DNA of 64,000 nt, taken from Marichromatium purpuratum 984 (GTDB lineage: Bacteria > Pseudomonadota > Gammaproteobacteria > Chromatiales > Chromatiaceae). The position numbers and the translations under genes are program-made. Positions 1-64,000 of the stretch are shown here, in pieces. Below the pieces are notes generated by a model. The model was given only the letters and a program-made list of their open reading frames with translations. It was not told the DNA's origin and made no database searches. The stretch spans positions 421,501 to 485,500 of the forward strand of contig NZ_CP007031.1 of assembly GCF_000224005.2 (NCBI RefSeq). Reading direction: 5' to 3'. How positions within the stretch are numbered: the first letter of the stretch is position 1; each line of letters opens with the position of its first letter.

Positions 1-827
1 TGCTCGAGCGCGAGCGCGGCCATCACCACCTTGAAGGTCGAGCCCGGTGGATAGAGCCCCTGGGTGGCGCGGTTGAGCAGGGGCGCGGCGGCGTCCTCGG
101 CGCCGCCGAGGGTGGCGGCGATGCGCTCGGGGTCGAACCCCGGGGTGCTCGCCAGCACCAGCAGCGCGCCGTCCTGCGGGCGCAGCATCACCACCGCGCC
201 GCGGCGCGCGCCGAGCAGGGCGACGGCGTGGCGTTGCAGCTCGGCATCGAGGGTGAGCCAAAGGTCGTGACCGCGCGGGTGCTCGTCCTGGGTCAGCACC
301 TGGCGCCCGACCCGGCCCCAGTCGGTGAGCCGCAGCGGGGTGCCGCCGTCGAGATGGACGCTGGCCACCGCCTCCAGCCCGGTGGCGCCGAAGCGCGGGT
401 GACGGTAGCCGACGACATGGCCGAACACGGGTCCGTCGCGGTAGTGACGCCGGACCCGGTCGGCCTGCTCCTCGCTGTAGACCAGCACCTCGCCGGTGCG
501 ATCGAGGATACGCCCGCGGCGCAGCCGGTGCGCCGGGTTGAAGTCGCGGCGGTCGTAGAGCTGCATGAAGGCCATGAACTGCGGGCGCAGCATCCCGGTG
601 AGCTGCCAGCTCGCCTGGTGCAGCAGCACCACCGCGAAGAGCAGGATCAGCACCAGCAGTGCGCGCCGTTCGCCGCCCTTGCCGCGTGCCAGCTGGCGCA
701 TCGGCAACTGCGGGTGGAGGTCGCGGATGCGCTGGAGCAGATAGGCGAGGGCGAGCAGCAACCCGGCATGCAGCGCGACTCGCACCACCGGCCAGCGCGT
801 CGGGTCGGTCAGCGACTCCAGCGCCAT
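1..827 (-). CDS. Penicillin-binding transpeptidase (PbpA/PBP2-like), 3' part missing
   Basis: The gene starts at 827 and runs off the left edge, so only about 275 N-terminal residues are present. Two hydrophobic stretches (about residues 15-31 and 56-71) precede RGRILDRTGEVL, the usual opening of the extracytoplasmic part of class B penicillin-binding proteins. Near residue 260 the motif PPGSTFK supplies the SxxK active-site serine and lysine of a D,D-transpeptidase, which cross-links peptidoglycan in the periplasm. The linker between the membrane anchor and the catalytic domain is short, as in PbpA-type proteins. It begins 4 bases after the menC stop, so it is probably co-transcribed with the men genes, an odd partner. 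The SxN and KTG motifs lie outside the window, so full activity cannot be judged. Confidence 0.85.
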   Translation of the reverse strand, partial: MALESLTDPTRWPVVRVALHAGLLLALAYLLQRIRDLHPQLPMRQLARGKGGERRALLVLILLFAVVLLHQASWQLTGMLRPQFMAFMQLYDRRDFNPAHRLRRGRILDRTGEVLVYSEEQADRVRRHYRDGPVFGHVVGYRHPRFGATGLEAVASVHLDGGTPLRLTDWGRVGRQVLTQDEHPRGHDLWLTLDAELQRHAVALLGARRGAVVMLRPQDGALLVLASTPGFDPERIAATLGGAEDAAAPLLNRATQGLYPPGSTFKVVMAALALE

Positions 828-831
828 CGGC

Positions 832-1890
832 TCAGGGTGCCTGGGCGGGGCAGGGGGTGAAGCCCGAGCCCGGCGTCTCGGGGAGGGTGATGACGCCCTC
901 GCGCGGAGAGGGCGCGACCCCGAGGTCCTCGGCGAGCCAGGCGGCGGTGTCGAGCCCGTGGGTCTGCGCCGGCGCCAGCGCGGCGGCGAGCTGGGCGTCG
1001 ACCCACAGCCCGGCGGCGCTCTCGACCACGCTGGTGAGCACCACCTCGAGCCCGGCGGCGCGGGCGTGCTCGGCGAGCGCCAGGGTGGCGCGCGGGCCGC
1101 CGAGGACGGCGGGCTTGAGCACCAGTCGGCGCACCCCGAGCCGTTCCGGGGCGAGCCCGGCGAGCGGCCCGGCGAGCGACTCGTCGAGCGCCAGGGCGAA
1201 GGGCGCGCGTGCCTGCAGCGCGGCGAGGGTCGCGGGGTCGGGCTCGCGCAGCGGCTCTTCGAGCGACTCGACCGGCAGCGCGCGACAGCTCTCGATCATG
1301 GTCGCGGCGGTGGCCGCGTCCCAGGCGCCGTTGGCGTCGAGCCGCAGCCGTGTCTCTGGCGGCAGGTGGCGGGCGAGTTCGCGGAGTCGCGCGCGCTCGG
1401 TGCGCGGTTCCGCGACCCCGAGCTTGAGCTTGAACACCCGCGCGCCGCGCGCCGCGGCCGCGCTGAGTGCGGTGCCCGGATCGTCGTCGAGCGCGCCGAG
1501 CACGGCGTTGACCGCCACCCGTGCCGGGGCCGCGGGGGCGAGCAGGGCGCGCAGCGTCAGCCCGCGCCGACGCGCGATCAGGTCGAGCAGGGCGCTCTCG
1601 ACCCCGTGACGCGCCGCCGGGGCAGCGAGGGTCAGGGCCTCGAGTCGGTCGAGCAACGCCTCGGCGCCGAGCGCGCTGGCCGCCCCGAGCACTCGCGCGA
1701 GCGCGGCCTCGGCGACATCCGCTTGCTCGGTCCCGGCCGCCGGCAGCGGCGCGCAGTCGCCCCAGCCGCTGAGGCCACCGGCGCTGGCCCTGACCAGCCA
1801 GCCGCGCCGCTGGGCGAAGCCGCCGCGGGCGCTGCTCCAGTCGCGCGCCAGCGCCAGGGCGTAGGGGGTGATGCGCAGCGCGACGCTCAT
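832..1890 (-). CDS. menC: o-Succinylbenzoate synthase MenC
   Basis: This 352-residue protein of the enolase superfamily dehydrates SHCHC to o-succinylbenzoate in menaquinone synthesis. Superfamily landmarks are visible in order: the KLK pair (K154, K156), metal ligands D185 in LDANG, E211 in LEEP and D236 in LDES, and the opposite-face lysine K259 in LKP. The length fits the proteobacterial family. The ATG start is 4 bases downstream of the menA stop, and the stop is followed after 4 bases by the penicillin-binding protein. Position inside a menFDBAC run supports MenC rather than another muconate-cycloisomerase-like enzyme. Confidence 0.93.
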   Translation of the reverse strand: MSVALRITPYALALARDWSSARGGFAQRRGWLVRASAGGLSGWGDCAPLPAAGTEQADVAEAALARVLGAASALGAEALLDRLEALTLAAPAARHGVESALLDLIARRRGLTLRALLAPAAPARVAVNAVLGALDDDPGTALSAAAARGARVFKLKLGVAEPRTERARLRELARHLPPETRLRLDANGAWDAATAATMIESCRALPVESLEEPLREPDPATLAALQARAPFALALDESLAGPLAGLAPERLGVRRLVLKPAVLGGPRATLALAEHARAAGLEVVLTSVVESAAGLWVDAQLAAALAPAQTHGLDTAAWLAEDLGVAPSPREGVITLPETPGSGFTPCPAQAP

Positions 1891-1894
1891 CGCC

Positions 1895-2776
1895 CTAGAG
1901 CGCCAGCGCCACCACCAGCAGCAGGGTCAGCGCGCTCTGGTAGAGCGCGGTGCGCGCCAGCTGCTGGTTGAGCGCACGTCCCTCGGCACCGCGCTGCAGG
2001 TTCGTCGCCAGCGCCAGCGCCAGCGGCAGCGCGGCGAGCAGCGGCCAGGGGTTGGCCGGTATCCCGGCGAGCAGCAGGATGGGCACCGGCAGCACCAGCA
2101 GCAGGGTGTAGAGCAGCCGCGCCCGGGGCCGACCGAGATAGTGACAGAGGGTGCGCCGCCCGGCGCGCCGATCGCTGTCGAGGTCGCGATAGTTGTTGAT
2201 CACCAGTACCGCTGCCGCCGGCAGCCCCAGCGCCAGCCCCACCAGCAGCGGCATCCAGCCGAAGCTCAGGGTCTGCAGGTAGTAGGTGCCGCCGACTGCC
2301 GCGAGGCCGAAGAACAGCAGCACGTAGAGTTCGCCGAAGGGGCCGTAGGCGATCGGTCGCGGGCCGCTGGTATAGGCGTAGCCGGCGGCCAGCGAGGCCA
2401 GACCGATCACCAGGATCGGCCAGCCGCCGCGCCACAGCAGGGCGATGCCGAGGACGAAGGCGAGGGCGAAGGCCAGGTGCGCGGCCAAGCGTACCTGACG
2501 CGCGCTGAACCAGCCCTCGGCGCTGGCGCGCGCCGGTCCGAGTCGGTCGGGACCGTCGGTGCCGCGCTCGAAGTCGACCGCGTCGTTGTGCAGATTGGTG
2601 CCGATCTGGATGGCCATCGCCGCGAGCAGGGTACAGAGCGCGGTGAGCGGCGCGAGCTGCCCGGTCTGTGCCACCGCCAGGGCGATGCCCGCGATCACCG
2701 GCGCCAAGGCCATCGGTAGGGTCTTGGGCCGGGCCGCGAGGATCCAGCGCACCAGGGTCGAGTGCGTGGCGCTCAC
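1895..2776 (-). CDS. menA: 1,4-Dihydroxy-2-naphthoate polyprenyltransferase MenA
   Basis: This 293-residue integral membrane prenyltransferase of the UbiA superfamily attaches the polyprenyl tail to DHNA, making demethylmenaquinone. The first Asp-rich motif is seen in NLHNDAVDFERGTD (near residues 61-74) and the second in NNYRDLDSDRRAGRRT (near 194-209). About eight hydrophobic segments cover the protein. The N-terminal RPKTLPMALAPV is typical of MenA. The start codon is GTG, one base after the menB stop, which implies translational coupling. Confidence 0.94.
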   Translation of the reverse strand: MSATHSTLVRWILAARPKTLPMALAPVIAGIALAVAQTGQLAPLTALCTLLAAMAIQIGTNLHNDAVDFERGTDGPDRLGPARASAEGWFSARQVRLAAHLAFALAFVLGIALLWRGGWPILVIGLASLAAGYAYTSGPRPIAYGPFGELYVLLFFGLAAVGGTYYLQTLSFGWMPLLVGLALGLPAAAVLVINNYRDLDSDRRAGRRTLCHYLGRPRARLLYTLLLVLPVPILLLAGIPANPWPLLAALPLALALATNLQRGAEGRALNQQLARTALYQSALTLLLVVALAL

Positions 2777-2777
2777 G

Positions 2778-3668
2778 TCAGGGGCGCCAGGGGAAGCGGC
2801 TGAAGTCGGGGTCGCGCTTGTCGAGGAAGGCGTTGCGGCCCTCCTGCCCCTCCTCGGTGGTGTAGAAAAGTGCGGTGGCGTTGCCCGCCAGCTCCTGGAT
2901 GCCGGCCATGCCGTCGGTGTCGGCGTTGAACGAGGCCTTGAGGATGCGCAGCGCGGTGGGCGAGAGCTGGAGCATGCGTCGGCACCACTCGACGGTGGTG
3001 CGTTCGAGCTCGGCGAGCGGCACCACGGTGTTGACCAGGCCCATGTCGAGCGCCTCGGCGGCGTCGTACTGACGACACAGGAACCAGATCTCCTTGGCCT
3101 TCTTCAGCCCTACGGTGCGCGCCATGATGCCGGCGCCGAAGCCACCGTCGAAGCTGCCCACGCGCGGTCCGGTCTGGCCGAAGCGGGCGTTGTCGGCGGC
3201 GATGCTGAGATCGCAGATCAGGTGCAGCACGTGACCGCCGCCGATCGCGTAACCGGCGACCATGGCCACCACCGGCTTGGGCAGAGTGCGGATCTGGCGC
3301 TGCAGCTCGAGCACGTTGAGGTGCTCGACCCCAGCCTCGTCGCGATAGCCCTCGTGACCGCGGATGCGCTGATCGCCGCCGGAGCAGAAGGCGAGGTCGC
3401 CAGCGCCGGTGAGCACGATCACCCCGACCTTGGGGTCGAGATGGGCGCGGCGGAAGGCGTCGATCAGCTCGCGCACCGTCTGCGGACGGAAGGCGTTGCG
3501 CACCTCGGGGCGGTTGATGGTGATGCGCGCGATACGCTCGGCCTGATGGTAGAGGATGTCCTGGTACTCGGGCGCGCCGGCCGGGGTCTCCCAGGCGATC
3601 GGACGGCTCGGGTCGGCCGCGCTCGGGGCGGGCAGTTGGACGGACTGGTTGGGGTTGTCTGGCTCCAC
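2778..3668 (-). CDS. menB: 1,4-Dihydroxy-2-naphthoyl-CoA synthase MenB
   Basis: This crotonase-fold enzyme closes the second ring of the naphthoquinone from o-succinylbenzoyl-CoA. Family segments include FCSGGDQ, the oxyanion loop region [27 protein letters not shown] and a C-terminal tail ending FSRFPWRP, the normal MenB ending. No ATG lies in the right place. I chose the GTG at 3668, which follows an AGAGG at a suitable distance and gives 296 residues, slightly longer than the usual 270-290. The open frame continues upstream through menD, but that is antiphase read-through with no coding meaning. A 133-base gap with a GC hairpin separates it from menD. Confidence 0.93.
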
Positions 3669-3739
3669 CTGTGTAGGACCTCTGATGTGACTGTACAGGG
3701 TGTCGGGACGGCCTCCTGGTCGTCGCGACACCGCGAAAC

Positions 3740-3758
3740 GGGGCCGGCGGCGCCGGCC
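3740..3758. other. Perfect GC hairpin between menD and menB
   Basis: GGGCCGGC and GCCGGCCC form a perfect 8-bp stem around a 3-base loop in the only sizeable gap (133 bases) inside the men run. There is no T tract on either strand, so it is not a classical terminator. It could be an attenuator, an RNA-processing site or a chance GC palindrome. Confidence 0.4.
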
Positions 3759-3801
3759 CAGGGCCGGGCCTCCCGCCCGTGCCGACGGACGCCCGTGGGC
3801 G

Positions 3802-5508
3802 TCACTCGAACAAGCGGGTGTCCTCGTGCAACCGGCTCCAGAAGGTCTGGTGCACGGCGCGGCTGCGCTCGGCGTCGATCCGCACCTCGATGATCCCGGC
3901 GGCGTCCTCGCGGGCGAGGCTGGCGGCGAACTCGGCCGCGCCGGTGACGGCGTGATGGGCGAGCCCGTGGGCGCGCGCCACGGCGCCGATGTCGAGCGGT
4001 GGCGGGGTGCGCCAGAGCCGCTCGAAGCCCTCGACGCCCTGCTGCGGGAGGTAGTCGAAGATGCGACCGCCACCATTATTGAGCACCACGCAGGGACGGT
4101 CGAGCCGCTGCAGCAGCTGCAGTCCGGAGAGGTCGTGGAGCAGCGACAGGTCGCCGAGCAGACCGTGACACGGCACCCCGGCGGCGTTGAGTCCGGCGAG
4201 CGTCGAGGCCTGGCCGTCGATGCCGCTGGCGCCGCGGTTGCAGAACAGGCGCAGCGGGGTGGCGCGCGCCCCGGCCCAGGTGTCGAGCTGGCGGATCGGC
4301 ATCGAGTTGGCGCTGAACAGCCCGGCGCCGGGGTCGATGTGCGCGAGCAGGGTGGCGAGCAGCTGTGGTTCGCACCAGGGCGACTCGGCCAGATGCTCGG
4401 CGGCGATCGCCTCGATGCGGCGCTCGGCCTGTTGCCAGTGCGCCAGCCAGTCGCGTGGGGCGGGGTCGAGCCGCTCGGCGAGCCAGTCGCAGCAGGCCGC
4501 CGGGTCGGCGTCGAGCAGCAGGGCGACGTCGTGGTTGGGGTCGCTCCAGCGCGCCGCCGGGTCGATGCGCAGGGTGGGGACATCGGCGAGCCAGCCGAGC
4601 AGGGTCTTGGAGACCGGCGTGCGACCGAGGCTGATCACCCAGTCCGGGCGCAGCTGCTCGCGCGCCCTGGGGTTGCGCAGGAAGCCGTCGTAGCGGGCGA
4701 TGCGCGCGGGGCCGCCGGGCCCGAAGCGCAGCCCCGAGAGCGGGTCGCAGAGCACCGGGACGCCGAGGTGCTCGGCGAGTTGCCAGAGCCGTGGCGCGAG
4801 TCCCGGCCGGGCGGCGTCGGGGCCGCAGCAGATCAGCCCGCGCCCGCGCAGCAGCGCGCGCGCCTGCTCGGCGCGGTGCGGGTCGGGGACGCCGCCGTGC
4901 CAGGCCGCCGGTGGCGGCGGCGGCGCTGGTCTGTGTTGCGCGGCCGGTGGCGCCAGCGTCTCCTCGGGCACCAACGGCTCGCGCAGCGGCAGGTTGATGT
5001 GTACCGGACCGGGGTGCGGGCCGCGCGCGACGGCGGCGGCGCGTGCGCCGAGCGCGCGCATCATCTTCAGCGCCGCCGGGTCGGCGGTGGCCGGGCCGGG
5101 GTCGTGGCACTCGCGCGCGAAGGGTACGAACAGCTCAGCCTGCTCGATGGTCTGGTTGGCCCCCCAGCCGCGCAGCTCGGGCGGACGGTCGGCCGAGATC
5201 AGCACCAGCGGTCTGCCGGACTGGGCGGCCTCGATCACCGCCGGCAGCCAGTGCGCCGGTGCGCTCCCCGAGGTGGCGAGCAGCGCCACCGGACGGTTCG
5301 CCGCGGTGGCCAGGCCGAGGGCGTAGAAGGCGGCGCTGCGCTCGTCGAGGATCGGCTCGATGGCGAGTTCGGCACGGCGTTGGGCGGCGAGGATCACCGG
5401 GGTGGAGCGCGAGCCCGGCGACAGCACCAGGGTGGCGACGCCGCCGGCGATCAGCCCGTCGAGCAGCGCCGCGCACCAGTTCAGGTTGCGCGTTCCCTGA
5501 TCGGTCAT
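3802..5508 (-). CDS. menD: SEPHCHC synthase MenD (ThDP-dependent)
   Basis: This 568-residue thiamine-diphosphate enzyme adds succinic semialdehyde, from 2-oxoglutarate, to isochorismate, the committed step of the classical menaquinone pathway. The N-terminal PYR domain shows [15 protein letters not shown] and [15 protein letters not shown], which carries the ThDP-activating glutamate. Further landmarks are [14 protein letters not shown] and [19 protein letters not shown]. The C-terminal PP domain shows [15 protein letters not shown] and [13 protein letters not shown]. The ATG at 5508 is preceded by GAGGTG, which overlaps the menF stop; a longer upstream frame exists but lacks MenD homology. 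E. coli MenD is 556 residues, so the length fits. Confidence 0.95.
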
Positions 5509-5518
5509 CACGGACACC

Positions 5519-6910
5519 TCAGGCGAACTGCAGCGCGGTGGACATGGCCGCGAGCTTATGGTCGATCTCCTCCCACTCGCTGACCGGGTCGGAACCGGGG
5601 ACGATGCCGGCCCCGGCGTACAACTCGGCGGTGTCGCCGGCGACGCGGGCACAGCGCAGCAGCACCCACAGCTCGCCGCTGAGGTCGGGCTCGACGATGC
5701 CGGCCGCGCCGGTGTACCAGTCGCGCTCGAAGGGCTCGTTGCGCCGCAGCCAGTCGTGGGCGTCGCGCCGCGGCTGGCCGTTGGTCGCCGGGGTGGGATG
5801 GAGCAGTTCGGCGAGGCTGAAGACATCGCCCTCGGCATCGATCTCGCCGCGCACCAGGCTCCACAGGTGCTGGGCGTTGTTGAGCTGCATTACCTGCGGA
5901 CCCTCGATCGGCTCGATCCGCTCGCAGCAGCGCTCGAGCGCGGCGCGCACCGCCTCGACCACCACCTGATGCTCGTGCAGGTTCTTGGCGCAGCCGAGCA
6001 ACTCGACGGTGAGTGCCGCGTCGCGCGCGGCGTCGGCGGCGCGGCAGGCGGTGCCGGCGATGGCGTCGGCCTCGACCCGGCGACCGCGCAGGGTGAACAG
6101 CCGCTCGGGGGTGGCGGCGACGAAACAGCCCTCGCGGTGACGGACGTTGATCACCTGGCAGGAGGGGAAGAGATAGGCCAGGGCGTCGTTGAGCCGGTCG
6201 AGGTCGAAGCGGCGGTGACCCTGCAGCCGCTGGCGCCGGCACAGCACCAGTTTCTCCAGCGGGCCGTCACGCTCGATGGCGTCGAGCGCGGCGAGCACCA
6301 GGTCGCGCCAGGGCTCGAGCGCCGGCTCGCTGGGACCGCGTTCGAGCGTGGCCGGGGTCTGCGGGGTGCGCGCCGGTTGCGCGAGCAGCGGCACCAGCCG
6401 CTCCAGCCAGTCGTCCCAGCGCGCCAGCAGCGCTTCGGGCTCGACCGGCAGGCGGGTGGTGAGGATCAGCGCCGATTGCTCGTTGGTGGTATTGAGCGCG
6501 ACCTCGGGGATCCAGTAGACGGCGTTGGGCAGGTCGGAGGCGCCGGGCGTGGTGGTCGGCTCGGGGGTGGCGGCGAAGCCGAGCATGGCGAAGCCGCCGA
6601 GCCCGGTCTCGTCGGGGTCGAGTTGGTGCCAGTCGGGGGCGGTGGCGCGCGCTCGTTGACGCAGTTGCCGCAACCGCTGCTCGCCCTCGGCCCGCCACTC
6701 GGCGGCGATGCCGTAGCCGGCGCGTAGCTCGCCGCGATGATTGTGAGCGAATTGGAAGCGCGGGCCGGAGAGCTCGGGGGCGGCATGGAGCGGCTGGGGC
6801 AGCTCGAGGGCGAGCGAGACGAGTCCGTGCGCGCGGGTGAATGCGGGGGTGGCGATCGCCTCGCGAACGCGAGCCTTGAGCTGCTCGAGGCGTTGGAGCG
6901 GTGCAAGCAT
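5519..6910 (-). CDS. menF: Isochorismate synthase MenF
   Basis: This 463-residue chorismate-utilising enzyme converts chorismate to isochorismate at the entry to menaquinone synthesis. Signature blocks are DAIAGTACR, CAKNLHEHQVVVEAV, HPTPATNG, DWYTGAAGIV and YAGAGIVPGSDPVSEWEE near the C-terminus, which together hold the Mg2+ and chorismate ligands. The gene ends 10 bases before menD. Its ATG has only a weak ribosome-binding site, and an 80-base gap separates it from the upstream hydrolase. EntC-type siderophore enzymes share the fold, but the men context decides the call. Confidence 0.93.
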   Translation of the reverse strand: MLAPLQRLEQLKARVREAIATPAFTRAHGLVSLALELPQPLHAAPELSGPRFQFAHNHRGELRAGYGIAAEWRAEGEQRLRQLRQRARATAPDWHQLDPDETGLGGFAMLGFAATPEPTTTPGASDLPNAVYWIPEVALNTTNEQSALILTTRLPVEPEALLARWDDWLERLVPLLAQPARTPQTPATLERGPSEPALEPWRDLVLAALDAIERDGPLEKLVLCRRQRLQGHRRFDLDRLNDALAYLFPSCQVINVRHREGCFVAATPERLFTLRGRRVEADAIAGTACRAADAARDAALTVELLGCAKNLHEHQVVVEAVRAALERCCERIEPIEGPQVMQLNNAQHLWSLVRGEIDAEGDVFSLAELLHPTPATNGQPRRDAHDWLRRNEPFERDWYTGAAGIVEPDLSGELWVLLRCARVAGDTAELYAGAGIVPGSDPVSEWEEIDHKLAAMSTALQFA

Positions 6911-6990
6911 GGGATAGATCGATGGACCGGGATTGAGCGCACGGCGCGCGCGGGCGCGCCGGCGGTGGTGTCAGGGCGGTGTCGGGGTCG

Positions 6991-7929
6991 TCAGCCGGCG
7001 GACCGCTCGGACCAGAAGCGGTCGATGGCCGCGGTGGTCTCGGCGGGCCGGTCCCACTGCGGCATGCCACGGGTCGGCGCGATGCGTTCGGCGCGCCAGT
7101 TGTCATGACGGCAGAGAAAATCGGGCAGCTCGTGGAAGTCGATATTGGGGTCGCGATCGTAGAGCACCAGCACCGGCTGGGTGAGCGAGTCGTAGAGGCG
7201 CTCGCCGGCCTCGGGGGTGAACAGCTGTCCGGAGAGGAAGTAGAGCGGTGCGTACTTGGCCCCCGGCTGGTGCGCGGTGGCGTAGGCGTAGTCGACCATC
7301 TCGGGCGGGGTCGGGCCGGCGAAGGCCTGACGATAGAAATACTTGATGCTCGGACGCGAGGTCAGCAGCCGGAACAGGCCGTCGTTGAGTCCGGGGATGC
7401 TGAGCGCGCGGTGGACGCGTTCTGCTGCGACCCCAGTGGGCATGGCGCGGGCGTTGAAGCCGGTGGGCGAGAGCAGCACCAACGAGCCGATGCGCTGCGG
7501 GCGCAATGCGGTGGCGCGGGCGGCGAACTCGCAGCCGAGCGAGAAGGCGATCAGGTCGATCTCGCCCTCCTCCTCGACCACCCGGTCGAGGAAGTCGACC
7601 AGGGCGTTGGCATAGAGTTCGGGCGAGTAGCGGCGGTTGCCGCGATCGGAGCGACCGAAGCCGGGCAGGTCGAGGGCATAGACCCGGCGCTCGCCGCGAT
7701 AGCGCTCGAACAGCGGCTTCATCTCGAAGGCGCTGGGCGCGGCGTTGACGCTGTGCACCAGCACCAGCGGGCGCGTCCCGCTGGGGCCGTCGACATAATA
7801 GTGGATGCGACCACCGTGCTCGGTGACGAGGTCGTGCGCGGGCGCCTCGAGCGCCGCTGGCAGCTCGACACCGCCGTCTGCACTGTGTTGCTCGGGACGG
7901 GCGATGGAGGAGTCGATACCTGAGTCCAT
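6991..7929 (-). CDS. Alpha/beta hydrolase linked to men genes; catalytic His not evident
   Basis: This 312-residue alpha/beta hydrolase has oxyanion-loop VLVHSVNAAP, DLPGFGRSD and nucleophile elbow AFSLGC (S130). An acid candidate lies in YDRDPNID. Where the C-terminal catalytic histidine normally sits (GHxPxxE), the sequence reads TRGMPQWDRP, with Gly at the His position (G288). Position ahead of menF suggests a MenH-like role, but the missing histidine and the long N-terminal extension argue against simple assignment. It follows the SDR gene by 7 bases, with AGAGGTG ahead of the ATG, so it belongs to the same transcript. A non-hydrolytic or divergent enzyme is equally possible. Confidence 0.8.
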   Translation of the reverse strand: MDSGIDSSIARPEQHSADGGVELPAALEAPAHDLVTEHGGRIHYYVDGPSGTRPLVLVHSVNAAPSAFEMKPLFERYRGERRVYALDLPGFGRSDRGNRRYSPELYANALVDFLDRVVEEEGEIDLIAFSLGCEFAARATALRPQRIGSLVLLSPTGFNARAMPTGVAAERVHRALSIPGLNDGLFRLLTSRPSIKYFYRQAFAGPTPPEMVDYAYATAHQPGAKYAPLYFLSGQLFTPEAGERLYDSLTQPVLVLYDRDPNIDFHELPDFLCRHDNWRAERIAPTRGMPQWDRPAETTAAIDRFWSERSAG

Positions 7930-7936
7930 GTGATTG

Positions 7937-9445
7937 TCACCTCTTGTCTTGAGTGGACGCGAGCGCGTCGGCGCCGGGCGTCTCGTGCGCGGCGCGGCGG
8001 CAGATCTCGCGGGTCAGCCGTTTGAATACCAGACGGTGGATGGGTTCCAGCGCGTACCAGTAGAGCAACCCCCAGACCCCGGCCGGATGCCAGTAGCCGC
8101 TGGTGGTGAGCCGGGCGCGACCGGGGCCGCGCGGCTCGATCTCGAACTCCATCATACCCGCCCCGGGGGCGCGCATGCCGAACCCGAGGGTCAGACGTCG
8201 TCCCGGTTCGAGCCCGATCACCGTCCAGTGGTCGATGCGATCGCCGGCGCGCAGCTGCTGCGGATGACGCCGGCCGCGGCTGCGTCCGGGGCCGCCGATG
8301 GCCCAGTCGAACCACTCGCGGAGCGACCACAGGGCATTGCAGCAGTAGTAGCGGTTGTCGCCGCCGATGGCCGCGAGCCGCCGCCACAGCGCGGCGGGGT
8401 CGGCGCTGGTCTCCGCGCTCACCCGCAGCCGCTTGGCGTAATAGGCGTAGTCCGGGCGCTGCTGGCGCGCGCCTAGCGCGCCCTCGGTCCAGCGGCTGAT
8501 CACGGCGGTGCGGCGTTCGGCGTCGAGCGCGGCGGCGACCGCCTCGCGGAAATCGAGCAGCCGCTGCGGCAACAGGCGGCGCAGCTCGGCGTCGTCGGCG
8601 TGGAAGTCGTGGCGCAGCCCGCCGATGAGGGCGCGGGCGATGTCGGTCGGCACCGCAGTGACCAGCCGCAGCCAATAGGCCGACAGCCCCGGGGTGAGGA
8701 CCGGGACCGGGAGGATCCAGGGGGGACGACGCCCGGCGGTCTCGGCCAGGATGCGCATCATCTCGGCATAGGTCAGCTGTTGTGGGCCCGCGGCATCGAA
8801 GCTGCGACCTGCGCTGGCCTCGACCCAGGGGATGCGCGCGAGATAGTACAGCAGGTTATCGAGCGCGATCGGTGGCGACAGGGACTGCACCCAGCGCGGG
8901 GTGATCATCGCCGGCAGATGATAAACCAAATCGCGCATTACCTCGAACGCCGCCGAGCCCGGCCCGACGATGATCCCGGCGCGCAGCTCGGTGACCGGGA
9001 CCGGGCCCTCGCGCAGCACCTCGCCGGTGCGTCGGCGCGAGACGATGTGCTCGCTGGTGGCCGTCGCCGGCGCCAGTCCGCCGAGATAGACGATGCGCTC
9101 GACCCCGGCGGCGGCTGCGGCGGCGGCGAAGTTGGTTGCCGCCTCGAGGTCGAGCCGGGCGAAGCCGCGCCCGGCGGCCATCGAGTGCACCAGATAGTAG
9201 GCGACCTCGATCCCGGCGAGTGCGGCGGGCAGGGTGGCGGGGTCGAGGGCGTCGGCCGCGACCAGCTCGACGTCCTCCCAGCCGCGCGCCGCGAGCACCG
9301 CCGGGTTGCGCGCGCTGGCGCGCACCCGGTGGCCGCGGGCGCGCAGCAGTGGCACCAGGTGGCCGCCGATATAGCCGCTGGCGCCGAAGACCAGACAGTG
9401 CGTGCTGCGTTCGGTATCGGGGCAGGGGTGAGGCTGGTCGTTCAT
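7937..9445 (-). CDS. SDR-family epimerase/reductase with C-terminal DUF2867 domain
   Basis: The protein is 502 residues from the ATG at 9445, chosen because GGAG lies 8 bases upstream; an in-frame ATG 15 codons earlier lacks this. The N-terminus has the Rossmann nucleotide-binding motif FGASGYIGG and an atypical SDR core (YLVHSM, YLGGLAP, LRAGIIVGPGS). The C-terminal ~170 residues (from about YYAKRLRVS onward) resemble the DUF2867 SRPBCC-like fold, with GDRIDHWTVIGLEPGRRLTL. Proteins of this two-domain type are common, but their substrates are unknown. It heads the minus-strand men run and may be co-transcribed with the hydrolase and menF. A lipid or quinone-related role is only a guess. Confidence 0.85.
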   Translation of the reverse strand: MNDQPHPCPDTERSTHCLVFGASGYIGGHLVPLLRARGHRVRASARNPAVLAARGWEDVELVAADALDPATLPAALAGIEVAYYLVHSMAAGRGFARLDLEAATNFAAAAAAAGVERIVYLGGLAPATATSEHIVSRRRTGEVLREGPVPVTELRAGIIVGPGSAAFEVMRDLVYHLPAMITPRWVQSLSPPIALDNLLYYLARIPWVEASAGRSFDAAGPQQLTYAEMMRILAETAGRRPPWILPVPVLTPGLSAYWLRLVTAVPTDIARALIGGLRHDFHADDAELRRLLPQRLLDFREAVAAALDAERRTAVISRWTEGALGARQQRPDYAYYAKRLRVSAETSADPAALWRRLAAIGGDNRYYCCNALWSLREWFDWAIGGPGRSRGRRHPQQLRAGDRIDHWTVIGLEPGRRLTLGFGMRAPGAGMMEFEIEPRGPGRARLTTSGYWHPAGVWGLLYWYALEPIHRLVFKRLTREICRRAAHETPGADALASTQDKR

Positions 9446-9645
9446 CGTCGGGACTCCGCTCGGCGATCCTGGGGGCGACATTGCCGTCATCTTCTAGGCA
9501 CTTGCGGGTCGCTTTGGTGCGCTGCAATGGCACGGCCTGTCGTCGCCTCGAGGCGGCGGTCGTCGACAGGGCGTGAGCGGGGTTTGCGTCCCCCGATGCC
9601 TTTGTGGTTCAACTGACCGCATCGAGCCCATCCCGAGGACGCCGC

Positions 9646-10389
9646 TTGCGCACGTTTGCCCGTACTCCATTGTTGCTCCTGTGGTGCTGTCTGGCGGCGT
9701 TGTTGAGCGCGGGCTGTGCCGGGACCGGCGCGGTTCGTGATACGGCCGCCGGCGATGACGCCGTGGTGCGACTCTATCCGGGCACGGGCGCACGGGCGGG
9801 CGATCTGGTGGTGCTCGGGCACGGTTTCCTGCGCGAGCAGTCGACCCTGGCCGGGCTGGCGCGGACCCTGGCTGCGGCCGGGGTCGATTGCGCGACCCTC
9901 GACTTCACCGCGCAACGCCCTTGGGACGGCGCCCATCTGCGCAACGGTCTGGCGATGATCCGCGTCGCCGATCGGCTCGGTGCGCGTCGGGTGGTCTATG
10001 TCGGCTTCTCGGCCGGTGGGCTGGCGGCGTTGGTGGCCGCGCGCAATGATCCGCGCGCCCGTGGTGTGGTCACCCTGGATCTGGTCGACGCCGCCGGCCT
10101 CGGGCGTGCCACGGCCGCGGCGCTGTCGGTGCCGCTGGTCGGACTGGTGGGCGAGCCGGGGCGCTGCAATGCACACAATGGGGCACGGCTGGTCTATGCC
10201 CAGGCCTCACTGGGGCGATTCGAGCAGATCGTTGGGGCCGGTCACTGTGATTTCGAGTCACCGACCGGGGCCTTGTGCGAGATGCTCTGTGGCAGCGCCG
10301 ATCCGGCCCGTAGCGCGAGGGTGCGTGCGCGTGCTCGCGCGGCGGTGCTGGGGTTGCTGGACCCCGTGGATTCCATCTCAGCGGAGTGA
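9646..10389 (+). CDS. Lipoprotein alpha/beta hydrolase
   Basis: I place the start at TTG 9646 because GAGGA lies 6 bases upstream; the product (247 residues) then begins with a compact signal peptide MRTFARTPLLLLWCC and lipobox LSAGC, lipidated at C24. An alternative GTG at 9604 would give a longer n-region with no visible ribosome-binding site. The mature part is an alpha/beta hydrolase: LGHGF oxyanion region, VGFSAGG nucleophile elbow (S122) and GAGHCDFE with H200. It is probably anchored in the cell envelope; the substrate is unknown. It is divergent from the SDR gene and ends 4 bases before the Nudix gene, whose ribosome-binding site overlaps its stop. Confidence 0.8.
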   Translation: MRTFARTPLLLLWCCLAALLSAGCAGTGAVRDTAAGDDAVVRLYPGTGARAGDLVVLGHGFLREQSTLAGLARTLAAAGVDCATLDFTAQRPWDGAHLRNGLAMIRVADRLGARRVVYVGFSAGGLAALVAARNDPRARGVVTLDLVDAAGLGRATAAALSVPLVGLVGEPGRCNAHNGARLVYAQASLGRFEQIVGAGHCDFESPTGALCEMLCGSADPARSARVRARARAAVLGLLDPVDSISAE

Positions 10390-10393
10390 CCCG

Positions 10394-11005
10394 ATGCTTT
10401 CCCGACTTGCACACTGGATCGAACGACACCCGCCGCTGCATCGTCTGGCGCTGCGGGTGTGGCGGCTGTTCCCGGCGCGCCTGGCCGGATTCCTCAAGGG
10501 GGTGTTCGCGCGCCGCTGGGTGGTGGGCGCGGTGGCGGTGATGATCGACGAGACGGTGACGCCGCCCGAGGTGCTGCTGGTCGAGCACAGCTATCGGCGT
10601 CGCGGTGCCTGGGGACTGCCCGGCGGTTCGGTGGAGTCGATCCCGGGCAGTCCGACCGCCCCCGGCGGGGCGGCCTCGCCGGACGACGTGCTCGAGGCGA
10701 CCCTGGCGCGCGAGGTCGAGGAGGAGCTGGGTTTTGCCATCGACGGCATCGAGCTGCTGCGCGTCGATGCCGTGCCTTTCATCCCCGAGGAGCCCGGTCC
10801 CTATCGCCTCGACTTCTATTTCCGCTGCCACCCGGTCGCGGGCTTCGCGCCGCTGCGCGAGGCCGCCGCAGCGCCGCGCTCGCCGGAGATCAGCGCGGTG
10901 CGCATGGTGGCGCTGCCGACGCTCGCCGACTACGACCTGTTCTCGCCCGACGCCCGCTTCCTCCGCGAGGACCTGCCGCGGCTCTGTCCCGGACTCGGCG
11001 GCTGA
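10394..11005 (+). CDS. Nudix hydrolase with insertion in the Nudix box
   Basis: This 203-residue protein starts with an amphipathic segment of about 40 residues (RLALRVWRLFPARLAGF) before the Nudix core. The core reads WGLPGG, then about a dozen extra Gly/Pro/Ser-rich residues (80-92), then REVEEELGF (106-114), the catalytic helix of the GX5EX7REUXEEXGU motif. The GX5E glutamate appears as D98. Such enzymes cleave nucleoside diphosphate derivatives; the substrate cannot be inferred. GGAG at the end of the preceding lipoprotein gene serves as ribosome-binding site. The stop is 4 bases from the convergent Na/Pi cotransporter stop. Confidence 0.85.
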   Translation: MLSRLAHWIERHPPLHRLALRVWRLFPARLAGFLKGVFARRWVVGAVAVMIDETVTPPEVLLVEHSYRRRGAWGLPGGSVESIPGSPTAPGGAASPDDVLEATLAREVEEELGFAIDGIELLRVDAVPFIPEEPGPYRLDFYFRCHPVAGFAPLREAAAAPRSPEISAVRMVALPTLADYDLFSPDARFLREDLPRLCPGLGG

Positions 11006-11009
11006 GTGC

Positions 11010-12800
11010 TCAGGCGGCCTCGTCGAGCGGCTGCTCGACGGTCTTGGCCATGCGCTTGGCGAAGTAGTAGATGCGCTTGAACTTCTCGATGATGTCGACC
11101 TCGATGGTGTAGGCGGGGATCCGCTTGGGTTCCTGGGCGACCAGGCGCTGCGCCTGGTGGATCGCCGCCGAGTCGGCAATACGCGAAATCTCCTGCTTCA
11201 TGGTGGTGACGCTGCGCGCGGCCAGCTCGTTGTTCTGCGCTACCGCCTGGATCGCCGCGGTCACCGCGCGGGTGACGCTGCGGTGGAAGCCGTTGAGCAC
11301 CTGGCGGGTCGGCGTGCTGATCGAGACCCCGGCGTCGATGCGCTCGTGACCGAGCATCACCAGGTTGGTCTCGACCACGTCACCGATGTTCTCGAGGTCG
11401 TTGACCGCCTCCATCAGCCCCATCAGCTCGCCGGTCTGACGCTCGGTGAGACTCAGTCGGCTGATCTTGCCGAGATAGGTGAGGATCTGCGCGTGCAGGG
11501 TGTCGACATCGTTGTCCATCAGCTCGACCTCGCGCAGCATCTGTTTGTCGCCGCTGAGGATCGCCGGCATGCTGCGATCGAGCATGCGCTGGACGTATTC
11601 ACCCATGTGCAGGATCTCCAGACGCACCCGGTCGAGTGCGAGCGACGGAGTGGTGAGCAGCTCGTCGTCGAGATACTTGGCCCGCACCACCACCGCCGCC
11701 TCGCCGAGCGGGCGCTCCGGCACCAGCCATTCCACCAGGCGCGCGAACTGACCGGCGAAGCCGATGAAGATCAATGTGTTGGCGATGTTGAACAGGGTGT
11801 GGGCGTTGGCCAGCTGACGCGGCACCTCGGCGGCGAGGCGTTCGGCGCCGACGAGTTCGGGATGACGCGGTGAGATCTCCTGGACCAGGGTCGACAGCTC
11901 GCCGATGAAGCCGACCCAGAGCAGTACCCCGGCGATGTTGAAGATGACGTGGACCAATGCTGCGCGCAGCGCCTCGCGCGACTTGCCGATCGCCGCCAGC
12001 AGCGCGGTGACACAGGTGCCGATGTTGGCGCCGAAGGCCAGGGCGATGCCGGCCGGGAGGGTGATGAAGCCCTGGCTGGCCATGACGATGGCGATACCGG
12101 TGGTCGCCGCCGAGGACTGGATCAACCCGGTGAAGAGCGCCGCCACCAGGATGCCGAGCAGCGGATTCTCCATATGGGTCATGAAGTCGAGGAAGGGCTG
12201 ATAGCTGCGTAGCGGCGCCATCGCATCGCTCATCACCCCCATGCCGAAGAACACCATCCCCAGCCCCATCAACATCCCGCCGTAGTGACGCGCGCGCTCG
12301 CCCTTGGCGAAGAACTGCAGGGTGAAGCCGACACCGATCATCAACAGCGCCGCTTCGGTGATCTGGAAGGCGATCAGCTGGGCGGTGACCGTCGAGCCGA
12401 TGTTGGCGCCCATGATCACCCCGACCGACTGTGACAGGGTCATCAGTCCGGCGCTGATGAAACCGACCACCAGCACCGTGGTCACCGATGAAGAGTTGAT
12501 CACCGCGGTGACGAAGGCACCGGTGAGCGCGCCCATGAAGCGGTTGACGGTGAGCTTGGCGAGGATGTCCTTCATGCGCTCGCCGGCGACCGCCTTGAGC
12601 GCGTTGGCCATTTGCTCCATGCCGAAGAGGAACAGCGCCAGACCGCCGAGCAACCCCATGCCCATGGTGGTCCAGTCGATCGTCTCGGTCGCGTCGTCGG
12701 CCAGGGCGAGGGTGGGCAGCGCGAGCGCGCCTAGGATGCAGACCAGCAGTGGCCACTGACGCTGGGCGGTGTGGTGGGGCGGCGGAGGGATCGGCTTCAT
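11010..12800 (-). CDS. Na+/Pi cotransporter family protein with C-terminal PhoU-like domain
   Basis: This 596-residue protein of the NptA/YjbB type (PNaS family) has a signal-like N-terminus and two inverted Na_Pi_cotrans repeats, each with the conserved serine-rich signature (INSSSVTT near residue 110 and IQSSAATT near 235). The C-terminal 200 residues are predicted helical, with PhoU-like features (EILHMGEYVQRM, AVNDLENIGDVVETN). It should move phosphate across the inner membrane with sodium. The start overlaps the stop of the upstream universal stress protein by 4 bases (ATGA), so the two form an operon. Confidence 0.92.
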   Translation of the reverse strand: MKPIPPPPHHTAQRQWPLLVCILGALALPTLALADDATETIDWTTMGMGLLGGLALFLFGMEQMANALKAVAGERMKDILAKLTVNRFMGALTGAFVTAVINSSSVTTVLVVGFISAGLMTLSQSVGVIMGANIGSTVTAQLIAFQITEAALLMIGVGFTLQFFAKGERARHYGGMLMGLGMVFFGMGVMSDAMAPLRSYQPFLDFMTHMENPLLGILVAALFTGLIQSSAATTGIAIVMASQGFITLPAGIALAFGANIGTCVTALLAAIGKSREALRAALVHVIFNIAGVLLWVGFIGELSTLVQEISPRHPELVGAERLAAEVPRQLANAHTLFNIANTLIFIGFAGQFARLVEWLVPERPLGEAAVVVRAKYLDDELLTTPSLALDRVRLEILHMGEYVQRMLDRSMPAILSGDKQMLREVELMDNDVDTLHAQILTYLGKISRLSLTERQTGELMGLMEAVNDLENIGDVVETNLVMLGHERIDAGVSISTPTRQVLNGFHRSVTRAVTAAIQAVAQNNELAARSVTTMKQEISRIADSAAIHQAQRLVAQEPKRIPAYTIEVDIIEKFKRIYYFAKRMAKTVEQPLDEAA

Positions 12801-13279
12801 GGGGTCGAGTTGCGGGGGGATTTGACGATGGTCACCGGGGTCGTCGCGCGGTGGACCACGCGTTCGGCCACCGAGCCGATCAGCAGGTGTCTGAGCCCGG
12901 TCAGACCCTTGCTGCCCATCACGATCTGCTGCGCCGCCCGGCGCTCGGCGATCTCGAGGATACGAGTGCTCGGCAGGCCCTTGACCAGCAGGGTCTCGGC
13001 CCCCTGCAGTGGTGCGAGATCGGGGTGGCGCGCGCTCACCGCCGCGACGAACTCATCGAACATCTCGGCGGCGCCGTCTTCGATGCGGTGGAGCTGCTTC
13101 TTCTTCAGCGCGCGACCGTAGTAGCCGGGCATGCTGAAGGGGTCGTGGACGACGTGGAGGATCAGCAGCGGTCGCTTGCGACAGCCGGCCAGCTCGGCGG
13201 CGAAGGTCAGCGCGGCCTCCGAGTGTGGCGAGAAGTCCACCGGTACCAGGATCGGGCTGGGGGCGGTCGGCTTGGTCAT
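12797..13279 (-). CDS. Universal stress protein (UspA family)
   Basis: This is a single-domain 160-residue Usp. The N-terminal ILVPVDFSPHSEAAL and the C-terminal ATP-binding signature GSKGLTGLRHLLIGSVAERV (Gx2Gx9GS) indicate the nucleotide-binding class. It overlaps the Na/Pi cotransporter start by 4 bases, so it may act with or sense the state of that transporter; this is inference from coupling only. GGAGCACCG precedes the ATG. The 145-base upstream gap to the phosphatase gene should contain the promoter, but none is convincing. Confidence 0.93.
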   Translation of the reverse strand: MTKPTAPSPILVPVDFSPHSEAALTFAAELAGCRKRPLLILHVVHDPFSMPGYYGRALKKKQLHRIEDGAAEMFDEFVAAVSARHPDLAPLQGAETLLVKGLPSTRILEIAERRAAQQIVMGSKGLTGLRHLLIGSVAERVVHRATTPVTIVKSPRNSTP

Positions 13280-13424
13280 CGGTGCTCCTGATCGCCTGCG
13301 AGTGGTCCATGCCGGTCATGGGGTCAGGGTCGGGGCGGACACCGGCGAACACCAGGTCGCGCGCCCTGGCGACCCCCGCATTATGACACCTGTTTGACGG
13401 AATCGTGACGACGCCGGGTCGGCC

Positions 13425-14885
13425 TCAGGTCGTGTCCGCGAAGTGGTTGTAGGCGGCCAGTAGCGGCTCGCTCGGATAGCGTAGCGGCAGCAGGTGCTTG
13501 CGCCCTCGGGTGATCACCCCGATCCAGTCGGGGTGGGCGCCGTAGAGTACATGGTGGTTGGCAATGCCGCCGGCGTCGAGCCAGCAGGTCTCATCCCGCG
13601 ACAATGGGGTGTGGCCGACGATGCAAGGGGTCTGCTCGCGCACCCCGAGACAGCGTCGCAGCCGTGCCAGATCGCTGGCACCATAGCCCTTGGGCGAGTT
13701 GTTGCGGCGCAGCCGCACATGGGTGAGCTGATGGGCGAGGCGCGGGTGACGGTCGATCTCGACCAGCATCTGCCAGGTGCAGTAGCCGGTCGGCGGGCCG
13801 GCATGGCAGGCGATATAGCTGGGGGCGACGGCCACATAGGGCAGCAGCTCGTAGAAGCGGTGCATGGCGTCGCGATAGGCCTGACCCCGGCTGGCGATCA
13901 GATGCTGCTCCCAGACCAGCCCCTGGGGGATGCCGGCCTTGCTGATCTCGTCGGAGAAGCTGTCGTGATTGCCGCGCAGGTAGAACACCCGGTCGGGAAA
14001 GCGCACCTTAAGGCGGAAGATTAGCTCCATCATCAGCACCGAGTCCTCCATCTCCGCCTCGCGTCCCGGGGCGTCGGGCTGGACGGCGTCGCCGAGCAGG
14101 ATCAACACCGCGCTGCCCTCGGCGAGCGCGTCGAGAAAACCGCCCTGGGTGAGCACCACTAGCAGGTTGTCGATGCGGGCATGGAGGTCGCCGACGAAGA
14201 TCGGGCGTGGCCGCTCGGGCAGCGCCAGCAGCCCGCCGGGCCGATCGTCCGCGGTGCGCACCCGATAGGGCTCGGTGGCGAGCAGGGTGTTGACCCGCTC
14301 GAGCAGCGTCAGTGCCTCGGCGCCGGGCAGCGGTTCCAGCGGGCCGCGCAACAGGCCGTGCAGCTGGCCGAGCTGGCGCCGTCGCCAGCGCGCCATGCGC
14401 TCGCGCGTGCTGCGCGCGGTGAGTGGGGCGATACAGGCCGGAGCGCGGGTCGACTTGCGCTTGAGCGCCAGCCCCTTGGGCGAGAGCTTGAGCCGCAGGT
14501 GGCGCTCCTCGACCAGCTTGGGGTAGCGCAGCAGACGACGCTGGAGTTGATCGCGTCGCCCGAGGGTGAGCGCCTCGCCGTGATGGAGACGGAGGAAGCC
14601 GCTGATGTCGCTGAAGTACTCGTCGGGATCAAGCAACAGATAGTCGCCGCTGGGTTGGAGCTGGGCGCAGGCGTCGAAACACAGTTCCGGGTAGAGGTGC
14701 AGGCGATAGCCAGGTTCGCTGCCGAGCTGGATCTGCAGCGGCAGGGTCGGTGCGGGGATGCGCACCTTCTCGGTGCCGAGCCGCAGCGAGCCGCTGAGAT
14801 CGACGTCCTCGCACCCCTCCAGTTCCTGGACCAAGCCGTGGAACTGCTGGAGGAAGGTCTTACGGGCGTTGCGTTTTGTCACCAT
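13425..14885 (-). CDS. PPP-type metallophosphoesterase with FHA-like N-terminal region
   Basis: The protein is 486 residues from the ATG at 14885 (AGAGG upstream); an in-frame ATG 21 codons earlier is less likely. The phosphatase half shows the full metal-site series: GDLH (232-235), GDAVQPD (265), GNHD (305-308), H361 in CHAG and GHTP (424). This matches calcineurin-like serine/threonine phosphatases. The N-terminal 150 residues contain a stretch (about 95-147: LTLGRR, VEERHLRLKLS, LALKRKS) that loosely resembles an FHA phosphopeptide-binding domain; that is my reading and uncertain. The start lies 26 bases inside the upstream P-loop gene, so the two are tightly coupled and probably a functional pair. 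Confidence 0.85.
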   Translation of the reverse strand: MVTKRNARKTFLQQFHGLVQELEGCEDVDLSGSLRLGTEKVRIPAPTLPLQIQLGSEPGYRLHLYPELCFDACAQLQPSGDYLLLDPDEYFSDISGFLRLHHGEALTLGRRDQLQRRLLRYPKLVEERHLRLKLSPKGLALKRKSTRAPACIAPLTARSTRERMARWRRRQLGQLHGLLRGPLEPLPGAEALTLLERVNTLLATEPYRVRTADDRPGGLLALPERPRPIFVGDLHARIDNLLVVLTQGGFLDALAEGSAVLILLGDAVQPDAPGREAEMEDSVLMMELIFRLKVRFPDRVFYLRGNHDSFSDEISKAGIPQGLVWEQHLIASRGQAYRDAMHRFYELLPYVAVAPSYIACHAGPPTGYCTWQMLVEIDRHPRLAHQLTHVRLRRNNSPKGYGASDLARLRRCLGVREQTPCIVGHTPLSRDETCWLDAGGIANHHVLYGAHPDWIGVITRGRKHLLPLRYPSEPLLAAYNHFADTT

Positions 14886-15519
14886 GGCGCTGGGCCTCTG
14901 GAGTGATGGCGATCCGCTCCGGGATCGCCAGGGCGCGGGTGCGGACATGTACGATCATCCCGGCGCGATGAAGGATCATCGCCAGTCGCGCACAGGTCTC
15001 GACCTGGGCGTGGATCTGTTCGGGCTCGATGTGCTGATCGATCGGGTGGGTGCCGCGACGCGCGCGCGCGAGCCGATCGGCGACGATGGTCTCGGCAGCG
15101 GGGAGCAGGAACTCGAAGGCGAAGCGGTGGCGCCAGTCGATACCGAGCAGCGAGCGGCGTGGCGGCGGGATCTGGATCCGGGGCGGATCGAGCCGCAGTC
15201 GTGCCCAGCCCTCGAGCCAGGCGGTATCGAACAGCGCGAGCGCCTCGGGCTGGTCGACGAAGGGCAGCCCGAGATGGATCTCACGCGGGCGCAGGGCGAG
15301 CACCCGGTCGCGCCACCAGCCCTTGTGCGAGAGGTCGACATAGCCCTCGCCGGGCCAGCCGCCGAGGCGTTCGACCAGGGTGGTCTTGCCCGAACCGGGT
15401 GGGCCGGTCACCAGCAGCTGGCCGAAGCGGACCTCGGGCGAGAGCGGTACACCACGGATGTACACCGGCGACTCGACCGGGCGTAGTGGCAGCACCAGGC
15501 GACCGGTCGTGTCACTCAT
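14860..15519 (-). CDS. P-loop NTPase/kinase-like protein paired with phosphatase
   Basis: This 219-residue protein has a clear Walker A motif, LLVTGPPGSGKTTL (residues ~35-48), then DLSHKGWW, LGLPFVDQP and LGIDWRHRF. No second enzymatic domain or family could be named. The size and single P-loop resemble small kinases or GTPase-like ATPases. The last 26 bases overlap the following phosphatase gene, and the PiT phosphate permease ends 24 bases upstream, so it sits in a four-gene phosphate-linked run. A kinase opposed by the downstream phosphatase is an attractive but untested idea. Confidence 0.72.
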   Translation of the reverse strand: MSDTTGRLVLPLRPVESPVYIRGVPLSPEVRFGQLLVTGPPGSGKTTLVERLGGWPGEGYVDLSHKGWWRDRVLALRPREIHLGLPFVDQPEALALFDTAWLEGWARLRLDPPRIQIPPPRRSLLGIDWRHRFAFEFLLPAAETIVADRLARARRGTHPIDQHIEPEQIHAQVETCARLAMILHRAGMIVHVRTRALAIPERIAITPEAQRHGDKTQRP

Positions 15520-15543
15520 CGCGCCCGCCCCCGGGCTCGATCT

Positions 15544-16809
15544 CTAGCCGAAGATGCCTGCCAGCACATAGAAGAAGATCGCCGCGAGGATCGCCCCGGC
15601 GGGCAGGGTGATGATCCAGGAGAGCACGATGTTGCCGATCACCCGCAGGTCGAGCGCGGCGATCCCTCGCGAGAGCCCCACGCCCATCACCGCCCCGACA
15701 GCGATGTGGGTGGTCGAGACCGGCAGCCCGGTCTTGGAGGCGAGCACCACCACGCTGGCTGCGGCCAGGGTGGCGCTGAAGCCGCGCGTCGGGGTGAGTT
15801 CGGTGATCTTGGTGCCGATGGTCTGCATCACCCGATAGCCCATGGTCGCTAGGCCGACGACGATACCGACGCCGCCGAGGGCGAGGATCCACAGCGGCAG
15901 CGGGGCCTTAGCCATCACCTCGCCGCCGCTGTTGATGATCGCCACGATCGCCGCCAGCGGGCCGATGCCGTTGGCGACGTCGTTGGAGCCGTGGGCGAAG
16001 GCCATGGCACAGGCGGTGAACAGCATCATCGGTGTGAACACCCGCTCGACGCTGGCGAAGTGGAAGCTGCGATCGGCGTTGGGGTCGACCTCGACGCGGT
16101 CGATGAGCAACTTGCCGACGGCGGCGGTGGCCAGCCCGATCAGGGTCGCGGTGAGCAGGGTGGCCGACAGCGAGAGATGGAAGTCGAGGTGTTTGAGGCC
16201 CTTGAACAGGGTCACCAGGCTGACGATCCAGCCGACCAGGAAGACATAGACCGGTCCCCAGCGCTTGGCCTGACGGAAGGGATCCTCGGTATTGAGGATC
16301 AGCGTGCGGATGCTCAACATCAGCAGCAGTGCCACGGCGCCGCCGAGCACCGGCGAGATCACCCAGCTGGCGACGATCTGGCCGATCTTGTCCCAGTGCA
16401 CGGCGTGGATGCCGATGCCGGCGACGGCGAAGCCGACGATGGCGCCGACGATCGAGTGGGTGGTCGAGACCGGCCAGCCGCGGGTCGAGGCGATCATCAG
16501 CCAGATCGCCGCGGCGAGCAGCGCCGCGAGCATGCCGAAGACCAGCAACTCCGGCTGGGTGGCCACCGCGCCGGCGTCGATGATGCCGCTGCGAATGGTC
16601 GAGGTGACGTTGCCGCCGGCGATGAAGGCGCCGGCGAACTCGAAGATGGCGGCGATCACGATCGCCTGCTTGACGGTGATGGCCCCGGAGCCGACCGATG
16701 TACCCATGGCGTTGGCGACGTCGTTGGCGCCGATGCCCCAGGTCATGTAGAGCCCGAATACGATGGCCAGGATCAGGAAGACCGATCCCCACTCACTGAT
16801 GATTTCCAC
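15544..16809 (-). CDS. Inorganic phosphate transporter, PiT family
   Basis: This 421-residue inner-membrane permease has the two PiT signature repeats: GIGANDVANAMGTSVGSG near residue 26 and AHGSNDVANGIGP in the second half, each followed by Thr/Ser-rich helices (WPVSTTHS and LPVSTTHI). It carries metal-phosphate with protons or cations. The start codon is GTG at 16809 behind a strong GGAGGAAGC. It lies 45 bases downstream of the DUF47 gene, the classical partner of Pit permeases, so the pair is transcribed together. Confidence 0.95.
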   Translation of the reverse strand: MEIISEWGSVFLILAIVFGLYMTWGIGANDVANAMGTSVGSGAITVKQAIVIAAIFEFAGAFIAGGNVTSTIRSGIIDAGAVATQPELLVFGMLAALLAAAIWLMIASTRGWPVSTTHSIVGAIVGFAVAGIGIHAVHWDKIGQIVASWVISPVLGGAVALLLMLSIRTLILNTEDPFRQAKRWGPVYVFLVGWIVSLVTLFKGLKHLDFHLSLSATLLTATLIGLATAAVGKLLIDRVEVDPNADRSFHFASVERVFTPMMLFTACAMAFAHGSNDVANGIGPLAAIVAIINSGGEVMAKAPLPLWILALGGVGIVVGLATMGYRVMQTIGTKITELTPTRGFSATLAAASVVVLASKTGLPVSTTHIAVGAVMGVGLSRGIAALDLRVIGNIVLSWIITLPAGAILAAIFFYVLAGIFG

Positions 16810-16854
16810 GCTTCCTCCAAAACGATGCCGGATGTGGCGGCGGGTCGATGCGCG

Positions 16855-17535
16855 TCAACGCGCGATAAGCAGTAGCAGGCGTTCGCCGACCTTCTCGGCG
16901 TGGTCGGCGAGGTCACCGATGCGCTCGATCAGGCGATACCAGAACACCACGGAGACCGGGTCGAGCTGGTCCTCGTGGGCGAACAGGGTGCGGTTGAGCG
17001 AGGCGACCAGGGTGTCGGTCTCGCTCTCGATGTCGCAGAGGGTCTCGACCATCTCCTCGACCCGCGCCGCCTCGCGGCCACGGAAACCGGTTTCGAGCAG
17101 CTCGTCGAGTTCGTCGACCACCCGGGTGGCCTGGGTGCAGGCGTCGATACAGCGGCGCACCAGCGTCATCAGCTCCGGCTGCATCACCCCGGGCAGAGGC
17201 ATCTCGCGCTGCACCAGCACCCCGGCGATCTCCTGGGCGGTGTCGGCGATTGCATCCTGGGTCTCGAGCACCGCCAGCAGGTCGCGACGATCGACCGGCA
17301 TGAACAGACTGCGCGGCAGGCGCAGGCGGATCCGGTTCTTGGCCTGGTCGGCGGCGTGCTCCTGGTCGACGATCGCCTGCTGGGCGCGCTCGAGGCGCTC
17401 GCGGTCACCCTCGAACAGGGCGGTGAACAGCTCCGGGAGCAGGGCGACGCAGGCATCGACCAGATGCATGTGCTCCTGCATCGGCTTGAACGGCGAGCGA
17501 CCGAACAGATCGGCGATCGGGTTGCTGGGTTTCAT
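16855..17535 (-). CDS. DUF47/TIGR00153 PhoU-like regulator of Pit
   Basis: This 226-residue all-helical protein of the DUF47 (PhoU-like) family has the typical N-terminal LFGRSPFKPMQEHM and repeated E-x-x-x-D helices (DQEHAADQAKNRIR, YRLIERIGDLADHAEKVGERL). Such proteins are encoded beside PiT permeases and are thought to control phosphate entry. GAGGAGGATG precedes the ATG. It is the first gene of the minus-strand phosphate run that continues through PiT, the P-loop protein and the phosphatase. Confidence 0.93.
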   Translation of the reverse strand: MKPSNPIADLFGRSPFKPMQEHMHLVDACVALLPELFTALFEGDRERLERAQQAIVDQEHAADQAKNRIRLRLPRSLFMPVDRRDLLAVLETQDAIADTAQEIAGVLVQREMPLPGVMQPELMTLVRRCIDACTQATRVVDELDELLETGFRGREAARVEEMVETLCDIESETDTLVASLNRTLFAHEDQLDPVSVVFWYRLIERIGDLADHAEKVGERLLLLIAR

Positions 17536-17841
17536 GGTTTCATCCTCCTCGGCGGATGCGACGGGAGCGACCGGTATGGGCTGGGATTGATCATGGGTCG
17601 GGTGGTGCTGAATCGGTCGACGCTATCCTGCCGATGAACGGCGATCGCGCCGGACGGCGACTGGATGTCGCGACCAGGACGCGTCGAGCATTGGATGACA
17701 TTCAGGTTACGGCCGGCGACATAGTGGCAAAAAACGGCTATCGGGTCGCCATCTTTTTGGTACAAGGTCGCGCATGATAGCGGGCCGCGTGGACATGGTC
17801 CGCGTTCTCCAGGTCATACGGTCGATGATGGAGGCGGTGCA
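17536..17841. other. Divergent intergenic region, nothing firm seen
   Basis: These 306 bases separate the DUF47-pit run from the plus-strand HBM/HAMP gene and should hold both promoters. I looked for a Pho-box-like CTGTCAT pair and for clear -35/-10 pairs and saw none. The last bases carry the GGAGG ribosome-binding site of the downstream gene. Confidence 0.4.
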
Positions 17842-19260
17842 TTGAACCAGATTGCAGGTCGGTTGCGAATCGGCGAGAAGCTCGTCCTCGGCTTCGGGGC
17901 GGTGGCCCTGATTTTCCTCGCGGTGATCTGGCACGATCAGCGCAACCTGCGCGCGGTGCTCGAGCAACACCGCGATCTGCACGCGCTCGCCGCGATGCGC
18001 CAGGAGGCGGCCTTCGCCATCGAGCGTCACCTGATCGCGTTGCGCGACGCCGAGGCGCGGTTCCTCGCCGCGCGCGAGCCGGCACAGGCTGAACGGGTGC
18101 GGCGCGAGGGCGCGGCGCTGCTCGACTGGGGCGCGCGGCTGGCGGCGACCGACGCCCCAGCCGGCGCTGCCGCTGCGCGGATCCGCGCGGCGCTCTCCGA
18201 CTATCTGGCGCGTTTCGGTGAGGTCGAGGCGGGCTGGCGCCGGCGCGGGCTCGATCACGACAGCGGTCTCCAGGGCGACTTCCGTGCCAGCGCCCACGCG
18301 CTGGAGGCGCGTCTGGGGCAATGGGTCCCGGCGCTCGAGCGTGAGCTGCTGCAGCTGCGTCGACGCGAGAAGGACTACCTGCTGCGCGGCGAGGCGGGCT
18401 ATGCGGTGATGGTTGAGCGCATCGCCGAGACGCTGGCACAGGGTCTCGCCGCCGCTGACCTGGAGCGCGGGGCGCGTAGCAGCCTCGAGCAACTGCTCGG
18501 CGACTATCTGCGCGACTTCCGCGCGTTGCTTGAGCAGGATCGGCGGATCGCCGTGTTGCGCGAGCAGATGGACCAGGCCGCGGCTGCGGTCACGCCGTTG
18601 GTCGAGACCGCGCTCGCCGAGGCCCGTGCCCGGCTCGATGAGACGGTGCGGGGGATCGATGCGGCCTCGGCCGAGCGGGCGCGGCGCAGCCTCTATCTGG
18701 CGCTCATCGCCACCCTCGTCGGGACCCTGCTGGCGCTGGTGTTCACCGCGCGTCTGGTGCGCCCGGTGCGCGAGATGGCCGGGCTGCTCGATCGCCTGAC
18801 CTATGAAAATCCCCACCAGCGCATCCCCACCCGTCCCGGCGCGCGCGACGAGATCGACGCCATGGCCTGCTCGCTCAATGCCTTGGCCGATCATCGTGCG
18901 ACCTTCGCGCATTGGTGGCGCAACGCCATGGCCGAGGCGGTCGCGTTGCGCGACCTGCAGCTGGCCGCGACCCCGGAGTCAGAGGACACGACGCGCGCGC
19001 GGCTGCGACGCACCATCCGCGAGCGTGCCCGGCGGTTGCGGACGGTGCGCGCACGCTGCATGCAGCAGCTCGAGCGTATCCGCACCCTGGCGCGTGCCCC
19101 GGTGGCGGCGAGCCGCGCCGAGCGCAGGCGCGAGCGGGCGACGCTGCGGCATGCCAGCGAGTCGCTGGCGACGCTGTTGCAGCTGCTCGACGAGCCGCTG
19201 CCCGACCCGGTTCACAACGAGGCGGAGCGCACCACGAACGGCGACGAGCGCGCTAGTTGA
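17842..19260 (+). CDS. Membrane sensor with HBM-like periplasmic domain and HAMP, no output domain
   Basis: The start is TTG 17842, set by GGAGG seven bases upstream; the product is 472 residues. TM1 (about 13-30) and TM2 (283-303) bracket a 250-residue helical periplasmic region containing LRRREKDYLLRG, typical of helical bimodular (HBM) sensor domains. A HAMP-like segment follows TM2 (about 304-355). The remaining 115 residues are helical, Arg-rich coiled coil, with no kinase, MCP signalling, GGDEF or EAL domain. It could work by contacting another signalling protein. Its 3' end overlaps the convergent EAL-CBS-GGDEF gene by 8 bases. Confidence 0.75.
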   Translation: MNQIAGRLRIGEKLVLGFGAVALIFLAVIWHDQRNLRAVLEQHRDLHALAAMRQEAAFAIERHLIALRDAEARFLAAREPAQAERVRREGAALLDWGARLAATDAPAGAAAARIRAALSDYLARFGEVEAGWRRRGLDHDSGLQGDFRASAHALEARLGQWVPALERELLQLRRREKDYLLRGEAGYAVMVERIAETLAQGLAAADLERGARSSLEQLLGDYLRDFRALLEQDRRIAVLREQMDQAAAAVTPLVETALAEARARLDETVRGIDAASAERARRSLYLALIATLVGTLLALVFTARLVRPVREMAGLLDRLTYENPHQRIPTRPGARDEIDAMACSLNALADHRATFAHWWRNAMAEAVALRDLQLAATPESEDTTRARLRRTIRERARRLRTVRARCMQQLERIRTLARAPVAASRAERRRERATLRHASESLATLLQLLDEPLPDPVHNEAERTTNGDERAS

Positions 19261-21124
19261 GCGCCGCCAGATAGGGGTTGGGGAAGAGCCCGGCGCGCCG
19301 TTTCCCGGGGGGGGTGGTATGTCTGGCGCGGAGATGGCGCGATCCGTGCGGACCGACGAACAACCCGGACGCGCTGGCCTTGGCGCGATGCTTGAGTTCG
19401 GCGATGGTCTGACCGAGCTGCTCGACGCTGCCGTGGTGATCGCCGGGGCGGATGGTCAGCAGTGCGGCGCTGCAACGCATCAGCGCGGCGCGGCGCGGGG
19501 TGCCGTCGCGGTCGTGGGCGTGGATACAGCCGCGGGCGCGATCCTCGGGATCGTAGAGGCTCTGCACGTCAGAGCGGAACTTGGCGAGCAGCTGCTCGAT
19601 GCGGCGGACCACGACGCCGGACTCGACATCGGCGATGCCGGCGAAGAAGTCGTCGCCACCGATATGGCCGATGAACCAGTGCTCGGGACCGAGCAGCTTG
19701 CGCAGCAGTTCGGCGAACATCAGGATCGCGCGGTCGCCGCGGCGAAAGCCGTAATGGTCGTTGAAGGCCTTGAAGTTGTCGAAGTCGAGATAGACCAGGT
19801 GCCAGGTGCGGTGCCGCTCGCCGAGTGCGTGTGAGACATAGGCATAGACCGGGTTGTTGCCCGGCAGCCGGGTCAGCGGGTTCTGCTCGCGGGCGGCGGC
19901 GAGGTTCTTCTGCTCGATTAGCTGGAGCAGCGCGGTCGCCGAGATGAAGCCGTGATAGCGCGCGTCGCGGGTGAGGATCAGCCCCGCGGGGTTGACGTCG
20001 GCGCAGTAGGCGCCGAGCAACCGCTCGGCCGAGTCGTGGATGTCGACCGTCGGGCAGGGGCGCAGGAAGTCGTGCAGGCTGCGTCCGAAGGCACGATTGA
20101 GCAGCAGGTCGCGACCATAGTTCGAATAGAGCACATCCTTGATGTCGGCCTCGTGGATCAGCCCGAGCGGGCGCTCGGCGTGATCGACCACCGGCAGTAC
20201 ATGGTGCGTGCGGTCGTGACGGAAGGCCTCGATCATCGCGCCGATCTCGGCATCGACCGGTAGTGGCCGGATCGGTTCGATACAGGCGGCGATCAGACTG
20301 CGATCGTCATCGGTGCGTCGCCGGTCGCTGGCGTTGACCCTGGCGATCCCACGGTAGCGGGTGCGCAGCGCGCGGTGATCGGTCTGCGGGCGGGCGACCA
20401 GATAGCCCTGCACCAGGTCGCAGCCGACTTCGCGACAGGCGAGCAGCTCGCGCTCGGTCTCCACCCCCTCGGCGATCACCGCGATGCCCATCACATGGGC
20501 CAGCTGCACGGTGCTGGCGACGAACAGGCGCTTCTTGTGGTCGTCGGCGATGCCGCTGACGAAGAAGCGGTCGATCTTGAGCAGCTCCGGCGGGTGCTCG
20601 TAGAGCAGTCGCAACCCGGCATAACCACTGCCGAAATCGTCGATGGCGAGATGGAAGCGGTGACGGCGATAGGCGGCGATCACCTCGGCCACTCGTGGGC
20701 TGGCGGTGAGGTCGGCGCGCTCGGAGAGTTCGAAGCAGACCGCCTCGGGTGGCAGGCCGTGTTGTTCGAGCAGGCGCAGGGTGTGGCCCGGATCCTCGAG
20801 TTCGATCAGCTGCGGGTCGAGATTGAAGAACAGCCGGTAACGCGACGCCTCGGGCAGCGCGGCGAAGCTGGCGATCGCCAGGGTCCGCAGCTCACGATCG
20901 AGCGCCGCGGCGCAGCCGAGTCGCCAGGCGTGTTCGAGCAGTGCCGGGACGGTGTCGAAGCCGAGTCGGTCGATCCCGCGCAGCAGCGCCTCGTAGCCGT
21001 AGACGCAACCGGTGTGGATGTTGACGATCGGCTGCAGCGCGTAGCGCAGTGTGTCGCTGGCCTGCGCGAGCCAGGTCTCGGCGGCTGCGGGGGCGCTCGG
21101 CTGGCGATGGGTACGCTGATTCAT
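19253..21124 (-). CDS. EAL-CBS-CBS-GGDEF cyclic-di-GMP protein
   Basis: This is a 623-residue cytoplasmic protein with EAL first and GGDEF last. The EAL domain (about 25-250) keeps its catalytic set: E45 in YEALLRG, N101, E132 in FELSER, D162-D163 in DDFGSGY, K183, D185, E219 in AEGVET and Q239. A pair of CBS modules follows (about 270-405). The GGDEF domain has GGDDF at 489-493, compatible with diguanylate cyclase activity. It may be bifunctional, with CBS ligands (often adenine nucleotides) setting the balance. It starts 4 bases before the upstream MCP gene's last codon, so the two overlap and are probably co-transcribed. Confidence 0.9.
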
Positions 21125-22995
21125 CCCTGGACCCGGAAGAAGGTGACGCGTTCGGTGAGGCCTTGCGACAGGTTGCTGAGGTGGTGGCTGTGGGCGAAGC
21201 CGTCGTTGGCCGCCTCGGCGCTCTCGCGCGCGAGCAGGGTGATGCGCTCGAGCGCGCGGGTGACCTCCTCGGCCATCCGGCTCTGTTCGTCGGCGGCCTG
21301 GGAGATCTGCTCAGTCATCTCGGTCAGCTGCTCGAGCGAGCCGTAGAAGCCGTCGAACTCCTCGGCCGCGTCGCGGTAGCGCGCGATGCTCTCGCGGGCG
21401 CGGTCGCGGTTGTCGTGGATCACGCTCACCGCCTCCTCGGCGCTCGACTGCAACGAGCCGATCAGTCCCTCGATCTCGCCGATCGACTGCTCGGTGCGCT
21501 GTGCGAGCTGGCGCACCTCGTCGGCGACGACCGCGAAGCCGCGACCGTGCTCGCCGGCGCGCGCAGCCTCGATCGAGGCGTTGAGCGCGAGCAGGTTGGT
21601 CTGCGCCGAGATGGTGCGGATCACCTCGAGCACGTTGCCGACCGACTGGCTGTGTCCGGCCAGTCCGTCGACGACCTCGGCGGCGTGACCGATCTCCTCG
21701 GTGAGCTGTTCGACCACTGCCGTGGTCTGCTCGAGGATCTGCCGTCCGGCGTCGATCCGCGCCCGCGCCTCGCCTGTCGCGTCGGCCGCTGCGGTGGTGT
21801 GCTCGGCGACCTGATGGGCCGAGAACGCCAGCTGGTTGATGGCATCGTCGACCTGGTGGGTCTCGGCACGCTGGCGGTCGAACTGTCCCTTGCTCTGTTG
21901 CGACAGGTTGGCCATGTCGCCGGCCGAGGCGTGCAGCTCGTGGCTGGCCTGGTGGAGGTGGGAGATGATGTCGCGCATGCGCTCGGTCATCGCCTGCAGC
22001 GCCGTCATCAGCTGGCCGACCTCGTCGTTGCGGGCGTGTGGGAAGCGTGCGTTGAGATCGCCCTCGGCGAGCGCCGAGACCGTCTCCAGCGCCGTGCCGA
22101 GCGGGCGCAGCGCGTGCTTGACGTAGAGAAAGATGCCGCCGCTGGCGAGCGCCAGCACCAGCGTCAGCGTGCCGTAGGCGGCGAGTTGCAGGCGTTGCTC
22201 GGCATGATAGGCGGTGCTCTGGTCGGCGATGGTCGTCAGGTGGGCGATCGGAGCCTCGTCGATGCCGAGGATCGGGCGGGTGGCCACGCCATAGACCCCG
22301 CCATCGGTGATGCGGCGCGAGAGGCCGTGCTCGGTGAGTGGTTGCGCCGGCGGTGCGGTCGTCTCGTACAGCGCGGGATCGGTGCCGGCGAGCATGCGGC
22401 CGTCGGCATCGCTGAGATAGACCTCGGCGCCGTCGATTCGCCTGAAGCGTGTCAGCGCATCGCCGAGTGCGCGCTCGAACAGCGCGACCCCGACCAGCTC
22501 GTGCCGGAACTCCAGTGGGAGCGCATGGAGCGCCATCGGGATGCCCTCGGCACCGAGGTCGATGCCTTGCTGCGCGGCTCCGGCGCTGGCCGCGCGCTGG
22601 GCCAGGCGCACGCCGGCCTCGGGCGCGCGGGTATGCGCCGCGGGGGCGAGCAGCAGCGTGCCATCGCCGTCGAGCAGATAGAGCTGGTCGAAATAGCCGA
22701 GATCGCCGAGCAGGTTGAGCAGTGAGTCGCGCGCGCGCTCCAGCGCCTCGCGGTCACCGGACCTGAGTGCCTGGCGCAAGGGGAAGTCGCGCGCGATCTC
22801 ATCGACCCCGCCGGCCATGTGCTCGAGCAGTTGCTCGCTCACCATCCGCCAGACCATGCCCTTGCCGGTGTCGATCGCGTCGGCGACGCGCGTCTCGAGC
22901 TGGGTCTGGTTGAACTGCGCGATCAGAGTCAGGGCGCCTGCGACGAGCAGGGTGACGAGAATGGCAACGAGAGTGACGCTGCGTCTGATAGTCAT
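21121..22995 (-). CDS. Methyl-accepting chemotaxis protein
   Basis: This 624-residue membrane chemoreceptor starts at ATG 22995, giving [17 protein letters not shown] as the first membrane span; the open frame extends 75 codons further but that part lacks membrane-receptor character. A large periplasmic sensor (about 30-290, dCache/sCache-like by length) includes [13 protein letters not shown] and [15 protein letters not shown]2 and HAMP ([21 protein letters not shown]) follow. The C-terminal signalling domain carries the hallmark hairpin [20 protein letters not shown] and [13 protein letters not shown]. It lacks a C-terminal CheR-binding pentapeptide. The ligand is unknown. The gene overlaps the downstream EAL-CBS-GGDEF gene by 4 bases. 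Confidence 0.92.
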
Positions 22996-23200
22996 TATGT
23001 CGAGGTCGGGTACGTCAAAGGGAGCGCGGACATCGACTGGCGCGAAGTCTTTGGCGTGACAGGCGTGGCGCAGGATGTTCGCGATGCCGCGATCATCGAC
23101 CGGGGGTCGGAGGATCGGATCAGCGGCGCAAGTACACCAGAGAAAGGTGAATATCCGATGACGAATCCTTGGGGACACGAGGCGTTCAGCGAGCAGAGGA
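22996..23200. other. Upstream region of MCP gene, no gene supported
   Basis: The sequence upstream of the MCP start keeps its frame open on the minus strand to 23220, but the encoded residues have no receptor-like features and no good ribosome-binding site. No other coding signal is seen before the repeat element at 23201. Confidence 0.4.
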
Positions 23201-23320
23201 TTGAACCGCCGAACCGCCAAGATAGCGTCTTGCCCGTCAATCGCCGATCCTGCACACCAGCCTCCCCGACTGGAGGCTGAATGCTGATCGCTGGAAGCCG
23301 TTCTTGTCCTTGCACGCTGC
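23201..23320. repeat. Intergenic inverted-repeat element, copy A (right arm decayed)
   Basis: The left arm TTGAACCGCCGAACCGCCAA at 23201-23220 matches the arms of the other copies. The inner inverted repeat AGCCTCC (23259-23265) and GGAGGCT (23272-23278) is kept, followed by CTGATCGCTGGAAG. The right arm is reduced to CTTGTCCTTGCACG and lacks the closing GGTTCAA. It lies between divergent genes. Confidence 0.7.
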
Positions 23321-23411
23321 TCCAGCTCTCGTGACCCAACAGATCGGGCGTCCTCGCCGAGTGGACGATTGCCTGCCCGCGTGCGGATGCATTCCCGTAG
23401 AATGCCCGAGC

Positions 23412-23990
23412 ATGAACAAGAACGATCTGAAACTCCCCAAGACCTACAAGACGCTGCTGATGCTGGCCCTGGTGTTCGGGCCGTTCTTCTGGCTGAGCTT
23501 TACCGAGGATGGTAAACGTCGCACCGACCTGGCGTTGATGTACGTGCTCGGCAAGAGCGAGTTCAACGCCGCGATCGAGGCCTTCGACAGCGCTCTGACC
23601 GAGGCGCGGTTGCGCGAGACCTTCGCGGATCTCGAGCTGCAGTGCGCCGATGGTCCCAACCCCTATGGCGACCGGTTGTGCGGCGCCCCGATCGGCAGCT
23701 TCAACCAGATGCCGGCCTCGGCGGTGACCTTCTTCTTCCGCGACGGTCAGCTGCGTGCGACCAAGCTGGTCTATCGCCGCGCCTATCATCGACAGCTCGG
23801 TGATTGGATCGCCGCTCGGGTCGCGACGCGTGGCGACAGCCTGCACCGCGAGGGCGAGGTCCGCGACAGCGGCGGGGTGCGTCAGCTGGCGGTGGCCGAC
23901 GGCGCGATCTTCCTGCGCGACGGCGAACTCGGCAAGGACGAGGAGCCCGCGCTGCTGTGGTTGTCCCAAGCGGCACTCGCCGGGCGCTGA
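23412..23990 (+). CDS. Membrane-anchored hypothetical protein
   Basis: The gene encodes 192 residues with one membrane segment near the N-terminus (about 14-30, [16 protein letters not shown]) and a soluble remainder of about 160 residues. The two cysteines in [15 protein letters not shown] could form a disulphide if the domain is periplasmic. I recognise no family. The ATG at 23412 was chosen over an upstream extension because the latter runs into the repeat element and lacks features. Codon use resembles the neighbours (high GC third position), which supports a real gene. It stands alone between two repeat elements. Confidence 0.7.
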
Positions 23991-23995
23991 GCCGC

Positions 23996-24164
23996 GATCA
24001 GCCACCAGCCATCAGGGTTGAACCGCAAAGCCGCGAAACACGCACAATGAATGACGTGTGATGTCGGCGCGAGGCCACAGGCGGCACGGGTCCGCACTCA
24101 CTGGTGGCTGATCGCTGGCGGCTTATTCCCCTTTGCGCCCTTCGCGCCTGCACGGTTCAATCCC
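23996..24164. repeat. Intergenic inverted-repeat element, copy B
   Basis: Heptad-like CAGCCACCAGCCATCAG leads into the left arm GTTGAACCGCAAAGCCGCGA (24017-24036). After about 60 bases come three heptamers (CTGGTGG, CTGATCG, CTGGCGG at 24101-24121), then the right arm CTTTGCGCCC...GGTTCAATC ending near 24162. The two arms are imperfect reverse complements. It is followed directly by a long heptamer array. Confidence 0.75.
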
Positions 24165-24239
24165 CTGGTCGCTGGTCGCTGGTCGCTGGTCGCTGGTCGC
24201 TGGTCGCTGGTCGCTGGTCGCTGGTCGCTGGTCGCTGGT
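24165..24239. repeat. Tandem heptamer array (CTGGTCG x10)
   Basis: Ten perfect consecutive CTGGTCG units run from 24165 to 24234, with a partial eleventh. The array abuts the right arm of repeat copy B. It contains no spacers and is not a CRISPR. Perfect identity implies recent slippage-type expansion. Confidence 0.92.
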
Positions 24240-24292
24240 TTTCCGCCGAGCACGCCGCGCTTCGCCCGGCCTACGGGTCTGAAGACCGTTCA

Positions 24293-24330
24293 CTTGCTTT
24301 GCGCCCTTCGCGCCTTCGCGGTTCAATCCA
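24293..24330. repeat. Solitary right arm of the inverted-repeat family
   Basis: CTTGCTTTGCGCCCTTCGCG followed by CCTTCGCGGTTCAATCC matches the right arm of the family without a matching left arm nearby. It separates the two heptamer arrays, suggesting a duplicated end of copy B. Confidence 0.7.
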
Positions 24331-24332
24331 TG

Positions 24333-24393
24333 CTGGCGGCTGGCGGCTGGCGGCTGGCGGCTGGCGGCTGGCGGCTGGCGGCTGGCGGCTGGC
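24333..24393. repeat. Tandem heptamer array (CTGGCGG x8)
   Basis: Eight perfect CTGGCGG units (24333-24388) and a partial ninth follow the solitary right arm. The unit differs from the first array at two positions (TC to CG), so each array appears homogenised separately. The hemerythrin gene starts about 85 bases downstream. Confidence 0.92.
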
Positions 24394-24476
24394 GTCGTCC
24401 TCGGCTACAGTCGGCGTTTGTTTCGGCGTGGCCCCGGCCGCCACGTCCGCTCCGTGTCATCCCACAGGTATTCCCC

Positions 24477-24887
24477 ATGCTGAAAGAATGGTCCGACGTC
24501 TATTCCATCGGTATCCCCGAGATCGACGAGCAGCATCGCTGCTTCTTCGCGGCCTCGCACCGGCTCTACAACGAGATCCTCGATCGCAAGGGCAAGGAGG
24601 CGGTCGAGGGGGCCGTGTCCTTCATGCGTGAGTACGCCGAGCGCCACTTCTCTACCGAGGAGGCGTTCATGACCGAGCACGGCTACCCGGACCTCAAGGA
24701 TCACCTACAACAGCATGCTGCCTTCTTTCGCCGGCTCGATATCCTCGAGCAGGAGCTGCAGATGTTCGGTCCCACCCAGGACCTGGCCGAGCGTGCGCTC
24801 GACATCACCCAGGACTGGCTGATCGACCACATCGCCGATGAGGACATGCTCTACTCTCTCCATATCAAGAGCGGCAACGCGGCCTGA
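24477..24887 (+). CDS. Bacteriohemerythrin
   Basis: This 136-residue single-domain hemerythrin binds O2 at a non-heme di-iron site. All expected ligands are visible: H20 (DEQH), H57 and E61 (HFSTEE), H76 and H80 (LKDHLQQH), H118 and D123 (HIADED). The family is widespread in microaerophilic and motile bacteria as an oxygen carrier or sensor module. The frame is open far upstream through the repeat arrays, but the ATG at 24477 after AGGT is the natural family start. It converges with the TauE/SafE gene, 6 bases apart. Confidence 0.94.
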   Translation: MLKEWSDVYSIGIPEIDEQHRCFFAASHRLYNEILDRKGKEAVEGAVSFMREYAERHFSTEEAFMTEHGYPDLKDHLQQHAAFFRRLDILEQELQMFGPTQDLAERALDITQDWLIDHIADEDMLYSLHIKSGNAA

Positions 24888-24893
24888 GCCCGT

Positions 24894-25646
24894 TCAGCCG
24901 AGCACCTGTTCCCACAGCAGCCGCGCCGAGATCGCGATCGACACCACCACCAGGATCGGGCGCACCAGCGCGGCGCCGTGACGCAGCACCAGATGAGCGC
25001 CGATCCAGGCGCCGACCAGCTGTCCGCCGGCCATCACCAGCGCGATCTCCCAGAGCACGTGGCCGCCGCTGACGAACAGGAGCAGCGCGGCGAGGTTGCT
25101 GGTGAAGTTGAGCAGCTTGGTGTGCGCCGTCGCCCGGCGCAGGTTGTAGCCGAGCAAGGATACATAGGCGATGGCGAAGAAGGTGCCGGTGCCAGGCCCG
25201 AAGACGCCGTCGTAGAAGCCGACCCCGAGACCGATAGTGAGCGCGAAGGCGCCGTGGCCGATGCGCTGGTGCGAGTCGATGTCGCTGACCCGGGGCGAGA
25301 ACCAGAAATAGAGCGCGAAGCCGATCAGCAGCAACGGGATGGCGTGCTCGAGCGCGGTGGCGTCGATGTGTTGCACCAGCACCGCGCCGGCTGCGGCGCC
25401 GATGAAAGTGAGGAGCACCGCGGGTAGCGCCTCGCGCAGCGCGATGGCGCCGCGACGGATGAAATGGATGGTTGCGGTGGCGCTGCCGAAGACCGCCTGG
25501 GCCTTGTTGGTCGCCAGGGCCTCGACCGGGCCGAGTCCGGCCCAGAGCAGCGCCGGGATGGTGATCAGTCCGCCGCCGCCGGCGACGGCGTCGACGAGGC
25601 CGGCGGCGAGCGCCACCGGCAGCAGCCAGAGTGCGGTATCGAGCAT
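24894..25646 (-). CDS. TauE/SafE family (TSUP) membrane transporter
   Basis: This 250-residue protein has about eight membrane segments. The N-terminal half-repeat shows GLVDAVAGGGGLITIPALL and the second half shows GFYDGVFGPGTGTFFAIAY, both hallmarks of the TSUP family, whose members export sulfite, sulfoacetate or related anions. In a sulfur oxidiser a sulfur-anion substrate is plausible but not shown. It stands alone, with an intergenic repeat element upstream of its start. Confidence 0.9.
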   Translation of the reverse strand: MLDTALWLLPVALAAGLVDAVAGGGGLITIPALLWAGLGPVEALATNKAQAVFGSATATIHFIRRGAIALREALPAVLLTFIGAAAGAVLVQHIDATALEHAIPLLLIGFALYFWFSPRVSDIDSHQRIGHGAFALTIGLGVGFYDGVFGPGTGTFFAIAYVSLLGYNLRRATAHTKLLNFTSNLAALLLFVSGGHVLWEIALVMAGGQLVGAWIGAHLVLRHGAALVRPILVVVSIAISARLLWEQVLG

Positions 25647-25709
25647 GGCGTGAGGCGTGGGGCAAACGCTTCATTATCGCCGCTCGGCGCTAGAGCGTCA
25701 GCCGCCGTC

Positions 25710-25945
25710 GAGCGGCCAGTTTCCGGCCGCCAGCGACCAGAATAGAGTGAACCACCAAGGCGCCAAGAACGCGAAGATGAGGAAGGGCTTCCAGCCGCCA
25801 GCCTCCGGTGAGGGGGCAGGGTTGTCTCGTCGCGTCGCGGTTGACCGCATCGACACTGGAGGCTGTTTGCTGAAGGCTGGTCGCTTTCTTCGTGTCCTTT
25901 GGGTCTTTGCGGTTCAATCGCCCTGGCGACTGGCGGCGCTGCTTG
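25710..25945. repeat. Intergenic inverted-repeat element, copy C
   Basis: Outer heptad-like GGCCGCCAGCGACCAG leads into the left arm AGTGAACCACCAAGGCGCCA (25747-25766) and AGAACGCGAAG. Inner CAGCCGCCAGCCTCC and CTGGAGGCTG form the internal inverted repeat. The right arm ends TTTGCGGTTCAATC at 25919, followed by CTGGCGACTGGCGGCGCTG. This is the best example of the nested layout: heptads, arm, inner repeat, arm, heptads. Confidence 0.8.
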
Positions 25946-26071
25946 CGAGCGCGCGGCCCGCGCCGCTAGAGTAGTCGGTTATCCAGATCCGCCGGCCCGG
26001 TCGTTGGCGGGTCGCCTCGCGCGGATCGTCGATCCGCCGCTCATTCGGTCGCAATCCGTCAGACTTCCATC

Positions 26072-27001
26072 ATGCTCGCACTCGATGTCCAGCAACTCAC
26101 CAAGACCTACAAGGGCGGCTTCCAGGCGCTCAAGGGGGTCGACCTGACGGTCGAGGAGGGTGACTTCTTCGCGCTGCTCGGCCCCAACGGGGCCGGCAAG
26201 TCGACCTTCATCGGCATCCTCTCGTCGCTGGTCAACAAGAGCAGCGGTCGGGTCAGCGTCTTCGGTCACGATCTCGATCACGACCCCGAGCGGGTGAAGT
26301 CGTGCATCGGCCTGGTGCCGCAGGAGTTCAACTTCAACCTCTTCCTGCCGGTGTTCGAGGTGGTGCTCAACCAGGCGGGTTATTACGGCATCCCGCGGCG
26401 CGAGGCCAAGGTGCGCGCCGAGCGCTATCTGCGCCAGCTCGATCTCTGGGATCGGCGCGACACCGAGATGCGCCGACTCTCCGGCGGGCTCAAGCGCCGG
26501 CTGATGATCGCCCGCGCACTGGTGCACCAGCCGCGGCTGCTGATCCTCGACGAGCCGACCGCCGGGGTCGACATCGAGATCCGTCGCTCGATGTGGTCCT
26601 TCCTGCGCGAACTCAACGCCGAGGGCACCACCATCATCCTCACCACCCACTATCTGGAGGAGGCCGAGAGCCTCTGCCGCAACATCGCCATCATCCAGCA
26701 CGGCGAGCTGGTCGAACGCTCGACCATGGGGGCGCTGCTCGGCAAGCTGCACACCGAGACCTTCGTGCTCAACCTCAAGGGGCAGGTCAGCGAGCTGCCC
26801 GAACTCGGCGGCTTCGTCCTCCAGCATCTCGACGACTGCACCCTGGAGGTGGAGATGAACCGCGATCACACCATCAACGGGCTGTTCGAGGCGCTCTCGC
26901 GCAACGGCATCGAGGTGATCAGTCTGCGCAACAAGCAGAATCGGCTCGAACGACTGTTCCTCGACATGGTCGAGCGCCGTCCCGCCGACGAGGGGGTCTG
27001 A
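26072..27001 (+). CDS. ABC-2 type transporter ATPase (YadG-like)
   Basis: This 309-residue nucleotide-binding subunit has Walker A GPNGAGKST (about 37-45), Q-loop VPQEF, signature LSGGLKRR, Walker B LLILDEPTAGVD and a switch His in TTHYLEEAE. The C-terminal 80 residues are the extension seen in YadG-type ATPases. It pairs with the permease that starts 5 bases after its stop. The cargo is unknown; the E. coli YadGH pair is likewise uncharacterised. The ATG at 26072 has only a weak ribosome-binding site. Confidence 0.92.
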   Translation: MLALDVQQLTKTYKGGFQALKGVDLTVEEGDFFALLGPNGAGKSTFIGILSSLVNKSSGRVSVFGHDLDHDPERVKSCIGLVPQEFNFNLFLPVFEVVLNQAGYYGIPRREAKVRAERYLRQLDLWDRRDTEMRRLSGGLKRRLMIARALVHQPRLLILDEPTAGVDIEIRRSMWSFLRELNAEGTTIILTTHYLEEAESLCRNIAIIQHGELVERSTMGALLGKLHTETFVLNLKGQVSELPELGGFVLQHLDDCTLEVEMNRDHTINGLFEALSRNGIEVISLRNKQNRLERLFLDMVERRPADEGV

Positions 27002-27006
27002 GCATC

Positions 27007-27783
27007 ATGGTCGAGACCTATCGCTACTGGATCACCTTCCAGACCATCTTCACCAAGGAGATCCTGCGCTTCTCGCGGATCTGGGTGCAGACCATCCTGC
27101 CCTCGGTGATCACCACTACCCTGTATTTCGTGATCTTCGGTCGGCTGATCGGTGAGCGCATCGGCGAGATGGACGGGGTCGCCTATCTGGAGTTCATCGT
27201 CCCCGGTCTGGCGCTGATGAGCGTGATCACCAACGCCTATTCCAACGTCGTCTCGTCCTTCTACAGCAGCAAGTTCTCGCGCTATATCGAGGAGCTGTTG
27301 GTCTCGCCGGCGCCCAACTGGGTGATCCTCGCCGGCTATGTCGCCGGCGGCGCGGCGCGCGGTATGGTGGTGGGCGTGGCGGTGATGGTGGTGGCGATGC
27401 TGTTCACCGACATCGAGGTGCACAGTTATGGCGTCACCCTGCTGGTGTTCCTGATGACCGCGGTGCTGTTCGCGCTCGGCGGCTTCATCAACGCGGTCTA
27501 TGCCAACAGCTTCGACGACATCTCGATCATCCCCACCTTCGTGCTTACCCCGTTGACCTATCTCGGTGGGGTCTTCTACTCGATCGAGCTGCTGCCGGAG
27601 TTCTGGCAGGGGGTGTCGATGGCCAATCCGGTGCTCTACATGGTCAATGCCTTCCGCTACGGTCTGCTCGGCATCAGCGACATCCCGCTCGGCACCGCCT
27701 TTGCGATGATCGCCGCCTTCATCGTCGCGCTTGCCGCCTACAGCCTGCACCTGCTGCGCCGCGGCATCGGGATCAAGAACTGA
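27007..27783 (+). CDS. ABC-2 type transporter permease (YadH-like)
   Basis: This 258-residue protein has six predicted membrane segments and the ABC-2 membrane fold. YadH-like features are FTKEILRFSRIWVQTILPSVITT, a central PAPNWVILAGYV and the conserved FVLTPLTYLGGVFYSIELLP before the last helices. It forms the channel for the upstream ATPase, probably as a homodimer. A repeat element of the intergenic family follows within 40 bases of the stop. Confidence 0.92.
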   Translation: MVETYRYWITFQTIFTKEILRFSRIWVQTILPSVITTTLYFVIFGRLIGERIGEMDGVAYLEFIVPGLALMSVITNAYSNVVSSFYSSKFSRYIEELLVSPAPNWVILAGYVAGGAARGMVVGVAVMVVAMLFTDIEVHSYGVTLLVFLMTAVLFALGGFINAVYANSFDDISIIPTFVLTPLTYLGGVFYSIELLPEFWQGVSMANPVLYMVNAFRYGLLGISDIPLGTAFAMIAAFIVALAAYSLHLLRRGIGIKN

Positions 27784-27818
27784 GCCGTCGGGGGCGGCTC
27801 GGCTTGCAGCGGCCAGAA

Positions 27819-27995
27819 GGTTGAACCGCCAAGGCACGAAGGGCGCAAAGAAAGCGACCAGCCTTCAGCAAGCAGCCTCCAGTATCGGTTTGCGATCAAC
27901 TGCGGCGGTACGAGGCAATCCAGCCTCCTCACCTGGAGGCTGGCAGCTGGAAGCCCTGCTTCTCTTCGCGTCCTTCGCGCCTTGGCGGTTCAATC
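27819..27995. repeat. Intergenic inverted-repeat element, copy D
   Basis: The left arm GGTTGAACCGCCAAGGCACG begins at 27819 and the right arm closes with CGCCTTGGCGGTTCAATC at 27995; these ends are near-perfect reverse complements. The inner inverted repeat CAGCCTCCAG (27873-27882) and CTGGAGGCTGG (27933-27943) encloses about 50 bases of non-repeated sequence. An array of heptamers follows 8 bases downstream. Confidence 0.85.
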
Positions 27996-28002
27996 TCTCC
28001 CG

Positions 28003-28058
28003 CTGGCCGCTGGCCGCTGGCCGCTGGCCGCTGGCCGCTGGCCGCTGGCCGCTGGCCG
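28003..28058. repeat. Tandem heptamer array (CTGGCCG x8)
   Basis: Eight perfect CTGGCCG units lie just beyond the right arm of copy D, in the same relative position as the arrays at copy B. The unit is a third variant (CC at positions 5-6). The PBP1B start is about 150 bases downstream. Confidence 0.92.
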
Positions 28059-28210
28059 CGCGCAGTTGTGCGCCGCCGCCGCAAATGGGACCATAAGCAA
28101 CTGATTACAGCGAGACTCAGGACAGCCCGTGCCCGCGATGCCCCGATCCCAGCAGCCGAATCCCGTCCAGTCGATCCGCCGCGCCGTGGCGCGGCGGTGG
28201 GGCTGAGTCC

Positions 28211-30586
28211 ATGGCTGCGACCCGCAAGACCCGTCGTCGTCCGCCGCGCAAGCGTAGCGGCAAGGTCCTCGGTTTCCTGATCCGGGTGGGGCTGTTGCTC
28301 GCGCTCGCCGTCGGGCTCGGCGCCACCCTCTACGGCATCCATCTCGATCGGGTGGTGCGCGCCAAGTTCGAGGGTCAGCGCTGGGCGTTGCCGGCGCGCG
28401 TCTATGCCCGTCCGCTGGAGCTTTATGCCGGGCGTCAGCTCACCGCCGATGAGTTCGAGCAGGAGCTGCAGCGGCTCAACTATCGCCGCCTCGCCACGCC
28501 CGACAGCCCCGGCAGCTATGACCGTGACGGCGAGCAGCTGGTGCTGCGTACCCGCCCCTTCCGCTTCTGGGACGGGCGCGAGTCGAGCCGTGGCCTGCGG
28601 GTGCGCTTCGACAATCACCGGGTGAGCGCGGTGGAGGCCGTCGACGGCGGTCCCGATCCGGCGCTGGTGCGGCTCGATGCGATGCTGATCGCGAGCATCT
28701 ACCCGACCCACAACGAGGACCGTATCCTGGTGCGGCGCAAGGAGCTGCCCGAGCTGCTGGTGCACACCCTCTATGCGGTCGAGGATCGCAGCTTCGAGCG
28801 CCACCTCGGGGTCGACCCGCGCGGTATCGCCCGCGCCGCCTACAGCAACCTGATGGCCGGCGGTGTGGTCGAGGGGGCCAGTACCCTGACCCAGCAGCTG
28901 GTGAAGAACTTCTATCTCTCCGCCGAACGCACCCTCGAGCGCAAGCTCAAGGAGGCGTTCATGGCGGTGCTGCTCGAGCGCCGCTATACCAAGGGCGAGA
29001 TCCTCGAGGCCTACGCCAACGAGATCTATCTCGGTCAGGACGGCAGCCGCGCGATCCACGGCTTCGGGCTGGCCAGTCGCTTCTATTTCAACAAGTCGCT
29101 GGCCGATCTCGATGTCGCCGAGACCGCGCTGCTGGTCGGCATGGTGCAGGCGCCCTCGAGCCTCGATCCGCGACGTCGTCCCGAGGCGGCGCTCAAGCGG
29201 CGTAATCTGGTGCTCGACGTCATGGTGCGCGACGGCGTGGTCGATGCCGCCACCGCCGCCGCGGCCAAGGACGCGCCGCTCGGGGTGGTCGACGGCGGCG
29301 GGCGTCCGGCCGGTGAGTATCCGGCCTTCATCACTCTGGTGCGGCGTCAGCTGCAGCGCGACTATCGCGACGAGGACCTGCGCTCCGAGGGGCTCAACAT
29401 CTTCACCACGCTCGATCCGCTGGTCCAGACCACGGTCGAGCGTTCGGTGCCGGAGCGCCTGGGGGCGATCGAGTCGGCGCGCGGCAAACGCAAGGGCTCA
29501 CTGGAGGCCGCGGCGGTGGTCACCTCGGTCGCCCAGGGCGAGGTGCTGGCACTGGTCGGCGGACGCGATTCGGCCTATGCCGGATTCAATCGTGCGCTCG
29601 ACTCGGTGCGCTCGATCGGCTCGCTGGTCAAGCCGGTGGTCTATCTCACTGCGCTCACCCACCCCGAGCGCTACAGCCTCTCGACCATCATCGAGGACAA
29701 GGCGGTGAGCATCCCCGACGGCACCGGGTCGCGCTGGGAGCCGAGCAACTACAGCCATCGCGTTTATGGCAAGCTGCCGCTCTACGAGGGGCTGGTGCGC
29801 TCGCTCAACCTCGCCACCGTCAATCTCGGTATGGATCTGGGCGTCGACGAGGTGGTCGACAATCTCTATCGGCTCGGTGCCCAGCGGCGTATCTCGGCGG
29901 TGCCGGCGATGCTGCTCGGCGCGGTCAACCTCTCGCCGCTGGAAGTCGCCCAGGTCTACCAGTCGATCGCCGCCGGCGGCTATCGCTCGCCGTTGCGCGC
30001 GATCCGCGAGGTGGTCGACGCCGAGGGGCGCCCGCTCAACCGCTATCCGCTCGCCGTCGAATCCGTGGTCGATCCGCACGCCGCCTATCTCACCACCTGG
30101 GCGATGGAGCGGGTGGTCGAGCGCGGTACCGCCGCTTGGCTGGGGCGTCAGCTCCCTGATGGCATGAGCATGGCCGGCAAGACCGGTACCACCAACGGGC
30201 TGCGCGACAGCTGGTTCGCCGGCTTCTCGGGCGACAAGGTCGCCGTGGTCTGGGTCGGTCGCGATGACTTCAAGCCGATGGGGCTGACCGGGAGTAGCGG
30301 CGCGTTGCGGGTGTGGGGCGACTTCATGCTCAAGCTCGAGAACGAGCCGCTGGCGCCGCTGCGCCCGGAAGGCGTGGTGACAGCGCAGGTTTGCGATGGC
30401 GCCGAGATGCCTTATGTCGCCGACTATGTCCCGAGCGCCGACAGTTGCGGTGGCGACGAGTCGGCCGAGCAGCAGGAGGGCGAGGCCGTGGCCGAGGGGC
30501 CGACGCAGGATGAACCGCCTGCGCAGCCCCAGCGTTCACGCCCCGCCAGGGAACAGAACCTCTTCATGAGCGATTTCTACGACTGA
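28211..30586 (+). CDS. mrcB: Bifunctional penicillin-binding protein 1B
   Basis: This 791-residue class A PBP makes and cross-links peptidoglycan. It has a basic cytoplasmic tail, one membrane anchor (about 19-42) and a UB2H-like region (about 60-150) where lipoprotein activators bind. The glycosyltransferase domain follows, with EDRSFERHLG (E191) and GASTLTQQLVKN. The transpeptidase has SIGSLVKP (S471, K474), the SxN in RSLNLATV and KTGTTNG near 657. The C-terminal tail after about 715 is acidic and Gln/Pro-rich. It is followed after 2 bases by a TPR lipoprotein gene, mirroring the Pseudomonas ponB-lpoP arrangement. Confidence 0.95.
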   Translation: MAATRKTRRRPPRKRSGKVLGFLIRVGLLLALAVGLGATLYGIHLDRVVRAKFEGQRWALPARVYARPLELYAGRQLTADEFEQELQRLNYRRLATPDSPGSYDRDGEQLVLRTRPFRFWDGRESSRGLRVRFDNHRVSAVEAVDGGPDPALVRLDAMLIASIYPTHNEDRILVRRKELPELLVHTLYAVEDRSFERHLGVDPRGIARAAYSNLMAGGVVEGASTLTQQLVKNFYLSAERTLERKLKEAFMAVLLERRYTKGEILEAYANEIYLGQDGSRAIHGFGLASRFYFNKSLADLDVAETALLVGMVQAPSSLDPRRRPEAALKRRNLVLDVMVRDGVVDAATAAAAKDAPLGVVDGGGRPAGEYPAFITLVRRQLQRDYRDEDLRSEGLNIFTTLDPLVQTTVERSVPERLGAIESARGKRKGSLEAAAVVTSVAQGEVLALVGGRDSAYAGFNRALDSVRSIGSLVKPVVYLTALTHPERYSLSTIIEDKAVSIPDGTGSRWEPSNYSHRVYGKLPLYEGLVRSLNLATVNLGMDLGVDEVVDNLYRLGAQRRISAVPAMLLGAVNLSPLEVAQVYQSIAAGGYRSPLRAIREVVDAEGRPLNRYPLAVESVVDPHAAYLTTWAMERVVERGTAAWLGRQLPDGMSMAGKTGTTNGLRDSWFAGFSGDKVAVVWVGRDDFKPMGLTGSSGALRVWGDFMLKLENEPLAPLRPEGVVTAQVCDGAEMPYVADYVPSADSCGGDESAEQQEGEAVAEGPTQDEPPAQPQRSRPAREQNLFMSDFYD

Positions 30587-30588
30587 CG

Positions 30589-31377
30589 ATGCGAGCCTTC
30601 ATCATCCTGATCGCCGGCCTGGCGCTGAGTGCCTGCGCCGGCCAACCCCGTCAGGGGGATCCCGCCCCCGTGGTTCGGGTGACACCACGTCCCGAGCAGG
30701 CGCCGACCCCGGAGTCGGCCGAGTCCGCCGCCGAGGAGTCGGCGGTCCCGGAGCCGCAGACCGAGGTCTATGCCTATCGCGACCCGGCGCAGCTGCCGGC
30801 GTCCGAGGTGGTTGCCGAGCCAGGTCCGACCGGCTCTGGTGTGCCGGCGCTGGTCTCCGAGGCGCCGACCCAATCTCCGGTGCCGATGCCGGCACCGGTC
30901 GAACAGCGCCCGAGCGCCCCGAGCGCGCGTCCGAGCGCGCCTGCGGCGATCACGCCGCCACCGCCGGAGGCGCCGCGCACCGCTGCGGTGACCTCGCCTC
31001 AGCAGCCGCCGGTGCAACCGGCGCCCGCGCCGATCTCCTCGGTGACCGCGCCCGAGCTGCCCGCCGCCGCCGAGGCCCTGGCGCGACAGGCCGAGCGTCA
31101 GCGTCAGTCCGGGGACTATGCCGGCGCCGCCGCCTCGCTCGAGCGCTCGCTGCGCATCGCGCCCAAACAGGCCTATCTGTGGAATCGGTTGGCGCGGGTG
31201 CGACTCGAGCAGGGACAGACCGGACAGGCCGGCAATCTCGCCTCGCGCTCCAACAACCTCGCCGGTGATGATGCTGCGGTGCGTCGTGACAACTGGCTGA
31301 TCATCGCCGATGTGCGACGGCGTGCCGGTGACGCCGCCGGTGCGAGCGAGGCCGAGCGTCGCGCCAGCGGCGGTTGA
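30589..31377 (+). CDS. TPR lipoprotein, probable PBP1B activator (LpoP-like)
   Basis: This 262-residue lipoprotein has the signal peptide MRAFIILIAGLALSAC, lipidated at C16. A long Pro/Ala-rich, probably disordered stalk (about 18-155) precedes a C-terminal helical TPR region (about 158-225: GDYAGAAASLERSLRIAP, AYLWNRLARVRLEQGQTGQA). Pseudomonas LpoP, an outer-membrane TPR lipoprotein that activates PBP1B and is encoded next to ponB, has the same layout. The stalk length suits reaching through peptidoglycan to the UB2H region of the PBP. The function is inferred from architecture and the 2-base spacing to mrcB. The 3' end overlaps the possible TTG start of yoaA. Confidence 0.82.
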   Translation: MRAFIILIAGLALSACAGQPRQGDPAPVVRVTPRPEQAPTPESAESAAEESAVPEPQTEVYAYRDPAQLPASEVVAEPGPTGSGVPALVSEAPTQSPVPMPAPVEQRPSAPSARPSAPAAITPPPPEAPRTAAVTSPQQPPVQPAPAPISSVTAPELPAAAEALARQAERQRQSGDYAGAAASLERSLRIAPKQAYLWNRLARVRLEQGQTGQAGNLASRSNNLAGDDAAVRRDNWLIIADVRRRAGDAAGASEAERRASGG

Positions 31378-31412
31378 GCGCGACGGGCACGGCGACGGCC
31401 AGGGTGGACCGC

Positions 31413-33317
31413 ATGGAGCTTGCGCGGGTCTTCGGCGACGACGGGCCGTTGAGCGCCCGCGTGCCGGGGTTCCGGACGCGTCAGCCGCAGCGCGAGATGG
31501 CCGAGCGGGTCGGCGCTGTGATCGACGGCGGCGGGGTGCTGGTGTGCGAGGCCGGCACCGGCACCGGCAAGACCTTCGCCTATCTGGTCCCGGCGATCCT
31601 CTCCGGGCGCAAGGTGCTGATCTCCACCGGTACCCGCAACCTCCAGGACCAGCTCTTCCATCGCGACCTGCCGCTGATCCGCGACGCCCTCGGCCTGCCG
31701 TTGCGCGCCGCCCTGCTCAAGGGGCGGGCGAACTATCTCTGCGTCCACCGCCTGGGGCTCGCGCTCGACGAGCCGGGGCGTCACGATCGGGTGTTGCGCG
31801 CACACCTCGAGCAGGTGCGCGACTGGTCGGCTAATACCCGCAGCGGTGACATCGCCGAGCTGCCGCTCCCGGACGAGAGTCCGGTGTGGCCGCTGGTGAC
31901 CTCGACCACCGACAACTGTCTCGGCCAAGAGTGTCCGCAGTGGCAGTCCTGCCATCTGCTCGCCGCCCGGCGCGAGGCCCAGGCCGCTGACCTGGTGGTG
32001 GTCAACCATCATCTGTTCTGTGCCGATCTGGCACTCAAGGACGAGGGTTTCGGCGACATCCTGCCCGGCGCCGACTGCTTCATCCTCGATGAGGCCCACC
32101 AGCTGCCCGACACCGCCTCGACCTTCTTCGGCATGGCGCTGAGCAGCCGTCAGCTGCACGATCTGCTGCGCGACACCGAGCTGGAGTACCAGCGCGAGGC
32201 GGGCGACGTCCCCGAGCTGCTGGAGCACTGCGCCCGGGTGCGCCGGGTGCTGCAGGACTTGCGCCTGGCGCTCGGCAGTGGCGAGCGGCGCGGTCCCTGG
32301 GAGGCGCTCGGGGAGGAGCCTGCGGTGCTGCGTGCGCTCGATACCCTGGTGCGTCGCCTGACCGCACTCGGTGCGGGACTCGACGCGCTCGGCGGGCGGG
32401 GCAAGGGGCTGGATGCCTGCGCCGAGCGCGCCACCGAGCTGCTGGCGCGGCTGCAGACTCTGCTCGGTGAGCCCGACGAGCGGGTGGTGCGCTGGTTCGA
32501 GACGCAGGGGCGTGGTTTCCGTCTGCACCAGACCCCGCTCGAGGTCTCCGGGGTGTTCCGTGCCCAGATGGCGCGGCCCGGCACCGCCTGGGTGCTGACC
32601 TCGGCGACCCTGGCCGTGGGCGACGACTTCGGTCACTTCGTCCGCCGGCTCGGGCTCGACGAGGCCGAGACCGCGCGCTGGGAGAGTCCCTTCGACTACT
32701 CCAGCCAGGCACTCTGGTTCGTCCCCCGCGGTCTGTCCAAGCCCTCGGAACCGGACTACAACCAGCGGGTGCTGGCGCTCGCCCGCGAGGTGATCGGCTA
32801 CAGTCGTGGACGCGCCTTCCTGCTGTTCACCAGTCACCGGGCGTTGCGCGAGGTCGCCGCCGGGCTGGTCGGGCAGATCGACTATCCGTTGCTGGTGCAG
32901 GGGCAGGCGCCGCGCGGCGAGCTGCTCGAGCGTTTTCGCGAGCTGGGAAACGCGGTGCTGCTCGGCACCTCGAGCTTCTGGGAGGGGGTCGACGTGCGTG
33001 GCGAGGCGCTCTCCTGCGTGCTCATCGATCGGCTGCCCTTCGCCTCGCCCGGCGACCCGGTGCTCGCCGCGCGCATCGAGGCGTTGCGCCAGCGCGGCGG
33101 CAACCCGTTCCGCGACTACCAGTTGCCGCAGGCGGTGATCGCGCTCAAGCAGGGGGCGGGGCGACTGATCCGCGGCAGCGAGGACCGTGGCGTGCTGGTG
33201 GTCTGTGACCCGCGACTGCTCTCGCGTTCCTACGGGTACGCCTTTCTCGACAGTCTGCCGCGCACGGCGCGTACCCGCGACATCGCCGATGTGCGGGAGT
33301 TCTTCGCCGCTGATTGA
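31413..33317 (+). CDS. yoaA: ATP-dependent helicase YoaA (DinG/XPD family)
   Basis: The ATG at 31413 gives 634 residues whose start aligns with E. coli YoaA; a TTG at 31374 overlapping the previous gene would add 13 residues. Superfamily 2 motifs are EAGTGTGKT (46-54), [19 protein letters not shown] and, near the C-terminus, [14 protein letters not shown]-type motif VI ([12 protein letters not shown]). Four cysteines (C110, C169, C174, C180) fit the XPD-type 4Fe-4S cluster. YoaA is a DNA-repair helicase that unwinds 5' to 3' and, in E. coli, works with the HolC subunit of DNA polymerase III. It is likely co-transcribed with mrcB. Confidence 0.93.
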
Positions 33318-33358
33318 GTCTGACTCGTGCGGACGACACCCCGAACCGAGGAGGATGC

Positions 33359-34066
33359 ATGGCCCGTCTGTTGGTCCTGATCGCACTGCTGGCCCTGTCG
33401 TGGTGGGTCTGGCGCTGGTTCGTGCGCACGCCGGCGCCGGAGGTCGCGCGCGTGCTGCGTGGCTGGGTGTTGTGGGGCGTGGTCGGATTGCTGGTGGTGG
33501 CCGCCGCCACCGGCCGACTCAATCCGCTGTTCGCCGCGCTCGGCGCGGCCCTCCCGGTGCTGGCCCGTTTCGCCCATCTGGCGCGTCTGTTGCCCCTGTT
33601 GCAGCGTGTCCTGGCCGCGTTGGGGATCGGGCGTGTCGATCAGGGGCCGAGGTTGCACAGCCGCTATCTCGAACTCGAACTCGACGCGCATGGTGGTGCG
33701 CTCGACGGTCAGGTGCTCGACGGTCCCTTCGCCGGGCGACGACTGAGCGCGCTCGATCGCGAGGCATTGGCGCGGATGCTCGAGTTCTATCGTGAATCCG
33801 ACGCGGAATCGGCGCGGCTGCTCGAGGCCTATCTCTCCCGGGCGCGCGGTTGGAGCGGGGCGGGCGGCGGCAGCGGTGGCGCCGGCTCGGGACGACCGAG
33901 CCCGAGCGAGGCGCGCGCCATCCTCGGGCTCGGCGCGGACGCAGGGCCGGACGAGATCCGCGCCGCCCACCGTCGGCTGATGCAACGTCTGCATCCCGAC
34001 CGCGGCGGCTCCGACTACCTGGCCGCGCGCATCAACGCCGCCAAGCAGGTGCTGCTCGAGGAGTAG
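33359..34066 (+). CDS. Membrane protein with C-terminal J domain
   Basis: This 235-residue protein has two hydrophobic segments (about 3-20 and 35-55) with further hydrophobicity to 90, a soluble middle, a Gly-rich linker and a C-terminal J domain with the HPD motif at 212-214 (LHPDRGGS). J domains stimulate Hsp70 ATPase; membrane forms such as DjlA recruit DnaK to the envelope. A similar small TM-plus-J-domain protein occurs widely in proteobacteria without a known client. The ATG at 33359 follows a strong GGAGG. Confidence 0.85.
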
Positions 34067-34302
34067 CGGCCAGCGACCGGAAGACTGAACCGCCAAGCCG
34101 CAAAGAACGCAAAGGGGTGTTCAAGTTGTCACCAACCGGCCGCCGGTGGTCGCCTGTCCTCAACCGCTGGGCCAAGGACGTGCGCACCGGTTGATGACGG
34201 CAAACCGTGTTGTTGTCGAGGGCGCACACCCACTGGCGACTGGAGGCTGATCGCTGGAGGCGCTGCTCTTCTTTGCGACCTTGGCGCCTTGGCGGTTCAA
34301 TC
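34067..34302. repeat. Intergenic inverted-repeat element, copy E
   Basis: Outer GGCCAGCGACCGGAAG leads into the left arm GACTGAACCGCCAAGCCGCA (34084-34103). Heptamer-like CTGGCGACTGGAGGCTGATCGCTGG lies at 34233 onward, and the right arm CTTTGCGACCTTGGCGCC closes with TTGGCGGTTCAATC at 34302. The element begins directly after the J-domain gene's stop and ends just before the rpsF promoter region. Confidence 0.8.
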
Positions 34303-34335
34303 CCCCGTCGGCTCTTTCCCCCGACCAATCTTTCG

Positions 34336-34365
34336 TTTCCAAAGCCCCCTGATTTTGCGTACAAT
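34336..34365 (+). promoter_or_regulatory. Putative sigma-70 promoter of the rpsF operon
   Basis: TTTCCA (34336-34341) and TACAAT (34360-34365) are separated by 18 bases, with the latter a 5-of-6 match to TATAAT and a TTGCG just ahead of it. It lies about 95 bases upstream of rpsF in an AT-rich dip, which is unusual for this region. It has not been tested, and other spacings are possible. Confidence 0.5.
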
Positions 34366-34460
34366 GATCGATTCTCCGTATCCTCGAAGATACTCCTTGC
34401 CTCACCGTCTCGGCGCCGAGTCTGCGCGGCGGGAGGCTGTCCAATCCGTAAGGAGCCAAG

Positions 34461-34817
34461 ATGCGACACTACGAAGTGGTTTTCCTGGTGCACCCGAGCC
34501 AGAGTGAGCAGGTGCCCGGCATGGTCGAGCGTTACAAGACCAACCTCGAGAAGCGCGGTGGTCAGATCCACCGTCTCGAGGACTGGGGCCGTCGTCCGCT
34601 GGCCTACCCGATCAACAAGGTGCACAAGGCACACTATGTGCTGATGAACGTCGAGTGCGATCAGGAAGCGATCGACGAACTCGAGAGCGCCTTCCGTTTC
34701 AATGACGCAGTGCTGCGCAACATGATCATCCGTCGTGACAGCGCCGTCACCGAGGCCTCGCCCCTGGCCAAGACCGAGGGCGAGGACGAGGGCGCTTCCA
34801 GCAAGCGCGACGACTGA
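34461..34817 (+). CDS. rpsF: 30S ribosomal protein S6
   Basis: This 118-residue S6 has [20 protein letters not shown] at its start, the central [14 protein letters not shown] and [14 protein letters not shown]. It partners with S18 in the platform of the small subunit. The acidic C-terminal tail ([13 protein letters not shown]) is the region where RimK adds glutamates in E. coli. AAGGAG precedes the ATG. It is first in the rpsF-rpsR-DUF2232-rplI operon. Confidence 0.98.
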
Positions 34818-34839
34818 TCACTAGGCACTGGAGAACATC

Positions 34840-35064
34840 ATGTCCCGATTCTTTCGACGCAAGCGTTACTGCCGGTTCACCGCTGAAGGCATCACCGAGA
34901 TCGACTACAAGGATCTCAACCTGCTGAAGGCCTATGTCAGCGAGTCCGGCAAGGTCGTGCCCAGCCGCATCACCGGTACCTCGGCCAAGTACCAGCGCCA
35001 GCTCGCCCAGGCGGTCAAGCGCGCGCGCTACCTGGCCCTGCTGCCCTACACCGACGGTCATTGA
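34840..35064 (+). CDS. rpsR: 30S ribosomal protein S18
   Basis: This 74-residue S18 is highly conserved: [49 protein letters not shown] and ALLPYTD. It forms a heterodimer with S6. The start is 22 bases after rpsF, with TGGAG as ribosome-binding site. Confidence 0.98.
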
Positions 35065-35126
35065 TCCGGCGCGTCGTGGCGCCGCTCGGTTGAGACCGGT
35101 GGCGGCACGGCTGCAGGTCTGATGCG

Positions 35127-36035
35127 ATGAAGTCACTGGCGAGTTTCATCATGCGCGGCCCCTCGCAGGCTGCGCTGGTGGCTGCCACCTCGGCCCTGCT
35201 GTCGGTGATGATCCCGGTGTTCGGGGTCGTCGCCGCAGCGGCCGTGGGCCTGGTGACCCTGCGCAACGGCGCGCGCGGCGGTGCCCTGGTGGCGCTGTTC
35301 GCGACCCTGGGGGCGGGACTCTTCTACGGTCTCGTGTTCGGGACCCCGCTGCTGGTGCTCGGGGTGCTGCTGCTGTTCTGGGTGCCGATCTGGGGACTGG
35401 CGCTGGTGCTGCGCTACAGCCGATCGCTGGCGCTCACGGTCGAGTCCGCGAGCCTGCTGGTGATGCTCGGTCTGGTGGTGGTCTACGCCGTCGTCGGCGA
35501 CCCCGCCGCCTTCTGGGCGCGGCTGCTCGAGCTGATGCGCGAGGCGGCGCTGGCCGCCCAGCCCGATGGCGCGGCGGCCAGCGCTGCGCTGTTCGGCGAG
35601 CTGGCGCGATGGATGACCGGGGCCTTCGCCATGGCGCTGACCTTCCAGGTCGTGCTCGCCCTGTTCCTCGCCCGCTGGTGGCAGGCGCAGCTCTACAACC
35701 CGGGCGGTTTCGGCGAGGGCTTCAGGGCCTATCGCCTGCACCGCGCCTTCGCGCTGCTGGCGTTGTTGCTGATCGCCGGCTGGGCGCTGGTGCGAGGCCC
35801 GGGGCTGCTCGCCGATCTCGCGCTGGTCGCCGGGGTAGGGCTGTTGCTCCAGGGCCTGGCGGTGGTCCACCAGCTGCGTGTCCAGCGTGGCTCGGGGACG
35901 GGCTGGCTGGTGCTGCTCTATGTGCTGCTGGTGCTGTTGCCGCAGGTGGCGGTGGTGGTCGCCGCGCTCGGTCTGCTCGATGTCTGGGTGGACATCCGCG
36001 CCCGGGCAGCGCGCCTGCCCTCGCGTCGGCGCTGA
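35127..36035 (+). CDS. DUF2232 integral membrane protein
   Basis: This 302-residue, strongly hydrophobic protein has about eight membrane spans and a short cytoplasmic basic tail ([11 protein letters not shown]). DUF2232 (YybS-like) proteins are found between rpsR and rplI in many gammaproteobacteria; their function is unknown, though they resemble membrane S components. Position in the ribosomal operon, 62 bases after rpsR and 47 before rplI, is the main support for the family call. Confidence 0.85.
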
Positions 36036-36082
36036 GGCTTGAATCGCATGCAGACGACGAACGATTTAAGAGGAAATATCAC

Positions 36083-36532
36083 GTGGAACTCATTCTGCTG
36101 AAGAACGTTGGTGGTCTTGGCTCGCTCGGAGACAAGGTCAATGTGCGTCCGGGCTACGGTCGTAACTACCTGGTGCCGCGCGGCTTCGCCGTGGTCGCCA
36201 CCGCCGAGAACCTGGAGGCCTTCGAGGCGCGTCGCGCCGAACTCGAGCAGCTCGCCGCCGAGCAGCTGGCCGCCGCCGAGGCGCGCAAGGCCGAACTCGA
36301 GGAGATGCGTGTGACCGTCGCCCGCAAGGCCGGTGACGAGGGTCGTCTGTTCGGCTCGGTCGGCACCGCCGATATCGCCGAGGCGGTCACCGCAGCCGGT
36401 ATCGCGCTCGACAAGTCCGAGGTGCGTCTGCCCAACGGCGCCTTCCGCGCCACCGGTGAGTACGAGGTCGCGCTGCACCTGCACGCCGATGTCGATACCA
36501 CCATCATGGTCGACGTCGTCCCGGAAGACTGA
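36083..36532 (+). CDS. rplI: 50S ribosomal protein L9
   Basis: The GTG at 36083, placed after AAGAGGA, gives 149 residues, the same length as E. coli L9. The N-terminal globular part carries [20 protein letters not shown] and [11 protein letters not shown], then the long connecting helix rich in Ala/Glu (about 45-75), then the C-terminal domain with [15 protein letters not shown]. The GTG start hides it from an ATG-only search. A strong hairpin terminator follows 42 bases downstream. Confidence 0.97.
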
Positions 36533-36574
36533 GTCCGCCGCTCGCTCTGCCCTCACCGGGGCCTGTGCGTGGAT

Positions 36575-36600
36575 ACAGGGGCGCTTTGCGCCCCTGTGTT
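36575..36600 (+). terminator. Hairpin terminator after rplI
   Basis: ACAGGGGCGC, a TTT loop and GCGCCCCTGT form a perfect 10-bp stem (36575-36597), followed by GTTGT rather than a clean T run. Location just after the ribosomal operon supports termination. Confidence 0.75.
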
Positions 36601-36801
36601 GTCTCTGCGCCATCGTGCTGTCGTTGCTGTCCCGCGCGCCTGCTCTGGGCGGCCTTGGATGGTCGCGGACCACGCTTGCCAACGCCTGGTGCATGACACC
36701 ACAATCAGGGCGTCCGAGCCCCGCTCGAACGACACGCCAGCGGATCCTGATCAACCTCCCCGAGCGTCGCCGAGCCGGTTATCCTTTCCTCCGGGGGCCT
36801 C

Positions 36802-38211
36802 ATGTTCGACCCTGATACCGAAGAGCTTGCCGCGCTCGCCGCCGAGGGTGGCATGGATCGGGTGCGGGTGCCGCCGCACAACCTCCACGCCGAGCAGTCG
36901 TTGCTCGGTGGTCTGATGCTCGACAACAGTGCCTGGGATCGGGTCGCCGATGTGGTCTCGGCCCCCGACCTGTATCGGCGTGAGCACCGCTTGATCTTCC
37001 AGTCGATCGCTCGGCTCGCCGAATCCGACCAGCCCTTCGACGTCGTCACCCTCGCCGAGACCCTGGAGCGCTCCGAGCAGCTCGAGGCCGCCGGCGGGCT
37101 GTCCTATCTCGCCACCCTGGTCAACGAGACCCCGAGTGCGGCGAACATCAAGGCCTATGCGCAGATCGTGCGCGACACCTCGGTGTTGCGTCAGATGATC
37201 GCCGCCGGTACCGCGATCGCCGACAGCGGTTACGACAGCCAGGGGCGTCCGGTCACCGAGCTGCTCGACGACGCCGAGCGTCAGGTGTTCGAGATCGCCG
37301 AGCAGCAGGCGCGCGGCGGCGGTGGTTTCCAGCCGATCAAATCGTTGCTCAACCTCGCCGTCGAACGGATCGACACCCTCTATCAGAGCGATGAGCCGAT
37401 CACCGGCCTGGCCACCGGGTTCACCGACTTCGACGGTATGACCTCCGGTCTGCAGCCCTCGGATCTGGTGATCGTCGCCGGGCGACCGTCGATGGGCAAG
37501 ACCACCTTCGCGATGAACATGGCCGAGCACGTCGCCATCCAGTCGAAGCGCCCGGTGGCGGTGTTCAGCATGGAGATGCCGGGCGACTCGCTGGCGATGC
37601 GCATGATGTCCTCGCTCGGGCGCATCGATCAGCACCGGGTGCGGACCGGCAAGCTCGAGGACGACGAGTGGCCGCGGTTGACTTCGGCGGTCAATATCCT
37701 CGCCTCGGCGAAGATGTTCATCGACGACACACCGGCGCTGTCGCCGACCGAAGTGCGCGCGCGCGCGCGCCGGCTCAAGCGCGAACAGGACGACCTGGCG
37801 CTGATCGTGATCGACTATCTGCAGCTGATGCAGGCTCCGGGGGTGGGGGAGAACCGCGCCACCGAGATCTCGGCGATCTCGCGCTCGCTCAAGGCTCTGG
37901 CCAAGGAACTCGACGTCCCGGTGATCGCGCTCTCGCAGCTCAACCGCAGTCTCGAGCAGCGTCCCAACAAGCGCCCGGTGATGTCCGACCTGCGTGAGTC
38001 GGGCGCCATCGAGCAGGATGCCGACCTCATCGTGTTCATCTATCGCGATGAGGTCTATCACGAGGACACCCCCGACAAGGGGATTGCCGAGATCATCATC
38101 GGCAAGCAACGTAACGGCCCGATCGGCACCACCCGGCTGACCTTCCTCGGCAAGTACACCAAGTTCGAGAACTATATCGGCAGCTATTACGGCGAGGACG
38201 ACGACGGCTGA
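36802..38211 (+). CDS. dnaB: Replicative DNA helicase DnaB
   Basis: This 469-residue hexameric helicase unwinds DNA at the replication fork. The N-terminal domain carries VPPHNLHAEQSLLGGLML. The RecA-like C-terminal domain has Walker A GRPSMGKTTFAMN, Walker B LIVIDYLQLM and SQLNRSLEQRPNKRP. The length matches E. coli DnaB (471). No intein is present. Its own promoter probably lies in the 200 bases after the rplI terminator. The order rplI-dnaB is common in gammaproteobacteria. Confidence 0.98.
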   Translation: MFDPDTEELAALAAEGGMDRVRVPPHNLHAEQSLLGGLMLDNSAWDRVADVVSAPDLYRREHRLIFQSIARLAESDQPFDVVTLAETLERSEQLEAAGGLSYLATLVNETPSAANIKAYAQIVRDTSVLRQMIAAGTAIADSGYDSQGRPVTELLDDAERQVFEIAEQQARGGGGFQPIKSLLNLAVERIDTLYQSDEPITGLATGFTDFDGMTSGLQPSDLVIVAGRPSMGKTTFAMNMAEHVAIQSKRPVAVFSMEMPGDSLAMRMMSSLGRIDQHRVRTGKLEDDEWPRLTSAVNILASAKMFIDDTPALSPTEVRARARRLKREQDDLALIVIDYLQLMQAPGVGENRATEISAISRSLKALAKELDVPVIALSQLNRSLEQRPNKRPVMSDLRESGAIEQDADLIVFIYRDEVYHEDTPDKGIAEIIIGKQRNGPIGTTRLTFLGKYTKFENYIGSYYGEDDDG

Positions 38212-38230
38212 CCCCGGAGCGCGAAGATCG

Positions 38231-39604
38231 ATGGCGACCCCCCCGAAGAAGCCCAAGACCAGCTATGTGTGCAGCGAGTGCGGCGCGAGCCAGCCCAAGT
38301 GGGCCGGCCAGTGTCCGGACTGCGGCGCCTGGAACAGTCTCAACGAGCAGCTCGCGCCGGCGCGTCCGGCGGCGGCGCGTGGCGGCGGCTATGCCGGGCT
38401 CGCCGGCGGGGCGGTGATCGAGACCCTGGCCGAGGTCGCCCCGGAGGAGCGCGCCCGCACCGCCTGCGGTATCGGTGAGCTTGACCGGGTGCTCGGCGGT
38501 GGGCTGGTCGGCGGCTCGGTGATCCTGCTCGGCGGCGATCCCGGTATCGGCAAGTCGACCCTGCTGCTGCAGGCCTGCGCGGCGCTCGCCAGTAGCCGTC
38601 GGGTGCTCTATGTCAGCGGCGAGGAGTCGCCGCAGCAGATCAGTCTGCGCGCGCGTCGGCTCGGACTCGACGGCGAGGACATCCGTCTGCTGCCCGAGAC
38701 CTGTGTCGAGCGCATCCTCTATCACGCCGCCGCCGAGCAGCCGCGGGTGATGGTGGTCGACTCGATCCAGACCCTGTTCACCGAGCAGCTGCAGTCGGCG
38801 CCGGGCTCGGTGTCGCAGGTGCGCGAGTCGGCCGCGCAGCTGGTGCGCTTCGCCAAGCAGCGCGACACCGTGGTCTTCCTCGTCGGTCATGTCACCAAGG
38901 AGGGCGCGCTCGCCGGTCCCCGGGTGCTCGAGCACATGGTCGACACCGTGCTCTATTTCGAGGGCGAGTCGGGCGGCGCCTTCCGTCTGGTGCGCTCGAT
39001 CAAGAACCGCTTCGGCGCGGTCAACGAACTCGGCGTCTTCCTGATGGGCGACCAGGGGCTGCGCGAGGTCAAGAACCCCTCGGCGATCTTCCTCTCGCGT
39101 CACGACGAGCCGACCCCCGGCAGTCTGGTGATGGTCACCCGCGAGGGCACTCGGCCGCTGTTGGTCGAGGTCCAGGCGCTGGTCGACGAGAGTTCGCTGG
39201 CCAACCCGCGTCGGGTGGCGCTGGGACTCGATCAGAACCGCCTGTCGATGCTGCTGGCGGTGCTGCACCGTCACGGCGGCATCGGCATGTTCAACCAGGA
39301 CGTCTTCGTCAACGTCGTCGGTGGGGTGCGGATCGGCGAGACCGCTGCCGACCTGCCGGTGCTGATGGCGGTGCTGTCGAGCTATCGCGACCGTCCGCTG
39401 CCGCTGGAATTGGCGGTGTTCGGCGAGGTCGGGCTCTCGGGCGAGGTGCGTCCGGTGCCCAATGGCCCGGACCGGCTGCGCGAGGCGGTCAAGCATGGTC
39501 TGCGCCGGGTCATCGCCCCGGCTGGCAACGTCCCCAAGGGCGGTGTCGAGGGCCTGGAGATCGTCGCCGTGCGCACCCTCAGCGAGGCGCTCGACGCGCT
39601 CTGA
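38231..39604 (+). CDS. radA: DNA repair protein RadA
   Basis: This 457-residue RecA-like branch-migration helicase has an N-terminal zinc finger CSECGASQPKWAGQCPDCG, Walker A GGDPGIGKST, the RadA-specific KNRFG motif (SIKNRFGAVNE) and a C-terminal Lon protease-like domain ending PLGTVR-type sequence (VFGEVGLSGEVRPV). It processes recombination intermediates with RecA. It is 19 bases after dnaB. Its TGA stop abuts the convergent hypothetical gene so that the two stops form TGATCA. Confidence 0.97.
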   Translation: MATPPKKPKTSYVCSECGASQPKWAGQCPDCGAWNSLNEQLAPARPAAARGGGYAGLAGGAVIETLAEVAPEERARTACGIGELDRVLGGGLVGGSVILLGGDPGIGKSTLLLQACAALASSRRVLYVSGEESPQQISLRARRLGLDGEDIRLLPETCVERILYHAAAEQPRVMVVDSIQTLFTEQLQSAPGSVSQVRESAAQLVRFAKQRDTVVFLVGHVTKEGALAGPRVLEHMVDTVLYFEGESGGAFRLVRSIKNRFGAVNELGVFLMGDQGLREVKNPSAIFLSRHDEPTPGSLVMVTREGTRPLLVEVQALVDESSLANPRRVALGLDQNRLSMLLAVLHRHGGIGMFNQDVFVNVVGGVRIGETAADLPVLMAVLSSYRDRPLPLELAVFGEVGLSGEVRPVPNGPDRLREAVKHGLRRVIAPAGNVPKGGVEGLEIVAVRTLSEALDAL

Positions 39605-40825
39605 TCAGGGCGCGTCGCGATGGAGCGGTCGGGCGTCGATGCGGCGCTCGATGTGCTCGGCGATGCGGCGGTAGCGCGGGTCCTCGGTGTCGCCGAAACG
39701 GGTGGCGAACTCGGTCTTGTTCATCCCCTCCGGCAGCCCCGCGATGCGCGGCATGAAGTCGTCCTCGATCAGCCCGGCGCGGGCCCGCTCGCGCACCCAG
39801 CGCGCCTGCTCCGGGGTGGCGGTGGCAAGGATGGCGAGGCGGATGCCGGCGCGGTTGGCGGCGAGGTCGGCGAAGCTGAAACCACTGCCGCCGTCGCTGT
39901 CGCTGTGCTCCTTGTACCAACCGACCAGGGTCGAGAACAGGTCGCCGCCCTCGAGCGCGAGCGCCGCCGAGGCGGTGAAGTGCTGGGCGAGGTCCTCGCG
40001 CTTGCGCAGGGTCACGGTGCGCTGTGGCAGCCGCTCGGCCTCGGGATCGTGCAACTGCTGGCCGTTGACATAGAGCGCGAGCAGCAGCAGTGCGGCGCGG
40101 TTGTCGGCGAGCGGGGCCTCGCTCGGTGCGCCGAGCAGCACGCCGAGCAGGGTGGCGAGATCGGGCGCCGAGCGATCCTCGGCGAGATGCCGGCCGAGCC
40201 GACGCTGCGCGGCGAGCATGGCGGGGCGGTCGGCGTCGGCGATCAGGCCGCTGGCCAGGCGCTCCAGCCCGTCGGCCTGCCAGGTGTAGATCACACTGAT
40301 CCGCTCCGGGCCGAGCCGAGTGCGCTCTACCAACCGGCTCTGACCGAGCGCATCGAGCAGTCGCTCGGCCAGGCCCTGCACCAGTCCGGCGGGCAGCGGC
40401 AGCCCGGCGACCCGGGCGCTGGCGACCGCGGGCAGTGCCCCGTCGGCCTCGACCAGACCGAGTTCGAGGTTGAGATAGCGTCCTGGCCCCACCCAGGGCA
40501 GCGCGATCGAGCCCTGCAGGTCGAGCCGTCCGGGGACGAGTCGTACCGCGGCACGTCCCTCGGCGCCGCCCCGGGCGATCAGATGGTTGGCTACCCGCTC
40601 GGCCTCGGTGGCGCTGAGCGCGACCATGGTCGGCATCCCGGCGAGGCGGTCGCGCGGGCGGTTGTGACGCAGCCAGTCCTCGGCCCAGGCATGGTCAGCG
40701 GCGCTGAGCGGCGCGCGCTCCGGGACCACCGCCTGGCCGTCGAGCGCGACCCTGAGCGCGAGCCCGGCGAGACCGAGCAGGATCAGCAGGCTGAGCCAGC
40801 CGAGTCCCTTGATGATGAGATGCAT
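39605..40825 (-). CDS. Membrane-anchored hypothetical protein
   Basis: The ATG at 40825 follows AGGAG and gives 406 residues; a longer frame exists upstream. One N-terminal membrane segment (about 7-26, GLGWLSLLILLGLAGLALRV) suggests a periplasmic protein anchored in the inner membrane. The body has alternating strands and helices, a charged mid-section and KEHSDSDGGSGFSFADLAANRAG near residue 325. That C-terminal part could be a lytic or peptidase-like domain, but I cannot name a family. Codon use and GC match neighbours. It is convergent with radA with no gap. Confidence 0.75.
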   Translation of the reverse strand: MHLIIKGLGWLSLLILLGLAGLALRVALDGQAVVPERAPLSAADHAWAEDWLRHNRPRDRLAGMPTMVALSATEAERVANHLIARGGAEGRAAVRLVPGRLDLQGSIALPWVGPGRYLNLELGLVEADGALPAVASARVAGLPLPAGLVQGLAERLLDALGQSRLVERTRLGPERISVIYTWQADGLERLASGLIADADRPAMLAAQRRLGRHLAEDRSAPDLATLLGVLLGAPSEAPLADNRAALLLLALYVNGQQLHDPEAERLPQRTVTLRKREDLAQHFTASAALALEGGDLFSTLVGWYKEHSDSDGGSGFSFADLAANRAGIRLAILATATPEQARWVRERARAGLIEDDFMPRIAGLPEGMNKTEFATRFGDTEDPRYRRIAEHIERRIDARPLHRDAP

Positions 40826-40959
40826 GATGCGGACTCCTGTGCGGCGCATGGCGGGCAGGGTAGCGGCTGTGCTGCGCGCGGCCAAGCCCGCGGCTTGCGG
40901 GGTGCGTCCGGCGCGGTCATGCTGGGATGATCCGTGTCAGACCGAGTGAGGTGATGGTG

Positions 40960-41511
40960 ATGTGTCCGATCCGTGCGTTCGAGGGGCGTCGTGCGGAGAT
41001 CGACCCAGACGCCTGGGTCGACCCGAGCGCGGTGCTGATCGGCGCGGTGCGACTCGCCGCCGCGGCCTCGGTGTGGCCGGGGTGCGTGGTGCGCGGTGAT
41101 GTCGAGCGCATCGAGATCGGTGCCGCCAGCAACGTCCAGGACGGCTGCGTGCTGCACGTCTCGCACGACGGCCCCTTCCGCCCGGGCGGCGCCCCGCTGC
41201 TGATCGGTGAGCGGGTCACCGTCGGTCATCAGGCGCTGCTCCACGGTTGCGAGATCCGCGAGCGCTGTCTGATCGGCAGCGGCGCCCGCGTGCTCGACGG
41301 CGCCCTGATCCATCCCTACACCCTGCTCGGCGCCGGCGCCCTGGTCACCCCGGGGCAGGAACTCGCCGGCGGTCAGCTGTGGCTGGGCGCGCCGGCGCGC
41401 CCGGTGCGTCTGCTGAGCGAGCGCGAGCGGGCGCAGATCGACTACTCGGCCGAACACTATGTTGCGCTCGCTGCGCGCCATCGTGCCGCCTTGGCGGAGG
41501 TCGACGGATGA
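40960..41511 (+). CDS. Gamma-carbonic anhydrase family hexapeptide-repeat protein
   Basis: The ATG at 40960 sits 8 bases from GAGTGAGG and gives 183 residues; an ATG two codons earlier is too close to that site. The left-handed beta-helix repeats show GDVERIEIGAASNVQDGCVLH, then VTVGHQALLHGCEI and LIGSGARVLDGALI. Histidines in LHVSHD, VGHQ and LLHG correspond to the zinc ligands of the gamma class. The C-terminal helix is ordinary for YrdA-type relatives, many of which lack measurable carbonic anhydrase activity. The stop overlaps the next gene's ATG by 4 bases. Confidence 0.9.
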   Translation: MCPIRAFEGRRAEIDPDAWVDPSAVLIGAVRLAAAASVWPGCVVRGDVERIEIGAASNVQDGCVLHVSHDGPFRPGGAPLLIGERVTVGHQALLHGCEIRERCLIGSGARVLDGALIHPYTLLGAGALVTPGQELAGGQLWLGAPARPVRLLSERERAQIDYSAEHYVALAARHRAALAEVDG

Positions 41512-43661
41512 GCCGGCGAGCACGACGTCCGGTGGCCGCGTCGCACGATGCGAGCACGCAGGCAGCCCTGGTCGATGCCTTCCGCGGTGGCGATCTGTCA
41601 CGTGCCGAGACCCTGGCTCGACGTCTCACCGCGACCCGTCCGGGCGCGGCCTTCGGCTGGAAGGCGCTCGGCTCGGTGTTGCTCGCCGAGGGTCGTCCAC
41701 GCGCGGCGTTGGATGCGCTGGAGCGGGCGCTGGCGCTGGCCGGGGACGACCCCGAGTGTCGCAATACCCTGGGCCGTGCGTTGCTCGACCTGGGCGAGCC
41801 CGCGCGTGCCCTCGAGGTGCTCGAGCGCGCCCGGGTGCTGCGCCCGGCAGACCCCATGGTGCTCGGCAACCTCGGCGCCGCGCTGCAGGCGCTGGGCCGG
41901 AGCGAGGCGGCGCTCGTGCCGCTGGCCCGCGCCGTGGCGCTGGCGCCGGACTCGGCCGCGGCGCTCAACAACCAGGCCGGTGCCTTGCTCGTGCTCGATC
42001 GCGCCGCTGCCGCGCGCCCCTTGCTGGAACGGGCGCTGGCGCTCGATCCCGGGCTGGTGCAGGCGCGTGCCAACTGGGTGCGCAGTGTCGAGATGCTGCG
42101 CCCCGACGCGCCGTCCCCGGCGTTGCGCGGCCTGTTGGTACGGGCGCTGGATGAGTGTTGGTGCATGCCGCAGCGGCTGCTCGTGCCCAGCTGCGCGCTG
42201 CTGCACGCCGAGCCGAGCATCGCCGCGCTGATCGCCCGCGCCGCCGTCCACTGGCCGGGGTCGCCGACCTTGGCGGTGCTCGGCGGTGCCTCGGTGGTCG
42301 CGGCCCTGCTCGACGACGCGTTGCTGATGGCGTTGCTGCCACGGGTGATCCTCGGCGATGTCGGGCTCGAGCGGTTGCTGACCCTGTTGCGCCGGGCGTT
42401 GCTCGTCGAGGTCGAACGGGCGCGACTCGACGCCGCCGGGCTGGCGCTGCTGGTGGTGATCGCGCAGCAGTGCGAGCTTGCCGAGTTCGTCCATGACCAG
42501 ACCGACGAGGAGACCGCGCGGGTCGCTGCGCTGCGCGCTGAGCTGGCCGAGGCGCTGCGCTGGCGCGCGCCGATCGCCGCTGAGCGGGTGGCGGCGGTGG
42601 CCGCCTATCTGCCGCTCGGCTCCATCCCCTTCGCCGAGCGCCTGCTCGAGCGGGACTGGCCGGAGGGGCTGCAGCCCCTGCTCGAGCGTCAGCTCGTCGA
42701 GCCTCTGGCCGAGCGGCGTCAGCTCCAACACATCGAGCGCTGGGCGCTGACCGAGGATGTGGTGAGCCGGCGGGTGCGCGCGCAGTACGAGCGCAATCCC
42801 TATCCGCGCTGGCGGGTGAGCGAGCCGGTGCTGACGCCGGCGCCCGACCTGCCGGCGCTGCTGCGCCAGCGTCTGCCCGGCGTCGAGCTGGAGGGCGTGG
42901 TCTGCCCCGAGACGCCCGAGGTGCTGGTCGCCGGCTGCGGCACCGGCGAGCACGCGATCGCCACGGCGCGCCGGCTGCGTGGGGCGCGGGTGCTGGCGAT
43001 CGACCTGTCGCTACGCAGTCTCTGCCATGCCCGCGCGCGCAGCGAGGCCCTCGGGGTCGCGGTGCGCTATGCCCAGGCCGATCTGCTGGCGCTCGCCGCG
43101 CTCGACGAGCGCTTCGACCTGATCGAGTCGGTGGGGGTGTTGCACCATCTCGACGATCCGCTCGCCGGTGTGCGGGTGCTCGTCGGGCGTCTGCGGCCCG
43201 GCGGGGTGATGCTGCTCGGGCTCTACAGCGAGCGGGCACGCGCAGCCGTGTATCGTGCGCGGGCGCTGGTGGATGCCGCCGGGATCGGTGACGACCCGGC
43301 GCGGATCCGTCGCGCCCGTCAGCGACTGATCGAGGCCGCCGACGAGGAGCGGGTGCTGCGTCCGCTGCTCGATTCGCCCGATTTCCACTCGATGAGCGGT
43401 TGTCGCGATCTGCTGTTCCACGTCCAGGAACACTGCTTCACGCCGTCTGGGCTTGCCGATCTGTTCAGTGATGCCGGACTGGAGCTGCTCGGCGTCGAGC
43501 TCGATCCGACCCGGCGCGCAGCCTATCGCGCGCGTTTCCCGGAGGATCCGACGGTGGCCGATCTGGCGCGGCTCGATACCTTTGAGCGCGATCATCCGCT
43601 GACCTTTGCGGGGATGTATCACTGCTGGGTCCGGCCGCGCGCCGGGACGCGGCCGGACTAG
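41508..43661 (+). CDS. TPR-repeat SAM-dependent methyltransferase
   Basis: This 717-residue fusion has several TPRs in its N-terminal 200 residues (PECRNTLGRALLDLGEPARA, PMVLGNLGAALQALGRSEAA and SAAALNNQAGALLVLDRAAA). A helical middle section follows, then a class I methyltransferase. Just before the latter lies YERNPYPRW (about residue 427), diagnostic of this TPR-MTase group. The SAM loop is VLVAGCGTGEHAI (about 471) and the post-I acid is in AIDLS. The substrate is unknown; TPRs usually bind a protein partner. The start overlaps the gamma-carbonic anhydrase-like gene by 4 bases. Confidence 0.88.
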   Translation: MSRRARRPVAASHDASTQAALVDAFRGGDLSRAETLARRLTATRPGAAFGWKALGSVLLAEGRPRAALDALERALALAGDDPECRNTLGRALLDLGEPARALEVLERARVLRPADPMVLGNLGAALQALGRSEAALVPLARAVALAPDSAAALNNQAGALLVLDRAAAARPLLERALALDPGLVQARANWVRSVEMLRPDAPSPALRGLLVRALDECWCMPQRLLVPSCALLHAEPSIAALIARAAVHWPGSPTLAVLGGASVVAALLDDALLMALLPRVILGDVGLERLLTLLRRALLVEVERARLDAAGLALLVVIAQQCELAEFVHDQTDEETARVAALRAELAEALRWRAPIAAERVAAVAAYLPLGSIPFAERLLERDWPEGLQPLLERQLVEPLAERRQLQHIERWALTEDVVSRRVRAQYERNPYPRWRVSEPVLTPAPDLPALLRQRLPGVELEGVVCPETPEVLVAGCGTGEHAIATARRLRGARVLAIDLSLRSLCHARARSEALGVAVRYAQADLLALAALDERFDLIESVGVLHHLDDPLAGVRVLVGRLRPGGVMLLGLYSERARAAVYRARALVDAAGIGDDPARIRRARQRLIEAADEERVLRPLLDSPDFHSMSGCRDLLFHVQEHCFTPSGLADLFSDAGLELLGVELDPTRRAAYRARFPEDPTVADLARLDTFERDHPLTFAGMYHCWVRPRAGTRPD

Positions 43662-43673
43662 ACGGAGGGGCGA

Positions 43674-46442
43674 TCAGCTACCGCGCAGCTTGGGTGGACG
43701 GGGCTCGGGCTTTTGACTGATACGGTGCTCGAGCTGCTCGGGCGGAAGCGGCGGGGCGTAGAGTTCGCCCTGGGCGTGCGGACAGCCGATGGTGAGCAGC
43801 AGTTCGCGCTGACCCTCGGTACGTACGCCATCGGCGAGCAGGCCGATCTCGAACGACTGGGCGAGGGCGACGATGGCGTGTACCACGTCGAGATCCTCCT
43901 GGGCCTCGGGCAGGTTCTCGATGAAGCCGCGATGGATGCTCAGGGTGCCCACCGACAGCCGGCGCAACAGCGAGGGGGCGAGCCAGCCGGCGCCGACGTC
44001 ACGCAGCGTCAGGTGGACGCCGAGCTGGTGCAGGGCGGCGAACAGCTCGACGATCTGATCGCTGTGCTTGAGCAGCAGCCCCTCGGTGAACTCCAGCTCG
44101 AGCTGATCGCCGGCGAGTCCGTGGGTGTCGAGCGCGCGTGCGATGGTGCTGGCCAGATCGAGTCGCAGCAGCAGCGGCTCGGAGACGTTCAGCGCCAGTC
44201 GTCCGACCGGCAGCCCCCGGCTGCGCCAGCGCTGGAACTGCTCGCAGGCGCGGTTCAGCGTCCAGTGCCCGAGTTCGACGAGGAAGCCGCCGTCATCGGT
44301 CAGTGGCAGGAAGCGCTCGGGCGCGACCAAGCCGAGTTGCGGCTGGTTCCAGCGCGCCATCGCCTCGATGCCGCACCATCGACCCGACTCGACGTCGACG
44401 CGCGGTTGGTAATGGAGCTGGAAATCACCGCGCTCGAGCCCCTCGCGCAGCTGGCCGATGAGCCGCTGGCGCTCCTCGGCGGCGGCGTCGGTGTGGATCG
44501 CCAGGCAGCGATAGGCGTTGCGTCCGCCCTGCTTGACCGCGCGCAGCGCCGATTCGGCCTTGGCGAGCAGCAGGTCGCGGTCGCGGCCGGTGCTGGGATC
44601 GAAGGCGATGCCGATGCTGGCGGTGACGAAGACCTCGTGTTCGCGGATGTGAAAGGGCGCGGCGAGGCAGTTCTGCAGTCGCTGGGCGATCGATTCGGCC
44701 TCACCGATCCCGGGGATCTCCTCGAAGATCAGGCCGAACTGATTGGCGCTGAGTCGGGCGAGGGTGTCGGCCGGGCGGATCTCGCTGCGCAGGCGCAGCG
44801 CCACCGAGCGCAGCAGTTCGTCGCCGATTTGCGGGCCGAGATGGGTGTTGATGTTGGCGAAGCGGTCGAGATCGATGAGGAAGAGGGCGAGCGGGATCTG
44901 CTTGCGCTGGCGCAGCTCGATGGCGTGCTCCAGCCGGGAGTTGAACAGCAGCCGGTTGGGCAGCTTGGTGAGCTGATCGTAGTGGGCCAGGTACTCGGCG
45001 CGGCGCGGGGTGTTGAGGGTGGCGCTGTGCTCGGCGAAGACGCCGACATAGTTGAGCAGGTTGCCACGGGCGTCGACGATGCGGTGGATGGCCAGGCGCT
45101 GGAGATAGATCTCGCCGTCCTTGCGGCGGTTCCAGACCTCGCCGATCCAGGAGCCGTGCTTGAGCAGGTGACGCCACATGCCGACGAAGAAGCTGCGCGG
45201 GTGCCAGTGCGAGTTGAGCAGGCTGGGATTGCGACCGAGGACTTCGGCCTCGGTATAGCCGGTGATGCGGCTGAAGGCGGCGTTGACGGCGATGATGCCG
45301 CCCTCGGGGTCGGTGATCAGCACGCCCTCGGAGGTCGCGGCATAGACTGCGGCCGACTGCAGCAGACGGCGCTCGGCCTCGCGCACCAGGGTGACATCGC
45401 GGACATTGATCACCGCGCCGGCAAGCTGGTCGTCGTCGCCGTGGTGTGGACTGACCCGTATCTCGAGGTCGCGTGGTTCGCCGTCGGGGCCGGGGCGACG
45501 CAGATCCTCAGCATGCTCCTTGGCGTGCGCGAGACAGTGCTCCAGTGCCTGCTGCAGCGCGGCGCCGAGTGTCTGGTCGGAGATCACCCGGCCAAGTGGC
45601 TGATCGATGACCGCGTCGTAGTCACGATCGAGCGCGTTGAGGAAGGCGCGGTTGACGGCGCGGATGTGGTGCTCGGGATCGACGAAGGCGAGCCGCTCGG
45701 ATGAGGCGGCGAGGATCTCGCTGTAGTGCGAGAGCGCCTGCTCGGCGCGGTAGCGCTCGGTGATGTCCATGACCACGCCGCAGATACGGGCGTCGCTCTC
45801 GGTGGCGCGCGGGTCGATATGGCCGGTGCCCTCGACCCAGCACTCGCTGCCATCGGGGCGCTGCAGCCTGAAGCGCACCTGGATCGGTGCGTGGGATTCT
45901 CCCGCCTGCTCGAGGGCCTGCTCGACGCGCGGACGGTCGTCGGGGTGGATGAGCCCGAGCGCGTCCTCGAGCATCAGCATCTCGGTCGGGGGCAGCCCCC
46001 AGATGTCGTACCAGGTGCGGGTGACGCGGACCTGACCGGTCGCCACCTCGAGCTGCCAGTTGGCGACCCGGGCGAAGGCCTGGGCTTCTTCGGTATGGGC
46101 TGGATACTGGTTTGCGAGTTCGCTCCGGGCGGTATCCATGACCATGACCAGCCATTGCGTCTCCTGGTTCTGGTAAGGCGATACCGCCAACTGTGCCCTC
46201 AGCTGCCCGTTCTTGGTCGCCAGCAGGATATTCAGTCGCCGCGGCGATGCCTCGTGAGTGGCGATGTCGAACTGTGCGAGTAGCGCGGGGGAGGCATATG
46301 CGAGCAGATCGCTGAAGCATGTGCCGCGCAGTTCGGTGCCGGGCTTGCCGATCAGTTCGAGAAGCGGGCGATTGACTTCGGTGATGCGCAGTCCTTGGTC
46401 AAGGAGGAGCGCTCCTTGCGGGATGGCTGAGAGCAGAGACAT
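43674..46442 (-). CDS. PAS-GGDEF-EAL protein with degenerate catalytic motifs
   Basis: This 922-residue soluble protein has about four PAS-like segments (1-105, 120-235, 240-355, 365-480), then a GGDEF-like domain (~485-650) and an EAL-like domain (~660-905). The GGDEF site reads SANQF (565-569). In EAL the motif is EAM (693-695), the DD pair is R814-D815, the KID motif is SIH (835-837) and AEGVE is ADGVR (870-874), so several metal and catalytic residues are gone. Neither activity is expected; a c-di-GMP-sensing or docking role is more likely. It lies just beyond the pilus operon on the same strand. Confidence 0.88.
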   Translation of the reverse strand: MSLLSAIPQGALLLDQGLRITEVNRPLLELIGKPGTELRGTCFSDLLAYASPALLAQFDIATHEASPRRLNILLATKNGQLRAQLAVSPYQNQETQWLVMVMDTARSELANQYPAHTEEAQAFARVANWQLEVATGQVRVTRTWYDIWGLPPTEMLMLEDALGLIHPDDRPRVEQALEQAGESHAPIQVRFRLQRPDGSECWVEGTGHIDPRATESDARICGVVMDITERYRAEQALSHYSEILAASSERLAFVDPEHHIRAVNRAFLNALDRDYDAVIDQPLGRVISDQTLGAALQQALEHCLAHAKEHAEDLRRPGPDGEPRDLEIRVSPHHGDDDQLAGAVINVRDVTLVREAERRLLQSAAVYAATSEGVLITDPEGGIIAVNAAFSRITGYTEAEVLGRNPSLLNSHWHPRSFFVGMWRHLLKHGSWIGEVWNRRKDGEIYLQRLAIHRIVDARGNLLNYVGVFAEHSATLNTPRRAEYLAHYDQLTKLPNRLLFNSRLEHAIELRQRKQIPLALFLIDLDRFANINTHLGPQIGDELLRSVALRLRSEIRPADTLARLSANQFGLIFEEIPGIGEAESIAQRLQNCLAAPFHIREHEVFVTASIGIAFDPSTGRDRDLLLAKAESALRAVKQGGRNAYRCLAIHTDAAAEERQRLIGQLREGLERGDFQLHYQPRVDVESGRWCGIEAMARWNQPQLGLVAPERFLPLTDDGGFLVELGHWTLNRACEQFQRWRSRGLPVGRLALNVSEPLLLRLDLASTIARALDTHGLAGDQLELEFTEGLLLKHSDQIVELFAALHQLGVHLTLRDVGAGWLAPSLLRRLSVGTLSIHRGFIENLPEAQEDLDVVHAIVALAQSFEIGLLADGVRTEGQRELLLTIGCPHAQGELYAPPLPPEQLEHRISQKPEPRPPKLRGS

Positions 46443-46552
46443 AAAGGGTTCGGGAAAGGTTTTTTTTCGGTTTCAGGGAGGTGTGTCGTTCCTGAATCGA
46501 TCGGGGAGTTTGGCCGGTTCATATGATTTGGATATCCGTTTTCCGGTCTGGG

Positions 46553-46963
46553 TTACCAGCAGCCACTGACGCCGCCACTGCCGGATGCCCCTTTCTTCCC
46601 TGACTGGTCCAGGCTCAATGTCGCGCACTTGGTGTCATGTGTGCTTTGTGCGCCGATGGGGAGTGCTTCTATGGTGTAGGTGCTGCGGCCGAGATCCTTG
46701 ACGGTGATGGTGTATCTGGCATCGATACCGTCATCGCTGCTGCAGGACAGGTTCGGGGCGGCGCCCGCGTACGACATGTTTTCGGTGTAATAACGCTCCA
46801 TGAACTGGGCGTATTCACCGATACAGGATTTGGCACGCCCACGATAGGTCTTGGTGACCTGGTCGATATAGGAGGGGTAGGCGATCGCTGCCAGTATGCC
46901 GATGATGGCAACGGTGATCATCAGCTCGATCAGCGAGAAACCAGCGCTGTGCTTCTTTCCCAT
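46553..46963 (-). CDS. Type IV pilin-like protein PilE
   Basis: This 136-residue prepilin has a short leader MGKKHSAG and PilD cleavage before FSLIELMITVAIIGILAA, with the conserved E5. The C-terminal domain has cysteines at 47, 74, 113 and 135, and ends GVSGCW. PilE of the minor pilin set in Pseudomonas has this size. The frame is open well upstream, but the start at 46963, 4 bases after the pilY1 stop, is set by the prepilin leader. It is last in the minor pilin operon. Confidence 0.9.
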   Translation of the reverse strand: MGKKHSAGFSLIELMITVAIIGILAAIAYPSYIDQVTKTYRGRAKSCIGEYAQFMERYYTENMSYAGAAPNLSCSSDDGIDARYTITVKDLGRSTYTIEALPIGAQSTHDTKCATLSLDQSGKKGASGSGGVSGCW

Positions 46964-46967
46964 GAGC

Positions 46968-49900
46968 TTAGTACTCCAGGATCTCTCGCCAGGAGGCGCG
47001 GTTGATCGAACTCTCCGGTGCACGGATCTGGATCGTCTCGGTATCGCTGTTGTCGAGAACGACCTGCATGAAGTTGGCGACGAAGGTCGGTTGGTTGGGG
47101 ACGTGCGAGAATCCGATCCCGGATACCGGGGTCGGTTCGCCGCCGACGTCGAGCGTGTCACTCTGGTCGAATTCCCCGTCTCGGTCAATGTCGAAGATCC
47201 CCTCGCTGAGTCTGGCGCCGGTGAAGGGGTCGATCGCCATGACGAAGCCGTTACCCGTGGGTTGGCAACTGTCACTCGAGTCGGGTATGCGGGTGGTGCT
47301 GAACAGGACTGCGCCCTGGAATTGGTTGGGCAGGGTCATGCGCTCGCCCTCGCGACCATTGACCGGTGAGACGAGGTCGATGTACCAGCCGCTCTTGTCC
47401 TTCAGATCGTCGCTCCCTCCCTCGGAGACGACCCTGACGGCCAGCTCGTCGACCAGCCCTTCGGCCAGGATCTGGCGAGCAACGAGGTTGGAGCGGCTGG
47501 AGATGGTCTGACCTTCGTCGACCAGGCCGTACCAGGTTTGCACTTGTGTGTCGGCGATATCGGTCTCGTTGAGATAACGACCGGTGCCGAAGAAGACCCA
47601 GCGTAGATCGCTGTCGGGATCGACGCCGACCAAGGGTGAGGCGGTGATGGGCTGAGCGATGTTCGAGGCATCTGTCGCAGTGAACAGTAATCTGCTCTGT
47701 GGGGTGTTGCTGGAAAGGTTCTCGAACCTCCACAGGTTGCCCTTCAGGTCGCCGGCATAGGCAGTGTCGGTGAAGCCGTCACCGTTCGAGTCCCATGCAT
47801 AGATCGCCGACAAGGCGTTGTCGGTTACCGCCGTCGGCTCCACGCTCACCGCGTTGCCGTCGGCCACGTTGATCACCAACAGCTGGGCTGTGCCGCTCTG
47901 GTTGTCCGGGCCGTTGCCGAGCAGGACGCGCCAGTCGCCGTCGTCGACCTGAGCGACGATCGGCTTGCCGATGTTGCGGCCGAGTCCGGGGATGTCTTGT
48001 TCGTCCCTTTCCCAGAGCAGCGAAATGTTGGTCGGATCGGTGACATCCAGTGCGAATACCCCGGGGCCGCCTCGCCCCAAGGTCCCGATCAGCACGCTCC
48101 TCCAGGCCCCCGAGGTATAGACGTCTGCCACCGTCAGCTCACCATCGACGAAGTAGCGATGGGCATAGTCGGGATTGGCCAGGGACACGAGGCCTTTCGA
48201 GAAGACAGCGTTGGGGATGAATGCGTAGACCTCTTCTCCGGTGGCGGCATCGAATGCATGCAGCATGCCGTCGTTTGCGCCGACGTAGAGTGTTGCTGAA
48301 CGACTCTGCTGGTTGCGACTGAAATTGGCATAGCTGCTGGCGCCGAGGAAGGTTGCGCCGACATAAAAGGACGGGTCGGGTGAGGACACATGGACAGGTG
48401 CTGAGTTGACGATGTCGCCGAGCAGGTGCTGGCGACTCCTCAGGGTTCCGCTCGGCGTTTCGTTCGAGGTGTCTCCACGGAGATAGTCGACGATCGAACT
48501 CGATTGCAGGAGAGCTTGCTGAGAGCTGCTGAGATTATCCCAGGTGAAAGGTTCGGCGGTTTGCGAGTCCGGGCGGTTGAAGAAGATCTTGCGGGCATCC
48601 CAGGCAGGAAGAGCGTCGTTTGCGCTCCACTCCGGTGTTTCGCTGAGGACTCCGGTCTGGGTGTCCATGCTGAAGGCCTCGACATCTCCGTCCCAGGAAC
48701 CGCTGACGAAGCTCGCTTGGTAGCTTCTGGTGTCGGTACTCAGCTCCGATGAGTTGGTCGCCAGTCCGCTCCCGGTTCCCACGGTCTCCTCGACGATGTT
48801 GCTGAATGCCTGGGTCAGGCTTTCGATCATCTTGTCAGCTTCGCTGGCGACATAGAAGTTGTCGGGGCGCTTGTCGCCTGTCGACAGGATGTCGCCTGTC
48901 GTGTGCCACCAGCTGTCGGGGAGTGGTTCGGTCTGCTCGTAGGTTCGGTAGTCGTCCGGTACGGAGAAGCCGCCGTACTTGGTGGCGAGCCAGTACTGAT
49001 TGCGCGCGCGCGACTCCAGTCTTTGCGCCTCGCGGACATCGACCCAGTAGGTCGACACGGTTTGCTTGTCGATAAGGTCTGGACGGATATCGCGGGTATG
49101 GGCGTCATAGGCGAGTCCCACGATGTAGGCCGAGTTCTCGCGTCCGGTGAAGGGGGTATTGATGGTGATGCCTTCGAGGAGCGCGACGCGCTGGGTCGCG
49201 GTCACGACGTCGATGCTACTGTCGCCGCTGACTTCGCTTGGGACCGCCGGTTCGTCGCGGGTCCGGCTGTTGCCCGGCAGGTTCTTGTCCCTGTGGGTGT
49301 TGGCGTCGCCGATGCCGAGGATGACGCTCTTCTGGCAGTAGTGCTGGATGGGGTCCTGCCATGAGGTGATGACGGGGAAGCCATCGGCAAGCTGATATTG
49401 CTGGCTGTAAGAGCCCGAGATGTCCGAGTATCCGGAGACATTTCCCTGATGCTTGAAGTAGCGTAGCGCGGCATAGAAGAGTTCGCTGACCGGGTCGATG
49501 CTCTTGTGGTTCGTGCTGGTCATCTCGCCGAACTTGTTGAGATAGTTGATGACGCCGCTATCCTCGACACCGGCCGCGCCGAGCGTCAAGGTGATATCCG
49601 ATGGGGTTGGGTTTGGGGTCAGGACGCCGGTCGCCAGGTCCCATTCGGGGTTCGGGTTCTCGATGGTGAGTCCGGAGTCATCGATCATGTTCTCTCCGAT
49701 GAAGCGCATTCCGGCTCTGAGTACTCCGCCGTCCCGATATTTGTTCGAGTCGTTCAGGTATCCGAAGACCGCATAGCGAATCCTGCTCGAGTACTCCTGA
49801 AGCAATCCCTCGGGTTTGTAATGACTGCCGTATCGTACACAGTTCGCCTCGAGTGAAACGCTCGGGTCGCAGACCTTGACGCGAACATGTGCCTCGAAGG

Positions 49901-51158
49901 TGCTCGACTGGGAGTCAGAAGATTTCAATGGATAGGGAATGTCGCTGTCCGTGGTCGACACCGACAGGTCGTCGATATAATACGTGTGCCCACCATGGAC
50001 GACGACACGATCGAAGCGGTTGTAGCTGTTGTCGGTGATCCCGCTGATACTGCCGAGCTGCTGATTCCTGTCATCAAAGACCTGGAGTGAAAGCTCGCCA
50101 TCATCGTGTGAGGTGAGAACGAAGCGATACCACTCGTCTTCAGGTCTGTTCCAGCTCTGTCTGGATCCCACCGATGATGCACTGCCACTGTTGCGCTTTT
50201 CGATGCCGAATTGTGTGCTGGTGAATACGATGCCGTAGCCGTCGAAGTCAGAATCGCTGATCGACAGGCGATCGGCATTTCCTCCTCCGCTGTTCGATGG
50301 GCGATAGATCCAGCCGGTGAAGACGAAATTGCGATCGATCGTTTGGGGCATTGTCCTGTAGCCCCCATTGGGATCGTTCGAGCTCGTCTTGCGCAGGCTG
50401 CCGGGTATCGCATCGACAGAGCGCGAGCTGTCTCTTGACACCTCTCCGTTACGATACCTGTTCCACCCGGAAGAGAAATCTGAGTCTGCGAAGACCTGCT
50501 GGCTCGCTTGTGCGTTACCGATCGAACCGAAATCGTTCGGTAGAGTGAAATACATCCTGTTGCCGAGACCGTTGATGCGAATGTTTATCCAATCGGCTGC
50601 GAAGGGGGTTGCGCCAGAGACGAGCGATTCATCGCTTCCGGATTGAGGTGTTCTTCGCTCGGGATAGACATTGGTGCCGCCCTGGCCATCGTGTCTTGCC
50701 TTTTGCAGCCAGGTTTCCCCGACTGTGTCGCGGTATCTGTATCCCCCCGAAAGGGCCGCGCGGAAGGGGTCGATGGTCTGGGTTGCCGCCCAGTTCATGA
50801 AGTTTCCACTCCATTCACCATCTCCAGAGCACCTGTGATCGTTGGTGGTGGATGAAGGGTAGAAATGGCGTTCTTCCTCGGCCGACTCGATGCCTTCGTA
50901 GCGATAGCACTTGTTCGAGTCGAAGTAACCTGCGTAGGCGCGGTCCTCGGTGTACGCGCCGAGGTTGGCGAGGCTGTTGATCGTGGGCCACTCCACGGAG
51001 GGGACCAGCGCGAGGTTGCCGGGTACATTGGTTCCTACGGACAGGGGGGTCTGTGAAACCATGTCTGCGCATGCCAGCTGTGAGATCAAGAGCGTGGCCA
51101 GTGTCAGCTTGATTTTGGTGATCGACCTTCTCGGGCGGTTCTCGAGTTCAGTGTGCAT
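46968..51158 (-). CDS. pilY1: Type IV pilus tip adhesin PilY1 with lectin-like insertion
   Basis: This 1396-residue secreted protein has a signal peptide (about 1-31, cleavage near CA-DMV). The conserved opening (VPSVEWPTINS, DSNKCYRYEG, GEWSGNFMNWAATQTID) is followed at about 224-402 by a segment that looks like a jelly-roll lectin/LamG-type domain (GWIYRPSNSGGG, YGIVFTSTQFGIEKRN, WYRFVLTSHDDGELSLQVFD). That segment separates MYFTLPNDF from VRVKVCDPS, which are normally close. The C-terminal beta-propeller (YVGANDGMLHAFDAATGEEV, RYFVDGELTVADV) holds the PilY1 calcium loop DSNGDGFTD near residue 1120. It drives pilus extension, adhesion and surface sensing. Base composition is lower in GC than flanking genes. 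Confidence 0.93.
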   Translation of the reverse strand: MHTELENRPRRSITKIKLTLATLLISQLACADMVSQTPLSVGTNVPGNLALVPSVEWPTINSLANLGAYTEDRAYAGYFDSNKCYRYEGIESAEEERHFYPSSTTNDHRCSGDGEWSGNFMNWAATQTIDPFRAALSGGYRYRDTVGETWLQKARHDGQGGTNVYPERRTPQSGSDESLVSGATPFAADWINIRINGLGNRMYFTLPNDFGSIGNAQASQQVFADSDFSSGWNRYRNGEVSRDSSRSVDAIPGSLRKTSSNDPNGGYRTMPQTIDRNFVFTGWIYRPSNSGGGNADRLSISDSDFDGYGIVFTSTQFGIEKRNSGSASSVGSRQSWNRPEDEWYRFVLTSHDDGELSLQVFDDRNQQLGSISGITDNSYNRFDRVVVHGGHTYYIDDLSVSTTDSDIPYPLKSSDSQSSTFEAHVRVKVCDPSVSLEANCVRYGSHYKPEGLLQEYSSRIRYAVFGYLNDSNKYRDGGVLRAGMRFIGENMIDDSGLTIENPNPEWDLATGVLTPNPTPSDITLTLGAAGVEDSGVINYLNKFGEMTSTNHKSIDPVSELFYAALRYFKHQGNVSGYSDISGSYSQQYQLADGFPVITSWQDPIQHYCQKSVILGIGDANTHRDKNLPGNSRTRDEPAVPSEVSGDSSIDVVTATQRVALLEGITINTPFTGRENSAYIVGLAYDAHTRDIRPDLIDKQTVSTYWVDVREAQRLESRARNQYWLATKYGGFSVPDDYRTYEQTEPLPDSWWHTTGDILSTGDKRPDNFYVASEADKMIESLTQAFSNIVEETVGTGSGLATNSSELSTDTRSYQASFVSGSWDGDVEAFSMDTQTGVLSETPEWSANDALPAWDARKIFFNRPDSQTAEPFTWDNLSSSQQALLQSSSIVDYLRGDTSNETPSGTLRSRQHLLGDIVNSAPVHVSSPDPSFYVGATFLGASSYANFSRNQQSRSATLYVGANDGMLHAFDAATGEEVYAFIPNAVFSKGLVSLANPDYAHRYFVDGELTVADVYTSGAWRSVLIGTLGRGGPGVFALDVTDPTNISLLWERDEQDIPGLGRNIGKPIVAQVDDGDWRVLLGNGPDNQSGTAQLLVINVADGNAVSVEPTAVTDNALSAIYAWDSNGDGFTDTAYAGDLKGNLWRFENLSSNTPQSRLLFTATDASNIAQPITASPLVGVDPDSDLRWVFFGTGRYLNETDIADTQVQTWYGLVDEGQTISSRSNLVARQILAEGLVDELAVRVVSEGGSDDLKDKSGWYIDLVSPVNGREGERMTLPNQFQGAVLFSTTRIPDSSDSCQPTGNGFVMAIDPFTGARLSEGIFDIDRDGEFDQSDTLDVGGEPTPVSGIGFSHVPNQPTFVANFMQVVLDNSDTETIQIRAPESSINRASWREILEY

Positions 51159-51176
51159 GGAGCTTGCCCCGCGATG

Positions 51177-51761
51177 TCAGAGGTTCCTTTCAAAGATGCC
51201 CGAGAGGACGACGAGTGCACGATCCTGTACCGCGGTCGGGCTGGCGCTCCGCGCGATGACGCGATAGTAAGCGACTTCGCCGCCGCCGCCGCCGCCGCCG
51301 TACTGCATGTTGTTGGCGCTGTTGCTGGAATTGAGCGAGGTTGTACTGGGTGCCTTACCGAGATAGTGGATCTGATATTGCGGTGCACCCGTGACCATGC
51401 CGTCGTTGATCCGGTATTCGGTGTCGACGGTGATCCAGTTGGTGTCGTCGGCCTGGAAGGTTTCTGGTGGAACGGGCTGGCAGCTGTTGGTGCTGGTCGG
51501 CGAGCAGTCGACTCCACCGAGCGCGCTGATCTCCCAGTCCTCGGCGATCGCGCTCTGGGCCGCGCGCAGCGCGGCCTCGCTCATCTGCATGGCGAGCGAG
51601 CGGTCGTAGGTGTTGGCGCTCATCTTCTCCTGGACCCTTGCCTGTTTGATTCCGGAGAGGCCGATCAGGGTGGCGACCATGAGCAGGATCATGGAGATGG
51701 CGAGCGCCGCGCCGCGCTGCGAGGATGGCGTGCCCGAAATCGGCTGCTTGATCGTGTTCAT
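51177..51761 (-). CDS. pilX: Type IV pilus minor pilin PilX
   Basis: This 194-residue protein has a PilX-type N-terminus: basic leader, then GAALAISMILLMVATLIGLSG as the membrane helix, without the Glu5 of other pilins, as is normal for PilX. A glycine run of seven (NMQYGGGGGGGEV) is encoded by a GCC/CCG repeat at about 51279-51300 on the plus strand. It overlaps pilW by 4 bases and pilY1 starts 18 bases later. PilX primes pilus assembly with the other minor pilins and PilY1. Confidence 0.9.
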   Translation of the reverse strand: MNTIKQPISGTPSSQRGAALAISMILLMVATLIGLSGIKQARVQEKMSANTYDRSLAMQMSEAALRAAQSAIAEDWEISALGGVDCSPTSTNSCQPVPPETFQADDTNWITVDTEYRINDGMVTGAPQYQIHYLGKAPSTTSLNSSNSANNMQYGGGGGGGEVAYYRVIARSASPTAVQDRALVVLSGIFERNL

Positions 51762-52759
51762 TGTGCGCGATTTCTCAATGAGACCAGATAGGTTTGTCGT
51801 CCATCCGTTGTGCTTGCGATAGAGATGTTCTGTGCGGTACTGGCGAACGTCAGGGTGATCTCGACCGCGTTGACGTTGCTCCAGTCGGTTATCGTCTCGA
51901 CGAATTGATTACTGCCGGACAGGCGATAGCGCAACTGCATGTCGGTGACGCCGGGGATGATCTCGGTGGCTTCTGCTTCCGGGGTTCCGGAGCTTCCGAC
52001 CTCGAGCATCGCACGATAAAGACCTCGCCCGCCTTCAGTCGCTCGTTCATTGTTGCCGATATACCAGAAGGTGGCGTTGAGCCTGGAGACAGAGGCGTTC
52101 TTTGGAAACTGGTGGTTCTTGGCCGCTGCCGGCTTGCATGCGTGGGGATGGTCAAGGCCCGTGGTGCAGTTGCCGGGGGTCCCGCCCGTATCGCTGTAGC
52201 CGATGATCCCGGATGACTGGTTATAGGTGTTCGCCTGGAAGATGGTCGCGTGGTCGTTGTCGCAAACGATCAGGATCTCGCCGGCTTCGATGTCCGTGGA
52301 TGCCGGATCGATGGTGATTTGGGTGCCGCTGACATCGTGTGTGGAAACGCCAAAGCCGTTGTCGCGGATCGACTGCAGCTGTAATGCATCGGTGCCATTG
52401 ACGCGTCCGCCGTTGCTCGATGAGAAACCGATCGCTGATGCGGCCTCGTCACCCTTATATCCCTGGATCGGACGCCATGTTGCCCACCACTCCGGGGAGG
52501 TGTTGAGTACGCTGGAGATCCGCTCGTTGCCACAGCCGGTACTGCCCGCCTGACGGATGTCCCGGCTCAACAACTCGAAGGCCGTGCGTTGGTTCTCGAT
52601 CGTCTCCGCGAGCGCCTCGATCGTTCGTTGACTCTGACGGTTGGCGATGAGCGCGCTGATCGTGCCGCCGGTGACCACCAGGCCGAGCAGCATGGCGATC
52701 ATGAGTTCGACCAGGGTGAAGCCCTTGCTCGATCGGAGTGAAGTAAGCGGCTCTTTCAC
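51758..52759 (-). CDS. pilW: Type IV pilus minor pilin PilW
   Basis: This 333-residue prepilin has leader MKEPLTSLRSSKG and mature GFTLVELMIAMLLGLVVTGG. The large C-terminal domain contains ERATEGGRGLYR and ends VNAVEITLTF. Size and order between pilV and pilX identify PilW. Its start overlaps the pilV stop and its stop overlaps the pilX start, each by 4 bases, so the operon is translationally coupled. Confidence 0.92.
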   Translation of the reverse strand: MKEPLTSLRSSKGFTLVELMIAMLLGLVVTGGTISALIANRQSQRTIEALAETIENQRTAFELLSRDIRQAGSTGCGNERISSVLNTSPEWWATWRPIQGYKGDEAASAIGFSSSNGGRVNGTDALQLQSIRDNGFGVSTHDVSGTQITIDPASTDIEAGEILIVCDNDHATIFQANTYNQSSGIIGYSDTGGTPGNCTTGLDHPHACKPAAAKNHQFPKNASVSRLNATFWYIGNNERATEGGRGLYRAMLEVGSSGTPEAEATEIIPGVTDMQLRYRLSGSNQFVETITDWSNVNAVEITLTFASTAQNISIASTTDGRQTYLVSLRNRAQ

Positions 52760-53205
52760 AGTAATAACTCGATGGTGAATTGCTGCTGATCGCTGCCGGA
52801 TGTGCCGCGTGAGTCATCCCATTGCACAATGATGGTACAACTGTTGCCGGTGCACGAGACGCTGCCGGTCGCTCCATCCCCGAGGCTTTTGTCTATCCGT
52901 TCGCGCCACTTCGCCAGTGCGACTGCCGGGAAGCTGCTGCCCGTTGGGCTGTCCTGGGACAGAGTGATGTCGAAGTCGCCAGCCTTGGCGCGTTTCGGGA
53001 CCGCGCGCATCGCCTCGGTGATTGAGTAGGCGTGGATGATGGCCGCGTTCCTGTGGAGCGCGCTCTGGTTGTTTTTCAAGGCACGTATCTGTAACCCAGA
53101 GATGCCGAGCAGTCCGATCGAGAGGATGACGACGGCGACGAGCACCTCGATCAGGGTTGCTCCGGATGAAGACTCTTTTTGTTTGTGTGGCAGTGTGTGC
53201 TCCAT
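52756..53205 (-). CDS. pilV: Type IV pilus minor pilin PilV
   Basis: This 149-residue prepilin has the characteristic SGATLIEVLVAVVILSIGLLG start, in which the PilV/GspI-type cleavage site is followed by Glu5. Two cysteines in SCTGNSC near the C-terminus may form a loop. It lies between fimT/fimU-like and pilW and overlaps pilW by 4 bases. Confidence 0.9.
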   Translation of the reverse strand: MEHTLPHKQKESSSGATLIEVLVAVVILSIGLLGISGLQIRALKNNQSALHRNAAIIHAYSITEAMRAVPKRAKAGDFDITLSQDSPTGSSFPAVALAKWRERIDKSLGDGATGSVSCTGNSCTIIVQWDDSRGTSGSDQQQFTIELLL

Positions 53206-53216
53206 GATCCTGTGAC

Positions 53217-53786
53217 TCAGCAGCTGCTGTTATCGGAAGCGTCGCAACTCCTTATCCTTCCGGTAAAGTTGATCTCTATCTTTCTGGCTTTTCCTTGTAG
53301 TTTTATGAGGAAGGATTCTTCAGTTGAGCCGCCGCTGCCCTGGGAAAAACCGGAGGGCAGATAGCTGATGAAGTCCTTGAAGGAGTTCCCCGTGGTGATG
53401 GTGACGGCTGGGATGTTTTGTTCGTGTACGGAGATGATCTGATCGTTGCCGTCGATCTGACCTCTCGTGCCCCGGTCGGAGAAGATGATCCAGCCGTTTT
53501 CCCAGCCGGAGTCATCGGTGGCGCAAGCGGGTGAGTTGCTCGATGTGGTGGTCGATTTGCAAACGGTGACACGTGTGCCGCGCTTGATTGCCTCGGACCG
53601 CGCGACATGGAGCGCCTCCAGGAGGTCGTTGTTGATCACTGCGATACGGTTGGTGGCAACGATCTCGCGGAAGCTGGGTATCGCGACGCTGAGGATGATG
53701 GTGAGAATGCTGACGGTCACGATCAGCTCCAGCAAGGTGACGCCTTGTTGGCGGCTGCTGTCTCGAAATGGCTGAAATACTTTCAT
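53217..53786 (-). CDS. GspH/FimT-family minor pilin (FimT/FimU-like)
   Basis: This 189-residue prepilin has leader ending RQQG and mature VTLLELIVTVSILTIILSVAIPSF. The GspH/FimT pattern NNDLLEALHVARSEAIKRGTRVTVC is clear, as is the end SCDASDNSSC. It is first in the minus-strand pilin operon, so the promoter should be in the gap to fbp. FimU and FimT are hard to separate here; FimU is the usual name in this position. Confidence 0.9.
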   Translation of the reverse strand: MKVFQPFRDSSRQQGVTLLELIVTVSILTIILSVAIPSFREIVATNRIAVINNDLLEALHVARSEAIKRGTRVTVCKSTTTSSNSPACATDDSGWENGWIIFSDRGTRGQIDGNDQIISVHEQNIPAVTITTGNSFKDFISYLPSGFSQGSGGSTEESFLIKLQGKARKIEINFTGRIRSCDASDNSSC

Positions 53787-53909
53787 AAGCCCTGGGCTGA
53801 CCGCTGTCGGTTCGATCGTTGGCGACGGATCACGGCACTAGTCTAGTGCAAGGGCCGTGGTGCCGACCGGGCATGCTCCACAGTTGAAGCCTAAACCACA
53901 GCAAGGGTA

Positions 53910-53942
53910 GGGGTTCTGGGGGTACGGTGAACCCCTTATACT
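53910..53942 (+). promoter_or_regulatory. Putative fbp promoter with inverted-repeat operator
   Basis: GGGGTTC (53910-53916) and GAACCCC (53929-53935) form a perfect 7-bp inverted repeat with a 12-base spacer, ending one base before TATACT (53937-53942), a 5-of-6 match to the -10 box. The repeat covers the expected -35 region, where no good -35 box is seen, as in activator-dependent promoters. A CbbR-type (T-N11-A) or other dimeric regulator could bind, but this is speculative. Confidence 0.45.
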
Positions 53943-53989
53943 GACCGTCCATTCGATAACACTTATGTACGCGGAGACGAGGACGAGTC

Positions 53990-55006
53990 ATGCATAACAA
54001 CCGCACTACCATCACCCAGTACATCATCGAGGAGCAGCGTCACGTCGCCGGGGCCACGGGCGATTTCAGCGGGCTGCTCAACGACGTGGTCACCGCCTGC
54101 AAGGTGATCAGCAACATGGTCAACCACGGCGCCCTGGTCGGGGTGCTGGGCAGCGCCGGGCAGGAGAACGTGCAGGGCGAGACGCAGAAGAAGCTCGACG
54201 TGCTCTCCAACGACGTCTTCCTCAAGTCGAACGAGTGGGCCGGACATCTCGCGGCGATGGCCTCGGAGGAGATGGAGGCGATCTACCCGATCCCGGCGCG
54301 CTATCCGCGTGGCAAGTACCTGCTGACCTTCGACCCGCTCGACGGCTCCTCGAACATCGACGTCAACGTCTCGGTCGGCACCATCTTCTCGATCCTGCGC
54401 CGTCCGGATGATGCCGCCGAACCGACCGAGCAGGACTTCCTCCAGCCCGGCACCGAGCAGGTCGCCGCTGGTTACGCGCTCTACGGTCCGTCGACGATGA
54501 TGGTGCTGACCACTGGCAACGGCGTCAACGGCTTCACCCTCGACCAGAACATCGGCGAGTTCATCCTCACCCACCCGGGAATGACGATCCCCGCCGAGAC
54601 CCGCGAGTTCGCCATCAACGCCTCCAACATGCGCTTCTGGGAGCCGCCGGTGCGGCGCTATGTCGACGAGTGCCTGGCCGGGCGCGAGGGCGAGCGCGGC
54701 GAGGACTTCAACATGCGCTGGATCGCCTCGATGGTCGCCGAGGTGCACCGCATCCTCACCCGTGGCGGGGTGTTCATGTACCCGATGGACGAGAAGATCC
54801 GCGCCAAGGGGCAGGGCGGCAAGCTGCGTCTGCTCTACGAGGCCAACCCGATGTCGTTCATCGTCGAGCAGGCCGGCGGCGCGGCGATCACCGGGCGCGA
54901 GCGGATCATGTCGCTACAGCCCGAGGCGCTGCACCAGCGCGTGCCGGTGATCCTCGGCTCGCGCAACGAGATCGAGCGCATCCAGGGCTACCATCGCGAG
55001 AGCTGA
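53990..55006 (+). CDS. fbp: Fructose-1,6-bisphosphatase class I
   Basis: This 338-residue enzyme hydrolyses fructose-1,6-bisphosphate in gluconeogenesis and the Calvin cycle. Metal and substrate motifs are seen: [27 protein letters not shown] and, near the C-terminus, [21 protein letters not shown]. In an autotroph it serves CO2 fixation, although no other Calvin genes are here. The start at 53990 is followed by [16 protein letters not shown]. The operon is probably single-gene, as a strong hairpin follows 20 bases after the stop. Confidence 0.97.
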
Positions 55007-55027
55007 TCGCTGATCGCTGATCGCTGA
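55003..55027. repeat. Three heptamers (CTGATCG) after fbp
   Basis: CTGATCG occurs three times in tandem from 55003, overlapping the fbp stop codon TGA, and then CTGACGA leads into the terminator stem. The unit belongs to the same heptamer family as the larger arrays. Confidence 0.8.
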
Positions 55028-55063
55028 CGACGGCCCTCGCCCGACCGGGCGGGGGCCGTCGTC
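55026..55063. terminator. Bidirectional hairpin between fbp and DsrE-like gene
   Basis: GACGACGGCCC (55026-55036) and GGGCCGTCGTC (55053-55063) form a perfect 11-bp stem, with an inner GCCCG/CGGGC pair enlarging it. Only two bases separate it from the convergent gene's stop. No long T run is present on either strand, but the position between convergent genes fits a shared terminator. Confidence 0.75.
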
Positions 55064-55065
55064 GT

Positions 55066-55485
55066 TCAGGGCCGCAGATAGACGTAGCCGCGCGACTGCA
55101 GCTCGGCGATCCGGGTCACCCCGCCCTGTTCGACGATGCTGAAGCCGGGCACCAGGTCCTCCAGCGCATAGCCGTAGCCCTTGACGGTGTTGCCGCAGAT
55201 CTCCAGGGCGACGCCCTGCGCGCGCAGCCTCTCGGTGGCGTTGCGGATGCGGTCGGTGGTCTCGATCTGGTCGAGCGCGCGGATCGCCGGGCCGTGGGCG
55301 ACCAGCACCACGTTGAGCCGCTCGGGCCCGCCAGCGCCGTCGATGTGGTTCTGGATATTGTTGAGCACGAAGGCGACCTTGGCGGTCTCGGAGACGTGAT
55401 AGACGACGTCGAGCGGCGGTTGCTCGGCGAGTGCGGCGGGGGCGATGAGCGCAGACAGCAGCGCGAGGGTGGCGCGGGCGTGCAT
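55066..55485 (-). CDS. Periplasmic DsrE/DsrF-like family protein
   Basis: The ATG at 55485 (GGGAGGAG upstream) gives 139 residues with a signal peptide (MHARATLALLSALIAPAALA). The mature part is a DsrE-like fold: VVYHVSETAKVAFVLNNIQNH, LNVVLVAHGPAIRAL and a conserved single cysteine in ALEICGNTVKGYG. Cytoplasmic DsrE proteins act in sulfur transfer; exported relatives like this are common in sulfur bacteria but have no firm function. The conserved Cys could carry sulfur. Confidence 0.85.
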   Translation of the reverse strand: MHARATLALLSALIAPAALAEQPPLDVVYHVSETAKVAFVLNNIQNHIDGAGGPERLNVVLVAHGPAIRALDQIETTDRIRNATERLRAQGVALEICGNTVKGYGYALEDLVPGFSIVEQGGVTRIAELQSRGYVYLRP

Positions 55486-55563
55486 GGTTGGCTCCTCCCG
55501 GTGCGGGGCGTGGTGTCGGCTGAGCACCGGGAGGGGCGGACCTCAGGGGTCCGCCGGCAGGGG

Positions 55564-56982
55564 TCACAGTGTCTGCGAGGCGAAGTCGGCCAGACGCGAG
55601 CGCTCGCCGCGCATCAGGGTGATGTGACCGCCGTGCTCCCAGTGCTTGAAGCGGTCCACCACATAGGTCAGGCCCGAGGTGGTCTCGGTCAAGTAGGGGG
55701 TGTCGATCTGCGAGATGTTGCCGAGACAGACCACCTTGGTGCCGGGACCGGCGCGGGTGATCAGGGTCTTCATCTGCTTGGCGGTGAGGTTCTGCGCCTC
55801 GTCGAGGATGATGTACTTGTCGAGGAAGGTGCGCCCGCGCATGAAGTTCAGCGAGCTGATGCGGATGCGGTTGCGCAGCAGGTCGTTGGTCGCCTCGCGC
55901 CCCCAGTCGCCGCCGCCCTCGGGGCGGGTGAGCACCTCCAGGTTGTCCATCAGCGCGCCCATCCAGGGTGTCATCTTCTCCTCCTCCGTGCCGGGCAGGA
56001 AGCCGATGTCCTCGCCCACCGGAACCGTCACCCGGGTCATGATGATCTCGCGATAGCGGTTCTGGTCGAGCACCTGCGCCAGCCCGGCGGCGAGCGCCAG
56101 CAGCGTCTTGCCGGTGCCGGCGGTGCCGAGCAGAGTGACGAAGTCGAGTTCGGGGTCCATCAGCATGTTGAGCGCGAAGTTCTGCTCGCGGTTGCGCGCG
56201 GTGATGCCCCAGACGTTGTGACGCGTCACCCGATGGTCCTCGACCAGCTCGATCACCGCCTCGGTTTCGGCGGGTTTGTCGCGCACGATCGCCTCGAAGC
56301 CGTCGTCCCGATCGAGCGAGAGACACTGCGCCGGGTACCAGTCGGCGATGTCGGGGCCGGAGACGCGGTAGAAGGTGTGGCCATCCTCCTGCCAGGCGTC
56401 GACCGCCTTCTGGTGTCGCTCCCAGAAGTCTGCGGGCAGCGCGTCGTGACCGCTGTAGAGCAGCTCGGCGTCGTCGAGCACGCGGTCGTTGCTGTAGTCC
56501 TCGGCGACGATGCCGAGGACCGCCGCTTTGATCCGCAGATTGATGTCCTTGGAGACCACGATCACCTGGCGGTCCGGGCGCTCGCGGCTGAGCACCTGGG
56601 CGATGCCGAGGATCTGGTTGTCGGCGACGGTGCCGGGGAGCGCCTCGGGCAGGTCGAGTTTGAAGGCGGTGGTCTGGAAATAGAGCCGGCCACTGGCCGC
56701 CTCGAGCCCGCCGCCGTTGCCGGCGAGCGGGCCGAGCGCTAGTCCGGCGTCGATCTCTGTCTTGTCCGCCCCGCCCATCAGCTGGTCGAGGAAGCGGCTG
56801 ACCTGGCGCACGTTGCGCGCGACCTCGGACATGCCCTTCTTGCCGCGGTCGAGCTCTTCGAGCACCACCATCGGCAGGAAGAGATCGTGCTCCTGGAAGC
56901 GGAACAGTGCGCTCGGGTCGTGCATCAACACGTTGGTATCGAGGACGAACAGGCAGGTGGTGTCGTTTTCGCGTTTGATCAT
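55564..56982 (-). CDS. PhoH2-type PIN domain plus PhoH ATPase
   Basis: This 472-residue protein has an N-terminal PIN nuclease domain (about 1-145: FVLDTNVLMHDP, VVLEELDRGKKG, VSKDINLRIKA) joined to a PhoH ATPase domain (about 245-470) with Walker A GTAGTGKTLLALAAG, Walker B FLDKYIILDEAQN and MKTLITRAG. PhoH2 proteins are sequence-specific RNA-unwinding ribonucleases and are sometimes encoded with an antitoxin; no small antitoxin gene is seen upstream here. It is a lone gene between the DsrE-like and peroxiredoxin genes. Confidence 0.93.
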   Translation of the reverse strand: MIKRENDTTCLFVLDTNVLMHDPSALFRFQEHDLFLPMVVLEELDRGKKGMSEVARNVRQVSRFLDQLMGGADKTEIDAGLALGPLAGNGGGLEAASGRLYFQTTAFKLDLPEALPGTVADNQILGIAQVLSRERPDRQVIVVSKDINLRIKAAVLGIVAEDYSNDRVLDDAELLYSGHDALPADFWERHQKAVDAWQEDGHTFYRVSGPDIADWYPAQCLSLDRDDGFEAIVRDKPAETEAVIELVEDHRVTRHNVWGITARNREQNFALNMLMDPELDFVTLLGTAGTGKTLLALAAGLAQVLDQNRYREIIMTRVTVPVGEDIGFLPGTEEEKMTPWMGALMDNLEVLTRPEGGGDWGREATNDLLRNRIRISSLNFMRGRTFLDKYIILDEAQNLTAKQMKTLITRAGPGTKVVCLGNISQIDTPYLTETTSGLTYVVDRFKHWEHGGHITLMRGERSRLADFASQTL

Positions 56983-57206
56983 GACGGTCTGCAGGGAGCG
57001 GTTGGGGCGTGGCCTGGCGCGCAGAGTTGCGTCGGTCGCGCCGTTGCGGACGCCCGCGTACCGGGCCTCGGGGGGCAGGCGCGACCGGTCGGGGTCGTGC
57101 CCGGCGGTACCCTGGAGGTCCGTCTGGCGGGGTGAGGATAGGGGGAGGCGAGAGGCCTGCGGCGGGCGTGGCGGGACATGATGCGATGGCGCGCCCTCTC
57201 CGCCTG

Positions 57207-57677
57207 CTACTGGGCCAGGCCCCTGACCGCTTCAAGCACCTCGTCGACGTGCCCCTTGACCTTCACCTTGCGCCACTCCCGCACCAGGGTGCCGGTGGCG
57301 TCGATGAGGAAGGTGCTGCGTTCGATACCGAGGCTCTCGCGACCATAGAGCGTCTTGAGCTTGATCACGTCGAAGGCGCGGCAGAGCTGCTCGTCGGTGT
57401 CGGCGATCAGCTCGAAGGGGAAGGATTGCTTGGTCTTGAAGTTCTGCTGGGCGCGCAGACCGTCGCGCGAGGCGCCGAGGATGAGGGTGTCGGCGGCGCC
57501 GAAGTCGGCGTGGGCGGCGGCGAAGTCCAGCCCCTCCTGGGTGCAGCCCGGGGTACTCGCCCTGGGGTAGAAGTAGAGCACCAGGTTGCGGCCACGATAG
57601 TCGGTCAGCCGGATCTGTTGGTCGTCGGTGGCGGTCAGCTCGAGGTCGGGGACCGGGTCACCGATGGCAATGCTCAT
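57207..57677 (-). CDS. Bcp/PrxQ-type peroxiredoxin lacking the usual resolving Cys
   Basis: This 156-residue thiol peroxidase reduces hydroperoxides. The active site reads PRASTPGCTQEGL with peroxidatic C45. In many Bcp enzymes a resolving cysteine lies five residues later; here position 50 is Leu. The only other Cys is C98 in EQLCRAFD. It may resolve in a different way or through glutathione/thioredoxin. The start at 57677 and C-terminal length match the family. It precedes a GcvR-like gene's end by 81 bases. Confidence 0.9.
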   Translation of the reverse strand: MSIAIGDPVPDLELTATDDQQIRLTDYRGRNLVLYFYPRASTPGCTQEGLDFAAAHADFGAADTLILGASRDGLRAQQNFKTKQSFPFELIADTDEQLCRAFDVIKLKTLYGRESLGIERSTFLIDATGTLVREWRKVKVKGHVDEVLEAVRGLAQ

Positions 57678-57758
57678 GCGTCTTGCTCCCTGTAGCGATG
57701 GCTCATCCGCCGATGTGCGGTCGCCGTCGCCGGATTGGAAGCGGGCATCGCCGTCGAC

Positions 57759-58298
57759 TCAGCTCTTGAGCGGCTCGAGCACCGCGTCGAGGTTGAGTCC
57801 GTCGCAGTAGTCCATGAACTCGTCGCGCAGTCCGGCGATATGGATGTCGGCGGGGATGCCCACGGCGATGTGCACCGAGAACATCGGGGTGCCGGTATGG
57901 GCCGCGGCATAGGTGCTGGTGGCCATGTCCTCGATGTTGATCCGGCGCTCGGCGAAGAAGGCGGCGAGGTTGTTGACGATCCCCGGATGATCCATCGATA
58001 CCACGTCGACCGCGTAGGGCAGCAGGTTGGCCCCGGCGTTACGCTGGCCGGTGCGCTTGGAGACGATGGTCATGCCGAGCTGGCGCTCGAGCTCGGGCAG
58101 CGCGTTCTCGATCTTGGCGAGGGTGTTCCATTTTCCTTCCACCAGCAGCATGGCGGCGAACTCGCCACCCAGGACGCTCATCCGGCTGTCCTCGATATTG
58201 CAGCCGTGCTCGAGCACGGTCCGGGAGATCTGATCGACGATACCGGGGTGGTCTTCGCCGAGCGCCGAGATCACGAGGTAGGTCTTCTGCCTGGTCAT
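57759..58298 (-). CDS. GcvR-like protein with two ACT domains
   Basis: The ATG at 58298, after AAGGAC, gives 179 residues. Two ACT domains are recognisable: LVISALGEDHPGIVDQISRT at the N-terminus and VVSMDHPGIVNNLAAFF in the second half. E. coli GcvR antagonises GcvA in glycine cleavage control; relatives are often near bcp, as here, and may sense amino acids in other ways. It is probably transcribed together with the peroxiredoxin gene. Confidence 0.88.
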   Translation of the reverse strand: MTRQKTYLVISALGEDHPGIVDQISRTVLEHGCNIEDSRMSVLGGEFAAMLLVEGKWNTLAKIENALPELERQLGMTIVSKRTGQRNAGANLLPYAVDVVSMDHPGIVNNLAAFFAERRINIEDMATSTYAAAHTGTPMFSVHIAVGIPADIHIAGLRDEFMDYCDGLNLDAVLEPLKS

Positions 58299-58381
58299 GT
58301 CCTTGCCGAAGGTGGAGGGTTGAGGAGACAACGCTGAGTGTAGCATGGCGCGTCTGCGCACCCCTATCGGCGGCTTTCGGT

Positions 58382-58489
58382 TACCAGCTACCAGCTACCA
58401 GCTACCAGCCATCAGCTACCAGCCGCCAGTGGGGAAGGGTCGGCTACTTTGGCTGGCGGCTGGCGGCTGGCGGCTGATGGCTGATGGCT
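58382..58489. repeat. Heptamer inverted pair (TACCAGC and GGCTGGC arrays)
   Basis: Four TACCAGC units (58382-58409), a CATCAGC, another TACCAGC and a partial CGCCAG run to 58429. After about 21 bases, three GGCTGGC and two GGCTGAT units run from 58451 to 58485. The halves are imperfect reverse complements, so they could form a long hairpin. The arms TTGAACC are absent, so this is a reduced member of the family. Confidence 0.8.
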
Positions 58490-58499
58490 CGAATCCCCC

Positions 58500-59177
58500 T
58501 CACCCCGGCTCGGCCCACATCCGCAGCAGGTTGACATAGCTGCGGTCGACCCGCTGGGCGGCGGGATCGTCGGGGGCGCGCTCGAGCAGGGTCTCGCGGG
58601 CCTGGCCGAGTTCATAGAGCAGCTCGCGGCGGGCCGGGTCACGCACCAGGCTCTGGATCCAGGTCACCGCCACCAGCCGCTCGCCCCGGGTCACCGGGGC
58701 GACCTGGTGGAGGCTGGAGGCGGGGTAGAGCACCGCGTCGCCGGCCTCGCCTCGCACCCGCTGCTCGCCGAAGCTGGTACGGATCACCAGCTCGCCGCCG
58801 TCGTAATCGTCCGCCGGGCTGAGCCACAGGGTCAGCGCCAGGTCGCTGCGCATCCGTCCCCCGGCCCCGCCCATGATCGGCTCGTCGACGTGCTCGCCGT
58901 AGTGCATCCCCGGGCGGTAGCGGGCGAAGATCGGGTCGGCGACCCGCTCGGGCAGGGCGGTGGCGCGAAACACCGGGTGATGGCCGAGCGCCGACATGAT
59001 GATGCGCGCGAGTCGCTGCATCCGCTCGGGGTCGGGTTGCAGCTCCTGGTTGTGCTTGACCCGTGCCGCGCTGCGCCCGGCGCTGCGGGTGCCCGCGACC
59101 GCCGGCAGCTCGGCCAGCGTGGCGTGGACCTTGTCGAGTTGAGCCGGGCCGAGTAGCTGGGGGATGATCTGCAACAT
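58500..59177 (-). CDS. PiuC-like Fe(II)/2-oxoglutarate dioxygenase (PKHX-type)
   Basis: The ATG at 59177 (AAGGAG upstream) gives 225 residues. The iron ligands are H96 and D98 in YGEHVDEP and H157 in SLHQVAP; R167 binds 2-oxoglutarate. The neighbourhood FARYRPGMHYG and DYDGGELVIR is typical of PiuC/Fe2OG hydroxylases, usually encoded beside TonB-dependent iron receptors. No receptor is present here. The target of hydroxylation is unknown. Confidence 0.93.
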   Translation of the reverse strand: MLQIIPQLLGPAQLDKVHATLAELPAVAGTRSAGRSAARVKHNQELQPDPERMQRLARIIMSALGHHPVFRATALPERVADPIFARYRPGMHYGEHVDEPIMGGAGGRMRSDLALTLWLSPADDYDGGELVIRTSFGEQRVRGEAGDAVLYPASSLHQVAPVTRGERLVAVTWIQSLVRDPARRELLYELGQARETLLERAPDDPAAQRVDRSYVNLLRMWAEPG

Positions 59178-59261
59178 GGGATCTCCTTGGTCGGGATCTC
59201 GGTGATGGTCGCCCCGCGCCCGGGGCGATCGGATTGGTCGAGACACGAGGGAGGCGGCGAC

Positions 59262-59849
59262 ATGATCCTGCAGGTCAGCATCGATGACCGGACCCATCGA
59301 CTCGAGGTGCCCGAGGCGCTGCTCGAACAGGCGGCGACGTTCTTCGCTCAACTCGATCGCGACATGGATCGCGGCTGGCAGCTCGGGCGCACCTGGGTCG
59401 AGCACCCGGATCGCGAGCAGCGCTGCAGGATCGTCGCCGACAAGCTGCTCACCGCGATCGAGGACGGCAATACCCGGCTCGGGCTGCTGATGGCCGGCTA
59501 TCTGCTCGATCGCCTGCCCGAACTGGAATCCGTGGCGCTCGCCGTCGATGGCGAGATCCACGACCACCGCTTCAATCTCGTCGCCGCGCCTGATGCCGCG
59601 CCCGTCGTCGATATCGAGACCGCCACCCCGGCGCTCGGGCTCGACAAGCTCGCGGCGCTGGCGCGCGCCGGCGAGGAGGTCACGGCGGTGTTCAAGGTCG
59701 GTCGCGGCTATCGCTTCTCGGTGTTCGACCACGCCAGCGGCGCCTGGCGCGACGGTCCGCTGTGCGGCGTCGAGGTGGAGGCGGCGCGGCTGCGCGAGGC
59801 GGCCTTCAAGGCGCGCTATGAGGCGCTGCAGCGGGGGCGCGCCGGCTGA
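59262..59849 (+). CDS. Hypothetical protein
   Basis: The gene encodes 195 residues from ATG 59262 after GAGGGAGGCGG. It has no membrane segment or signal peptide and looks like a soluble mixed alpha/beta protein. RTHRLEVPEALLEQAATFFAQ and GRTWVEHPDREQRCRIVADK are the most distinctive stretches. I recognise no domain. Codon use is like its neighbours. It is followed after 13 bases by the SLC13 permease gene, so they probably share a transcript. Confidence 0.75.
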   Translation: MILQVSIDDRTHRLEVPEALLEQAATFFAQLDRDMDRGWQLGRTWVEHPDREQRCRIVADKLLTAIEDGNTRLGLLMAGYLLDRLPELESVALAVDGEIHDHRFNLVAAPDAAPVVDIETATPALGLDKLAALARAGEEVTAVFKVGRGYRFSVFDHASGAWRDGPLCGVEVEAARLREAAFKARYEALQRGRAG

Positions 59850-59862
59850 GCGCGAGGCGGGC

Positions 59863-61656
59863 ATGGAGGCGTTGGCGCAACTCGACTGGCAGGGCTGGTT
59901 CAGTCTGGCGATGGTGGCCTGCTGCTTCGTGCTGTTCGCCTTCACCCGGGTCGCCCCCGACATCGTCACCAGTGGCGCGCTGACCCTGCTGCTGGTCAGC
60001 GGGGTGCTCACCGCCGAGGAGGCCCTGGCCGGTTTCGCCAACCCCGGCATGCTCACCGTCGGGGTGCTCTACGTGGTGGTCAGCGGGCTGGCCGAGACCG
60101 GCGCCATCGGCTGGCTCGGCCCGCGCCTGCTCGGCCGCCCGCACGGACCGCGCGCGGCGCGGGTGCGGCTGATGGCGCCGGTGGCCGCGCTCAGCGCGCT
60201 GCTCAACAACACCCCGGTGGTGGCGATCTTCATCCCCGCGGTGCAGGACTGGGCCAGACGCCATCGTCTGGAGCTGTCGCGGTTGCTGATCCCGCTGTCC
60301 TATGCCGGGATCGTCGGTGGGACCTGCACCCTGATCGGCACCAGTACCAATCTGGTGGTCAACGGGCTCTATATCGAGCACCAGGGCGGCGCCGGGCTGG
60401 GGTTGTTCGAGCCGTTGTGGATCGGGCTGCCGGTGACCCTGGTCACCCTCGGCTTTCTGCTGCTCGCCGGCGACTGGCTGCTGCCGCGCCGCCAGCCCCC
60501 GGCGGCCGGCTACGGCGACCTGCGCGAGTACGTCGCCGAGATGCTGGTCGAGCCGGGCAGTGCGCTGGTCGGGCGCTCGATCGAGGCCGCCGGGCTGCGT
60601 CAGCTCCCGGGGCTGTTCCTGGTCGAGATCGAGCGCGGCGCCCAGGTGCTGCCCGCCGTCTCCCCGCAGGCGGTGCTCCAGGCCGGCGATCGGCTGGTGT
60701 TCGTCGGGGTGATCGACTCGATGATGGAGCTGCAGCGTACCCGCGGGCTGATCCCGGCCAATGACCAGGTGTTCAAGCTCGACCTGCCACGCCCCGGGCG
60801 TTGCTTCGTCGAGGCGGTGCTCTCCGACAAGTCGCCGCTGATCGGACTGAGCGTGCGCGACGGGCGCTTTCGCAACCGCTACGACGCGGTGATCATCGCG
60901 CTCTCGCGCAACGGCCGACGGGTGCGCGGCAAGATCGGCGACATCGTCCTCGCCCCCGGCGACACCCTGCTGCTGGAGACCCGCCCGGACTTCGTCGAGC
61001 GTCAGCGCAACGTCCGCGACTTCCTGCTGGTGAGCCAGATCGGCGACTCCCACCCACTCGAGCACCGCCGCGCGCCGCTGGCCATCGCCATCGTGCTGGC
61101 GATGGTGGCGGTGGTCGCGTTCGGCTGGCTGAGCATGCTCGAGGCGGCGCTGCTGGCCGCCGGCAGCATGATCCTCACTGGCTGCACCAGTGGGCGCATC
61201 GCCCGGCGCGCACCGGACTGGCAGGTGCTGGTGGTGATCGCCACTTCCTTCGGCATCGGCGCGGCGCTGGAGAAGACCGGCGCCGCGGCGCTGCTCGCCG
61301 GCGGTCTGATCGGGCTCGCCGACGGCCAGCCGTGGTCGGCGCTGGGCCTGGTGTTCGTCGCCACCGCGCTGCTCACCTCGCTGGCCACCAACAACGTCGC
61401 TGCGGTGCTGGTGTTCCCGATCGCGGTCGAGACCGCGCGCACCATGGGGGTGGCGCTCGAGCCCTTCGTGCTGACGCTGATGGTCGCCGCCTCGGCGAGC
61501 TTCGCCACCCCGATCGGCTATCAGACCAATCTGATGGTGTTCAACGTCGGCGGCTATCGCTTCGGCGACTTCGTCCGCGCCGGGGTGCCGCTAACCCTGC
61601 TGGTGGGCGTGGTGACCGTTGCGCTGACGCCGTTGGTGTGGCCCTTCCGGCCCTGA
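59863..61656 (+). CDS. SLC13-family anion permease with two TrkA_C (RCK_C) domains
   Basis: This 597-residue inner-membrane protein has an N-terminal set of membrane helices with the NNTP motif (ALSALLNNTPVVAIFIP) and a C-terminal half with TNNVAAVLVFPIAV and TPIGYQTNLMVFNVGGYRFGDF, both substrate-site hairpins of the DASS family. Between them (about 205-390) lie two TrkA_C domains, cytoplasmic regulatory modules. This layout is found in many sodium/sulfate or divalent anion transporters. The substrate is not evident. The ATG at 59863 is preceded by GAGG. Confidence 0.9.
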   Translation: MEALAQLDWQGWFSLAMVACCFVLFAFTRVAPDIVTSGALTLLLVSGVLTAEEALAGFANPGMLTVGVLYVVVSGLAETGAIGWLGPRLLGRPHGPRAARVRLMAPVAALSALLNNTPVVAIFIPAVQDWARRHRLELSRLLIPLSYAGIVGGTCTLIGTSTNLVVNGLYIEHQGGAGLGLFEPLWIGLPVTLVTLGFLLLAGDWLLPRRQPPAAGYGDLREYVAEMLVEPGSALVGRSIEAAGLRQLPGLFLVEIERGAQVLPAVSPQAVLQAGDRLVFVGVIDSMMELQRTRGLIPANDQVFKLDLPRPGRCFVEAVLSDKSPLIGLSVRDGRFRNRYDAVIIALSRNGRRVRGKIGDIVLAPGDTLLLETRPDFVERQRNVRDFLLVSQIGDSHPLEHRRAPLAIAIVLAMVAVVAFGWLSMLEAALLAAGSMILTGCTSGRIARRAPDWQVLVVIATSFGIGAALEKTGAAALLAGGLIGLADGQPWSALGLVFVATALLTSLATNNVAAVLVFPIAVETARTMGVALEPFVLTLMVAASASFATPIGYQTNLMVFNVGGYRFGDFVRAGVPLTLLVGVVTVALTPLVWPFRP

Positions 61657-61699
61657 GTTAAGCTCGGGGCATCGTCCCGTCACTGGCCCGGAGGTCCGG

Positions 61700-62530
61700 A
61701 TGTCGCCCTTGTGCTCTCGCCCGTTGCATCCCCTGTTGCTGTTGTCGCTGTCCCTGGGCTGGTGCGCCGTCGCCGTCGCCAACCCCTGGCCCGGGGTCGA
61801 GCGCCCGAGCGCCGGTCCGGCGCAGGTCATTGGCGCTCCGGCCAATGGCTGTCTCGCCGGCGCCGTGGCACTGCCCGCGAGCGGGGTCGGTTATCTCGAC
61901 GTACGCCGTTGGCGTGGCCGTTACTACGGCCATCCGCGTCTGCTCGCGCTGATCGAGACGCTCGGCCGGGCGCAGCAGGCGCGCGACGAGCGGCTGGTGA
62001 TGGTCGGCGATCTCTCGCAGCCGCGCGGCGGGCGGATGTCCGGCGGTCATCGCAGCCACCAGCACGGGCTCGACGTCGACCTGTGGCTGACCCTGGCAGC
62101 GTCGCCGGCGGATGCGCGAGCGCTGCTCGACGAGGGCGATCCGCCGAGCCTGGTCAGCGGTGATCGGGTCAACCGGCGTTGGGGCGAGGATGCGCGCTTT
62201 CTCATCGAGTGGGCGGCGCGCCGCCCCGAGGTCGACCGTCTGTTCGTCAATCCGGCGATCAAGCGCGCGCTCTGTGACGCCACCGGTGGCGCCGACTGGC
62301 TGCGCAAGGTACGGCCGTGGTGGGGACACGACGCCCACACGCACGTGCGTCTGGCCTGCCCGGAGGACAGCCCGGCCTGCGAGCCGCAGTCGCCGATCCC
62401 GGCGGGGCCGGGCTGTGGCGCCGAACTCGACTGGTGGTTCAGCGCCGAGGCGCGCAGCCCGGGCAGTGGGCGACGCGTCGCCGAGCCGACCCCGCCGGCG
62501 GCCTGCGCGCGGCTGTTGAACGCCCCCTGA
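61700..62530 (+). CDS. mepA: Penicillin-insensitive murein endopeptidase MepA
   Basis: This 276-residue periplasmic LAS-family metalloendopeptidase cleaves D-Ala-meso-DAP cross-links in peptidoglycan. A signal peptide (about 1-28) is present. The zinc motif GGHRSHQHGLDVDLW has H120 and D127, and WWGHDAHTHVRL carries the third histidine. Cysteines at the C-terminal half may form disulphides, as in E. coli MepA. It is probably monocistronic, before smc. Confidence 0.95.
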   Translation: MSPLCSRPLHPLLLLSLSLGWCAVAVANPWPGVERPSAGPAQVIGAPANGCLAGAVALPASGVGYLDVRRWRGRYYGHPRLLALIETLGRAQQARDERLVMVGDLSQPRGGRMSGGHRSHQHGLDVDLWLTLAASPADARALLDEGDPPSLVSGDRVNRRWGEDARFLIEWAARRPEVDRLFVNPAIKRALCDATGGADWLRKVRPWWGHDAHTHVRLACPEDSPACEPQSPIPAGPGCGAELDWWFSAEARSPGSGRRVAEPTPPAACARLLNAP

Positions 62531-62622
62531 GCCGGTCCGCCCGATGACGCGCCAGCCCACTGGTCATGCGGGCTCGGCGCGTTTCGCTGTACCCGTTGCA
62601 TGGCTTCCGGTATGTTTCTCGC

Positions 62623-64000
62623 ATGCGTCTCGAAAAGATCAAACTCGCCGGCTTCAAGTCCTTCGTCGACCCCACCAGCGTCGCCTTCCCCAGCAACCTC
62701 GTCGGGGTGGTCGGCCCCAACGGCTGTGGCAAGTCCAATGTGATCGATGCGGTGCGCTGGGTGATGGGCGAGAGTTCGGCGAAGATGCTGCGCGGCGAGT
62801 CGATGGCCGACGTCATCTTCAACGGCAGCACCGGGCGCAAGCCGGTGGGCACGGCGAGCATCGAGCTGGTGTTCGACAACAGTGACGGTCGCGCCGGCGG
62901 CGAGTACGCGCGCTTTGCGCAGATCTCGGTCAAGCGTCAGGTCACCCGCGACGGCCAGTCGACCTACTTCCTCAACGGCGCGCGCTGTCGTCGGCGCGAC
63001 ATCCAGGACCTCTTCCTCGGCACCGGCCTGGGGCCGCGCTCCTACGCCATCATCGAGCAGGGGATGATCTCGCGGATCATCGAGGCCCGTCCCGAGGACC
63101 TGCGTCTGTTCCTTGAGGAGGCCGCCGGCATCTCCAAGTACAAGGAGCGCCGCCGCGAGACCGAGAACCGGATGCGCCACACCCGCGAGAACCTGGAGCG
63201 GCTCGACGACCTGCGCGAGGAGGTCGGCAAGCAGCTCGAACACCTCGAACGCCAGGCCGCCACCGCCGAGAAGTACACCCGGCTCAAGGCCGAAGAGCGT
63301 CAGCTCGGGCTCGAGCTCAAGGCGCTGCGCTGGCGCGCGCTGGCCACCGAGATCGCCACCGACGATCGGCACATCGCCGAGGCCGAGACCGGTGCCGAGG
63401 GCCATCTCGCCGAGCAGCGCCGGATCGAGTCCGAACTCGAGCAGCGGCGCGCGGCACGCGCCGAGGCCGGCGAGTCCTTCAACAAGGTTCAGGAGCGGTT
63501 CTACGCGGTGGGCGCCGAGATCGCCCGCACCGAGCAGGCGATCGAGTTCGCCAGCCAGGCGCGCGCGCGCACCGAGTCCGAGCTGGCGCGGCTCGACCAG
63601 GAACAGGGCGACGCCGCGCGTCATCTCGAACGCGATCGCGCCCGTCTGGTCGAGCTGGAGCAGGCGCTCGCCGCCGACGAGCCCGAGTTGGCCCGCGCCG
63701 AGCAGGCGCTCGCCGAGGTCGCCGGCTCGGTGATGACCGCCGAGGAGCAGTTGCGGTCGTGGGAGGCGGAGTGGGACCGCTTCAACCGCGAGGCGGCGCA
63801 GCCGGCCGAGCAGGCACAGGTCGAGCGCGCGCGGATCAATGCCATCGAGCAGCGGATCGAACGCGATCGCGAACGGCGGCGCCGGATCGAGGAGGAGGTC
63901 TCGCGGCTGCGCTCGGCCGACGTCCACGAGCGCATCGAGGTGCTGGAGGAGCAGGAAGAGGTCTGTCTGGCGCGGATCGACGACTTCGAGCAGCGCCAGC
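62623..64000 (+). CDS. smc: Chromosome partition protein SMC, 5' part
   Basis: The start at 62623 and about 459 codons are present before the window edge. The ATPase head shows MRLEKIKLAGFKSFVDP, Walker A GPNGCGKSNVIDAVRWVMGE and the Q-loop area, then SYAIIEQGMISRIIEARPED. From about residue 165 the sequence is a heptad-rich coiled coil. SMC organises and segregates the chromosome. No clear ribosome-binding site is visible. The rest of the protein, including the hinge and C-terminal head, is outside the window. Confidence 0.96.
   Translation, partial: MRLEKIKLAGFKSFVDPTSVAFPSNLVGVVGPNGCGKSNVIDAVRWVMGESSAKMLRGESMADVIFNGSTGRKPVGTASIELVFDNSDGRAGGEYARFAQISVKRQVTRDGQSTYFLNGARCRRRDIQDLFLGTGLGPRSYAIIEQGMISRIIEARPEDLRLFLEEAAGISKYKERRRETENRMRHTRENLERLDDLREEVGKQLEHLERQAATAEKYTRLKAEERQLGLELKALRWRALATEIATDDRHIAEAETGAEGHLAEQRRIESELEQRRAARAEAGESFNKVQERFYAVGAEIARTEQAIEFASQARARTESELARLDQEQGDAARHLERDRARLVELEQALAADEPELARAEQALAEVAGSVMTAEEQLRSWEAEWDRFNREAAQPAEQAQVERARINAIEQRIERDRERRRRIEEEVSRLRSADVHERIEVLEEQEEVCLARIDDFEQRQ

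Follow-up and report, generated by a model that had tools for sequence, protein, structure and literature searches.

The locus raises the question of what the additional residues near the N-terminus of its PilY1 protein are, and how a pilus operon that carries them came to stand where it does. The window, i.e. the whole stretch of 64,000 nucleotides of Marichromatium purpuratum 984 that was analysed (contig NZ_CP007031.1, positions 421,501–485,500), encodes PilY1 in a single open frame of 1396 aa. Over the whole protein Pfam recognised the PilY1 propeller alone, well above its curated cut-off (28.1 bits). The gene order is fimT-pilV-pilW-pilX-pilY1-pilE and PilY1 is thus encoded alongside minor pilins and a PilE-type pilin, where the assignments of PilW and PilV rest partly on an N_methyl match and on gene position (Table 1).

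Table 1. Features of the pilus tip operon and of its PilY1 protein (positions in the window; residues of PilY1).
Feature	Position	Strand	Basis or remark
pilY1, type IV pilus tip adhesin with inserted domain	46968..51158	-	PF05567, 171.6 bits
Inserted segment, residues 208-418	49905..50537	-	missing from relatives
Lectin-like domain core, residues 222-403	49950..50495	-	A2 profile 217-402; modelled jelly roll 254-403
DPNGG motif, residues 262-266	50361..50375	-	invariant across domain family
Host strand preceding insert, MYFTLP, residues 202-207	50538..50555	-	
Host strand following insert, FEAHVRVKVC, residues 421-430	49869..49898	-	
Host vWA-fold domain, part 1, residues 32-207	50538..51065	-	model
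Host vWA-fold domain, part 2, residues 420-800	48759..49901	-	model
SVEWPT at MIDAS DxSxS site, residues 54-59	50982..50999	-	compare IDDSGSM of paralogue
GDANTH at vWA TDG motif site, residues 617-622	49293..49310	-	
PilY1 C-terminal beta-propeller, residues 913-1218	47505..48422	-	PF05567
PilE/ComP-type minor pilin, last gene of operon	46553..46963	-	PF16732, 3e-22
pilX	51177..51761	-	
pilW	51758..52759	-	PF16074 under its cut-off, 5e-4; N_methyl
pilV-like minor pilin	52756..53205	-	N_methyl above cut-off; position and sequence homology with other operons
fimT/fimU (GspH)	53217..53786	-	
Segment apparently replaced relative to congeners G001 and G003	46094..53929		break points approximate

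The earlier note on this DNA had proposed that the strands MYFTLP and VRVKVC, adjacent in ordinary PilY1 proteins, are separated here by an inserted domain. This was borne out by about 35 related PilY1 proteins in which a short loop of roughly 15–60 residues joins the same two strands, while the protein of the window has around 200 residues more (208-418, with the domain core at 222-403). The 27 relatives that were aligned are 36–58% identical to it, and the nearest of the relatives align up to about residue 208 and pick up again at about 400–420. Proteins without the insert include those of Deefgea salmonis (L033, about 50% identity), of a second genome (G047/L004, 58%), and of two metagenome-assembled genomes (L034 and the Woeseiaceae L035), whose N-terminal parts are about 60% identical. 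Presence of the segment as a normal part of closely related PilY1 proteins, which the earlier note had named as a refutation, was thus not observed. Searched with a profile of the domain (A2), the other PilY1 frames that were fetched gave no match, and none of the Laminin_G_3 (PF13385) matches in 92 related genomes overlapped a PilY1 frame. Together with the short loop of the relatives, these profile results indicate that the extra length is specific to the PilY1 of the window. A frameshift or assembly error was ruled out because the reading frame has no interruption and the segment has its own family of homologues. Within 49700-50700 there were no direct repeats of 14 nt or longer, so that the route of insertion left no trace there. 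The length of the hairpin varies among relatives, and a distant one, the PilY1 of a Burkholderiaceae metagenome-assembled genome (L073, 4576-6834), is expanded at the same hairpin by about 130 unrelated residues, which implies that the site tolerates insertions.

A model of residues 32-816, built with the 27 relatives, gave pLDDT values mostly above 90 for the host domain. Its best VIA-align matches were von Willebrand A (vWA) domains: the pilus tip protein Mfa5 (6tnj, Z 14.7), the I domain of integrin (5hj2, Z 14.4) and S. sanguinis PilB (Z 13.7). Foldseek found no significant match for the 785-residue model, for which the insertions in the vWA domain are probably responsible. In this confident model the host domain adopts a vWA fold, and since the insert is placed between the modelled strands 201-205 and 420-429, it is a nested domain. 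The absence of a clear metal-ion-dependent adhesion site (MIDAS), also remarked earlier, held up: the motif (DxSxS ... T ... D) is not present, and SVEWPT stands where DxSxS is expected. SVExPT is invariant in the closest clade, and hence the loss of the MIDAS is not due to the insert. The vWA host fold itself had been missed in the earlier note, as had the small modular family of extracellular domains to which the insert belongs and the apparently foreign nature of the tip operon relative to congeners, both of which are described below.

Among folds, a LamG/concanavalin-type beta-sandwich fits the insert best, as judged from the structural matches of a low-confidence model and from profile comparison. 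Structure prediction and fold search did return lectin-type jelly rolls, but the model of the insert, folded from the single sequence without an alignment, reached a mean pLDDT of only 46 (58–77 over the central strands), and most of the insert stayed below 50 in the larger model built from an alignment. At this confidence its structural matches have to be read with care: Foldseek gave a probability of 1.00 to lectins, CBM66, CBM40 and S. sanguinis PilC (7oa8), and its top matches were mostly lectin-type jelly rolls (legume lectins, galectins, CBM66, CBM40, alginate lyase and PilC). With the same model (mean pLDDT 46), VIA-align matched galectins and the C-terminal domain of thrombospondin with Z 12–13 and rmsd 2.3–3.1 over 123–136 residues, the widest span covering model residues 57-206 or about 254-403 of the protein. 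Independently of any structure model, profile-profile comparison favoured ConA-like families over decoys. The score was 28.2 over 167 columns against PF06439-type sequences (maximum of 60 column shuffles 11.0, reversed profile 3.0) and 19.8 against Laminin_G_3 (shuffles at most 7.6, reversed 2.4), and unrelated parts of PilY1 scored 2.5–6.6. The hhalign probabilities were only 50% and 10%. Neither Pfam nor NCBIfam matched the insert itself, an insert homologue did not reach the curated cut-off of PF06439 (20.4 against 26.8), and sequence searches of the PDB gave nothing significant, the best hit being a CBM22-type xylanase module (4xup, E 0.13). Taken together, modelling and profile similarity make a ConA-like fold of the insert likely, though not proven.

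Homologues of the insert are rare, occurring in four other genomes among about 1000 sampled, and none was seen in another PilY1. The class sample of 369 genomes held two besides the window's own (G161 and G370), the order sample of 210 genomes two more (G812 and G940), both in the window's own bacterial family, and the phylum-wide sample of 398 genomes no further ones. In G161 and G370 (L093 and L094) a surface protein of cohesin-like/cadherin/PKD type contains the domain inside a CARDB domain that it splits, with CARDB profile positions 1-47 preceding it and 50-98 following, a second and independent nesting of the domain. In G812 and G940 subtilase-type frames with He_PIG-like linkers have C-terminal copies of the domain, two in G812 and one in G940, where the subtilase part and the domain fall in two separate frames. 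The two tandem copies of G812 (L097, a subtilase frame of 1187 aa on the minus strand) are nearly identical, which suggests a recent duplication. Five sequences of the family have the motifs F-x-x-G-x-x-x-x-W, LRKT-x3-DPNGG, GYG and NGG in common, and identity to the copy of the window is 26–30%. A protein search of phages and plasmids yielded no insert homologue, and none was confirmed in viral contigs scanned with single sequences and profiles. Weak domain matches in two further genomes (G199 and G229) are at most distant ConA-like relatives and were left out. Laminin_G_3 domains also occur in the same bacterial family in two very long open frames, of 12,296 and 13,772 residues (G015:C8 and G805:C516).

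PilY1 and minor pilins prime the pilus, and the variable N-terminal domain of PilY1 is located at the extreme tip (PMC7541494). Building on what is established, namely the insertion, the occurrence of related domains in further extracellular proteins, the confidently modelled vWA host fold and the operon difference between congeners, we propose, with a probability of roughly 0.6, that a ConA/LamG-type jelly roll is nested in the MIDAS-less vWA domain of PilY1, serves binding at the pilus tip and was delivered to the locus by an operon swap. The complex of PilY1 and minor pilins would then prime the pilus with the vWA end displayed outermost, and the looped-out domain, anchored by propeller and minor pilins, would be brought to the extreme tip to bind a glycan or other polymer, so that retraction may draw the cell toward the ligand. 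The putative ligand of the nested domain would most likely be a polysaccharide or glycan. Nothing points to sulfur, which had been suggested earlier as a second kind of surface.

A ConA/LamG-type insert need not be a lectin. LamG-like domains often bind protein, and among ConA-like domains many have protein or calcium as ligand, or no ligand at all. The insert could thus bind protein or calcium, or change the shape of the tip as a rigid spacer, and its homologues in the window's bacterial family are found at the C-termini of subtilases, a position at which an accessory domain may help folding or hold on to a protein substrate; no known sugar-binding signature or ligand residues were found in the insert. 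Still, a detachable accessory domain that recurs in unrelated secreted proteins is better explained as a binding module than as a spacer alone, and the fold matches of the insert model are mostly sugar binders, although a fold does not show function. We regard a non-lectin role as rather unlikely. That the insert is a passive, neutral acquisition tolerated in a loop, with adhesion left to the vWA domain and propeller, would agree with the variable hairpin and the expansion in L073, but is improbable, since retention of the frame, the core motifs (DPNGG, GYG, W) and the family pattern at 26–30% identity argues for selection on the insert, and a finger-like insertion in the same domain of Acinetobacter ComC is required for adhesion, twitching and competence (PMC10374093).

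The preferred reading, a nested lectin-type domain at the pilus tip, combines elements that are already known separately, namely insertions in the vWA domain of PilY1 and lectin modules at pilus tips. The protein shares propeller, vWA-type N-terminal domain and minor pilin operon with the PilY1/PilC tip adhesins (PF05567), and differs from them in its additional nested domain and degenerate MIDAS. Like the ComC/PilY1 variants of Acinetobacter (PMC10374093), it is a type IV pilus tip adhesin whose vWA scaffold has received a lineage-specific insertion; there, however, the inserted part forms a finger-like protrusion bearing a Tyr-rich motif, and the MIDAS is intact, whereas here a complete predicted lectin-type domain lies in a MIDAS-less vWA domain. 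The ConA-like module at the pilus tip of S. sanguinis is a true lectin (PMC9934059). This PilC module (7oa8, matched by the insert model with a Foldseek probability of 1.00) resembles the insert in being ConA-like and placed at a type IV pilus tip, but it comes from a monoderm, where it is grafted C-terminally onto a minor pilin, and its glycan binding was measured (PMC9934059), while the module of the window is nested in PilY1 and its lectin role is predicted. Laminin_G_3 (PF13385) and the 3-keto-disaccharide hydrolase/DUF1080 family (PF06439), both of the ConA-like clan, show colinear profile similarity to the insert over 149–167 columns, well above decoys; unlike their members the insert stays under the Pfam cut-offs, and DPNGG with the NGG-YY-D pattern is particular to its small family. 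The literature searched, which did not cover subscription papers, contained no PilY1 with a ConA-like insert, nor the combination that appears to be new, a complete domain of lectin type nested in the MIDAS-less vWA domain of a PilY1 and delivered with a swapped operon.

The second part of the question concerns the operon as a whole. Two congeners (G001 and G003) have the same neighbours around the locus as the window: genes for a carbonic-anhydrase-like protein, a TPR-methyltransferase and a PAS-GGDEF-EAL protein on one side and for fructose-bisphosphatase and PhoH on the other. Flanking proteins of the window are 92–99.5% identical to those of G001 (the flanks 96–97% in DNA) and 81–96% to those of G003, but the proteins of the pilus operon share only 31–44% identity with the congeners (31–42% with G001). 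The congeners themselves are 86% identical in DNA across the entire locus, and their PilY1 proteins are 77% identical and have the MIDAS VLDNSNSM. The window and G001 cease to match near position 46094, which lies within the 5' portion of the EAL gene, and become similar again near 53929. The 5' end of that gene is diverged at 46094-46442, from which a donor with the same EAL gene beside its operon would be expected. The GC content is 59.3% in the operon of the window and 55.1% in the insert, against 68–71% in the flanks and 66–67.5% in the operons of the congeners. The simplest reading of this low-GC segment of about 7.8 kb is that recombination between the conserved neighbours put it in the place of a different, MIDAS-bearing tip operon. 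That the operon of the window is the incoming one is supported, though not proven, by base composition and the two congeners, from which alone the native state at the locus is deduced.

Such a swap of the tip operon would alter what the pilus adheres to, and it suggests that bacteria can re-aim their pili through exchange of tip modules. This matters because tip ligands of diderm type IV pili are known in few cases. Relatives that lack just this domain and congeners with another operon at the same place provide a clean natural comparison for the surface specificity of a candidate binding domain. We also put forward, tentatively, that tips evolve at two levels: operon cassettes would be exchanged at a fixed locus, and the vWA hairpin would be a hot spot that takes plug-in lectins, with a metal-dependent vWA tip replaced here by a MIDAS-less vWA domain whose nested lectin may have taken over ligand binding.

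The pilin gene 3' of pilY1 (46553-46963) matches PF16732, the family of the DNA-uptake-sequence receptor ComP, which raises the question of sequence-selective DNA uptake. A short repetitive stretch of the window (24332-24394) matches a repeat near gcvR of congener G001. Lastly, a second full minor-pilin/pilY1 operon lies at about 2.66 Mb in the same genome (L096, region G000:C1:2663618). Its PilY1 (P0002) has 1301 aa, the canonical MIDAS IDDSGSM and an Asp-rich run, and G001 has a similar operon.
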